Positions 1-37,848 of a DNA stretch of 37,848 bases are shown one piece after another. The DNA comes from Verrucomicrobia bacterium Ga0077533. GTDB lineage: Bacteria; Verrucomicrobiota; Verrucomicrobiia; Opitutales; Opitutaceae. Position numbers and translations under genes: made by a program. The notes under the pieces are model-generated. The model searched no databases. It had not been told where the DNA came from and saw nothing but the letters and a program-made list of their open reading frames with translations. Location: assembly GCA_001464505.1 (NCBI GenBank), contig LNEH01000208.1:1-37848 (forward strand). Reading direction: 5' to 3'. Each line of letters starts with the position of its first letter. Within the stretch, counting starts at the first letter, position 1.

Positions 1-1911
1 CACGTCCTCCGGCGCCTCGACCACGCCTTCCTCCAGGCAGCGCGCCGCTTCGTTGACCATGACGAGGACCATGCGATCCACCAGCGTGGCCGCATCCTGC
101 TCCGCGCCCTTGCCTCTCGTTTGCAGGAACCCCAACTCGCGGTTGGGTTGCTCCTTTGCTCCTTTCTTGTCGCTGAAAACATAGAAGCCGCGGCCGGATT
201 TTTTCCCCAGCCAGCCCTTGGCGATCATCTTAACCAGGGTGTCATTGATCGGCACCGGTTTCGGCAGGCGGGTTTGCAAGTCGGTGGCCACGTGCTGGGC
301 GACATCAAGCCCGACCTCATCGCTCAGCCGCAACGGTCCCATGGGCATGCCGAAATCGAGCATCAGCCGGTCCAGCTGCGGGCCGTCGCAACCTTCGTTG
401 AAGAGGCGGATGGATTCGACCATGTAGGGCAGCAGGATGCGGTTGACGAGGAAACCGGGGCTGTCCTTCACCAGCACGGGCAGTTTGCCGATCGCCTTCA
501 CGAATTGCAGCGCCGTATCGAGCGCGGCGGGTGAGGTGCGCGGCCCGCGCACGAGCTCGACGAGCTGCATGCGATGCACGGGATTGAAAAAGTGGATGCC
601 CACGACGCGCCCCGGGTCGGCCAGGCCGGACGCGATGGCGTCGATCGACAAGGCCGAGGTGTTGGTCGCCAGCACCGTGTGTGCATCCGTCCGGGCCTCC
701 AGTTGCCGGAATATTTTCTGTTTCAGTTCCAGCTTCTCGACGGCGGCTTCGATCACGAGATCGACTCGGTGCAACGGCACATCCTCCGCGACCGGTTTGA
801 TGCGGTCGAATCCGGCCGTGGCCTCGGCTTCGGTGAAGATGCGGCGCTTGGCCGCATCGCGAAAGATTTTCTCCGCCGCCTTGAGGCCTTTGGCGAGCAT
901 CTCCGGCGCGATGTCCTTCAGGGTGACGGGATAGCCGCGCGCGGCGCTCCACTGCGCGATGCCGGCGCCCATCACGCCGGCGCCCACCACGGCCAGCGAG
1001 CCCACCTTGCGGCCAGCGCCGTCGGCACCCGGGGTCTTCAGTTTCTTGGCGCGTTCCTGCAAAAAGAATATCCCCATCAGATTGCGGCAGGCCGCCGTCT
1101 TGGACAGTTCCAGAAAGGCCGCGCGCTCCAGGGCCAGACCCTGCTCCAAGGGCCGGCCGTAGGCGGCCAAGCAGACCTCGAGTGCTTTCAGCGGCGCCGG
1201 ATAATGGCCGTGGGTCTTGGCCAGCACGTCCTTTTTCGCCTTGAGCGCGACAATCGGACGGGCCAGCGCGGAATTGATGAGCCCCTTCGGCGAGGACGCG
1301 GGCCGTTTGCCCTTGGCGACCATTTTCCTGGCAACCGCGAGCAGGTATTCGGGATGGGCCAGCTCGTCGAACAAACCGGCCTTGTGCGCGGGAATGGCCG
1401 CGAGCTGTTTGCCCGCGAGGATGATCCCGAGCGCCGCCGGCAGGCCGATCAGGCGCGGCAACCGCACCGAGCCGCCCCACGCCGGCAGGATGCCGAGCTG
1501 CGTCTCGGGCAGGCCGATCTTGGTGGACTTGTCGAGCGAGCCCACGCGCCAGTCGCACGCCAGCGCCAGTTCGCAACCGCCGCCGAGGCAGACGCCGTTG
1601 ATCGCCGCGACCGACGGGACCGGCAGCCGCTCGAGCCGCGTGAATATCCGGTGCCCGAGATCGACAATCCGGCCGAGTCCTTCGGCCGTGAAATCCTTGG
1701 TGAAGGAGTTCAGGTCGGCCCCCGCGATGTAGATTTTGGGCTTTGCACTGACGATCACGACGCCTTTCAGATCACGCCGGGCTTCGAGCGTGCCGAAGTG
1801 GGCGTCGAGTTCCTCCAGGGTCGCAACGTCAAACAGGTTGGCCGAAGAATTGGGCCGGTCGAGCGTGAGCACGGCCACACCGTCGGCGCCAAAGGATAGG
1901 GTGGTGTTCAT
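1..1911 (-). CDS. fadJ: FadJ/FadB-type enoyl-CoA hydratase / 3-hydroxyacyl-CoA dehydrogenase, partial at left edge
   Basis: Bifunctional beta-oxidation enzyme: hydrates trans-2-enoyl-CoA, then oxidises 3-hydroxyacyl-CoA with NAD+. The frame is open from ATG at 1911 to base 1 (637 residues, no stop), so about 80-90 residues of the usual 715-730 are missing. The N-terminal crotonase domain (about 1-190) shows AGADL, the glycine-rich loop NGVCLGGGCE with Glu114, and GLPETQLGI with Glu136, matching the two catalytic Glu of FadB. The NAD-binding 3HCDH domain starts near residue 308 with VVGAGVMGAG, followed by ATNTSALS, the His-containing GIHFFNPVHRM and DSPGFLVNR. It starts 11 bases after the thiolase stop, so the two are co-transcribed and would form the alpha/beta complex. 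No Shine-Dalgarno is visible. FadJ rather than FadB is preferred because its partner thiolase is FadI-like. Family certain, exact subfamily inferred. Confidence 0.95.
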   Translation of the reverse strand, partial: MNTTLSFGADGVAVLTLDRPNSSANLFDVATLEELDAHFGTLEARRDLKGVVIVSAKPKIYIAGADLNSFTKDFTAEGLGRIVDLGHRIFTRLERLPVPSVAAINGVCLGGGCELALACDWRVGSLDKSTKIGLPETQLGILPAWGGSVRLPRLIGLPAALGIILAGKQLAAIPAHKAGLFDELAHPEYLLAVARKMVAKGKRPASSPKGLINSALARPIVALKAKKDVLAKTHGHYPAPLKALEVCLAAYGRPLEQGLALERAAFLELSKTAACRNLMGIFFLQERAKKLKTPGADGAGRKVGSLAVVGAGVMGAGIAQWSAARGYPVTLKDIAPEMLAKGLKAAEKIFRDAAKRRIFTEAEATAGFDRIKPVAEDVPLHRVDLVIEAAVEKLELKQKIFRQLEARTDAHTVLATNTSALSIDAIASGLADPGRVVGIHFFNPVHRMQLVELVRGPRTSPAALDTALQFVKAIGKLPVLVKDSPGFLVNRILLPYMVESIRLFNEGCDGPQLDRLMLDFGMPMGPLRLSDEVGLDVAQHVATDLQTRLPKPVPINDTLVKMIAKGWLGKKSGRGFYVFSDKKGAKEQPNRELGFLQTRGKGAEQDAATLVDRMVLVMVNEAARCLEEGVVEAPEDV

Positions 1912-1922
1912 GGTCGGCAGGT

Positions 1923-3209
1923 TCAGACGGTTTCGAGCCAAAGCGCGCCGCCCTGGCCGCCGCCGACGCAGAGTGAAACGACAGCCCGCTGGCCACCCCG
2001 GCGACGGAGTTCGCGCAGCGCCGTGAGCACGAGGCGCGCCCCGGATGCCCCGACCGGATGACCGAGCGCGATGGCACCGCCGTTGACGTTGAGTTTTTCC
2101 ATCGGGATCTCACCGAGGGCGCTCTCACGGCCGAGATGCTGGCGGCAAAACTCCGTCGACGCCGCGGCGGCGCGGCACGCGAGCACTTGCGCGGCGAAGG
2201 CCTCGTTGATCTCGACCAGGTCGGCGTCCTGCAACCGGAGGCCGGTGAGTTTTTCCACCTTGGCCAAGGCGTAAACCGGGCCGAGGCCCATGCGGGCGGG
2301 CTCGCAGCCGGCGTAGGCGAAGCCGACGAGTTTGCCGATGGGCTTCAGGCCCGTGCGTTTGAGTCCGGCTTCGGTCATCACGAGCAGCGCCACGGCGCCA
2401 TCGGTGATTTGCGAGGCGTTGCCGGCGGTGACCGTGCCGCCGCGCTTGTCGAAAACCGCCTTCAGCTTGCCGAGCGCCTCCATCGTCTGGCCGTCGCGCA
2501 CGCCGTTGTCACTCTCGACGGCCGCCGCTTCGCGGCCGCCGCGCGGGTAGACGGGTGTGATCTCCTCCCTGAACTTGCTGCGCGCGGCCTCGGCCCGCTG
2601 GTGGGATTGCAGCGCGAACTGGTCCTGCATGTCGCGGGTGAGCTGCCAGTCGCGCGCCAGCAGCTCGGCCGTCTGGCCCATGCCCAGGCCGCAGACCGGA
2701 TCGGTGAGGCCGAGCATCAGCGCGATGCGGGGGGCAAAATCGGACGGGCGGAACGCGAGCAGCGCCGCGGTCTTCTGGCCGGCGGTCTTCGCCTTCCCGA
2801 GCGCGGCGTATTTCTTCACGGCGCTGGCGTTGTAAAGCAGCGGGTAGTGGCTCATGCTCTCGGTGCCGCCCACGAGAAAGATGTCCCCGCGGCCATTGGC
2901 CGCCTTGTCGGACGCCTGCGTGATCGCCTCGAAACCCGACGCGCAGTTGCGCGACACGGTGATGGCCGGCACCGACTCCGGCACGCCGGCGCGGAGCGCG
3001 ATGACCCGGGCGACATTCGCGGCATCAACGGGATTCCCGACGCACCCGAAGACAACCTCGTCGATCATCGCGGGATCAAGGGCGGTGCGGGCGAGCACGG
3101 CGGCGGCCGCGGTGCGGCCCAGCTCGGTGGCATCGCAGGCGGCGAGCGTCGTGCCCATCTTCGCGAACGGCGTGCGCACGCCGTCGACAAGGTAGAGGGG
3201 TTCTTTCAT
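1923..3209 (-). CDS. fadI: FadI-type acetyl-CoA C-acyltransferase (3-ketoacyl-CoA thiolase)
   Basis: Thiolytic cleavage of 3-ketoacyl-CoA to acetyl-CoA and a shortened acyl-CoA, the last beta-oxidation step. The 428-residue length fits FadI (about 436) better than FadA (about 387). Nucleophile Cys89 lies in SRNCASGFEA. NEAFAAQVL, the active-site His384 in GGAIALGHPVGASG and the second Cys414 in CVGGGQGG are all present. Its start overlaps the stop of the upstream ligase gene by ATGA (3206-3209), and the FadJ-type gene follows 11 bases after its stop, giving the order ligase, thiolase, hydratase/dehydrogenase. All catalytic residues are intact, so activity is expected. Chain-length preference cannot be read from the sequence. 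Confidence 0.96.
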   Translation of the reverse strand: MKEPLYLVDGVRTPFAKMGTTLAACDATELGRTAAAAVLARTALDPAMIDEVVFGCVGNPVDAANVARVIALRAGVPESVPAITVSRNCASGFEAITQASDKAANGRGDIFLVGGTESMSHYPLLYNASAVKKYAALGKAKTAGQKTAALLAFRPSDFAPRIALMLGLTDPVCGLGMGQTAELLARDWQLTRDMQDQFALQSHQRAEAARSKFREEITPVYPRGGREAAAVESDNGVRDGQTMEALGKLKAVFDKRGGTVTAGNASQITDGAVALLVMTEAGLKRTGLKPIGKLVGFAYAGCEPARMGLGPVYALAKVEKLTGLRLQDADLVEINEAFAAQVLACRAAAASTEFCRQHLGRESALGEIPMEKLNVNGGAIALGHPVGASGARLVLTALRELRRRGGQRAVVSLCVGGGQGGALWLETV

Positions 3210-4753
3210 GGGCGGACGGCGTTTTGCGGGCTTGGACCGGTGGTCGCGGCAGCGGCACCGGGACTGGCCGGCCCCGTGGCCTTGGGCCGGTTATCCACCA
3301 CCCGTTGTTCCTTGAGGGCGACGCCTACTTTTTGGAGCGTGCGCATCTGCTCCTGGTTGTGGAAATTGATCTTGTTGGGCCGCATTTCAAACCGGGAGTG
3401 GAGCATGTTGCTCAGCTGTGTGTTGAGGGTCTCGTTGGCCTGGTCGCTGGTCTTGGTGACGTGCAGATGGATCTCGTCCAGCTCGAGCGGATCATCCTGC
3501 GCCTTGCGCAGCTCGATCTGCCACGAGCCGATGCCCGGGACGTCGTCGAGCGCGTGTTCGAGTTCATTGAAGTCAAGGATGGTGCCCTTGATCTTCTGGA
3601 AACGCATCGCGCGGAAATCGGACACGCGGGAGATGCGGCCCATGAGGCGCGGCATGCGGCGGCCGCAGCAGGAACACGGCTTGTAGGTGAGCCCGTGCTC
3701 AATGTGGTCGCCCGTGCGATAGCGGAGCACGACGGTTCCGCGTTGCTCCAGCGGCGTCCAGACGATCTCGCCGCCGGTGTCATCGGGCTGCACGCGGCCG
3801 GTCTCGGGGTCGATCACCTCGAAGATGCCGAGGTCGGGATAGAGATGGTAACCCGGCGGTGTCTGGCCCGGCGGATAGGGGCACTCCGCCCACGCGAGTT
3901 TGGCTTCGGTAAACCCGTAGGTGGCGATCACGGTCACATCGGGCGATCCCAGCTGGGCGCTAAGCTCGGCCAGCTTGCGTCGCATGCCCTCGGGGACTTT
4001 CTCGCCGCCGAGCAGCAGGACCTTCGCCCCCTCGATCCGCAGCCCTTCCTGCACGGCCTGGGTGAGCGCATGGTAGAGGAAGGTCGGCATGCCCGAGATG
4101 ACCTGCGGCTTGATTTTTTGGATGGCCCGGAGGTTGCCTTCGGTGCCCATCACCTTGCCGCCGCCGGTGGAGAGACAGAAAATGTTCCGGTCGATGCCGG
4201 CATAATACATATACCAGAAGGCGAGATGCGGCGCGAAGGGAAACATGTTCAGCATCCGGTTCTCGCGGGAGTGCGGATTCATGTCGGCAATGCGTCCCGC
4301 CCCGAGGCCGAGATTGCGGATGTCGTGCTGCGAATAGAGAAAGGCCACCGACTCCGTGGAGCGACCGGTGGTCGCCGTCATGAACGTCGGCCGCCATTCG
4401 CGGTCGAGTTCGTCGCGCACCCGGGCCCGGCCATGCAGCAGGGCGCGCAGAATGACCGAGGGGCGGCGGGCGAGCTTGGCCGGATCGGGTTGCAGCACAA
4501 ATTCGAGCGACTTGCGCGGAGCCTCGGGCGTCGGCAGCAGATCCACTTTGCTGGTGAAGGGAATTTTGTGCAGATCACCGACCGTGCGGATGTCACCGGC
4601 TGTGAGACCGTGTTCGGCGAAGACTTTCCGGTAGTGCGGGGAGAACGGCAGCACGCAGTCGCGCAGATACTCGTGCAGCTTGCGTCCTTGCAGTTCAAGG
4701 CACGTGTCCCTGTCCAAGCTGTGCCATTTTTTTGTCAGTTTGGCGTGCGACAT
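3206..4753 (-). CDS. PaaK-like acyl/aryl-CoA ligase (ANL superfamily)
   Basis: AMP-forming CoA ligase resembling phenylacetate-CoA ligase and coenzyme F390 synthetase; it would activate a carboxylic acid for the pathway below it. Visible ANL motifs are the P-loop-like TATTGRSTES (about 127-136), YGFTE (282-286) and YRTGD (348-352). A CSCCG cluster at 363-367 corresponds to the Cys pair many PaaK proteins carry here. At 515 residues it is longer than PaaK (about 430); the last 30 or so residues are a Pro/Ala/Thr tail that looks disordered. It is the first gene of the leftward operon and faces the DUF4442 gene across a dyad-rich region. The substrate is unknown: a fatty acid fits the neighbours, phenylacetate fits the family name, and no ring-cleavage genes are seen here. 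Confidence 0.85.
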   Translation of the reverse strand: MSHAKLTKKWHSLDRDTCLELQGRKLHEYLRDCVLPFSPHYRKVFAEHGLTAGDIRTVGDLHKIPFTSKVDLLPTPEAPRKSLEFVLQPDPAKLARRPSVILRALLHGRARVRDELDREWRPTFMTATTGRSTESVAFLYSQHDIRNLGLGAGRIADMNPHSRENRMLNMFPFAPHLAFWYMYYAGIDRNIFCLSTGGGKVMGTEGNLRAIQKIKPQVISGMPTFLYHALTQAVQEGLRIEGAKVLLLGGEKVPEGMRRKLAELSAQLGSPDVTVIATYGFTEAKLAWAECPYPPGQTPPGYHLYPDLGIFEVIDPETGRVQPDDTGGEIVWTPLEQRGTVVLRYRTGDHIEHGLTYKPCSCCGRRMPRLMGRISRVSDFRAMRFQKIKGTILDFNELEHALDDVPGIGSWQIELRKAQDDPLELDEIHLHVTKTSDQANETLNTQLSNMLHSRFEMRPNKINFHNQEQMRTLQKVGVALKEQRVVDNRPKATGPASPGAAAATTGPSPQNAVRP

Positions 4754-4926
4754 GGCGTCAGATCACAAAGCGATTGGCTGTAGGTGAGCGTGAGAAACTT
4801 GGCTTTAGCCAAGACTGCAAACTAATCAGTCGGAGAAGATTAGTTATTACAAGCGAATATTCGCCAAGGACGAATATTCTCCTCGCCATTTCGCAAGCCG
4901 CGCATTCGATGGGCATCAATCGACCC
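4754..4926. promoter_or_regulatory. Divergent promoter region with clustered dyad symmetries
   Basis: AT-rich gap between the divergent ligase and DUF4442 genes. It holds three kinds of inverted repeat in 82 bases: CTTGGCT/AGCCAAG at 4798-4804 and 4807-4813; ACTAATC/GATTAGT at 4821-4827 and 4838-4844 (10-base spacer); and the perfect 12-base palindrome GCGAATATTCGC at 4853-4864, whose core GAATATTC recurs at 4872-4879, 17 bases on. The half-turn-scale spacing and the position between divergent beta-oxidation operons suggest operators. The ScfR-type regulator encoded two genes downstream is the obvious candidate, but this is inference; an unlinked TetR or GntR protein would also fit. Confidence 0.6.
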
Positions 4927-5418
4927 ATGGCTGAGTCGTGGAAAATCAAACTGCTGCGCTGGCGCATGAACTGGTATCCGGCCTTCCGGAATACCGGGGC
5001 CCGCATCATTTATATTTCAGAGGACCTGCTCGAAACCCGGGTGCGGTTGCCCTTGTGCCGGGCGACCCGCAACATCCATGGGACCATTTATGGCGGCTCG
5101 ATGTATGCGGCCGTGGACCCGCTGCACGCGGTCATGATGGCGGCTCATCTCGGACCGGACTATCATGTCTGGATGAAGTCGGCGAAAATCGAGTTCCGCC
5201 GGCCCGGCACAGGTGATCTTTACGCTCATGCCCGCCTGCAGCGGCAGGACATTGAGGCCGTCCGGGCCGCGCTGCTTCACGAGGACAAGGTCGACCGCGA
5301 TTTCGCCATCTCCCTGGCCGACAAAGCCGGCGCTGTGTCCGCCCTCTTCACCCTCACCTTGCATTTCTGCCGCCGGGCGGCGCACGAACGGCCGATGCAA
5401 TCCCTTGTTTTCCCATGA
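4927..5418 (+). CDS. DUF4442 hotdog-fold protein, probable acyl-CoA thioesterase
   Basis: A 163-residue protein with the DUF4442 hotdog signature: RNIHGTIYGGSMYAAVDP, then LGPDYHVWMKSAKIEFRRPG. Family members resemble PaaI-type thioesterases and would hydrolyse acyl-CoA to free acid and CoA. The frame is open upstream to 4732, but the first 60 or so residues of that extension run through the dyad-rich regulatory region, so ATG 4927 is chosen; ATG 4909 (six residues longer) is equally possible. The stop overlaps the SDR start by ATGA (5415-5418), so translation is coupled. A thioesterase at the head of a beta-oxidation operon could recover CoA from acyl groups that stall. Catalytic residues were not assigned. 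Confidence 0.85.
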   Translation: MAESWKIKLLRWRMNWYPAFRNTGARIIYISEDLLETRVRLPLCRATRNIHGTIYGGSMYAAVDPLHAVMMAAHLGPDYHVWMKSAKIEFRRPGTGDLYAHARLQRQDIEAVRAALLHEDKVDRDFAISLADKAGAVSALFTLTLHFCRRAAHERPMQSLVFP

Positions 5419-6245
5419 AGCGCCTGCTCGACCGCACCATTCTGATCACCGGCGCCAGCCGCGGCATCGGCCGGGCCATCGCCCTCGCCGCCGCGCGGGA
5501 AGGCGCAAACATCGTCATCGCCGCCAAGACGGCGGAACCGCATGCCAAACTGCCCGGCACCATCCACACGGTGGCCGCGGAAGTCCGGGCCCTTGGGGTC
5601 CGGGCACTCCCGTTGCAGATCGATGTCCGCGAAGAAACCCAGGTCGCCGATCTGATGACCGCCGTCGAAAAGGAATTCGGCCGGCTCGACGCCCTCATCA
5701 ACAACGCCGGGGCGATCCAGCTCACGAACGTCGCCAACACCCCGGTCAAGCGCTACGATCTCATGCAGCAGGTGAATGCCCGCGCCGTGTTTGTCTGCGC
5801 CAAGGCCGCCCTGCCCCTGCTGCGGCGGGCCGGCGGCGGCCACATCATCAGCCTGTCACCCCCGCTCAACCTCCGCGCCAAATGGCTGGCCCCGCACGCC
5901 CCCTACACGCTGTCCAAATTCGGCATGACGCTGCTTTCCCTCGGCCTGGCCGGTGAGTTCGCCGCCGACAAGATTTCCGTCACCACGCTGTGGCCGCGCA
6001 CCACCATCGCCACGGCCGCCATCGAGTTCGCCGTCGGCGCCCAGCTCCTCCCGCTCTGCCGCACCGCCGAGATCATGGCCGATGCCGCGCTGGAAATACT
6101 CGCCACCGCCGACCAGTCACTCACGGGCCAGACCCTCCTCGACGAGGATTTTCTCCGCACGCGCGGCTGGACGGATTTCCGCCGCTACGCGCACAACCCG
6201 GCCTACGCCGACCAGTTGTTTCCGGATCTCTTCATCGACCCCTGA
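5415..6245 (+). CDS. HSDL2-like short-chain dehydrogenase/reductase
   Basis: NAD(P)-dependent oxidoreductase, 276 residues, classical SDR Rossmann fold. TGASRGIG lies at 12-19, NNAG at 96-99, and the catalytic Ser148, Tyr164 and Lys168 (YTLSK) are intact. Stretches such as IVIAAKTAEPHAKLPGTI, TPVKRYDLM and SLSPPLNL are characteristic of the family of eukaryotic HSDL2 (hydroxysteroid dehydrogenase-like 2), a peroxisomal/mitochondrial SDR linked to fatty-acid metabolism; the C-terminal SCP2 domain of HSDL2 is absent. It is translationally coupled to the DUF4442 gene and sits 21 bases before the ScfR-like regulator. The substrate is unknown; an acyl-CoA or fatty-alcohol derivative is a guess from context. 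Confidence 0.9.
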   Translation: MKRLLDRTILITGASRGIGRAIALAAAREGANIVIAAKTAEPHAKLPGTIHTVAAEVRALGVRALPLQIDVREETQVADLMTAVEKEFGRLDALINNAGAIQLTNVANTPVKRYDLMQQVNARAVFVCAKAALPLLRRAGGGHIISLSPPLNLRAKWLAPHAPYTLSKFGMTLLSLGLAGEFAADKISVTTLWPRTTIATAAIEFAVGAQLLPLCRTAEIMADAALEILATADQSLTGQTLLDEDFLRTRGWTDFRRYAHNPAYADQLFPDLFIDP

Positions 6246-6266
6246 CCCGTCGGTCGCCTCCTCGCC

Positions 6267-7796
6267 ATGTCCGCCGCCACCCTTCCGCGCCCGCCGGCCC
6301 GAACCGCCCCTGCGGTGCCGCCGAGCGAGCAGAACCTGCGCTTTATCCTGGGCCTGAAACTCAACCAGTTCCGCAAGCAGCAGGATCTTTCGCTGGCGGA
6401 GCTCGCCAACCGCGCCGGCATGGCCATCTCCTACCTCAGCGAGATAGAAAAAGGGAAAAAATACCCCAAACCCGAAAAAATCCTCTCCCTCGCCAAGGCC
6501 CTCGGCGTCAGCTTCGACGATCTCGTCTCGCTCCATCTCGGGGACAAGCTCCATCCGCTCTCCGGCGTGCTCAAGTCCGGCATCCTGCAGGAGATGCCGC
6601 TGGAGGTCTTCGGCCTCACGCCGACCGGCCTGCTCGAGATGATGTCCGACGAGCCGCAGAAGATCAGCGCGCTCTTCGACACCTTTGTCAAAATCGCCCG
6701 CCGCTTCGACGTGAAGATCGAGCACCTGCTGCTCGCCGCCATGCGCTCGCACGTCGAGCAGAACAAGAATTATTTTGAGGACATCGAGCAGACCGCCGAG
6801 GCGTTCCGCCTCGCGCAAGGCTGGGAGCGCCGCCCCGTGCCCGATTTCGCCTTGCTGCGCGATCACCTCGTCACGGCCGGCGGCTACACCATCGACGAGC
6901 ACACGCTCGCGGGGCACGCGGAGCTGCACGACCTGCGGGCGATCACCCTGCGGGGTGACACCACCCGCCCCCGCCTGCTGCTCAATCCCCAGCTGGGGGA
7001 ATGGCAGCGCGCGTTCCTGCTGGCCCGCGAGATCGGCCGCCGGCAGCTCGGCCATCACGAGGCCGTCTCCACCTCGCCCATCGTGGAGGTCGGTTCCTTC
7101 GACCAGTTGCTGAACAATTTTCGCGCCTCCTACTTTGCCGGCGCCCTCCTGCTCGACCGGCAGTTGCTGGTCGCCGACCTCCGTCAATTTTTCGCCCAGC
7201 CCGCCTGGGACGGCGCCGCGCTCATTGCCATCAAGCGGAAATACCAGGCGACCCCCGAAATGTTTTTCCACCGCCTCTCGCAGATCGTGCCGCGCTTCTT
7301 CGGTCTCGAGCAGATGTTTTTCGTGCGCTTCGACCACCGCCGCGGCACCCCGCAGGTGCGCATCGGCAAGGAACTGCACTACCAGCGCATGCATGTATCG
7401 CACAGCCTCGGCGTCAACGAACACTATTGCCGGCGCCTGGTCTCACTCGAGGCGCTCCGGCTATTCGAGGAGCAGCAGGCCGCCACCGGCTCCGCGACCA
7501 CCGTCGCCAGTGCCCAACGCTCACGCTATTATGCGTCCCACGACGAATACTTTTCCATCGCCCTCGCCCATCCGCAGAATCTCGACGCCGGCCTGAATTC
7601 GTGCGTCACAATCGGTTTTCAGATGAACGACGCCTTCCGGCACGCCGTGAACTTCTGGAACGACCGCGCGCTGGCCACCCACATCGTGGGCGACACCTGC
7701 GAGCGCTGCGGCATCGCCGACTGCGCCGTGGCACGCCCGGCAGCTTACCGCGCTTTGCCAACTTGCCGGCCGTGTGTGAGCCTGTTTGCGTCATAG
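6267..7796 (+). CDS. ScfR-type transcriptional regulator (XRE HTH + IrrE/ImmA-like domain + Cys-rich C-terminus)
   Basis: DNA-binding regulator, 509 residues. An XRE helix-turn-helix (about 28-85, with LSLAELANRAGMAISYLSEIEKGKKYP) precedes a long ligand domain of the DUF955 type and a DUF2083-like C-terminus. This architecture is that of the short-chain fatty acyl-CoA regulators (RamB, PccR and relatives), which sense acyl-CoA and control propionate, acetate or glyoxylate genes. The DUF955 HExxH motif is degenerate (REIGR at 254-258), so a working metalloprotease is unlikely. A Cys cluster CERCGIADC (478-486) and CRPC (500-503) closes the protein. The gene lies inside the operon, 21 bases after the SDR and 21 before etfB, suggesting autoregulation together with the beta-oxidation genes. 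Ligand and operator are not proven. Confidence 0.85.
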   Translation: MSAATLPRPPARTAPAVPPSEQNLRFILGLKLNQFRKQQDLSLAELANRAGMAISYLSEIEKGKKYPKPEKILSLAKALGVSFDDLVSLHLGDKLHPLSGVLKSGILQEMPLEVFGLTPTGLLEMMSDEPQKISALFDTFVKIARRFDVKIEHLLLAAMRSHVEQNKNYFEDIEQTAEAFRLAQGWERRPVPDFALLRDHLVTAGGYTIDEHTLAGHAELHDLRAITLRGDTTRPRLLLNPQLGEWQRAFLLAREIGRRQLGHHEAVSTSPIVEVGSFDQLLNNFRASYFAGALLLDRQLLVADLRQFFAQPAWDGAALIAIKRKYQATPEMFFHRLSQIVPRFFGLEQMFFVRFDHRRGTPQVRIGKELHYQRMHVSHSLGVNEHYCRRLVSLEALRLFEEQQAATGSATTVASAQRSRYYASHDEYFSIALAHPQNLDAGLNSCVTIGFQMNDAFRHAVNFWNDRALATHIVGDTCERCGIADCAVARPAAYRALPTCRPCVSLFAS

Positions 7797-7817
7797 CCCG
7801 TCCCCTTCCTTAACTTC

Positions 7818-8573
7818 ATGAAAATCCTCGTTCCCCTCAAACGGGTTCCCGATCCCGACACCAAAATCCGCCTGAAGGCCGACGGCTCGGGCATCGAAAC
7901 CGATGGCGTGAAGTTTGCCGTCAACCCCTTTGATTCGATCGCCCTCGAGGAAGCCCTGCGCCAGCGCGAAAAGACCGGCGCCGCCGAGATTGTCGTTGTG
8001 ACCATTGGCGGCGAAGAGTGCGCCGAACAACTGCGCACCGGCCTGGCCATGGGGGCTGACCGCGCGATCCTGGTAAAAACCACGGCCAACCCCGATTCGC
8101 TTGCCGTCGCCAAGGTGCTCGCCGCCGTCTGCCGGAAAGAGCAGCCGGCCTTCGTGATCATGGGCAAGCAGGCGATCGATGATGACTCGAACCAGGCCGG
8201 CCAGATGCTCGCCGCCCTGCTGGGCCTCGGGCAGATCACCTTTGTTTCCAAACTCGAGCTGACCGACGGCAACCGGCGCGCCCGCTGCAGCCGCGAGACC
8301 GACGCCGGCATCGAAAATCTAACCATCAGTCTGCCGGCCGTCCTGACGGCCGACCTGCGGCTCAACGAACCGCGCTATGTCTCGCTGCCGGGCATCATGA
8401 AAGCCAAGAAAAAGCCCCTCGAGGAGCTCACCCCCGAGTCGCTCGGCGTCAGTGCCGCCAGTCGCACCCGCGTCCTCAAGCTGGAGCGGCCCGCGGGTCG
8501 CAAAGCCGGCGTGCGCGTCAAGACGGTGGACGAACTCATCGCCAAACTCCGCCACGAAGCCAAAGTCCTGTGA
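7818..8573 (+). CDS. etfB: Electron transfer flavoprotein beta subunit
   Basis: Small subunit of the soluble ETF heterodimer that takes electrons from acyl-CoA dehydrogenases. At 251 residues it has normal length. It carries GKQAIDDDSNQAGQM and the ETF-beta signature LRLNEPRYVSLPGIMKAKKK. These are features of the ordinary (mitochondrial-type, AMP-binding) ETF group, which argues against flavin-based electron bifurcation. The next gene, 13 bases on, is the alpha subunit, followed by a membrane oxidoreductase and dehydrogenases, so the whole electron route is encoded consecutively. Confidence 0.97.
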   Translation: MKILVPLKRVPDPDTKIRLKADGSGIETDGVKFAVNPFDSIALEEALRQREKTGAAEIVVVTIGGEECAEQLRTGLAMGADRAILVKTTANPDSLAVAKVLAAVCRKEQPAFVIMGKQAIDDDSNQAGQMLAALLGLGQITFVSKLELTDGNRRARCSRETDAGIENLTISLPAVLTADLRLNEPRYVSLPGIMKAKKKPLEELTPESLGVSAASRTRVLKLERPAGRKAGVRVKTVDELIAKLRHEAKVL

Positions 8574-8586
8574 TCATCCGTCTCCC

Positions 8587-9558
8587 ATGAACCGCATACT
8601 CGTCATCGCCGAACACGACCAAGGGCACCTGAAGCTCGCCACCTTCGCCGCCGCCGGCTTCGCGCAGAAAGTCTGCGCGGCGGCGGGCGGCACGTTTGAT
8701 TTTCTTCTTCTCGGCTCCGGCCTCGCTGCCGCCGCGGAGGGATTGCGCCGGTCCGGCGCCGCCGCCGTGCTCGTCGCCGACTCGACCGAGCTGACGCAGC
8801 CGCTCGCCGACCGCTGCGCGCAGGTCATCGCCGACACCGTCCGCGCGCGCGCGGCCACCCTCGTCGTCGCGGCCACCTCCACCTTCAGCAAGGACATCCT
8901 CCCGCGCGCGGCCGCCCTGCTCGACGCCGGCATGCTGAGCGACGTGATCGACGTGCGCCGCGAAGGCGACGACCTGACCTTCCGCCGCGTGATGTTCGCC
9001 GGCAACGTGATCGCCACCGTGCAGCTCGATGGCCCCATCAAGTGCGTTGCCGTGCGCAGCGCCGCCTTCGCCGCCCCGGCCGCCACCGAGGCGCTCTCGC
9101 CCGTCGAGGCCGTCGCCGTCGACGCCGCGGCCCTTCCCAAATTCGCCGAATTCATCAGCCGCGAGACGAAAGTCAGCGCCCGCCCCGACGCCACCGAGGC
9201 GCGCATCATCGTCTCCGGCGGCCGGGCCCTGAAGAACGCCGCCGATTTTGAGCGTCTCGTGGGCGGACTCGCGGACCAGCTGGGCGCCGCGGTCGGCTCC
9301 TCCCGCGCGCTGGTTGACTCGGGCATCACGCCCAATTCGCTGCAGATCGGCCAGACGGGCAAAGTCGTCGCGCCCGATCTCTATTTCGCCCTCGGCATTT
9401 CCGGCGCCATCCAGCACATGGCCGGCATGAAGGACACCAAGGTCATCGCCGCGATCAACAAGGATCCCGATGCTCCCATCTTCGAGATCGCCGACTACGG
9501 CCTGGTGGCCGATGTCTACGAGGCCGTGCCGGAGCTGATGCAAAAACTAAAAACGTGA
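8587..9558 (+). CDS. etfA: Electron transfer flavoprotein alpha subunit
   Basis: FAD-binding subunit of ETF, 323 residues from ATG 8587; upstream in-frame codons overlap etfB and are discarded. The C-terminal FAD domain is textbook: [39 protein letters not shown], then [18 protein letters not shown]. The stop overlaps a GTG start of the next gene (GTGA, 9555-9558), coupling ETF synthesis to its presumed membrane acceptor. With EtfB it carries electrons from the FadE-like and glutaryl-CoA dehydrogenases encoded downstream. Confidence 0.97.
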
Positions 9559-10856
9559 CCCCCACCCGCGAGACGTTCGGCAACATCCCCCTCTCCTCCC
9601 AGCTCGCGTTTTACGCGCTGGCGATGGTGGCCATGGGAATTTTTTGCTGGGGCGTCTGGCGGCGGTGGAAACTCTGGCAGCTCGGCACGCCGATTGACTT
9701 CCGCGGGTTGATCACCGGCAATCTCGCCGCCGTCTGGCAAAAAATCCGCCCCGGCGCCAGGCGCGTCGCCGTCGATGCGGTCGCCCAGCAGCGCGTGCGC
9801 GGCCACGGCCTCGGCACGGTGGCGCACCTCAGCCTCTACCTTGGTTTCATGGCGCTGCTCGCGGGCACGACCTTGCTTGAGCTCGACAACATCCTTTCGC
9901 ACATCTCCCCGGCGTTGAAATTTCACCACGGCCTCTACTACGTCGTTTACGAGTTCACCCTCGATGTGCTCGGGCTGTTTTTTATTCTGGGCACGATCTT
10001 GTTTTTTGTCCGCCGGTTGTCCAAGCCGGCGGCGCTGGGCCACCGCGCGACCGACTGGTATGTGCTCTGGTCCTTCCTCGCCATGGGCATCACGGGTTAC
10101 CAGGTCGAAGGGCTCCGCATCGTCTGGCAGCAACCGGTCGGGCTTGCCGCCCATTGCTCGCCGGTGGGTCTCTGGATCGCGGGTTGGTTTGCCGGTTGGA
10201 GCGAGGCCGAGGCGCGCTCCGCCCACTTCGCGGTCTGGTGGATCCATGCGTTCCTCGTCTTCGGTTTCATCGCGTCGATCCCGTTCACGCGGCTGTTCCA
10301 TTTCATCGCCGGGCCGATGAACCTCTTCCTCGCCCAACCGTCCCTCGGCGTGCTGCCGGTCGTGACGATGGCGGAGGTCGAGCAAACCGGGCGCGTCGGC
10401 GTGGGCGACATCCGCCATTTCTCCGTGCAGGAACTGCTGAGCCTCGACGCCTGCATGGAGTGCGGCCGCTGCGAGGAGGTCTGCCCGGCCTTCGCCACCG
10501 CCAAGCCCCTGTCGCCGAAACGCGTCGTGCAGGATCTCAAGAGCCTGATGGAGACGACCGCCGCGGATCTGGCCGCCGGCCGGAAGGAAACCCGCGCGCT
10601 GCACACGGAGACCATCCAGGCCGAAACGCTCTGGAGCTGCACGGCGTGCAGCGCCTGCGTGAACGTCTGCCCGGTGCGCATCGACCAGCTCAAGTTTATC
10701 GTTCACCTGCGCCGTCATCTCGTGGCCGAGGGCGGCCTGAGCGGCACCGCCGCCACCGCCCTGCGCCGCATGCAGTCCAACGCCAACCCCTGGGGCCTGC
10801 CGCCCGCCGAGCGCGCCAACTGGACCGAGGGCCTGACCGTCAAAACCACCTCATGA
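9555..10856 (+). CDS. Membrane cytochrome b / 2x[4Fe-4S] subunit of a predicted ETF:(mena)quinone oxidoreductase
   Basis: A 433-residue membrane protein starting at GTG 9555, which overlaps the etfA stop. The N-terminal part has about five NarI-like transmembrane segments (roughly 14-34, 88-110, 126-151, 166-184, 226-248) with His residues able to bind heme b (for example 91, 124/125, 224, 231, 249). The cytoplasmic C-terminal part has two ferredoxin motifs, CMECGRCEEVCP (Cys 300, 303, 306, 310) and CTACSACVNVCP (Cys 362, 365, 368, 372). In ETF:menaquinone oxidoreductases of syntrophic fatty-acid oxidisers these modules are fused to a CCG domain; here the CCG domain is the next, ATGA-overlapping gene. 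Predicted role: pass electrons from reduced ETF to the quinone pool. Function is inferred from architecture and neighbours. Confidence 0.88.
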   Translation: MTPTRETFGNIPLSSQLAFYALAMVAMGIFCWGVWRRWKLWQLGTPIDFRGLITGNLAAVWQKIRPGARRVAVDAVAQQRVRGHGLGTVAHLSLYLGFMALLAGTTLLELDNILSHISPALKFHHGLYYVVYEFTLDVLGLFFILGTILFFVRRLSKPAALGHRATDWYVLWSFLAMGITGYQVEGLRIVWQQPVGLAAHCSPVGLWIAGWFAGWSEAEARSAHFAVWWIHAFLVFGFIASIPFTRLFHFIAGPMNLFLAQPSLGVLPVVTMAEVEQTGRVGVGDIRHFSVQELLSLDACMECGRCEEVCPAFATAKPLSPKRVVQDLKSLMETTAADLAAGRKETRALHTETIQAETLWSCTACSACVNVCPVRIDQLKFIVHLRRHLVAEGGLSGTAATALRRMQSNANPWGLPPAERANWTEGLTVKTTS

Positions 10857-11644
10857 GCACCGCCCCCGCCGTCCCCGCCGCCCCGACCGTGAAGGAAAAC
10901 CCGTCCTTTGAGCTGCTCTACTGGATCGGTTGCGCCGCTGCCTATGACCGCCGCGCCCAGCGCGTGGCGCGCGCCGTCGTCAAGCTGCTCAACCACGCCA
11001 AGGTCAACTTCGCCATTCTGGGCCGCGAGGAGAAATGCACCGGCGACTCGGCGCGCCGCCTCGGCGACGAGTTTCTTTTTCAGGAGCTCGCCACCGCCAA
11101 CATCGCGACCCTCGCGCACTACAACGTGAAGCGCATCGTCGCGCACTGCCCGCACTGCGTGAACGCGCTGCTGCGGGACTACGCGCCGTTCGGCGGCCAA
11201 TACGAGGTCGTCCACCACACGCAGTTGCTCGCCTCTTTGATCAAGGAAGGCCGCCTTCCCGCCGTGCCGGGTGCCGTCGCCCCGCCCCCGGGCGAAGTCA
11301 CCTACCATGACCCGTGTTACCTGGCCCGGGTGAACGGCATCCACGAGGCGCCGCGCGAGGTGCTGCAGACCGCGCTCGGCGGCGGGTCGCTCTGCGAGAT
11401 GAAGCGCAACCGCACCGGCACTTCCTGTTGCGGTGCCGGCGGCGGGCGCATGTGGATGGAGGAGGATCCGAAGCACCGGGTCTCCACCGAGCGCGCCAAG
11501 GAGGCCTTGGACACCGGCGCCAAAACCGTGGCGGTCGGCTGTCCGTTCTGCCTCACCATGATGACCGACGGCGTGGCCGCCCACGGCAGCGAGGCCCGCG
11601 TCCTGGATGTCGCCGAACTCCTCGTGGAAAAACTCGGCCTCTGA
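10853..11644 (+). CDS. HdrB-like CCG-domain subunit of a predicted ETF:(mena)quinone oxidoreductase
   Basis: A 263-residue cysteine-rich protein with two CCG-type domains, as in HdrB, GlpC and lactate-utilisation LutA. Domain 1 has Cys27, Cys62 (CTGD in place of CCG) and CPHC (99-102). Domain 2 has Cys155, CCG (192-194) and CPFC (230-233). Such domains bind non-cubane or [4Fe-4S] clusters. ATG 10853 overlaps the stop of the membrane subunit (ATGA), and the frame upstream lies inside that gene. With the preceding gene it reconstitutes the domain set of the single-chain ETF:menaquinone oxidoreductase. The first CCG motif has lost one Cys, so domain 1 may hold a different cluster or none. Confidence 0.87.
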   Translation: MSTAPAVPAAPTVKENPSFELLYWIGCAAAYDRRAQRVARAVVKLLNHAKVNFAILGREEKCTGDSARRLGDEFLFQELATANIATLAHYNVKRIVAHCPHCVNALLRDYAPFGGQYEVVHHTQLLASLIKEGRLPAVPGAVAPPPGEVTYHDPCYLARVNGIHEAPREVLQTALGGGSLCEMKRNRTGTSCCGAGGGRMWMEEDPKHRVSTERAKEALDTGAKTVAVGCPFCLTMMTDGVAAHGSEARVLDVAELLVEKLGL

Positions 11645-11685
11645 CCAATTTCCCGTCAACAAGAACCCTCAACCCAGCCTGCGTC

Positions 11686-13482
11686 ATGTCCGCCCAAAAA
11701 GATCTGCCCGCCCATCTGACTGGCGGTAATTTTCTGTTTACCGAGACGAATCCCGCTCTCGTTTTCACCCCCGAGGAACTCACCGGCGATGAGCGCGAAA
11801 TGGCCTCCACCGCCGAGAAATTCATGGACAAGGAGGTGTTCCCGCACCTGGAGGCGCTGGAACATCGCGAGGAAGGTCTCGCGCCCAAACTTTTCCGGCA
11901 GGCGGCCCAACTGGGGTTGCTCGGCCTGGAGGTCCCCGAGGAATACGGCGGCCTCGGCCTCGGCAAGGTCGCCGGCATCGGCGTCGCCGAGCAGATCAGC
12001 CGGCTCGCGGGTTTCGGCATCACCTGCGGCGCCCACAGCGGCATCGGCACGGGCCCCATCACGTATTTCGGCAACGAGGCCCAGAAGAAAAAATACCTCC
12101 CGCGCCTGGCGCCCGGCGAGCTGATGGCCGCCTACTGCCTCAGCGAGGCCGGCTCCGGCTCCGACGCGCTGGGCATGAAGACCAAGGCCGTGCTCAACGC
12201 CGCCAAGACCCACTACGTGCTCAACGGCGCGAAGATGTGGATCACCAACGCCGCCTGGGCGGATGTCTTCGTCGTGTTCGCCAAGGTCGACGGCGAGCAC
12301 GTCACCGCCTTCATCGTCGAAAAAACCTTCCCCGGCGTCTCCACCGGCCGCGAGGAACTCAAGCTCGGGCTCAAGACCTCGTCCACCCGCCGCGTCATCC
12401 TCGAGGACGCGCAGGTGCCGGTCGAAAACGTGCTGGGCGAGGTCGGCAAGGGTGCCTACATCGCGTTCAACATCCTCAACCTCGGCCGCTTCACGCTTGG
12501 CGCCGGCGCCATGGGCGCGGCGAAGGACCTCCTCCGCACCGCGGTGAAATACGCCGGCGAGCGCCAGCAGTTCGGCCGGCCGATCGCCTCCTTCGGCCTG
12601 ATCCAGCACAAGCTCGGCGAGATGGCCGCACGCATCTACGCGCTCGAAAGCGCGCTCTACCGCACCGCCAGCCAGATGGACCAGGTCAAGGCCACCGGCG
12701 AGCTGGTCTACTCGATGAAGGCCGGTCACTTCCGCGCCATCGAGGAGTTCGCCCTGGAGTGCTCCGCCGTGAAAGTGGCCGGCAGCGAGATCCTCACCTT
12801 CGTTGCCGACGAGGCCCTGCAGATCCACGGCGGCTTCGGCTTCACCGAGGAATTTTCCCCCGCCCGCGGCACCCGCGACGCGCGCATCAACCGCATTTTC
12901 GAGGGCACCAACGAAATCAACCGCCTCTTCATTCCCACCAACCTCCTCCGTCGCGCCGCCAAGGGCAAACTCGCCCTCATGGCCGCCGCCATGGCGGCGT
13001 TCGCCGACGCCCAGAAGGAATCCGCCCCGGAAAAGACCGGCGACGACCTCGCCGCCGCCCAGTTCGTCCTTGGCCGCGCGAAGAAGGCCGTGCTCCTGCT
13101 CTTCGGCGGCGCCCACCAGAAATTCGGCGACAAGATCATCCATGAGCAGGAAGTCCTCGCCGTGCTCAGCGACCTCGTGATCGACATCTTCCTCGGCGAA
13201 AGCGCCGTGCTCCGCGCCCTGAAGCTCCGCGGCCAGAGCCCCAACGCCGGCACGCACGCCGACCTCGCGCTGGTCTTCGTCAACGACAGCGTCGCCCGCA
13301 TGGAGAACCGCGCCCGCGACGCCATCGCCCACATGGCCACCGGGGACGAGCTGAAGATGCAGTTGGGGCTCGCGCGCAAGATGCTCCGCTGGACGCCGCT
13401 CGACACCGTCGCCCTGCGCCGCCGGATCGCCGCCCGCCTCGGCACGGTCGGTTCCTACCCGGCGCTCATCGCCGCGAAATAG
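11686..13482 (+). CDS. fadE: Long-form acyl-CoA dehydrogenase (FadE/VLCAD-like)
   Basis: Flavoprotein dehydrogenase introducing the trans-2 double bond into acyl-CoA and passing electrons to ETF. From ATG 11686 it has 598 residues, the size of Bacillus FadE (about 594), with an extra C-terminal helical region compared with 380-residue dehydrogenases. The N-terminus FTPEELTGDER is typical of this group. Also visible are CLSEAGSGSDALGMKT, MWITNAAWAD, RQQFGRPI and the catalytic base Glu406 in FEGTNEI. The codons in frame upstream of ATG 11686 lie in the CCG-domain gene and are ignored. It follows that gene by 41 bases. Long-chain preference is inferred from the subgroup. Confidence 0.94.
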   Translation: MSAQKDLPAHLTGGNFLFTETNPALVFTPEELTGDEREMASTAEKFMDKEVFPHLEALEHREEGLAPKLFRQAAQLGLLGLEVPEEYGGLGLGKVAGIGVAEQISRLAGFGITCGAHSGIGTGPITYFGNEAQKKKYLPRLAPGELMAAYCLSEAGSGSDALGMKTKAVLNAAKTHYVLNGAKMWITNAAWADVFVVFAKVDGEHVTAFIVEKTFPGVSTGREELKLGLKTSSTRRVILEDAQVPVENVLGEVGKGAYIAFNILNLGRFTLGAGAMGAAKDLLRTAVKYAGERQQFGRPIASFGLIQHKLGEMAARIYALESALYRTASQMDQVKATGELVYSMKAGHFRAIEEFALECSAVKVAGSEILTFVADEALQIHGGFGFTEEFSPARGTRDARINRIFEGTNEINRLFIPTNLLRRAAKGKLALMAAAMAAFADAQKESAPEKTGDDLAAAQFVLGRAKKAVLLLFGGAHQKFGDKIIHEQEVLAVLSDLVIDIFLGESAVLRALKLRGQSPNAGTHADLALVFVNDSVARMENRARDAIAHMATGDELKMQLGLARKMLRWTPLDTVALRRRIAARLGTVGSYPALIAAK

Positions 13483-13556
13483 AACCCGGCTTGCCTCGCG
13501 GCCCAACTCCCGGCAACTGATTGCCTGCGCGTCACACCCAGCGGGTGCGCCGCGCA

Positions 13557-13572
13557 GACGGCGTGCGCCGTC
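13557..13572. promoter_or_regulatory. Small inverted repeat in the gcdH leader
   Basis: GACGGCG-TG-CGCCGTC is a perfect 7-base inverted repeat 30 bases upstream of the gcdH ATG, within the 119-base gap after fadE. It could be an operator or an RNA hairpin over the leader. It may also be chance in such GC-rich sequence. Confidence 0.25.
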
Positions 13573-13601
13573 CCGTCGTATCCCTCACCTCCTCTCCTGC
13601 C

Positions 13602-14795
13602 ATGAAAAAATCCGCCACTAAAGCCGTCTTCCGCTGGGAAGACCCGTTTCTCCTCGAGGACCAACTGACCGAGGAGGAGCGCATGGTGCGCGATACCGCG
13701 CGGAATTACTGCCAGGGCAAGCTGATGCCCGGCATCATCGAGGCCAACCGCCACGAGAAGTTTGATCGCGCCATCCTCCACCAGCTCGGCGAACTCGGGC
13801 TGCTCGGCTCGACCATCGAGGGCTACGGCTGCGCCGGCGTGAACTACGTGAGCTACGGCCTGGTCGCCCGCGAGGTGGAGCGGGTGGACTCCGGCTACCG
13901 CTCGGTGATGAGCGTGCAGTCCTCCCTCGTGATGTTCCCCATCCACGCCTACGGCTCGGAGGAGCAGCGCAAAAAATTCCTGCCGAAGCTCGCGGCCGGC
14001 GATTGGGTCGGCTGCTTCGGCCTGACCGAGCCCAATTCCGGCTCCGATCCCGGCAGCATGACCACCCGCGCGCGCAAGGTCGCCGGCGGCTACCGGCTCA
14101 ACGGCACCAAGACGTGGATCACCAACTCGCCCATCGCCGACGTCTTTATTGTCTGGGCCAAGGACGACGAGGGGGAGATCCGCGGTTTCATCCTCGAAAA
14201 AGCCATGAAGGGCCTCACCGCGCCGAAAATCGAGGGGAAGTTCTCCCTGCGCGCCTCGCCCACCGGCATGATCGTGATGGAGGACGTCGCGGTGCCCGAC
14301 GAAAACCTGCTGCCCAACGTCAAGGGCCTCAAGGGCCCCCTCGGCTGCCTGACCAAGGCCCGCTACGGCATCTCGTGGGGCGCGCTCGGCGCCGCGGAGT
14401 TTTGCTGGCACGCCGCGCGCCAATACACCCTCGATCGCAAACAATTCGGCCGGCCCCTCGCCGCCAACCAGCTGATCCAGCTCAAGCTCGCCAACATGCA
14501 GACCGAGATCACCCTCGCGCTGCAGGGCGCGCTGCGCGTCGGCCGGCTGATGGACGAGGGCAAATGCACCCCCGAGATGGTCTCGCTGGTGAAACGCAAT
14601 TCCTGCGGCAAGGCGCTCGACATCGCCCGGCTCGCCCGCGACATGCACGGCGGCAACGGCATCGTGGACGAATACCACGTCATCCGCCACGTGATGAATC
14701 TGGAATCCGTGAACACTTACGAAGGCACACACGACATCCACGCGCTCATCCTCGGCCGCGCCCAGACGGGCATCCAGGCCTTTGGTCCGGAGTAG
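13602..14795 (+). CDS. gcdH: Glutaryl-CoA dehydrogenase
   Basis: Oxidative decarboxylation of glutaryl-CoA to crotonyl-CoA and CO2, with electrons going to ETF. From ATG 13602 it has 397 residues, the normal size. The family-specific patch [15 protein letters not shown] carries Arg100, matching the substrate-carboxylate Arg of characterised enzymes. [25 protein letters not shown], the RYGISWG segment and the catalytic base Glu374 in [18 protein letters not shown] are all present. An upstream in-frame ATG at 13521 would add a basic, non-conserved 27-residue stretch, so it is not used. Its crotonyl-CoA product can enter the FadJ/FadI-type enzymes encoded in the leftward operon. The glutaryl-CoA source (lysine, tryptophan or aromatics) is not in the window. 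Confidence 0.95.
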
Positions 14796-14832
14796 GGCGT
14801 GTTAAGTTGAATGGTCTCCGCTGGAAAGGTGG

Positions 14833-14854
14833 AGCGCGCTGACCTCAGCGCGCT
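14833..14854. terminator. Strong hairpin downstream of gcdH
   Basis: AGCGCGCTGA-CC-TCAGCGCGCT is a perfect 10-base inverted repeat 37 bases after the gcdH stop, between convergent genes. It lacks a U-tract on either strand, so it could be a factor-dependent terminator, a 3'-end stabiliser or a dispersed repeat. Confidence 0.4.
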
Positions 14855-14900
14855 TGCCTTGGGAAAACGCCCTGAGCCGGAACGAGGCAGTTGAAAACTG

Positions 14901-14951
14901 TGGGAGCGAGCTTGCTCGCGACTGTTCACTCTGAGTCGCGAGCAAGCTGCT
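14901..14951. repeat. REP/REPIN-like palindromic element
   Basis: A 15-base perfect inverted repeat (14909-14923 and 14934-14948, arm AGCTTGCTCGCGACT, 10-base loop). The left arm contains its own hairpin GCGAGC-TT-GCTCGC (14906-14919) preceded by GTGGGA. The unit GTGGGAGCGAGCTTGCTCGCG is very close to REP sequences well known from Pseudomonas genomes, which are spread by REP-associated tyrosine transposases. It lies between the convergent gcdH and acyl-CoA dehydrogenase genes, a normal REP location. Confidence 0.7.
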
Positions 14952-15039
14952 GTGTCCGGTCCGCTCTCAAACCAGCGTCTTGAGGTCAAGCCGCTCCACC
15001 TCAAACGGCATGATTCCGGCTGAGGCAGGGCGTTCCCCC

Positions 15040-16941
15040 TCACACAATCCCCCGCTCCACCCACTGGTGCTCGCCGGCCAGCACCTGTTGGGCGAGGTCG
15101 TAGCCGTGCTGGTCGGCGTTGCGGCCGATGCCGCGGAAATTCTGCTCCACGCGGACGAGGGCCTGGGCCCGGAAGTCATCCACCAGCATGAGGATTTTCG
15201 CCGCCGGTTCGCCGTCCTGCAGCAGCTTCTGCGCGTAGACGCAGGTGGCGGCGAGGGCAAAGAGATCGCTGCCGATATCGGCGAAACGACCCAGCAGCAC
15301 CTGGCGTTTCTCCAGCTTCACTCCGTGCCGCAGCATCTGGTGGAACAGCGTGCGCGCCATCCGGCGGCTGAGCGCGGCGACCTCATCCATGCCGCCCGCC
15401 AGGTGCGGGTGCATGCCCGCCGGGCTCCCTCCGCCGAAGGGCAACCACTGCCGCGGATACCAGAAGGCGTAGAAGACGGCGGCATTGAGGGCGCTCTTGA
15501 TCCGTTCACCCCACGTCCGCTCGGAGTTGAGGGCGATGCCCGCGATTTTCAAATGCGGGTCGAGCGCCTCGCGCATGATGAACAGCCGCATAATTTCGGA
15601 GGAACCCTCGAAGAGGGTGGATACCCGGTTGTCGCGCATCAGGCGTTCGACGGGATAGGGCTTCTCGCCGCGCGCGATCAGCGACTGCTCGGTCTCGTAG
15701 CCGCGACCGCCGCGAATCTGCATGACCTCGTCGAGGCACATCCAGGCTTTCTCCGTGGCCCACAGTTTGCACATGGCGGCTTCGAGGCGGATGTCGGCCT
15801 GCTTGTCGCGATCGACGATGCGCGAGGTCGTGGTGAGCATGGCCTCCATCGCGAAAGTGTGGGCGGCGATCCGGCGGATTTTCTCCGCCACCGCCGCGTG
15901 CTGACCGATGGGCACGCCCCACTGGATGCGTGCCCCGCCCCACTCGCGCGCGATCTGCAGCGCGCGCTTCGCCACGCCAATGCTGGCGGCCGGGATCGAA
16001 AGGCGGCCGGCGTTGAGCGTGGTGAGCGCGACTTTCAGGCCGCGGCCCTCGCCCCCGACGATGTTGGCCCGGGGCACGCGCACGCCAGTGAAACGGATCA
16101 CGCCGTTGTAGATCGCCCGGTGGCCCATGAACTGGCTGCGATGCACCACCTCGACACCCGGCGCCTTTGCTTCGACAACAAAGGTGGTGATCTGCGCGCG
16201 CGGTTTGCCGTCGACCATCTTCGGCGGCGTCTGGGCCGCGACGATGAGCAGGCCGGCGCGGGTGCCGTTGGAGCACCAGAGTTTCTCGCCGTTGAGGATG
16301 AAGGCTTCCCCGTCTCCGGTGGGCACGGCCTGGGTGGTCATGCGCGCGGGATCGGAGCCCACGCCGACCTCGGTGAGCGCGAAGGCCGAGATCTCGCCGC
16401 CGGCGACGCGCGGAAGGAACTTCCGCTTTTGCTCCTCGGTGCCGAACAACATCAGCGGCTGCGGCACGCCGACGGACTGGTGGATGGAGAGGTGCGCGAA
16501 GGTGTTGGTGCAATGGCTGGCGATCAGCTGGCAGGCGCGGCCGTAAGTGGTCTGCGAAAAACCGAGGCCGCCGTATTCCCGCGGCACCTTGATGCCGTAG
16601 GCGCCGAGCTTCGCGAGTCCGGCCAGCACCTCGTCGGGAATCTCGCCCGTGCGGTCGATCCGGTCCCCGTCCACTTTCTCGCGCAGGAAATCCGCGAGCT
16701 CCGCGAGGAATTTGTCCGCCCGTGCCTTCTCGTCCGCGTCAACCTCCGTGAGCGGGTAAAGCTTGCCCGGCCGCCAGCGCCCCATGAACAGGTGCGCGAC
16801 AAAACTCAGGTCATCATGCGACTCGCGCGCCGCCTCGGTGACCTGCAGGGCCGCGCGCTGGCCCTCGTTCATCTTCGACATGTCGATGACGGACTTGGTC
16901 TCCGCGGCGGGAGCGGGTGGTTCTTGGGTGACAGGGGGCAT
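15040..16941 (-). CDS. Acyl-CoA dehydrogenase, long form (633 residues)
   Basis: Second long acyl-CoA dehydrogenase, facing the ETF operon. It has an N-terminal extension of about 75 residues (SVIDMSKMNEGQRAALQVTE and on) before the dehydrogenase fold, the FAD/substrate motifs FALTEVGVGSDPARMTT and LWCSNGTRAG, and the catalytic base Glu445 in LFEGSSEIMRLF. The roughly 180 residues after that form an extra helical domain, as in VLCAD/ACAD9-like proteins. It is only distantly similar to the FadE-like protein at 11686, so it is not a recent duplicate. It is a single-gene unit with its own 147-base upstream gap. Its electrons would go to the same ETF. Chain-length or branch preference is unknown. 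Confidence 0.92.
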   Translation of the reverse strand: MPPVTQEPPAPAAETKSVIDMSKMNEGQRAALQVTEAARESHDDLSFVAHLFMGRWRPGKLYPLTEVDADEKARADKFLAELADFLREKVDGDRIDRTGEIPDEVLAGLAKLGAYGIKVPREYGGLGFSQTTYGRACQLIASHCTNTFAHLSIHQSVGVPQPLMLFGTEEQKRKFLPRVAGGEISAFALTEVGVGSDPARMTTQAVPTGDGEAFILNGEKLWCSNGTRAGLLIVAAQTPPKMVDGKPRAQITTFVVEAKAPGVEVVHRSQFMGHRAIYNGVIRFTGVRVPRANIVGGEGRGLKVALTTLNAGRLSIPAASIGVAKRALQIAREWGGARIQWGVPIGQHAAVAEKIRRIAAHTFAMEAMLTTTSRIVDRDKQADIRLEAAMCKLWATEKAWMCLDEVMQIRGGRGYETEQSLIARGEKPYPVERLMRDNRVSTLFEGSSEIMRLFIMREALDPHLKIAGIALNSERTWGERIKSALNAAVFYAFWYPRQWLPFGGGSPAGMHPHLAGGMDEVAALSRRMARTLFHQMLRHGVKLEKRQVLLGRFADIGSDLFALAATCVYAQKLLQDGEPAAKILMLVDDFRAQALVRVEQNFRGIGRNADQHGYDLAQQVLAGEHQWVERGIV

Positions 16942-17088
16942 GGGACGGAGCGGCCCGGGAGCCGCTGAAGTGCGTTGTGTTGGGCGTGAGATAACCGCCG
17001 GTTCCCGGCCCCGTCAACCGGCCGCGCCTCCGGGGGCCGCATTTAACGCTTTGGGGGTAGGCGGCGGTGTCGCTCGGCTCTCGCCGCC

Positions 17089-18531
17089 CTATTCCCGTGT
17101 CAGTTGCAGGCCCGCTATCTTATCGTCCTTCGTCATTTGCACCGTGCAGAAGACCGTCTTTCCGAGATCGGTGAGCATGTAGCGATAATGACGGACACCG
17201 TCCTTTTCGCGCCGCTCAACCAGTTCGGCCTCGTGGATCACCTCGATGGGCAGATTGAGGGTGTTCAACAGCACGCCCATCTGCGCGGCCTGGGCGGGGA
17301 ACAGTTCCGCCTGCGCGTCCGGGGTGAAAAGCGTCCGGTCCGTCTCACCGACCGACAACTGCAGGAGGAGTGCCTTGATCTTGCGGGTCACGGGTCGCTC
17401 CTGGTCTGCGATCACCTTTTCGGCGGGCAGGGCGAACTTGGGCCGGTAGATCGCGAGCAGTCCGCGCGCGAGCCTGAGTTCCCGCGCGCTCGCCGAGTTG
17501 GCGAGCAGCAATATGGTCAGGCCTTCGTCGGGCAGGCGCACGATCATGCTTTTGAACCCCTGCCAGAAGCCGCCGTGATAGACCGTGCGGTGGCCGTGGT
17601 TCTGCTCGGTGGCCCAGCCGAAGCCGTAGGTCGTGGGCTGGCCGTTGTTGAGCGTGGCGGGAGTCCACATCTGCGCGAGCGTCGCCCGGGGCAGCGGAGT
17701 GTCGGTGTAGAGCGCCGCATCCCAGCGGGCGAGATCCAGGATGGTGAAATAGAGCGACCCGTCCGCGGTCGTGTTCGTCGTGGGCGACACCCATTCGATG
17801 TTCTTCAGCTCGCCGTTGACCAGCCGGTAGCTGGCGGCACGGTTGGGGATGATGTCGGCCTCGGAAATGACGCGCGCCGTCGTCATCCCGAGCGGCCGGA
17901 AGACCCGCTCCGCCAGAAAATCGCCGTAGAACTGGCCGGTCACCTTGCGGATCAGGATGCCCAGCGTCACGTAACCGAGGTTGCTGTAGTCCCACCGTTC
18001 CCCCGGCGCGAAAGTGAGCGGGGCCGCCTTGATGATGGCCAGCATCTCGTCCTCGGTGTGGTCGCGCTGCAGGTCGAAATCCTTGGGATAGTCCGCCATG
18101 CCGGAGGTGTGGGCGAGCAGGTGGCGGACCGTGATCTTCGACCAGCTCGCGGGCGCATCGGGGAAATGCCGGCTGAGCGTGTCGTCGAGCGCGAGGCGGC
18201 CTTCCTGCACGAGCATCATCACGGCGGTCGCCGTGAACTGCTTGGCGACCGAGCCCGACTGGAAAACCGTCTCCGCCCTGACCGGAACCCGGTGCTCCAG
18301 GTTGCTGAAGCCGTATGCTCCCTGAAACGTGATCTTGCCGTGTTGCAGCACCGCGACCGCCAGACCGGGGATTTGCTGCCGCTCCATTTCGGTCCGGACA
18401 AAGGCGTCGATCTTCTCCGGGATCGCGGGCACGGCCCACGCGGGGGTCAGCAGCGCGAACCCCACCAGGGGGAGAAGGCCGCACAAAACCCCGATCATCC
18501 GGAAGCGGGCGGGGCAGACAGAGGAAAACAT
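17089..18531 (-). CDS. Exported beta-lactamase-family serine hydrolase (class C / esterase type)
   Basis: Secreted or periplasmic serine hydrolase of the Beta-lactamase (PF00144) type; members are esterases, D-aminopeptidases, PBPs or class C lactamases. From ATG 18531 it has 480 residues, with a signal peptide ending near PAWA-VP (about 33); Met12 is an alternative start. The catalytic Ser94 and Lys97 (SVAK) and the YSN triad (182-184) are intact, and YHGGFWQG stands where KTG usually is. The C-terminal 110 residues form an accessory domain. The frame is open to 19059 upstream, but that stretch runs through intergenic repeats and into ssrA. No Shine-Dalgarno is seen. The substrate is unknown and antibiotic resistance should not be assumed. 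Confidence 0.9.
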   Translation of the reverse strand: MFSSVCPARFRMIGVLCGLLPLVGFALLTPAWAVPAIPEKIDAFVRTEMERQQIPGLAVAVLQHGKITFQGAYGFSNLEHRVPVRAETVFQSGSVAKQFTATAVMMLVQEGRLALDDTLSRHFPDAPASWSKITVRHLLAHTSGMADYPKDFDLQRDHTEDEMLAIIKAAPLTFAPGERWDYSNLGYVTLGILIRKVTGQFYGDFLAERVFRPLGMTTARVISEADIIPNRAASYRLVNGELKNIEWVSPTTNTTADGSLYFTILDLARWDAALYTDTPLPRATLAQMWTPATLNNGQPTTYGFGWATEQNHGHRTVYHGGFWQGFKSMIVRLPDEGLTILLLANSASARELRLARGLLAIYRPKFALPAEKVIADQERPVTRKIKALLLQLSVGETDRTLFTPDAQAELFPAQAAQMGVLLNTLNLPIEVIHEAELVERREKDGVRHYRYMLTDLGKTVFCTVQMTKDDKIAGLQLTRE

Positions 18532-18645
18532 GGAGGTGGCTGATAAACCAAGCCAAGGTCTCCGGGCTCGGGTTGCCTTGATCTGAAGGACGGCGGGCCG
18601 GGGTTCAACCCCCAAAGGAAGAGCGTCTGCCCGTTGGATTTGTTT

Positions 18646-18758
18646 GTCATTGCGAGGCGCCCGCGATGCGGGCGCCGAAGCAATCCATCTGGCTGGATCG
18701 CCACCAGCCTTCGCCAGGCTACGGCCGGCAGGCGGCGCTAGGCGCGCCTCGCGATGAC
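18646..18758. repeat. Palindromic repeat, GTCATTGCGAGGCGC family
   Basis: The ends GTCATTGCGAGGCGC (18646-18660) and GCGCCTCGCGATGAC (18744-18758) are inverted repeats with one mismatch. The interior contains GAAGCAATCCATCTGGCTGG, a sequence that commonly accompanies this element in many bacterial genomes. It looks like a MITE/REPIN-type unit of about 113 bases. The interior GGCGCCCGCGATGCGGGCGCC part forms its own hairpin. Confidence 0.7.
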
Positions 18759-18827
18759 CAGGCAAAGCAAACCGCCGCCCTGGAATGCGCGGCTTGCTTT
18801 CCGGCGGCGATGTGGCACGTTTCCGCT

Positions 18828-18866
18828 CCCCCTCGACAGGCCCGGAAACCTGAGCCGGTCGAAGGG
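18828..18866. repeat. Short palindromic repeat, TTCGACAGGCTCAGG-like
   Basis: CCCTCGACAGGCCCGG and CCTGAGCCGGTCGAAGGG face each other across AAA. They resemble a degenerate copy of the widespread CCTTCGACAGGCTCAGG inverted unit. Several mismatches between arms suggest decay. Confidence 0.5.
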
Positions 18867-18962
18867 CCCGTTCTTTGACGGTGTGCTCAACACATCCGGT
18901 CATCTTGTCACTCAGGCTCGCCAAAGCTTTCAGCGGAGGCGGCTTGTCACTCGTAACTTTAC

Positions 18963-19314
18963 GGGGGTGTTCTGGATTCGACCCTGGGTTGGAGCGCGCA
19001 GCTGCCTGTCGAGAGTGAAGGCCTCTCGTTAATCCCTCTTCAAAACAAACAAACGGCACATTCGAAGAAATGCCCCTGGCGGCCTAAAACGGCAGCCACG
19101 TTGCTACCCTGACACCTGCTAGGGGATAGTGACGTCGACAGCAGGAATAACGGTGACGGCCGTCGTGACGTCACCGCCGTATCTTCCAACCACGGCTGGC
19201 CGAGGGAGGAGCGCGCGTCATCGCGCCCCTGAGGCGAGACCCAATCAGACGCTACACCGGTAGATGCGGCGCGTGAAGGCCCGGGACACAGGGGTTCAAC
19301 TCCCCTCACCTCCA
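18963..19314 (+). ncRNA. ssrA: Transfer-messenger RNA (tmRNA)
   Basis: Rescues stalled ribosomes by trans-translation. The 5' end GGGGGTG (18963-18969) continues into TTCTGGATTCGAC, the hallmark of bacterial tmRNA. The 3' end has the T-arm GGGGTTCAACTCCCC and CACCTCC (19307-19313), which pairs with the 5' end (one G-U), then discriminator A. CCA is not encoded. The tag reading frame ends at TAA 19085-19087. By comparison with the 10-codon E. coli tag the resume codon is probably GGC 19055, giving GTFEEMPLAA; a longer N-terminus in the same frame cannot be excluded. The 227 bases after the tag hold several self-complementary segments fitting pseudoknots. Length 352 is normal. Confidence 0.95.
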
Positions 19315-19442
19315 TTCTTTGCCCCTCCAGGGCTACGAATGGCACAGCCACTCGGTCTGTCCTCTATGCTTTGCCTGTAGTCGTTATCAGCCCGGCAAAG
19401 AATGGAGCCCTTCGTCGCTCGCAGAGCGAAGAACGGGCTCCT
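19311..19442. repeat. Inverted repeat starting in the tmRNA 3' end, plus adjacent hairpin
   Basis: TCCATTCTTTGCC (19311-19323) begins at the last bases of tmRNA and is perfectly inverted as GGCAAAGAATGGA at 19394-19406, enclosing 70 bases. It runs straight into an imperfect hairpin, GGAGCCCTTCGTCGCTC (19404-19420) against GAGCGAAGAACGGGCTCC (19425-19442). Eleven bases later a small GIY-YIG nuclease gene starts. tmRNA 3' ends are common integration sites, so this may be the end of a small mobile unit, or simply a structured terminator region. Confidence 0.55.
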
Positions 19443-19452
19443 AGAAACAGTC

Positions 19453-19698
19453 ATGCACTACGTATGTCTCCTGCGCAGTATCTCACGGCCTGATCAAACT
19501 TACATCGGATATTCTGGTGATCTCAAGCAACGGCTCACTCAGCACAACGCCGGCATGGTTCCGCACACCTCCAAGTTCATGCCTTGGAGGTTGGTTGCTT
19601 ATCTGGGTTTTGCCTCCAAATACCGCACCCTGGCTTTTGAGAAATACCTGAAGACCGCGTCCGGTAAAGCATTTGCCAGGAAACGGCTATGGGGATAA
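19453..19698 (+). CDS. Small single-domain GIY-YIG nuclease family protein
   Basis: An 81-residue protein that is almost only a GIY-YIG domain (UPF0213/YhbQ-like size). YVCLLRS stands for the GIY strand, TYIGYSGDLKQRLTQHN has the YIG motif and the conserved Arg, and the FEKYLKTASGKAFARKRL helix carries the metal-binding Glu. ATG 19453 is chosen because the domain begins at once; the longer frame from 19402 runs through the hairpin. Genes of this type are often annotated as excinuclease subunit C fragments and can be multicopy in a genome. Downstream neighbours are convergent. Its role (repair, mobile-element nuclease or other) is unknown. Confidence 0.85.
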   Translation: MHYVCLLRSISRPDQTYIGYSGDLKQRLTQHNAGMVPHTSKFMPWRLVAYLGFASKYRTLAFEKYLKTASGKAFARKRLWG

Positions 19699-19705
19699 CC
19701 TGTGC

Positions 19706-21691
19706 CTACTCCATCAGCACATTGACGATGGCGTTGCCGATGCCGACGAGGGCGGCGCCGGAGATCAGCCCGGCGCAGATGGGCTCGCAGCCCTCGACCC
19801 AAAAGGTGTGCCCCTTGGTGCCGGGCGCCTTGTTTTTCCGGCCCTGCCACCAGAAGACCATCGCCCCGACCCACATCGTGAAGCAGTATTCCGGCGGGAG
19901 AATCACCCCCAGCCCGATCGACACGGCGGAGAGCGGGAACCGGCCCTTGGTCTTGATGCGCAGCAGCTCAAACACCAGCGCCGTCACGGCGGCCACGGCC
20001 ATCGCGATGATGGCCGACGCCGGCAGGCCGCTCAGGCCGTTGGCGATGATGTCGGCCACCCCCTTCCATTGGAGCGCGGCGGGCATCGGGAACTGCTCGG
20101 TGACAATCGTGGCGATCGAGCGCGACCCCTGCGCATCCGGCGGCAGAAACAGCAGGAAAAACAGCGGCACGGCCGCGAGGGACCCGGCAAAGATGCCGAT
20201 GACGTGGCCGAGCGCCTGATGGCGGGGTTTGCCGCCGAGCATGTAGCCGGGCTTGATGTCGGAGAGCAGATTGGCGGCGTTGGCGGCGATCTCCGAAGTC
20301 ATGGCCGCAGGGATCAGGTTGCTCGCGGGATTGGCCCGGTCGATCGCGCCCATCGTGAACTGCGTGATCTTGCTCAACGAGCCCGTCGGGGTCCACGAGG
20401 TCAGCGCCATGGAGTTGGTGCAGATGACCGTGAGCAGAAAAATGAGCGGCAGCGAAACAAAGGACAGGAACCAGGGCACGCCGAAGAAATAATGGGTGAC
20501 GGCCGCGCCGATGACGCTGAACACCGGCACGCCGACCCAGGACATCCACAGGGGCAGTTCGATCGGGGCCAGCGGGTCGGGACCGGTCGCCGCCTCTTTC
20601 CGGCCGAGCAGTTTCTTGAACGCCCCGGTGATGAGATCGGGCTTGGCAAAGAGGCCGACCATCGCCCCGACCACCATCATGGTAACGCCCCACCACAGCG
20701 ACCACTGGTTGACGATCTCCCCGCGCGAAATGTTGATCAACGCCCCGCTCGGCGCCGTGTAGGCCTTGATCTCGCCGCGCTGGATGATGATCGGCGCGAG
20801 CACGGCGAAGTTGATGAATGCGCCGAGCACGCAGCTTGTCGCCACCCGGATGCCCATCAGGCCGCCGATGCCCAGCATCGCCGCGTCGAGCGTCGCCCGC
20901 AGGCCGAGCTGGCGGATATCGGTGCCGAGGATCTGCGGCGTCCACAGGTGGTATTTGGCCGCGAGGGTGTAGTAATAGACGTCAAGGCGCTCGCTGAAAT
21001 TCCAGGGCGCGGTCAGGCCGGCCCACTGGTGCATCCGGAGCAGCTTGAACTGGATGAGGTTCATCCAGCCGTCGCTGACCAGCAGTTGGTAACCGCCGGT
21101 CAGGATGGCCGTGCCGGCGAGGAGCCGGGCCTTGAACATGCCGGCGGCCTCCTGTCCGGTGTAGAGCGCATCGAGCACCACGCCGCAGGCCCGGCCTTCG
21201 GGGAAGGGCAGCTGGTCCTCGTTGATGAAGCGCCGCTTCAGCGGAAAGGCCACCAGCACGCCGAGGATGGCGACCACGGCCATCCAGATGATCATCTGCC
21301 ACCAGGGTATGATGCGCCCCGTGACCAGCATGTAGGCCGCGAGGCTGGAGAACAGCGGCATGGTCATGTAACCTGCCGCCGTGGCGATCGACTGGGTGCA
21401 GTTGTTTTCCAGGATGGTGAAATCCCGGCCGATACCGGCGTTGGCCATGATGCGGAAAATCGCGAAGGCGAGGATGACCGAGGTCAGACCGACCCCGATG
21501 CCGATGCCCGTCTTGCCGCCGATGTAGAGCGAGGTCGCCGCGAGGATGCCGCCGAGGAAAAAACCCGTGAAGGCCGACCGGATGGTCAGCTGCGGCATGT
21601 CACCGCGATAGATGTTCTTGAACCACCATTCGTCTTTTTGGGTGCGGGTCCAGGTGTTGATCTGCTCTTCGCTAAGCTGTTGGAGGGCCAT
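19706..21691 (-). CDS. OPT-family oligopeptide transporter
   Basis: Inner-membrane, proton-coupled importer of the OPT/YSL superfamily, 661 residues with about 14-16 hydrophobic segments. The N-terminal AATSLYIGGKTGIGIG and the ENNCTQSIATAAGYM motif are typical of the prokaryotic OPT branch, as are INEDQLPFPEGRACG and ILPPEYCFTMWVGAM. Substrates of this branch are oligopeptides or possibly metal-chelate peptides; none can be assigned here. It ends 7 bases from the convergent GIY-YIG gene. Its start is 156 bases downstream of the MBL-fold gene on the same strand, with a hairpin between them, so co-transcription is uncertain. Confidence 0.92.
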   Translation of the reverse strand: MALQQLSEEQINTWTRTQKDEWWFKNIYRGDMPQLTIRSAFTGFFLGGILAATSLYIGGKTGIGIGVGLTSVILAFAIFRIMANAGIGRDFTILENNCTQSIATAAGYMTMPLFSSLAAYMLVTGRIIPWWQMIIWMAVVAILGVLVAFPLKRRFINEDQLPFPEGRACGVVLDALYTGQEAAGMFKARLLAGTAILTGGYQLLVSDGWMNLIQFKLLRMHQWAGLTAPWNFSERLDVYYYTLAAKYHLWTPQILGTDIRQLGLRATLDAAMLGIGGLMGIRVATSCVLGAFINFAVLAPIIIQRGEIKAYTAPSGALINISRGEIVNQWSLWWGVTMMVVGAMVGLFAKPDLITGAFKKLLGRKEAATGPDPLAPIELPLWMSWVGVPVFSVIGAAVTHYFFGVPWFLSFVSLPLIFLLTVICTNSMALTSWTPTGSLSKITQFTMGAIDRANPASNLIPAAMTSEIAANAANLLSDIKPGYMLGGKPRHQALGHVIGIFAGSLAAVPLFFLLFLPPDAQGSRSIATIVTEQFPMPAALQWKGVADIIANGLSGLPASAIIAMAVAAVTALVFELLRIKTKGRFPLSAVSIGLGVILPPEYCFTMWVGAMVFWWQGRKNKAPGTKGHTFWVEGCEPICAGLISGAALVGIGNAIVNVLME

Positions 21692-21716
21692 GAGGGATTG
21701 GAGGGGGGATGACGGA

Positions 21717-21738
21717 GGAAGACCGTGGCCGGTCTTCC
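21717..21738. promoter_or_regulatory. Inverted repeat upstream of the OPT gene
   Basis: GGAAGACC-GTGGCC-GGTCTTCC, a perfect 8-base inverted repeat 26 bases before the OPT start and 110 bases after the MBL-fold stop. It may be an operator, an attenuating hairpin or a terminator remnant. No U-tract follows on the minus strand. Confidence 0.35.
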
Positions 21739-21847
21739 CCGCAGAAAGGAACTGTTTTGGCCCAACGTGGGGACTTCTGTGCCGGCAGGCAACCTGTCTC
21801 TCCTGCTCCGGGCGGATTAAATCAGGTCGCGGTCAATGCTTCAGCCT

Positions 21848-22813
21848 TCAGGCGTCGGTCAGCTCGTCGTAGGCCACCGCGAGGTTCATGGGCAGGCGGT
21901 TGCCGCGGCCCGGCGGCGCGTGGAAATCGGGGAAGCCCGCGAGGTTTTCCAACTTGATGATCTCGTCCTTGGACTTGCCGGCCTTGATCTCGGCTTCGAC
22001 GTGTGCGAGCAGCCCGGACAGGTAGTCGCGGAACACCAGCAGGTCCGCCGGACCGCCCATGACGCCAAACTTCGCATTGCCGTGACCGCCAATGTAGATC
22101 GCATCCGGCGGGTAGTCGGCGACGATTTTCTCCAGCACCTTGATCCAGTTCCGGATGCTTGCGCCGCCCGGCCGGTCGATCACCGGGTAGAGGCGGTTGA
22201 AGAGCAGGTCGCCAAGGTGCACGACATTGGCCTGCTCGAAGAGTATGACGATGTCGCCCCGCGTGTGCGCCGGCCCGGGGTATTTGCAACTGATGGCCTC
22301 GTCGCCGAACTCGCGTCGCCAGGTGTCGGGAAACGTGGTGTCCGGCACCATCACCGGATCAAGCTCGCGCTTGTCGGCCGCAGCCCGGGCGCGCATCAGT
22401 TCCGGCACATTGGCGTGCGCCACGATGGTTTTGGTGGCGGGACGGAAGACGCCGTTGCCGCCCGTGTGGTCGCCGTGGTGGTGCGTGTTGATGACGGCAT
22501 CGAGCATGCGGCCGTTGCGGTCGGGCAGATCGCGGAGAAAAATCGCCGCCGTCTCGGGAAACTGCGTGTCCACCGCCACCACGGCGGCGGGATTGACCAG
22601 CCACCCGATGCTGCCGCCGCGGCCGGTGAAATAGCCTACATTGCGGCGCAGCGGTGTAAACGTGGTCACCGGGGGTGGCGGTGCGACGAGCAAGGTGGCG
22701 GCGGCGGCCGGGCCGGAGTTGGTGGCGGGACCCTGGGCAAACAGCGGGCCTTTCGCGAGCAGGCTCAGCGAGACGGCCGCACCGGACTGAAGGAGGAAAT
22801 CACGGCGATTCAT
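21848..22813 (-). CDS. Tat-exported metallo-beta-lactamase-fold hydrolase
   Basis: A 321-residue periplasmic metallohydrolase. The N-terminus MNRRDFLLQSGAAVSLSLLA has the twin-arginine pattern RRDFL and a short hydrophobic core. The MBL zinc ligands are complete: HHHGDH (111-116), His183 in PAHTRGD, Asp202 in HLGD and His244 in GGHGN. The family includes quinoprotein-relay and SoxH-like MBL proteins as well as B1-B3 lactamases; the overall pattern fits the former better, and a resistance role is not supported. It is followed on its right by the restriction-modification island, whose methyltransferase gene ends 10 bases away on the same strand. Confidence 0.9.
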   Translation of the reverse strand: MNRRDFLLQSGAAVSLSLLAKGPLFAQGPATNSGPAAAATLLVAPPPPVTTFTPLRRNVGYFTGRGGSIGWLVNPAAVVAVDTQFPETAAIFLRDLPDRNGRMLDAVINTHHHGDHTGGNGVFRPATKTIVAHANVPELMRARAAADKRELDPVMVPDTTFPDTWRREFGDEAISCKYPGPAHTRGDIVILFEQANVVHLGDLLFNRLYPVIDRPGGASIRNWIKVLEKIVADYPPDAIYIGGHGNAKFGVMGGPADLLVFRDYLSGLLAHVEAEIKAGKSKDEIIKLENLAGFPDFHAPPGRGNRLPMNLAVAYDELTDA

Positions 22814-22822
22814 AAATCAAAA

Positions 22823-24466
22823 TTAGACATGAAAGGCTTCAGCGGCCACTGTATCAATTTCCGTCTGATTGATTGAGCGTGCCACCGCAGCCAAGCGATG
22901 CACCAAATCGCTTGAAAGTGAGGATGCCAGCGGGACGCGCAATTTTCTCAAGACCTGTGCCTGATACCTAACTGCACCGCCACGCATTTGCACCGAAACA
23001 GCCCGAACCTGATTGTAGACGAATGTGCTACGTAAAACCGCCTGAAGCGCATGCAGGTTCCAACCCAGGGAAGTGATCCAATAAAGATTGTGATGGGGGT
23101 AGTAATTGCCGGCATCCCAACCGACAACACCTCCATTCTGGATGTCTGGCAGGAGAAGTTTTGGTGTGCCAGTGAGTTCGTAAGAGACACGATCTATGGT
23201 GCGAAACCACATCTCGGGACTCTTCCGCGCGGTGTGTCGCTTCTCCAGTCGCTCACGGTGGTGCTCAAAGTAAGCTGCCAGACCTGGTGTATCGCTCATG
23301 GAATGAAACCCGCCATCAGGAGAGGATTTATACGGGTTGATTAGATAATGGCCCGACCAATTCAAAGATTCGGCCGTCACATCCTTAGCCATGATAAGTG
23401 GCAATTGACAATAGTCCTCCACAGAAGCCTCTTTTGAGGGACGCACAAAAATGTCGTCCGCGCCTGTGGCGACCCCGATTCCAACGCGAGTTTGCTCGGC
23501 GGAATCTTCCAGCAACGGATACTGTTCGGCCAGGGCCTCATGCTGATCGAACGCCCCTTTGTTCGTCGCAACCCAAGGCGCCCCTTCAGGATACCATGAG
23601 GGGAATACCGACCATTCCGATGAATAACCATCTAGGAGGGAACGAAGTGTGGAACCATCAACACGGTCCAGCGTGGCGGCCCGCGTCTCTTTTCCCGTCT
23701 CTCGATCTAACACCACGATGCAGGGATAAGCCGACACATCGCTTACGAAAGGCTGGGTGTGTTCCAAGTTGAGAAAGAAACGAACCCGATATTGTCGTGA
23801 GATAAGCTCGCGCAGAGACCGGCCGTATTGATTCTTAACAAAACGGTTCGCGCAAATGAACGCCAACTGCCCGCCATCTGAGAGCAGGTGCAAGCCTTGC
23901 TCGAAAAATGCGATATAGAGATCGGCACGATCTACACAGGTCGGAAACAATTCGCGATAGCGCTGCATCACGCGCTGTGGCAGATCCTCAATGCGCACAT
24001 ATGGAGGATTGCCGATCACGAAATCGAAGCGCTCGCGCCAATGAGCGAGAAGAAAGTCAGCATGCTCTACCCAAACATTGGCCAGAATCCTTGCTCTTTC
24101 CCCAGGACACCCTTCCTGGATAAGCAACCGTTCGATCCGTCCACGCGCTTGGGTCACAAACCCGAGGTTAACATCACACGCTTTTAACGCCGTTACTAAT
24201 TGACCATCACTCCATGCAACTTTGCCCCGGTGATGCCGCTCCGAATCCAAAAGTCTCAGCACAGATGCCGCCAGAAAAGCCCCATCACCACAACTCGGCT
24301 CCAACAAGCGCTGATCAGCCAACCTGCTTAGCGTTGGTTGATAACCGGCCAGATCCAAAATGAATTCCGTGACTTCAGGTTTGGTAAAAACCGCCCCGAC
24401 TGGCTCAGTAGGTGCCGCGCCTTCCCAAACATCCCTCCAGTCTTGTTCAAAGAGTAATAGCGACAT
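22823..24466 (-). CDS. N6-adenine DNA methyltransferase of a XhoI/PaeR7I-type system
   Basis: Modification enzyme, 547 residues. SAM motif I is LLEPSCGDGAFL (54-65) and catalytic motif IV is NPPY (153-156), the N6-adenine type. The C-terminal half is a target-recognition domain as in gamma-type Taq/PaeR7I-like enzymes. The partner endonuclease gene ends 10 bases upstream, so the operon order is R then M. Since the partner is PaeR7I-like, the predicted target is CTCGAG, with methylation of the adenine. Base composition is visibly less GC-rich than the neighbours, consistent with horizontal acquisition. No C (controller) gene is visible. Specificity is inferred from the endonuclease. Confidence 0.93.
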   Translation of the reverse strand: MSLLLFEQDWRDVWEGAAPTEPVGAVFTKPEVTEFILDLAGYQPTLSRLADQRLLEPSCGDGAFLAASVLRLLDSERHHRGKVAWSDGQLVTALKACDVNLGFVTQARGRIERLLIQEGCPGERARILANVWVEHADFLLAHWRERFDFVIGNPPYVRIEDLPQRVMQRYRELFPTCVDRADLYIAFFEQGLHLLSDGGQLAFICANRFVKNQYGRSLRELISRQYRVRFFLNLEHTQPFVSDVSAYPCIVVLDRETGKETRAATLDRVDGSTLRSLLDGYSSEWSVFPSWYPEGAPWVATNKGAFDQHEALAEQYPLLEDSAEQTRVGIGVATGADDIFVRPSKEASVEDYCQLPLIMAKDVTAESLNWSGHYLINPYKSSPDGGFHSMSDTPGLAAYFEHHRERLEKRHTARKSPEMWFRTIDRVSYELTGTPKLLLPDIQNGGVVGWDAGNYYPHHNLYWITSLGWNLHALQAVLRSTFVYNQVRAVSVQMRGGAVRYQAQVLRKLRVPLASSLSSDLVHRLAAVARSINQTEIDTVAAEAFHV

Positions 24467-24476
24467 GGCACAAGTA

Positions 24477-25214
24477 TCAGGCGCATCCAGCTAGGTGACC
24501 ATGCAATGACTTCATGAACATGTGAAACCTCAATTGCTCATGCGTCTCCCTGAAATCACCCCTGATACCCCTGGGTGCCAAAATTAGCGAAGTGCTGGTG
24601 AACTTTCGCTCTAAGACGAGCCTTTCGCATAAAATGGCGTAGCGATCAGCATAGGATGTTTTCTCAAATACTGGCAACGGAGGGAAAACGCCCTTTTTTA
24701 GTCCAACAGGGTGCGTAGATTTTTCCGCTTCTTCCAGGAGAAAGAAATACCCCAGCCATGGCGCGTGGGCACCCATCGCCCCCTCTCGAAAGGCTGTCCA
24801 GAAATCGGTAGAGCAGCCAATGGCTTCTTCACTACGATTGTTGAAGTTATTCCCAAAGCTACCCGCTTGTGATTTCAGTTCGACCGCAGCGCATAAGCGT
24901 TCTGCCCTGACTATCACCAAATCCCATTTCTTTTGGGGCCGATAATAGCCCGGTAGCTCCAAATTCTGATCAAATCTAATCTCCGCATCGCTGAACCCTG
25001 CGGACCGAGCTACAGCGACCAGCATTCGCAGTATCCCGTTTAGATGTTGTCCTCCAGTCACCTCGCTCCGTGTGCCGGTATCCTTTATCCCATTTTTCCC
25101 CTGTCTCTTCGACTGTCCGCTCCGACCGCGCCAGTAAGCTTTCACCACTTTGCGCAGCTCTAGTTCCAGTTGCTCTTTAGACCAAGGAAAGCGATGGGGA
25201 TTTGCTGTAGCCAC
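24477..25214 (-). CDS. XhoI/PaeR7I-type type II restriction endonuclease
   Basis: Type II endonuclease expected to cut CTCGAG. I choose GTG 25214, giving 245 residues, essentially the length of PaeR7I (246); AGGAG lies just upstream, the clearest ribosome-binding site in the window. The longer frame to 25454 would overlap the sigma-factor gene and adds a basic unconserved segment. Shared PaeR7I features are SKRQGKNGIKDTGTRSEVTGG, LPGYYRPQKKWDL, and ELKSQAGSFGNNFNNRSEEA. The PD-(D/E)XK site is Asp98...Glu112-Leu-Lys114. The methyltransferase follows 10 bases after the stop. Lower GC than the surroundings suggests transfer. Confidence 0.94.
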   Translation of the reverse strand: MATANPHRFPWSKEQLELELRKVVKAYWRGRSGQSKRQGKNGIKDTGTRSEVTGGQHLNGILRMLVAVARSAGFSDAEIRFDQNLELPGYYRPQKKWDLVIVRAERLCAAVELKSQAGSFGNNFNNRSEEAIGCSTDFWTAFREGAMGAHAPWLGYFFLLEEAEKSTHPVGLKKGVFPPLPVFEKTSYADRYAILCERLVLERKFTSTSLILAPRGIRGDFRETHEQLRFHMFMKSLHGHLAGCA

Positions 25215-25356
25215 CCCTCTCCTATTTGTCGAAATTACGTCGAAGTCAACGGAGCCGTCGGCATTTCTCCGACGCGGCGAACCCTTTCCCCGAAACCCTG
25301 TAACCTTTCTCCGCTCGGCCGGTATTACCCGCCGCACACCGCTATGACTACTCTTC

Positions 25357-25989
25357 ATGCTCCTCGCCCCCGCCTTCCAATTCCGAGTTCCCTCCGCGTC
25401 CGCCGCCGCTAGCCTGCCCGTTGCCGTGGAAGCCACGTCCGACCATGAACTCATGATCGCCGTCCGCGCGGGGGAAATCCGCCGGCTGGGCGATCTCTTC
25501 GAGCGCTATCACCGGCCGCTCCACGGTTTCTTCGTGCGCCTGACCAACCAGCCCTCGGTCGGCGAGGATTTGGTGCAGATCGTCTTCTACCGCATCCTCA
25601 AATACCGGCACACCTACCGCGACGAGGGCAAGTTCTCCGCGTGGATCTACCACCTCGCCCGCAAGGTCGCCGCCGATCACTTCCGCAAGCACGCCGCCAC
25701 GCCCACCCCCACCGACCCGGCCAATCTCCACGAACAGCCCGCCCCCGAGCCCCAGCCCTCCGAACAGGCCGCCACCGCCGAGGATGTCGTGCTCCTGCGC
25801 ACCGCCCTCGCCCGCCTGCCGCTGGAGCACCGCGAGGTGCTCGTGCTGTCGCGCCTCCAGCACCTCGAGCACAAGGAAATCGCCAAGCTGCTCGATTGCT
25901 CCGTCGGCGCCGTGAAGGTCCGGGCCCACCGCGCGCTCAAGGAGCTGCGCGAAGTCTATTTCAAAATCAGAAAGGAAAAGGCGGCCTGA
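25357..25989 (+). CDS. ECF-type RNA polymerase sigma factor
   Basis: A 210-residue group IV sigma factor. Region 2 spans DLFERYHRPLHGFFVRLTNQ to AWIYHLARKVAADHFRKH (about 47-112). A Pro-rich linker leads to region 4, LPLEHREVLVLSRLQHLEHKEIAKLLDCSVGAVKVRAHRA (about 155-195), with the helix-turn-helix. The first 30 residues are unconserved; GTG 25426 (just before EATSDHELM) is a plausible alternative start that gives the usual short N-terminus. An anti-sigma factor gene follows on the same strand after a 170-base gap carrying a palindromic repeat, and an exported DUF4097-like gene follows that. This is a typical sigma/anti-sigma/effector unit. The signal sensed is unknown. Confidence 0.93.
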   Translation: MLLAPAFQFRVPSASAAASLPVAVEATSDHELMIAVRAGEIRRLGDLFERYHRPLHGFFVRLTNQPSVGEDLVQIVFYRILKYRHTYRDEGKFSAWIYHLARKVAADHFRKHAATPTPTDPANLHEQPAPEPQPSEQAATAEDVVLLRTALARLPLEHREVLVLSRLQHLEHKEIAKLLDCSVGAVKVRAHRALKELREVYFKIRKEKAA

Positions 25990-26018
25990 TTGCACCGCCA
26001 GACCAACAACCAAACCAG

Positions 26019-26102
26019 TGTCATTCTGAACGAAGTGAAGAATCCAACACCACAACCGCCCGCGGACATCATGCTGGATTCTTCGCTCCGCTCAGAATGA
26101 CA
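26019..26102. repeat. Palindromic repeat, TGTCATTCTGA/GAAGAATCC family
   Basis: TGTCATTCTGA (26019-26029) with GAAGAATCCA (26037-26046) is inverted as TGGATTCTTC (26075-26084) and TCAGAATGACA (26092-26102). The unit is close to a repeat seen between genes in many bacterial genomes. It fills the gap between sigma and anti-sigma genes and in RNA would form a long stem that could lower read-through between them. Confidence 0.75.
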
Positions 26103-26159
26103 GGTCGCGGCAACACCACCCACTCTCACCCTCACTCTCACTTTCACCTCCCTCCCCCC

Positions 26160-27053
26160 ATGAACTGCTCACGTGTCCAGGATAGCTTCATCGATTACCA
26201 GGACGGCTCGCTGCCCGCCGACGAGTCCGCCGCCCTCCGCGCCCATCTCGCCAGCTGCCCCACCTGCCAGCGCGAGTGGGCCGCCCTCCAGGAAATGACG
26301 CGCAAGCTCGACGCCCTCCCCGCCGCCGAACCCGGTCCGCGTCTGCGCGAAAATTTCTACGCCATGCTCGAGACGCACCAGCGCGCGGCCGACGCGCCCA
26401 GTCCGTTCGCGCTCGCCCGCGGGCGAATCGACCGTTTCTTCGCCGCCCTCCTGCCCGCCCAACCCGCATCGCAATTCGCCTTTGCCCTCGCCCTGCTCCT
26501 CGGCGGCTTGTTTGCCGGCCAGCATTACCTGGCGCCCAAGCCGGCTGTCCTCATCCCCGATGACGGCGCGAAGGCGGAACTCGCCGCGCTCAAGGCCCAG
26601 GTCAACTCCATGGGCCAGCTCGTCACCTGGTCGCTGCTCCAGCAGCAGTCCACCAGCGACCGCCTGCAAACCGTGCTGACCAAGATGGACCTCAAGAGCC
26701 CCGACCGCAAGGTGCTCACCGATCTCGTCGGCGCCCTCGCCTTTGACCCGTCCATCAACGTCCGCCTCTCCGCCGTCGAGGCGCTGGCCCAGCACGCCGA
26801 CGATTCGCTCGTCCGGGCCGGCGTGCTCTCCGCCCTCCCGCGCGAGCGCGCCCCGTTGGTGCAGGTCGCCATGATCGAGCTGCTGGCCGATGCCCGCGAC
26901 CAAGCCGCCCAGCCGGTGTTTGAAAAACTTTCCCGCGACGACGCGACCGACCGCCACGTCCGCGACGCCGCCCGCCGCGCCCTCGCCATCCTGCGTCTCC
27001 CCGCCCAACCCGCCGCCAACCTCCCGCAAAACGTCCAACCCGCTCTCACATGA
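26160..27053 (+). CDS. Zinc-finger anti-sigma factor with HEAT-like C-terminal domain
   Basis: A 297-residue inner-membrane regulator from ATG 26160; codons in frame upstream lie in the sigma gene. The N-terminal zf-HC2 domain has Cys3, His29, Cys33 and Cys36 (AHLASCPTC), which would bind zinc and hold the ECF sigma factor. One transmembrane helix follows at about 105-124. Beyond the membrane come a helical segment (about 135-175) and HEAT-like repeats (INVRLSAVEALAQHADD, DRHVRDAARRALAIL). HEAT repeats on the periplasmic side of an anti-sigma factor are unusual and may read a protein partner such as the next gene's product. It overlaps that gene by ATGA (27050-27053). Confidence 0.9.
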   Translation: MNCSRVQDSFIDYQDGSLPADESAALRAHLASCPTCQREWAALQEMTRKLDALPAAEPGPRLRENFYAMLETHQRAADAPSPFALARGRIDRFFAALLPAQPASQFAFALALLLGGLFAGQHYLAPKPAVLIPDDGAKAELAALKAQVNSMGQLVTWSLLQQQSTSDRLQTVLTKMDLKSPDRKVLTDLVGALAFDPSINVRLSAVEALAQHADDSLVRAGVLSALPRERAPLVQVAMIELLADARDQAAQPVFEKLSRDDATDRHVRDAARRALAILRLPAQPAANLPQNVQPALT

Positions 27054-28093
27054 AAACCTCCCTCCCCTCCCGAATCCTCCATGGCCTGCTCCTCGCGAGC
27101 CTGGCCGCCACCCCGCTCGCCCGCGCCGGCGATGACGAAGGCTCCACCGCCACCGTCAAGCTTTCGGCTCCGGGCCAGCCTGCCACCCTCCGGCTCGATA
27201 TGCCGTGGGCCGACATTCACATCACCGGCGTGGACGGCGACACCGTCACCGTTGAGTCCACCCTCACGCAAAAGAATGCCAAGGTCGACCGCCCCGGCGG
27301 TCTTCGCCGGCTCGACGACGAGGTCAGCTTCGAGCTGACCGAGAAGGACAATGTCGTCACCCTCGCCCTCGGGGGCGACAATCCCTGGGCCGGCCACGAC
27401 GCCGAGTTCAAGATATCCGTCCCGCGCGCCATGGCCCTCAGCCTCAAGACCGATGCCGGCGGCGACCTCGTCGTCGAGGGCGTCGAGGGCGATGTCGAGA
27501 TCAACAACATGAATGGCGACATGAAACTGGAGGGCCTCGTCGGCTCCGCCGTCCTCAACACCATGAACGGCGAGGTCCGCGCCGTTTACGCCAAGGCCCC
27601 GCAAAAACCCGTTTCCATCACCTCGATGAACGGCGAGGTGGATCTCCGCCTGCCCGCCGCCACCAAGGCCAACATCCGTCTGCGCACCCACAACGGCTCC
27701 ATCCTCACCGATTTCAGCGAGGACGCGCTCAAGACCAAGTCCGAGGGCACCAAGCATGGTTCCGGCTACGGTTACGCCTACGGCCATGATGCCACCGCCC
27801 GCGAGATCGCCCAGGCCGCGGCCGAAGGCGCCCGGGTCGGCCTGGAGGTCGCCCGCGAAGTGGTGCGCGAAGTCTCGCGCGAAGTCGCCCGGGCCGTGAA
27901 GGAGGAATCGGCCAAGGATGCCGAGGATGCCCGCGCCCCGGTCGCCCGCGCCCCCCGTGCGCCCCGGGCCCCGCGCGCGCCGCTGCCCCCGATCACCGGC
28001 GGCAAACTCGTCACCGGCACGCTTAACGGCGGCGGCGTGGACATCAAGATCTCCACCATGAACGGCGAGATCACCCTCCGGCAGAGCAAGTAG
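27050..28093 (+). CDS. Exported DUF4097-like beta-repeat protein
   Basis: A 347-residue exported protein with a signal peptide ending near PLARA-GD (26). Short beta repeats of the DUF4097 (putative adhesin) type recur with the core MNG[DE]: around 153, 171, 193 and 337. The repeat series is interrupted (about 250-325) by a charged amphipathic helix (AREIAQAAAEGARVG, then VREVSREVARAV) and a low-complexity Ala-Pro-Arg tract, after which the last MNGE strand closes the fold. It is translationally coupled to the anti-sigma gene, so it is likely a target or modulator of that sigma system at the envelope. A decayed partial copy lies at about 30985-31160. Function unknown. Confidence 0.85.
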   Translation: MKTSLPSRILHGLLLASLAATPLARAGDDEGSTATVKLSAPGQPATLRLDMPWADIHITGVDGDTVTVESTLTQKNAKVDRPGGLRRLDDEVSFELTEKDNVVTLALGGDNPWAGHDAEFKISVPRAMALSLKTDAGGDLVVEGVEGDVEINNMNGDMKLEGLVGSAVLNTMNGEVRAVYAKAPQKPVSITSMNGEVDLRLPAATKANIRLRTHNGSILTDFSEDALKTKSEGTKHGSGYGYAYGHDATAREIAQAAAEGARVGLEVAREVVREVSREVARAVKEESAKDAEDARAPVARAPRAPRAPRAPLPPITGGKLVTGTLNGGGVDIKISTMNGEITLRQSK

Positions 28094-28445
28094 CGAAGGC
28101 CGGGCGCCGGCGTGGCGTCAGTTCTCTGTCCGCGGCGCAACCTCTGTAGTGGTCGGACGGTTTGACAATAGGTCAGTTTGATTCAACTGGGTGCCGAGGT
28201 TTTTGTAGGTCGGGGTTTATCCCCGACAGGTGGCGGTTGACTGTCGGGCATAAAGCCCGACCTACGGCAAACTGACCCACTACCGACGGTTTGATAATGT
28301 TTTTACCGCTGCGGGGTTTACGTTCTTTTTAGAGACGTCACAGTATGTGCATGTCCCGGGGGATAAGAGTAAAACAAAAGCAACGCGGCGGAAAGATCAC
28401 GGGGCGGATGTCTTTCCCCCTTATGCCGGCCAGGGCTGATCGGGC
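28094..28445. other. Intergenic region carrying a nested palindromic element
   Basis: 352 bases between the DUF4097-like gene and the first hybrid kinase. The left two thirds are the palindromic element at 28146-28300. The remaining 145 bases are less GC-rich and probably hold the kinase promoter, but no convincing -35/-10 pair was found. Confidence 0.6.
28146..28300. repeat. Nested palindromic (REPIN/MITE-like) element
   Basis: Four nested inverted pairs: GTAGTGG (28146-28152)/CCACTAC (28277-28283); GGTCAGTTTG (28171-28180)/CAAACTGACC (28268-28277); GTAGGTCGGG (28205-28214)/CCCGACCTAC (28256-28265); and two local hairpins, TCGGGG-TTTAT-CCCCGA and TCGGGC-ATAAA-GCCCGA. The inner pair looks like two REP units in opposite orientation. 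A direct repeat, GGACGGTTTGACAAT near 28154 and CCGACGGTTTGATAAT near 28283, flanks the core like a target-site duplication or terminal repeat. Confidence 0.7.
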
Positions 28446-30983
28446 ATGAAAACACCTTCCCCCCACCGTCCCCTGCTGCAATTCGCGCGACTGCTGGCGT
28501 TGGTCTTCGCCGCCGAGCTGGTCGTCATGCTGGTCTTTTCGCAACTCGATTTGAATTATCCAAACTGGTTCCGCGCGTTGCTCGACGCCACAGCCCTGTC
28601 ACTCCTCGTGGCGCCTTTTTTCTGGTGGTGGCTGGTCGCCCAGGAGAAAATGCGACGGAAAGCGGAACTGGCCGTGCAGCAAAGCGAGCTGAAGTTCCGG
28701 CGCCTGTTCGAGGGCTCGGCTGATGCGTTGTTGGTGATCGATCTCTCCTCGAATCGGTTTATCGACTGCAACCCGGCGGCGGCGGCCATGCTGGGTTACG
28801 CGCAGCGCGCTGAGCTGCTGAATTTGCGGCCCGCCGACTTGTCCCCGCCCCTGCAGCCCGACGGCCAGACCTCCGAGGCCAAGGCACCCGTCATGATCGC
28901 CCGGGCGGTGGAAGCAGGCAGCCACCGTTTCGAGTGGGTCCATTGCAGCGCACGCCGGTCGGATTTTCCCGTGGAAGTGTTGCTGACGCCGATCCAACTG
29001 GAAGGCCAGCAGCTGATGATGACCACCTGGCGGGATATCACGGCACGCAAACAGGCGGAGGAGGCGCGGCGGCGCAGCGAGGAACAGTTTGCCGCGCTCA
29101 TCCATTCGGTGGACGGCATCGTGTGGGAGGCGGACGCGGAAACGGTCCGCTTCACGTTCGTCAGCCCGCGGGCGGAGCGGTTGCTGGGCTACCCGACGGC
29201 CCGGTGGATCGACGAGCCGGCCTTTTGGGTTGACCACATCCACCCGGACGACCGCGAGCGCGCATCGGGCTACTGCCGGCAATGCACGCGGGAGAAGCGC
29301 GACCACGAATTTGAGTATCGCATGCTGGCCGCCGACGGCCGGGTGGTCTGGTTGCGGGACATCGTGACCGTGGTGGTCGAGAACGGCCGAGCGGTGATGT
29401 TGCGCGGGATCATGGTGGACATCACCGCGCACAAAGCCGCCGAGACCCGCCTCCGCGAGCAGGCCGAGGTCATCGACAAATCGCCGGTGGCCATCATCAT
29501 CACCGATCTTTCCCACCGGGTGACTTATTGCAATGAGGGGGCCCGGCGGCTCTACGGATTCACCGAGGCCCAGTTGCTGGGGCATTCCGCCGACGAGTTG
29601 TTTTCGTCCGAAACCATGCGCGTCCTCGGCCCGGGCCGGAACGCGACGCTGGCCACCGGGTCCTGGCGCGGTGCGGTGCCCATCGAGACCCGGGACGGCC
29701 GCCGCTTCACCGCCGAGTTCATCATGAGCCTGATTCGTGACGGGGATAACAAGCCCTTGCGCCGCCTGAGCATCGCCATCGACATCACCGAGAAAGCCCG
29801 GTTGGAGGAGCAGCTGCTCCGCGCCCAGCGTCTGGAAACCCTCGGCATGCTGGCGGCAGGGATCGCCCATGATCTCAACAACATCCTGTCGCCCGTGCTC
29901 ATGGCCGGGCCCCTCCTGCGCAACCGGGCCACCCACCCCTCCGACCTGCGCGTGCTGGATGCCGTGGAAAAGAGCGCGGAACGCGGCAGCGCCCTGGTGA
30001 AGCAGATTCTCTCCTTCGCGCGCGGGGTCAGCGTCGAGCGGGTCTTGCTGCAAGCCCGGCATATTTTGCTCGATGTCAGCCAGATGATTGCGGACACCTT
30101 CCCCAAATCGATTCTGGTGGAGAACCATATCGCGGGCGACCTTTGGCCGGTGGTCTCCAACTCCACCCAGTTGCACCAGGTCGTGCTCAACCTCTGTATC
30201 AACGCCCGCGACGCCATGCCCGGCGGCGGCACCCTGACTCTGAGCGCCCGCAATGAGACCCTGGCGGACACGCCCGACGGTCTGCCTTCAGGCAGCTATC
30301 TCATCATCGAGGTGGGCGACACCGGCACCGGCATGACTCCCGAGGTGATGGCGCGCATCTGGGAACCATTCTTCACGACCAAGGCCGAGGGGCAGGGCAC
30401 CGGCTTGGGCCTGGCTACGGTGCGTGGCATCTTGGCCCACCATGGCGGCACGATAACGGTGGAATCCACGTCCGGACGCGGATCCGTTTTCCGTGTCTAT
30501 CTTCCGGCGACCATGTCCGCCGTCGATCTTCCGGCGACCATGTCCGCCGTCGCAACGGCCACGGCCGCCGGTTCGCCCGATGCCGCCGTGAATTCCCTCC
30601 GCAACGAACTTGTGCTGGTGGTTGATGACGATGCGGAAGTGCGCAAGCTCATTGCCCTGTCCCTCACGCAGTGGGGCTACCGCGTTCTCCAGGCCAAGGA
30701 TAGCGCGGAGGCGATGGATCATTATCTCGCCCACTCCGCGGAGATCTCCCTCATTATCTTTGACTTGGATTTGCCCGGTCAGGATGGTCTCACCATGGCT
30801 CGTCGGCTGCAGGGCCTCCGGCCCGACCTGCGGGTGCTTTTCGTCACCGGGGTTGACAGCATGAACAGCTTCCTCCTGCCCCCGCTTCCCGCCGGCGCGC
30901 CGCTATTAAAGAAACCGTTTGCCCGCCAATCCCTGCGGACAGAAACCGAACGCGCACTCGCCGCTCCCGCCTTTGCCCTCTGA
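28446..30983 (+). CDS. PAS-domain hybrid sensor histidine kinase
   Basis: An 845-residue membrane-anchored hybrid kinase. Two transmembrane helices (about 13-33, 46-66) enclose only about a dozen residues, so sensing is probably intracellular. Three PAS domains follow (about 80-205, 210-335, 345-455). HisKA has the phospho-acceptor His475 (GIAHDLNN). HATPase_c has NLCINARDAM, DTGTGM and GQGTGLGL. The C-terminal receiver has Asp773 (FDLDLPGQDG), VVDDD, the switch Thr in FVTG and KKPF. A 27-base tandem duplication repeats LPATMSAVD between ATPase and receiver. The kinase core is almost identical to that of the next kinase gene. Its stop is followed by a decayed fragment of the DUF4097-like gene. 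The ligand is unknown. Confidence 0.94.
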   Translation: MKTPSPHRPLLQFARLLALVFAAELVVMLVFSQLDLNYPNWFRALLDATALSLLVAPFFWWWLVAQEKMRRKAELAVQQSELKFRRLFEGSADALLVIDLSSNRFIDCNPAAAAMLGYAQRAELLNLRPADLSPPLQPDGQTSEAKAPVMIARAVEAGSHRFEWVHCSARRSDFPVEVLLTPIQLEGQQLMMTTWRDITARKQAEEARRRSEEQFAALIHSVDGIVWEADAETVRFTFVSPRAERLLGYPTARWIDEPAFWVDHIHPDDRERASGYCRQCTREKRDHEFEYRMLAADGRVVWLRDIVTVVVENGRAVMLRGIMVDITAHKAAETRLREQAEVIDKSPVAIIITDLSHRVTYCNEGARRLYGFTEAQLLGHSADELFSSETMRVLGPGRNATLATGSWRGAVPIETRDGRRFTAEFIMSLIRDGDNKPLRRLSIAIDITEKARLEEQLLRAQRLETLGMLAAGIAHDLNNILSPVLMAGPLLRNRATHPSDLRVLDAVEKSAERGSALVKQILSFARGVSVERVLLQARHILLDVSQMIADTFPKSILVENHIAGDLWPVVSNSTQLHQVVLNLCINARDAMPGGGTLTLSARNETLADTPDGLPSGSYLIIEVGDTGTGMTPEVMARIWEPFFTTKAEGQGTGLGLATVRGILAHHGGTITVESTSGRGSVFRVYLPATMSAVDLPATMSAVATATAAGSPDAAVNSLRNELVLVVDDDAEVRKLIALSLTQWGYRVLQAKDSAEAMDHYLAHSAEISLIIFDLDLPGQDGLTMARRLQGLRPDLRVLFVTGVDSMNSFLLPPLPAGAPLLKKPFARQSLRTETERALAAPAFAL
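30501..30552 (+). repeat. 27-base tandem duplication in the kinase linker
   Basis: Copy 1 is 30501-30527 and copy 2 is 30528-30552 (25 of 27 bases present and identical). The duplication is in frame and repeats LPATMSAVD in the linker before the receiver domain. Near identity means it is recent or homogenised. Confidence 0.85.
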
Positions 30984-30984
30984 C

Positions 30985-31160
30985 TCTGCCGTTGCGGCTG
31001 CGTTCCGCCAAAACCCGTCTCGATCACCCCGATGAACGCCGCCTTGAATCTTCGCCTGCCCGCCGGCCGCGAGATCGCCCAGGTCGCGGCGGAGGTGGCT
31101 CGCACGGCCGTCCAGGTTTCGCGCGAAGTGGCCCGGGCCGTGAAGCAGCATTCTGAAAAA
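30985..31160 (+). pseudogene. Decayed fragment of the DUF4097-like gene
   Basis: Bases from about 31005 (AAAACCCGTCTCGATCACC) match the DUF4097-like gene near 27604 (AAAACCCGTTTCCATCACC). Then come ATGAACGCCGCCTTGAAT against ATGAACGGCGAGGTGGAT and CTTCGCCTGCCCGCCG against CTCCGCCTGCCCGCCG. After that the match jumps about 130 bases of the parent gene to the helix CGCGAGATCGCCCAGG..., ending at GCCCGGGCCGTGAAG. The remaining frame encodes LRLPAGREIAQVAAEVA, then SREVARAVK. It lacks signal peptide, most repeats and the C-terminus, so it cannot be functional. It separates two kinases with near-identical cores. Confidence 0.8.
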
Positions 31161-31162
31161 GA

Positions 31163-31182
31163 GGAGACCGCATGCGGTCTCC
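31163..31182. repeat. 20-base perfect palindrome
   Basis: GGAGACCGCATGCGGTCTCC reads identically on both strands and is flanked on the left by AAAAAGA. On the minus strand this is a hairpin followed by TCTTTTTC, the shape of an intrinsic terminator, although no minus-strand gene is present. It lies just after the pseudogene fragment, 152 bases before the second kinase start. Confidence 0.6.
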
Positions 31183-31333
31183 CAAAACAACGGGATTGCC
31201 GGCACCTGCCGGTTGTATATCAACCAAGGCGCAGCCAGCTCTTCCGCTTGCACAGTTGCTGCCCACCACGCCATGCGCCCGATTTACGCCCGCGATCCCG
31301 GCCTTCGATTGACTGTTGCCCAGTAGGTTCCGC

Positions 31334-34300
31334 GTGAATCCTTCCTCCGGAAATAAGATCGCCGCTGCTCTTGGCCTGGGTGACCGGTCGTCCGTGCTGC
31401 GGGCGGCGGGGTTCGGTCTGGCTTACTTCGCCTTTGCTAAACTTTCGTTCAACGTCTCGGGAATTCAGGATAATATCCTGAATTGCTGGCTGCCCAGCGG
31501 CCTGTTTCTCGGCGTGCTGCTGCTCACCGAGCGACGGCACTGGCTGGGGTTGATTCTGGCCGGCGGCCTGGGTGACCTGGCCTATAATTATTTTGGCCCG
31601 ACTCCGTGGACCATCAATTACTTGCTACCGGCCCATCTCGGCAACAGCGCCTCCGCCGTCCTGGGCGCCTGGCTGGTGCGCCGCTTTGTGGCTGAGCGCC
31701 CGACGCTGGATTCGGTGCGCGAGTTCATCGGGCTGTTGGTGTTCGGGGGCCTGCTCAGTCTTCCCCTCTCCGCCACCATCGGGGCGCTGCTGGTAAAGGC
31801 CGGGAATCCCCAGGCTGATTGGTCGCTGACCTGGGGGTTCTGGTATAGCAGCGACCTGTTGGGCGTGCTGCTGCTCACTCCGGTCTTGCTGGCTTGGCGG
31901 GATGGTATCCAGCGGCCCGCGACTTGGCGCCTGACACCCCGCTTGGCGGAGGCCGCGGGGCTGTGCCTTGGGACGGGGGCGACCCTGAGCCTGGCCTATT
32001 ATTTCCAATGGCCGAAGCTGATCTTGCCCCTGTTTTTGGCGATCCCCTACGTGGTCTGGGCTTCCTTTCGCTTCGGCCTGCGCGGCGCCAGCCTGATCAC
32101 CCTGTTCAGCCTGCTGGTGGCGCAGTGGTTTATCGGCCGCGGCTACGGAATGACCGGAAGCAGCGCCCTCTCCGCCGCGGCTAAAAATGTGGAAATGCTG
32201 TTCTATTTCGGGGGCTTTTCACTCCTCGGTCTGTTCCCCGCGGTCGTGCTTGCTGAGCAGCGTCGGACCGAAGCGGCCCTGCGCGAGAAGGATCGGGTTT
32301 ATCGCGCTCTGGTCGAGAACATCAACCAAGGCTACTACCTGGCCGATCGCCGCAGCCGTTTCATCTACTGCAATCCCGCGATCTACGCCATTAGCGGTTA
32401 CCGCCCCGAAGAGATGACCGGCCTGTCGTGTTATCGTCTCGTCGCGGAGGAAGACCGGGCGCGCGTGATCAACACCTACCGGGAATGGATCCGTGATCCA
32501 TCGGTCCTTGATGTCCAATGTGAATTTCGGTCGGTGACCAAGTCGGGCCGCAAGTTCTGGGTGGAGCAGTCGACCCACTTCCTCCGCGACGCCGATGGCC
32601 GGGTGGTGGAAGGTTGCAGCGTGCTGCGCGATATCGCCGCCCGGCAGGCCGCCGAGGCCGCCTTGCGCGAAAGCGAGGAGCGCGGCCGGCTTGTTGCCCT
32701 CGCCACCCAGGATTGCATCTGGGACTGGGATTTCACCACCGAGCGCGGTTGGTGGAATGAAGCCTACTGCCGCTTCCTTGGCGTTACCCCTGAGGAGGTG
32801 GCCGCCCGGTCCCACGCCATCTGGGTGGCCCACCTCCACCCTGATGACGCCGCACGGGTGGACACCAGCCTGCACGCCGCCATCGCCGGATCGGGCAACG
32901 CCTGGTCCTGCGACTACCGTATCCGCCGGGCCGACGGCACCCACGTCGAGGTCCACGCCCGCGCCCACATTATCCGCGGTGCCGACGGCCGTCCGCAGCG
33001 CATGATCGGCGCGATGCACGATGTCACCGAGCGGCTGCAGACCGCGGCGAAACTGCAATCCAGCGAGTCCCGGCTGCGCGCCATCATCGACCATGAACCG
33101 GAATGCGTGAAGTTGGTCGATCCGGACGGCCTGATCCTGGAAATGAACCCCGCCGGTCTGCGGATGATCGAGGCGGACTCGCTGGACCAGGTGAAGAACC
33201 AGAGCGTCTACGGCCTCATCGCCGCGGAATACCAGGCGGCGTTCCGCGCCCTGCATGATAAAATCCTCCGCGGCGACTCCGGCATGCTGGAGTTCGACAT
33301 CACCGGGTTGAAGGGCACCCGGCGCACGCTGGAGACGCATGCCACCCCGCTGCGTGACGCCGCGGGCATCATCACGGCCATGCTCGGCGTGACCCGCGAC
33401 ATCACCGCGCGCAAGCAGGCGGAGATCGCGCTGCGTGCAAGCGAGCTCAAATTCCGCAGCATCATAGAGGCGTCCCCGACGCCCTATGCCTTGAATGACG
33501 ATCTTCAACGCATCACCTATCTGAATGCCGCGTTCGTCAGAACCTTCGGTTATGACTTGGAGGACATTCCCACCTTGGCGGATTGGTGGCCCAAGGCTTA
33601 TCCGGACACCGGGTATCGCCAATGGGTGGCCGCCAACTGGCAGGCCCGACTGGACAAGGCGAAACAGACCGGCGCTCCGTTTGAACCCTTGGAGCTGAAC
33701 ATCCAATGCAAGGATGGAACGGCGCGAACCGCGCTGGTCGGGGCTGCTCCGCTTGGAGCGACATTCAAGGGACTTCATCTGGTGGTGCTTCACGACATCA
33801 CCGATCGCAAACGCGCCGAGACAAGCATCCGCGAGCAGGCCGACCTGCTCAACCAGACGCGCGACGCCATCATGGTCACCGACCTCGGCAACCGTTTCAC
33901 CTTCTGGAACGAGGGCGCCGAGCGCATCACCGGCTGGTCCGCCGCCGAGGCCCTGGGCCAGATCGCCGAGTCGACCATCAATCTCGTCACCGATACCCGG
34001 CTGCCCGCCATCCGTGAAACCGTGATGACCACCGGTGCGTGGCAGGGGGAAATGTCCATCCGCCGCAAGGACGGCCGCACCGCCCTGCTCGATCTCCGCA
34101 TCACCCTCGTCCGCGATGCGGCCGGCCAACCCAAAGGCCGCCTTTCCATTGCCACCGACATCACCGAGAAAAAGCAAATGGAGGAGCAGCTGCTCCGCGT
34201 CCAACGCCTGGAATCCCTCGGCATGCTGGCGGCGGGGATCGCGCACGACCTTAACAACATCCTGTCGCCCGTGCTCATGGCCGCGCCCCTCCTGCGCACC

Positions 34301-35404
34301 CGCGCCACCCACCCCTCCGACCTGCGCGTGTTGGACCTGGTCGAAAAGAGCGCGGAACGCGGCGGCGCCCTGGTGCGGCAGATCCTCTCCTTTGCCCACG
34401 GCGTCGAGGGTGAAAAAATCCGGGTGCAGCCCGCGCACTTGCTGCACGAGATAGGCGCGCTCATTAGCGACACTTTCCCCAAGACCATCCGGTTGGAAAG
34501 TGAAGTCGCCCCCGACCTCCGGGCCGTGATCATCAATCCCACCCAGCTGCACCAGATCCTGCTCAACCTCTGCATCAACGCCCGCGACGCCATGCCCGGC
34601 GGTGGCACCCTGAACCTGCGGGCCCGCAACGCATCCGGGGCCGAAGCTCCGGCCGGCCTGCCGTCGGGCGATTATGTCGTTTTGGAGGTGGCCGACACCG
34701 GCATCGGCATGAACCCCGAGGTGCTGGCCGGCATCTGGGAGCCATTTTTCACGACCAAGGGCGGGGGCCGCGGCACCGGGCTGGGCTTGGCCACCGTGCG
34801 CGGCATAGTCAACAACCTGCAGGGCGGCATCACCGTGAATTCGGCGCCCGGCTACGGCTCTACCTTCCACATCTGGTTGCCTGCCGCCAAGGAGGTGTCA
34901 ACCAACCCCTTCAAGGCCCGTCCCAACAGCCTGTTCCCGCTTCCCGGCCAAGGCGAGCTGGTGGTGGTGGTGGACGACGAAGCCGCCGTGTGCGAACTCA
35001 TCACGCAGGTGCTGACCGCCGCCGGTTACCGGATCCTGTCAGCCAAGGATGGCGGGGAGTTGTTTGCGCTCCATCACACCCGGCTGCAGGAGGTTTCCCT
35101 GGTCCTCATGGACATCGGCCTGCCGGACCAGGACGGTCTCTCGCTGGCCAGGATTCTCCAACGGGCGCGACCTGATCAGCGGATTTTGTTCATCACCGGT
35201 TACACGGACTCGCCAAAGGAAGCCTCGCGCGCCTTGCCCGCTGGATTGCCGCTCCTGAAGAAGCCTTTTACCGGCGCCGAATTGCTCGACGCCGTGCAGC
35301 GTGCTCTCCTCGCCCCGGGCATTTCGCTTGCTGGGGTGGGTCCAGTCCCCGGACGCGCCTCGTCACCGACCCGCGACAGGGGGACAGCGCTCCCGCCATC
35401 ATGA
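31334..35404 (+). CDS. MASE1 / five-PAS hybrid sensor histidine kinase
   Basis: A giant hybrid kinase of 1356 residues from GTG 31334, preceded by AGTAGG; TTG 31316 is the other possible start. The N-terminal 300 residues form an eight-helix MASE1-type membrane sensor (WLPSGLFLGVLLL motif). PAS domains begin near 320, 450, 579, 705 and 836. HisKA has His971 (GIAHDLNN). The HATPase has NLCINARDAM, DTGIGM and GRGTGLGL. The receiver has Asp1260 (MDIGLPDQDG), FITG and KKPF. The stretch from EEQLLR to ILSFA is nearly identical to the upstream kinase, at base level too, showing a recent duplication or gene conversion. The stop overlaps the response-regulator start by ATGA, so that regulator is a likely phosphorelay partner. 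The signal is unknown. Confidence 0.94.
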   Translation: MNPSSGNKIAAALGLGDRSSVLRAAGFGLAYFAFAKLSFNVSGIQDNILNCWLPSGLFLGVLLLTERRHWLGLILAGGLGDLAYNYFGPTPWTINYLLPAHLGNSASAVLGAWLVRRFVAERPTLDSVREFIGLLVFGGLLSLPLSATIGALLVKAGNPQADWSLTWGFWYSSDLLGVLLLTPVLLAWRDGIQRPATWRLTPRLAEAAGLCLGTGATLSLAYYFQWPKLILPLFLAIPYVVWASFRFGLRGASLITLFSLLVAQWFIGRGYGMTGSSALSAAAKNVEMLFYFGGFSLLGLFPAVVLAEQRRTEAALREKDRVYRALVENINQGYYLADRRSRFIYCNPAIYAISGYRPEEMTGLSCYRLVAEEDRARVINTYREWIRDPSVLDVQCEFRSVTKSGRKFWVEQSTHFLRDADGRVVEGCSVLRDIAARQAAEAALRESEERGRLVALATQDCIWDWDFTTERGWWNEAYCRFLGVTPEEVAARSHAIWVAHLHPDDAARVDTSLHAAIAGSGNAWSCDYRIRRADGTHVEVHARAHIIRGADGRPQRMIGAMHDVTERLQTAAKLQSSESRLRAIIDHEPECVKLVDPDGLILEMNPAGLRMIEADSLDQVKNQSVYGLIAAEYQAAFRALHDKILRGDSGMLEFDITGLKGTRRTLETHATPLRDAAGIITAMLGVTRDITARKQAEIALRASELKFRSIIEASPTPYALNDDLQRITYLNAAFVRTFGYDLEDIPTLADWWPKAYPDTGYRQWVAANWQARLDKAKQTGAPFEPLELNIQCKDGTARTALVGAAPLGATFKGLHLVVLHDITDRKRAETSIREQADLLNQTRDAIMVTDLGNRFTFWNEGAERITGWSAAEALGQIAESTINLVTDTRLPAIRETVMTTGAWQGEMSIRRKDGRTALLDLRITLVRDAAGQPKGRLSIATDITEKKQMEEQLLRVQRLESLGMLAAGIAHDLNNILSPVLMAAPLLRTRATHPSDLRVLDLVEKSAERGGALVRQILSFAHGVEGEKIRVQPAHLLHEIGALISDTFPKTIRLESEVAPDLRAVIINPTQLHQILLNLCINARDAMPGGGTLNLRARNASGAEAPAGLPSGDYVVLEVADTGIGMNPEVLAGIWEPFFTTKGGGRGTGLGLATVRGIVNNLQGGITVNSAPGYGSTFHIWLPAAKEVSTNPFKARPNSLFPLPGQGELVVVVDDEAAVCELITQVLTAAGYRILSAKDGGELFALHHTRLQEVSLVLMDIGLPDQDGLSLARILQRARPDQRILFITGYTDSPKEASRALPAGLPLLKKPFTGAELLDAVQRALLAPGISLAGVGPVPGRASSPTRDRGTALPPS

Positions 35405-36030
35405 ACTTCCTGCTCATCGATGATCATCCGATCATCCGGGAATCACTGGGTCTGACGCTCCGGATGCAGTTTCCCAGCGCCATCATCACCGAGGCGGCCA
35501 CGGCCAAAGATGCCATGGCGGCGCTGCCCGGCCGGCGCTGGTCCGTCGTGCTGCTCGATCTCGACCTGCCCGACCGGAGCGGGCTCGACCTGTTGAAGGA
35601 TGTGCGGAATCTCGCGCCCGGCACTCCGGTGCTGATTTTCTCCGGCCGCAGCGAGGCGGAATACGGCCGGCGCGTGCTGGCCGCCGGCGCCATGGGATTT
35701 CTCTCCAAACTCACCCCGGCCCCGGAGATTGCCGCCGCCGTCCGCCGGGTGCTCTCCGGCCGCAAACACATCAGCCCCGACTTGGCGGAGAGCATTATCG
35801 GGCATCCGCAGACCGCGGACGGGGCCCCGCCGCACGCCACCCTGTCCACCCGCGAGCTGGAAGTGCTCCGCCTGTATGCCACCGGGGTGGCGCCAGCCGA
35901 CATTGCGCAGCGCTTGAAAATCAGCGCCAAGACCGTGAGCACCTACCGGACCCGGATTCTGGAGAAACTTGCGCTGGGCACGACCGCCGATCTCATCCGC
36001 TACGCGGTGCAACATCAGCTCGCCGACTGA
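35401..36030 (+). CDS. NarL/LuxR-type response regulator
   Basis: A 209-residue transcription factor. The receiver domain (about 1-120) has the acidic pair IDDH, phospho-acceptor Asp53 (LLDLDLPDRSG), FSGR and the conserved Lys in FLSKL. The output domain is a LuxR/GerE helix-turn-helix, LSTRELEVLRLYATGVAPADIAQRLKISAKTVSTYRTRI (about 147-187). Translational coupling to the MASE1 kinase (ATGA overlap) pairs the two. A TGTAGG/CCTACA dyad lies 15 bases after its stop and upstream of the next gene, a possible binding site. Targets are unknown. Confidence 0.94.
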   Translation: MNFLLIDDHPIIRESLGLTLRMQFPSAIITEAATAKDAMAALPGRRWSVVLLDLDLPDRSGLDLLKDVRNLAPGTPVLIFSGRSEAEYGRRVLAAGAMGFLSKLTPAPEIAAAVRRVLSGRKHISPDLAESIIGHPQTADGAPPHATLSTRELEVLRLYATGVAPADIAQRLKISAKTVSTYRTRILEKLALGTTADLIRYAVQHQLAD

Positions 36031-36044
36031 TTGTCTCCGGCGGT

Positions 36045-36062
36045 TGTAGGCCGATTCCTACA
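36045..36062. promoter_or_regulatory. TGTAGG-N6-CCTACA dyad, candidate response-regulator site
   Basis: A perfect 6-base inverted repeat with a 6-base spacer in the 89-base gap between the response regulator and the S26-like gene. Spacing over one helical turn fits a dimeric NarL/LuxR regulator. It is 58 bases upstream of the S26-like ATG. The assignment rests on position only. Confidence 0.35.
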
Positions 36063-36119
36063 CGCGTATCCGGGTTCCGCCGATACCGCGGATTCATGCG
36101 GGCTGGTATGGTAGCCCCG

Positions 36120-36668
36120 ATGAAAACGAGGCAGGGCCATATTCTCCGTAGCGCAGTCTGCGGACTCCTGCTCGCCGGTCTCGGCGCCCCGACATCTCTG
36201 TCCGCGGGCATCAAATCAGAGCGCATGCTGAAGGCCATCATCATCCGGACGCCGGCCCCGCAGCTCGTGGCCGAGGGTCAGCAATTGAAAATCGCCGAGC
36301 TCGCCGCCGCCCAAATCCCCGGCGCCGTGGCCTACTGGGGCATCGGCCGCTCCATGGAGCCCCTCTACGCCACCAACACCGCCGTCGTCGTCGCCCCGAT
36401 CGCCTATGACGATGTGAAAAAAGGCATGACGGTGGTCTACATGAAGAGCAACGGCCGCCGCGTCGCCCACACCGTCGTCGGTGAAATCCGCGAGGGCTAC
36501 CTCGTGCAAGGTGTCTGCAACGACGAACCCGACGCCGGGGTCGTGAACGAGGAAAACCTCATCGGCGTCATCATTTCGGCCTACGCCACGGCCAACACCC
36601 CGTTTCGGGTCGAACTCGCGCAGCGCCTCACCGCCCGCGACTCCGGCCGGATCGCCAAATCAGGCTGA
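36120..36668 (+). CDS. Exported S24/S26 peptidase-like protein
   Basis: A 182-residue protein from ATG 36120 (ATG 36096 would add eight residues) with a signal peptide ending near SLSAG (30). The C-terminal 110 residues match the signal-peptidase/LexA-type S24-S26 fold. GRSMEPLY holds the nucleophile candidate Ser78, KKGMTVVYM corresponds to the GDIV strand, and RRVAHTVVG carries His117 where bacterial leader peptidases have Lys and Ser-His (SEC11/SipW-type) peptidases have His. The D-xx-VVNEENLIGVI end fits the family. No membrane anchor other than the signal peptide is seen, so it would be free in the periplasm, unlike true signal peptidases. Proteolytic activity is not certain. Confidence 0.75.
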   Translation: MKTRQGHILRSAVCGLLLAGLGAPTSLSAGIKSERMLKAIIIRTPAPQLVAEGQQLKIAELAAAQIPGAVAYWGIGRSMEPLYATNTAVVVAPIAYDDVKKGMTVVYMKSNGRRVAHTVVGEIREGYLVQGVCNDEPDAGVVNEENLIGVIISAYATANTPFRVELAQRLTARDSGRIAKSG

Positions 36669-36715
36669 AGGCCATTGCCCTTGTAACCATGCCGCCCACC
36701 GGCTACCTTTTCCCC

Positions 36716-37114
36716 ATGGCGCGAATCCTCCTCATCGACGACGACGATGCCATCCGCGACGTAACCGCCGAGGTTCTCCGCCAGGCCGGTCACACCGTGA
36801 ACACCGCGCCCGAAGGCAAAACGGGCCTCGCGCTTTACCACGCGGAGCCGCACGACCTGATCATCACCGACATCAACATGCCCGATATGGACGGCGTGGA
36901 GCTGATCATGGCCTTGCGGCACACCGAGCCCCGGCCGCGCGTCATCGCCATCTCCGGCGGCTCGAAGCACAGCGAACCCCTCTACCTGCCGGTGGCACAG
37001 CGGCTCGGGGTGCAGCGCGCCCTCGCCAAACCGATCCGGGCCGAAGCGCTGCTGCAAGCGGTGGCCGAGGTGCTCGCCGAGCCGGCCCCTCCCACCGCGC
37101 CGCCCGCGGCTTAG
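36716..37114 (+). CDS. Single-domain CheY-like response regulator
   Basis: A 132-residue stand-alone receiver from ATG 36716. It shows LIDDDDAIRDV, phospho-acceptor Asp52 (ITDINMPDMDG), AISGG with Ser in the switch position, and LAKPI with the conserved Lys. The last 12 residues are an Ala/Pro tail without an output domain. Such proteins act by protein contact or pass phosphate in a relay; the two hybrid kinases nearby are possible partners. A chemotaxis role is not supported, since no che genes are visible. Confidence 0.92.
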   Translation: MARILLIDDDDAIRDVTAEVLRQAGHTVNTAPEGKTGLALYHAEPHDLIITDINMPDMDGVELIMALRHTEPRPRVIAISGGSKHSEPLYLPVAQRLGVQRALAKPIRAEALLQAVAEVLAEPAPPTAPPAA

Positions 37115-37146
37115 TTCGGCTCTGCCCGGAAATTTTGTTTTCCTGG

Positions 37147-37181
37147 CCCACCCGGCTCCATGCCCGGCGGGCTTTTCTTTT
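37147..37181 (+). terminator. Possible intrinsic terminator after the CheY-like gene
   Basis: GCCCACCCGG (37147-37156) can pair imperfectly with CCCGGCGGGC (37163-37172), and TTTTCTTT follows at once. Position after the CheY-like stop and before the next gene fits a rho-independent terminator. Confidence 0.45.
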
Positions 37182-37207
37182 GCGGGAAAGACTGCTCTCC
37201 TTTCGGC

Positions 37208-37848
37208 ATGTCAGCACCCCGACTCATTGTTTTCTGTCTTCTGCCGCGTCTCGCCGTAGCCTTGGGTGTAGGCGGGTTCTCTGTCCTCGGTCCTCTGCTT
37301 GTCGCCCAGCCCGACCGCGTCAACGGCCGCGCCTTCGCCACCCGTTCACAGATCATCGCCCAGCACGGCATGGCCGCGACCTCCCACCCTCTCGCCACCC
37401 AGGTCGCGCTCGACATCCTCAAGGCCGGCGGCTCCGCCGTGGACGCCGCCATCGCGGCCAACGCCACGCTCGGCCTCATGGAACCCACCGGCAACGGCGT
37501 GGGCGGCGATCTCTTCGCCATTGTCTGGAGCGCCACCGACAAAAAACTCCACGGTCTCAACGCCTCCGGCCGTTCCCCGCTCGGGCTTTCCCGCGAGCAA
37601 CTCATGGCCGAGCTGGGCAAACTCGGCCGCGACACCATCCCACCGCGCGGCTTCCTCCCCATCAGCGTGCCCGGCGCCGTGGACGGCTGGTTCGAGCTGC
37701 ACGGCAAATTCGGCAAGCTCCCGATGAAGGACGTGCTCGCCCCCGCCATCCGCTACGCCGAGGCGGGCTTCCCCGTCACCCAATACATCGCCTATCTGTG
37801 GAATATCGGCGTCCGCAACGCGCAGGCCGACCAACTCCCCGGCGCGTT
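37208..37848 (+). CDS. ggt: Gamma-glutamyltranspeptidase, N-terminal part (cut by window edge)
   Basis: Periplasmic or secreted Ntn-hydrolase that cleaves gamma-glutamyl bonds, for example of glutathione. About 213 residues are visible from ATG 37208. A signal-peptide-like stretch (about 6-33) is followed by the conserved large-subunit start GMAATSHPLATQVALDILKA, GGSAVDAAIAANATLGLMEP and GNGVGGDLFAIVW. The autoprocessing Thr and the small subunit lie beyond the window (typical total length about 560-600), so activity cannot be judged. The leader is C/T-rich without a Shine-Dalgarno. Confidence 0.93.
   Translation, partial: MSAPRLIVFCLLPRLAVALGVGGFSVLGPLLVAQPDRVNGRAFATRSQIIAQHGMAATSHPLATQVALDILKAGGSAVDAAIAANATLGLMEPTGNGVGGDLFAIVWSATDKKLHGLNASGRSPLGLSREQLMAELGKLGRDTIPPRGFLPISVPGAVDGWFELHGKFGKLPMKDVLAPAIRYAEAGFPVTQYIAYLWNIGVRNAQADQLPGA

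Follow-up and report, generated by a model that had tools for sequence, protein, structure and literature searches.

A predicted EtfD/EMO-type ETF:menaquinone oxidoreductase encoded by two overlapping genes next to etfBA in Opitutaceae

Organization and conservation of the locus

The window, i.e., the whole stretch of 37,848 nucleotides analysed here, derives from Verrucomicrobia bacterium Ga0077533 (Opitutaceae), and the features considered are collected in Table 1. Two genes, for which the convenience names emoA and emoB were coined in the present analysis, are placed directly 3′ of etfBA. According to the ORF coordinates, the start of emoA overlaps the stop of etfA by 4 nt (GTGA) and the start of emoB overlaps the end of emoA by another 4 nt (ATGA), and the gene limits and both overlaps reported in the initial annotation were verified as exact. 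A profile search assigned Nitrate_red_gam (NarI-like, PF02665; 1e-6) and Fer4_8 (6.8e-12) to EmoA and two stretches of CCG (PF02754; 3.2e-31) to EmoB, in agreement with the earlier description of a cytochrome-b-like membrane part with two [4Fe-4S] motifs and a two-domain CCG protein.

Table 1. Features of the window, ordered by position, with the evidence for each assignment.
Feature	Coordinates	Strand	Evidence or remark
Acetyl-CoA C-acyltransferase (thiolase)	1923..3209	-	TIGR01930 418.4 bits, cut-off 240.55
AMP-binding CoA ligase-like protein	3206..4753	-	PF00501 1e-11
SDR oxidoreductase, PRK08278 subfamily	5415..6245	+	376.1 bits, cut-off 250
HTH + IrrE-like regulator, distantly RamB-like (acetate metabolism regulator)	6267..7796	+	PF01381, PF06114; NF038139 RamB 1.9e-8, 33.4 bits, cut-off 700
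etfB, electron transfer flavoprotein beta	7818..8573	+	PF01012 8.8e-41
etfA, electron transfer flavoprotein alpha	8587..9558	+	PF00766 5.3e-32, PF01012 2.9e-31
emoA-like: NarI-like cytochrome b membrane part with two [4Fe-4S] cubane motifs	9555..10856	+	433 aa, GTG start
emoB-like: two-domain CCG protein with EtfD-type ligand set for D1 (linear [3Fe-4S]) and D2 (noncubane [4Fe-4S])	10853..11644	+	263 aa, ATG start
Acyl-CoA dehydrogenase ACAD1, FadE of Bacillus-type model	11686..13482	+	NCBIfam NF058590 734.2 bits, cut-off 600
ACAD2, second acyl-CoA dehydrogenase	13521..14795	+	PF02771, PF00441, PF02770; start codon provisional

The genetic association of emoAB with ETF and acyl-CoA dehydrogenase is borne out by co-occurrence and synteny. 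Of 150 family genomes, 17 carry a CCG homologue and 17 carry ETF alpha, with 16 carrying both; the exceptions are G338 (CCG gene present, ETF match absent; genome 76% complete) and G375 (ETF present, CCG match absent; genome 91% complete). Thirteen of the 150 have the split-type CCG gene, and ACAD1 (E ≤ 1e-60) is found in exactly the same 13. ACAD1 lies next downstream in all 13 split genomes, with one copy cut by a contig end, and etfA lies next upstream in 10/10 of those whose examined stretch extends that far; etfB is not beside etfA in five of the 13 split loci.

Predicted cofactor sites of EmoA and EmoB

The structure of Mycobacterium smegmatis EtfD (9ojn) is the sole PDB sequence match below 1e-10 for EmoA (3.5e-24) and for EmoB (3.1e-71), each searched separately. 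It is also the top Foldseek match of the AlphaFold2 models of EmoA (mean pLDDT 90.0; TM 0.77) and EmoB (mean pLDDT 91.6; TM 0.84); EmoB is 48% identical to EtfD, and EmoA is distant at 23%. The EtfD ligand positions used for comparison were taken from its available description (PMC13083937). H91 and H249 of EmoA align with the b-heme ligands His78 and His241, and two cubane [4Fe-4S] sites are predicted from eight cysteines (C300, C303, C306, C310, C362, C365, C368, and C372). Across a comparison of 70 membrane proteins, which excludes the D1-lacking L043 and L045, these eight cysteines and H249 are kept in 70/70 and H91 in 68/70, the other two being gaps. Two further histidines are candidate second-heme ligands only: H231 is present in 12/12 window-type splits, 4/4 of L051, L053, L054, and L055, 11/11 Bacteroidota-type splits, and 24/43 other fused rows, and H124 is present in 12/12, 4/4, 0/11 (Bacteroidota-type splits shown), and 3/43 of the same groups, respectively.

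All ten cluster ligands of the CCG part of EtfD are kept in EmoB: C27, C62, C99, and C102 of D1 align with Cys503/538/581/584, and H101, C155, C192, C193, C230, and C233 of D2 align with His583 and Cys637/672/673/709/712. Nine of the ten are invariant among 54 aligned relatives, from which D1-lacking types are left out, and C102 is kept in 53/54 (exception, L114). The presence of the D1 cysteines rules out the DgcB/FadF type, as FadF and DgcB are described as lacking them (PMC13083937). The first CCG motif is C62-T63-G64, which bears out the earlier reading of CTG, and T63 aligns with EtfD Thr539. In EtfD, the D1 site with this Thr holds a linear [3Fe-4S] cluster, described as unseen in any protein structure before EtfD (PMC13083937, 2026). 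Because Thr denotes the EtfD-type site, the CTG motif does not point to a cluster that is changed or missing compared with EtfD; a damaged first cluster was ruled out, and the suggestion of an altered one in the initial annotation is not upheld. The first motif of 101 loci, a tally in which one place is counted twice (L006 = L046), is CTGD in 68, CSGD in 13, CCGD in 9, CTGE in 5, NAGN in 3, and NSGN, CNGD, and CNGE in 1 each. The cluster types assigned to EmoA and EmoB are predictions from sequence.

Proposed function and origin of the two-gene form

emoA and emoB very probably encode a single EtfD/EMO-type ETF:menaquinone oxidoreductase, the chain of which has been divided at the linker that connects its cubane domain with its CCG domains. 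The two-subunit enzyme proposed in the initial annotation is supported by EtfD homology, ligands, synteny, co-occurrence with ETF, and absence of PF05187, whereas menaquinone as the acceptor is still presumed; ETF is the partner and menaquinone the acceptor of EtfD (PMC13083937). PF05187 (Fer4_ETF_QO, the classical ETF-QO) is absent from EmoA, EmoB, and the window's own genome (82.75% complete), and was not found in 61/61 drawn family genomes or in 18/18 family genomes with a CCG homologue or ETF; G388, one of the 13 split genomes (contamination 6), has a weak match to ETFQO_UQ-bd (PF21162; 38.5 bits, cut-off 27.7). A classical ETF-QO together with linkage to a non-ETF pathway had been named as evidence against the assignment; no PF05187 was found, and emoAB is linked to ETF. 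MenD, a single marker for menaquinone synthesis, is above cut-off in 5/5 genomes tested, including the window's own (455.5 bits, cut-off 244.2), and the futalosine route was ruled out, as the marker PF02621 was not found in the latter.

In the proposed mechanism, acyl-CoA dehydrogenases would reduce EtfAB, which would hand electrons to soluble EmoB via the linear [3Fe-4S] D1 and/or noncubane D2 cluster, and electrons from EmoB would pass through the two cubanes and b heme of EmoA to menaquinone. We infer the two-chain assembly, the direction of electron flow, and the identity of the quinone, and emoAB is likely to be the route of beta-oxidation electrons to menaquinone. Where an organism lacks classical ETF-QO, the passage of electrons out of ETF is a bottleneck of beta-oxidation. 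The same machinery might work mainly in reverse, with menaquinol reducing ETF and acyl-CoA dehydrogenase reducing enoyl-CoA (enoyl-CoA respiration), as has been proposed for EMO in Syntrophus aciditrophicus on crotonate (PMC8805022). Direction is unreadable from sequence, but the reverse mode appears unlikely, given that the cluster looks degradative, with a FadE-type acyl-CoA dehydrogenase, thiolase, CoA ligase-like protein, and distantly RamB-like regulator.

emoA and emoB are separate ORFs in 12/12 family loci with the membrane gene on the contig, a count that takes in the window itself by its own coordinates. Because the split-type gene occurs in 13/150 genomes and the ORFs are separate in 12/12, the split is no chance or sequencing error. 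It is fixed in the window's lineage. Expression of the two frames as one protein, through stop read-through or a programmed frameshift where the genes overlap (ATGA), would suit the 4-nt overlap shared by the window and six relatives and the true fusion in the close relative L051, but it is very improbable and was rejected because relative frame and spacing vary among the relatives. Of the 12 loci, seven have a spacing of −4 nt, three of +1 to +3 nt, and the remaining two of ~103 nt (L037) and ~65 nt (L040); the two frames are offset by 2 in eight loci (the window plus seven relatives), by 1 in L034, L035, and L037, and by 0 in L033.

Furthermore, 65 of the 80 closest named loci encode one chain, and a separate split is frequent among the Bacteroidota loci found (10/14). 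The split of the window's lineage arose separately from that of Bacteroidota: a single origin of all split forms was rejected by an AU test on a quick tree (p 1.8e-58), and transfer from Bacteroidota was rejected as the window clade groups with fused Verrucomicrobiota, Planctomycetota, and Armatimonadota rows. The two-subunit version that the initial annotation attributed to this organism is thus indeed of two subunits, although not peculiar to it, being lineage-wide and accompanied by the separate Bacteroidota split. It may be speculated, improbable as this is, that at least two bacterial lineages independently separated the ETF-facing CCG subunit from the membrane wire, using one and the same linker, with L051 perhaps a later re-fusion, because there is a benefit in an EmoB that can come off: it might dock with ETF in the cytosol and shuttle or switch between partners, as a soluble acceptor rather than a fixed domain. 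Such an EmoB would allow the arrangement in the Bacteroidota loci L117 and L123, where no membrane gene was found near the CCG gene, and L126, where it lies 2.2 kb away. A natural, soluble EmoB of 263 aa, expected to carry only the two unusual clusters, could open these to EPR/Mössbauer spectroscopy with no membrane protein involved, and would aid in finding out which cluster makes contact with ETF, a point that the available EtfD description leaves undecided (PMC13083937).

Comparison with known systems

HdrBC and HdrDE have related CCG and Fer4 folds, and HdrB, a match of EmoB in the Foldseek comparison, is likewise a free-standing CCG protein. In HdrDE, the break separates cytochrome b from a Fer4 + CCG protein. 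A heterodisulfide reductase-like or lactate/glycerol-3-phosphate-type enzyme with a non-ETF partner is exceedingly improbable: CCG and Fer4 domains are common to the TfrB, LdhH, GlpC, DsrK, and HdrB models, but matches to these are far under the curated cut-offs, the genomic linkage is to ETF, His101 of EmoB is the counterpart of the EtfD His replacing a bridging Cys, and Thr63 in the first motif takes the place of the extra Cys of catalytic noncubane clusters that Hdr is described as retaining (PMC13083937), so that HdrB/HdrD identity, with the extra Cys in both CCG motifs, was rejected.

EMO of Syntrophus aciditrophicus, compared by description only, is a membrane-bound heme and FeS enzyme linking ETF and (methyl)menaquinone (PMC8805022), as predicted here for emoAB; that EMO is described as diheme (PMC8805022), whereas only candidate second-heme His were seen in EmoA. 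Bacteroidota splits (e.g., L071 and L128) share with the window the CTGD motif and the point of division, with the cubane domain on one side and the CCG domains on the other, but form a separate clade, and a tblastn search with EtfAB of the window found no etfAB in their loci. L051, a Verrucomicrobiota MAG contig, has the same operon order as the window (etfB-etfA-EMO-acyl-CoA dehydrogenase), and its CCG and membrane parts are 72% and 61% identical to the window proteins; by contrast, one stop-to-stop frame of 690 codons covers both of its modules, which are joined by a longer linker, where the window has two ORFs. No description of a two-gene EtfD/EMO was recognised among the papers listed in a literature search, as judged by titles and abstract openings and covering few subscription journals. 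EtfD of M. smegmatis shares with emoAB the module order, cluster and heme ligands, and D1 Thr, and has one b heme (PMC13083937). It is a single 1042-aa polypeptide whose disordered C-terminal region accounts for ~30 kDa, whereas the modules here are divided between chains of 433 and 263 aa and this tail is lacking; emoAB is therefore treated as an architectural variant rather than canonical EtfD, the enzyme type itself being already known as EtfD/EMO.

Identity and predicted cofactor ligands of EmoA and EmoB

EmoA and EmoB had been proposed to be modules of an ETF:quinone oxidoreductase, and this assignment is supported by both sequence and fold. The claimed Pfam domains are present, i.e., NarI-like and dicluster 4Fe-4S domains in EmoA and two stretches of the CCG domain in EmoB. 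The top PDB sequence match of both proteins is 9ojn (EmoB, E = 3.1e-71, runner-up HdrB2, 7.5e-4; EmoA, E = 3.5e-24, runner-up HdrC, 9.3e-5), the one-chain EtfD of Mycobacterium smegmatis, which connects ETF to menaquinone (PMC13083937). The AlphaFold2 models (mean pLDDT 91.6 for EmoB and 90.0 for EmoA) likewise have 9ojn as their top Foldseek match, with TM 0.84 and 48% identity for EmoB and TM 0.77 and 23% identity for EmoA.

In EtfD, the first CCG domain (site D1) carries a linear [3Fe-4S] cluster because Thr539 occupies the Cys position of Hdr, and the second (D2) carries a noncubane [4Fe-4S] cluster with His583 among its ligands (PMC13083937). In a HMMER alignment, Thr63 of EmoB aligns to Thr539, and C27, C62, C99, C102, H101, C155, C192, C193, C230, and C233 fall on EtfD ligands. 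Across 54 aligned relatives, D1-lacking types being excluded, nine of these ten ligands are invariant and C102 is found in 53, and position 63 is T in 43, C in 9, and N in 2. The CTG motif (C62-T63-G64), previously regarded as a sign of a possibly altered cluster, is therefore the EtfD state, and D1 of EmoB is predicted to form a linear cluster. Furthermore, CCG replaces CTG in the first domain of the same-phylum fused homologues L042 (genome G292), L047 (G012), and L048 (G065); the D1 site therefore takes Cys or Thr, with His and the other ligands kept.

The heme histidines 78 and 241 of EtfD align with H91 and H249 of EmoA. All 70 proteins compared, with the D1-lacking L043 and L045 outside the groups counted, carry H249 and the eight cysteines of the cubanes, and H91 is found in 68, the remaining two being gaps. 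Syntrophus EMO is described as diheme (PMC8805022), and H231 and H124 of EmoA could be ligands for a second heme.

The etf-emo locus and its conservation in the family

The genome is a draft of 2.93 Mb in 226 contigs (completeness 82.75%), and the gene content of the locus suggests a neighbourhood for the degradation of fatty acids. The regulator in front of etfB may sense acyl-CoA or acetate supply. The window additionally encodes an Eco57I-type DNA methyltransferase (PADLOC MTase_II, 522.2 bits).

Features of the etf-emo locus and other genes of the window
Feature	Position	Strand	Remark
SDR, DUF4442 protein, CoA ligase-like protein, thiolase			upstream of etfB
Regulator, HTH + IrrE-like, distantly RamB-like	6267-7796		in front of etfB
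etfB	7818-8573	+	
etfA	8587-9558	+	
emoA (433 aa)	9555-10856	+	GTG start within etfA stop
emoB (263 aa)	10853-11644	+	ATG start within emoA stop
Acyl-CoA dehydrogenase ACAD1	11686-13482	+	after emoB
Second acyl-CoA dehydrogenase	13521-14795	+	after ACAD1
DNA methyltransferase	22823-24466	-	

With EmoB as query, a CCG homologue was matched in 17 of 150 family genomes, 13 of which carry the close, split type (G388 together with a fused type); G292, G331, G352, and G405 carry fused types only. Of the 13 split genomes, 12 have both genes on one contig, always as separate ORFs. The two-gene form with 4-nt overlaps stands for the window and is not peculiar to this organism. Their spacing is a 4-nt overlap in seven loci, a gap of 1-3 nt in three, and gaps of ~65 and ~103 nt in two. 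ACAD1 is next downstream in 13/13 split loci (one truncated by a contig end), and etfA is next upstream in all 10 whose available sequence extends to it, with a 4-nt overlap in five. The position of etfB varies: ahead of etfA in six, directly after ACAD1 in four (L034, L036, L037, and L038), farther away on the opposite strand in one, and outside the available stretch in two.

ETF alpha is found in 17/150 family genomes, 16 with a CCG homologue; the mismatches are G338 (CCG gene without ETF, 76% complete) and G375 (ETF without CCG gene, 91% complete). ACAD1 (E <= 1e-60) occurs in 13/150, and these coincide exactly with the 13 that carry the split CCG gene. The Fisher p values (2e-19 for ETF alpha versus CCG and 5e-19 for ACAD1 versus split CCG) overstate the evidence because the genomes are related. 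In the five same-genus genomes that have no emoA-emoB pair, neither ACAD1 nor the thiolase of the window was matched (E <= 1e-60). MenD scored above the cut-off in 5/5 genomes tested. The search for a classical ETF-QO, suggested in the initial annotation, gave no PF05187 (Fer4_ETF_QO) in 61/61 drawn family genomes or in the 18 with a CCG homologue or ETF, including the 13 split ones, and found it in 3/14 of the control set. Among the 13 split genomes, PF21162, another ETF-QO domain, was matched in G388 (38.5 bits; cut-off 27.7) and is absent from the other 12.

A second ETF system is found in L043 2674-16025 (G388), L044 5580-15678 (G292), L045 3-9910 (G331), and L049 3-5350 (G352), L045 and L049 being truncated by contig ends, the latter within HdrA; this pair of CCG matches recurs on contig G405:C100. 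It comprises etfB, etfA, and a fused EMO-like protein without D1 cysteines; a Fer4+CCG HdrD-like protein, an HdrA2-like protein, and an MvhD-like ORF (assigned by eye); and [NiFe]-hydrogenase proteins resembling VhuG and VhuA. In L043, hypF adjoins the system. Model scores, HypF excepted, are under the curated cut-offs; the system looks like a hydrogenase-Hdr-ETF cluster and is possibly electron-bifurcating.

Split and fused forms and their evolution

Both forms occur in Verrucomicrobiota, as counted following the initial annotation: a draw across the phylum gave matches in 8/288 genomes (E <= 1e-20), with five split loci, all from the window's family, and three fused. Among the best 80 of at least 594 confirmed candidates, i.e., those closest to the query rather than an even sample, 65 are fused, 13 are split, and two have a CCG gene without a nearby membrane gene found. 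Bacteroidota account for 14 of the 80 (10 split, two fused, and two with no membrane gene found nearby). A tblastn search with EtfAB of the window, which distant ETFs may escape, detected ETF within none of these 14 loci.

A quick tree of 74 rows, built after excluding 27 of 101 loci that were near-copies or incomplete, places the splits in two groups. The first, comprising the window's family and L052, lies within fused Verrucomicrobiota, Planctomycetota, and Armatimonadota; the second, comprising Bacteroidota and one row without a named phylum, adjoins fused Ignavibacteriota, Acidobacteriota, and Bacteroidota. A single clade of all splits was rejected (273.9 log-likelihood units, p-AU 1.8e-58). 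The cut site in both groups is the linker behind the NPWG/APW stretch. The fused L051, with a CCG part 72% identical and the window's operon order, clusters with split rows, and its linker is longer than that of L053-L055; it may be a re-fusion, or splits may have occurred twice in its group. Its record, a MAG titled Akkermansia muciniphila, has an operon very like the window's, and the title may be wrong.

Proposed electron path and relation to EtfD

Most likely, acyl-CoA dehydrogenases would reduce EtfAB, which would then dock on EmoB, from which electrons would travel via D1/D2 and both cubanes to the b heme and on to menaquinone; judging from homology, EmoA and EmoB would dock as two separate chains. 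Which cluster meets ETF is left open in the EtfD paper (PMC13083937). No description of the two-chain form was found among the papers listed in the literature searches, most subscription journals being outside their reach. The enzyme type is known and the two-chain form is a variant, and the electron wire proposed for EmoAB is that of EtfD (PMC13083937).
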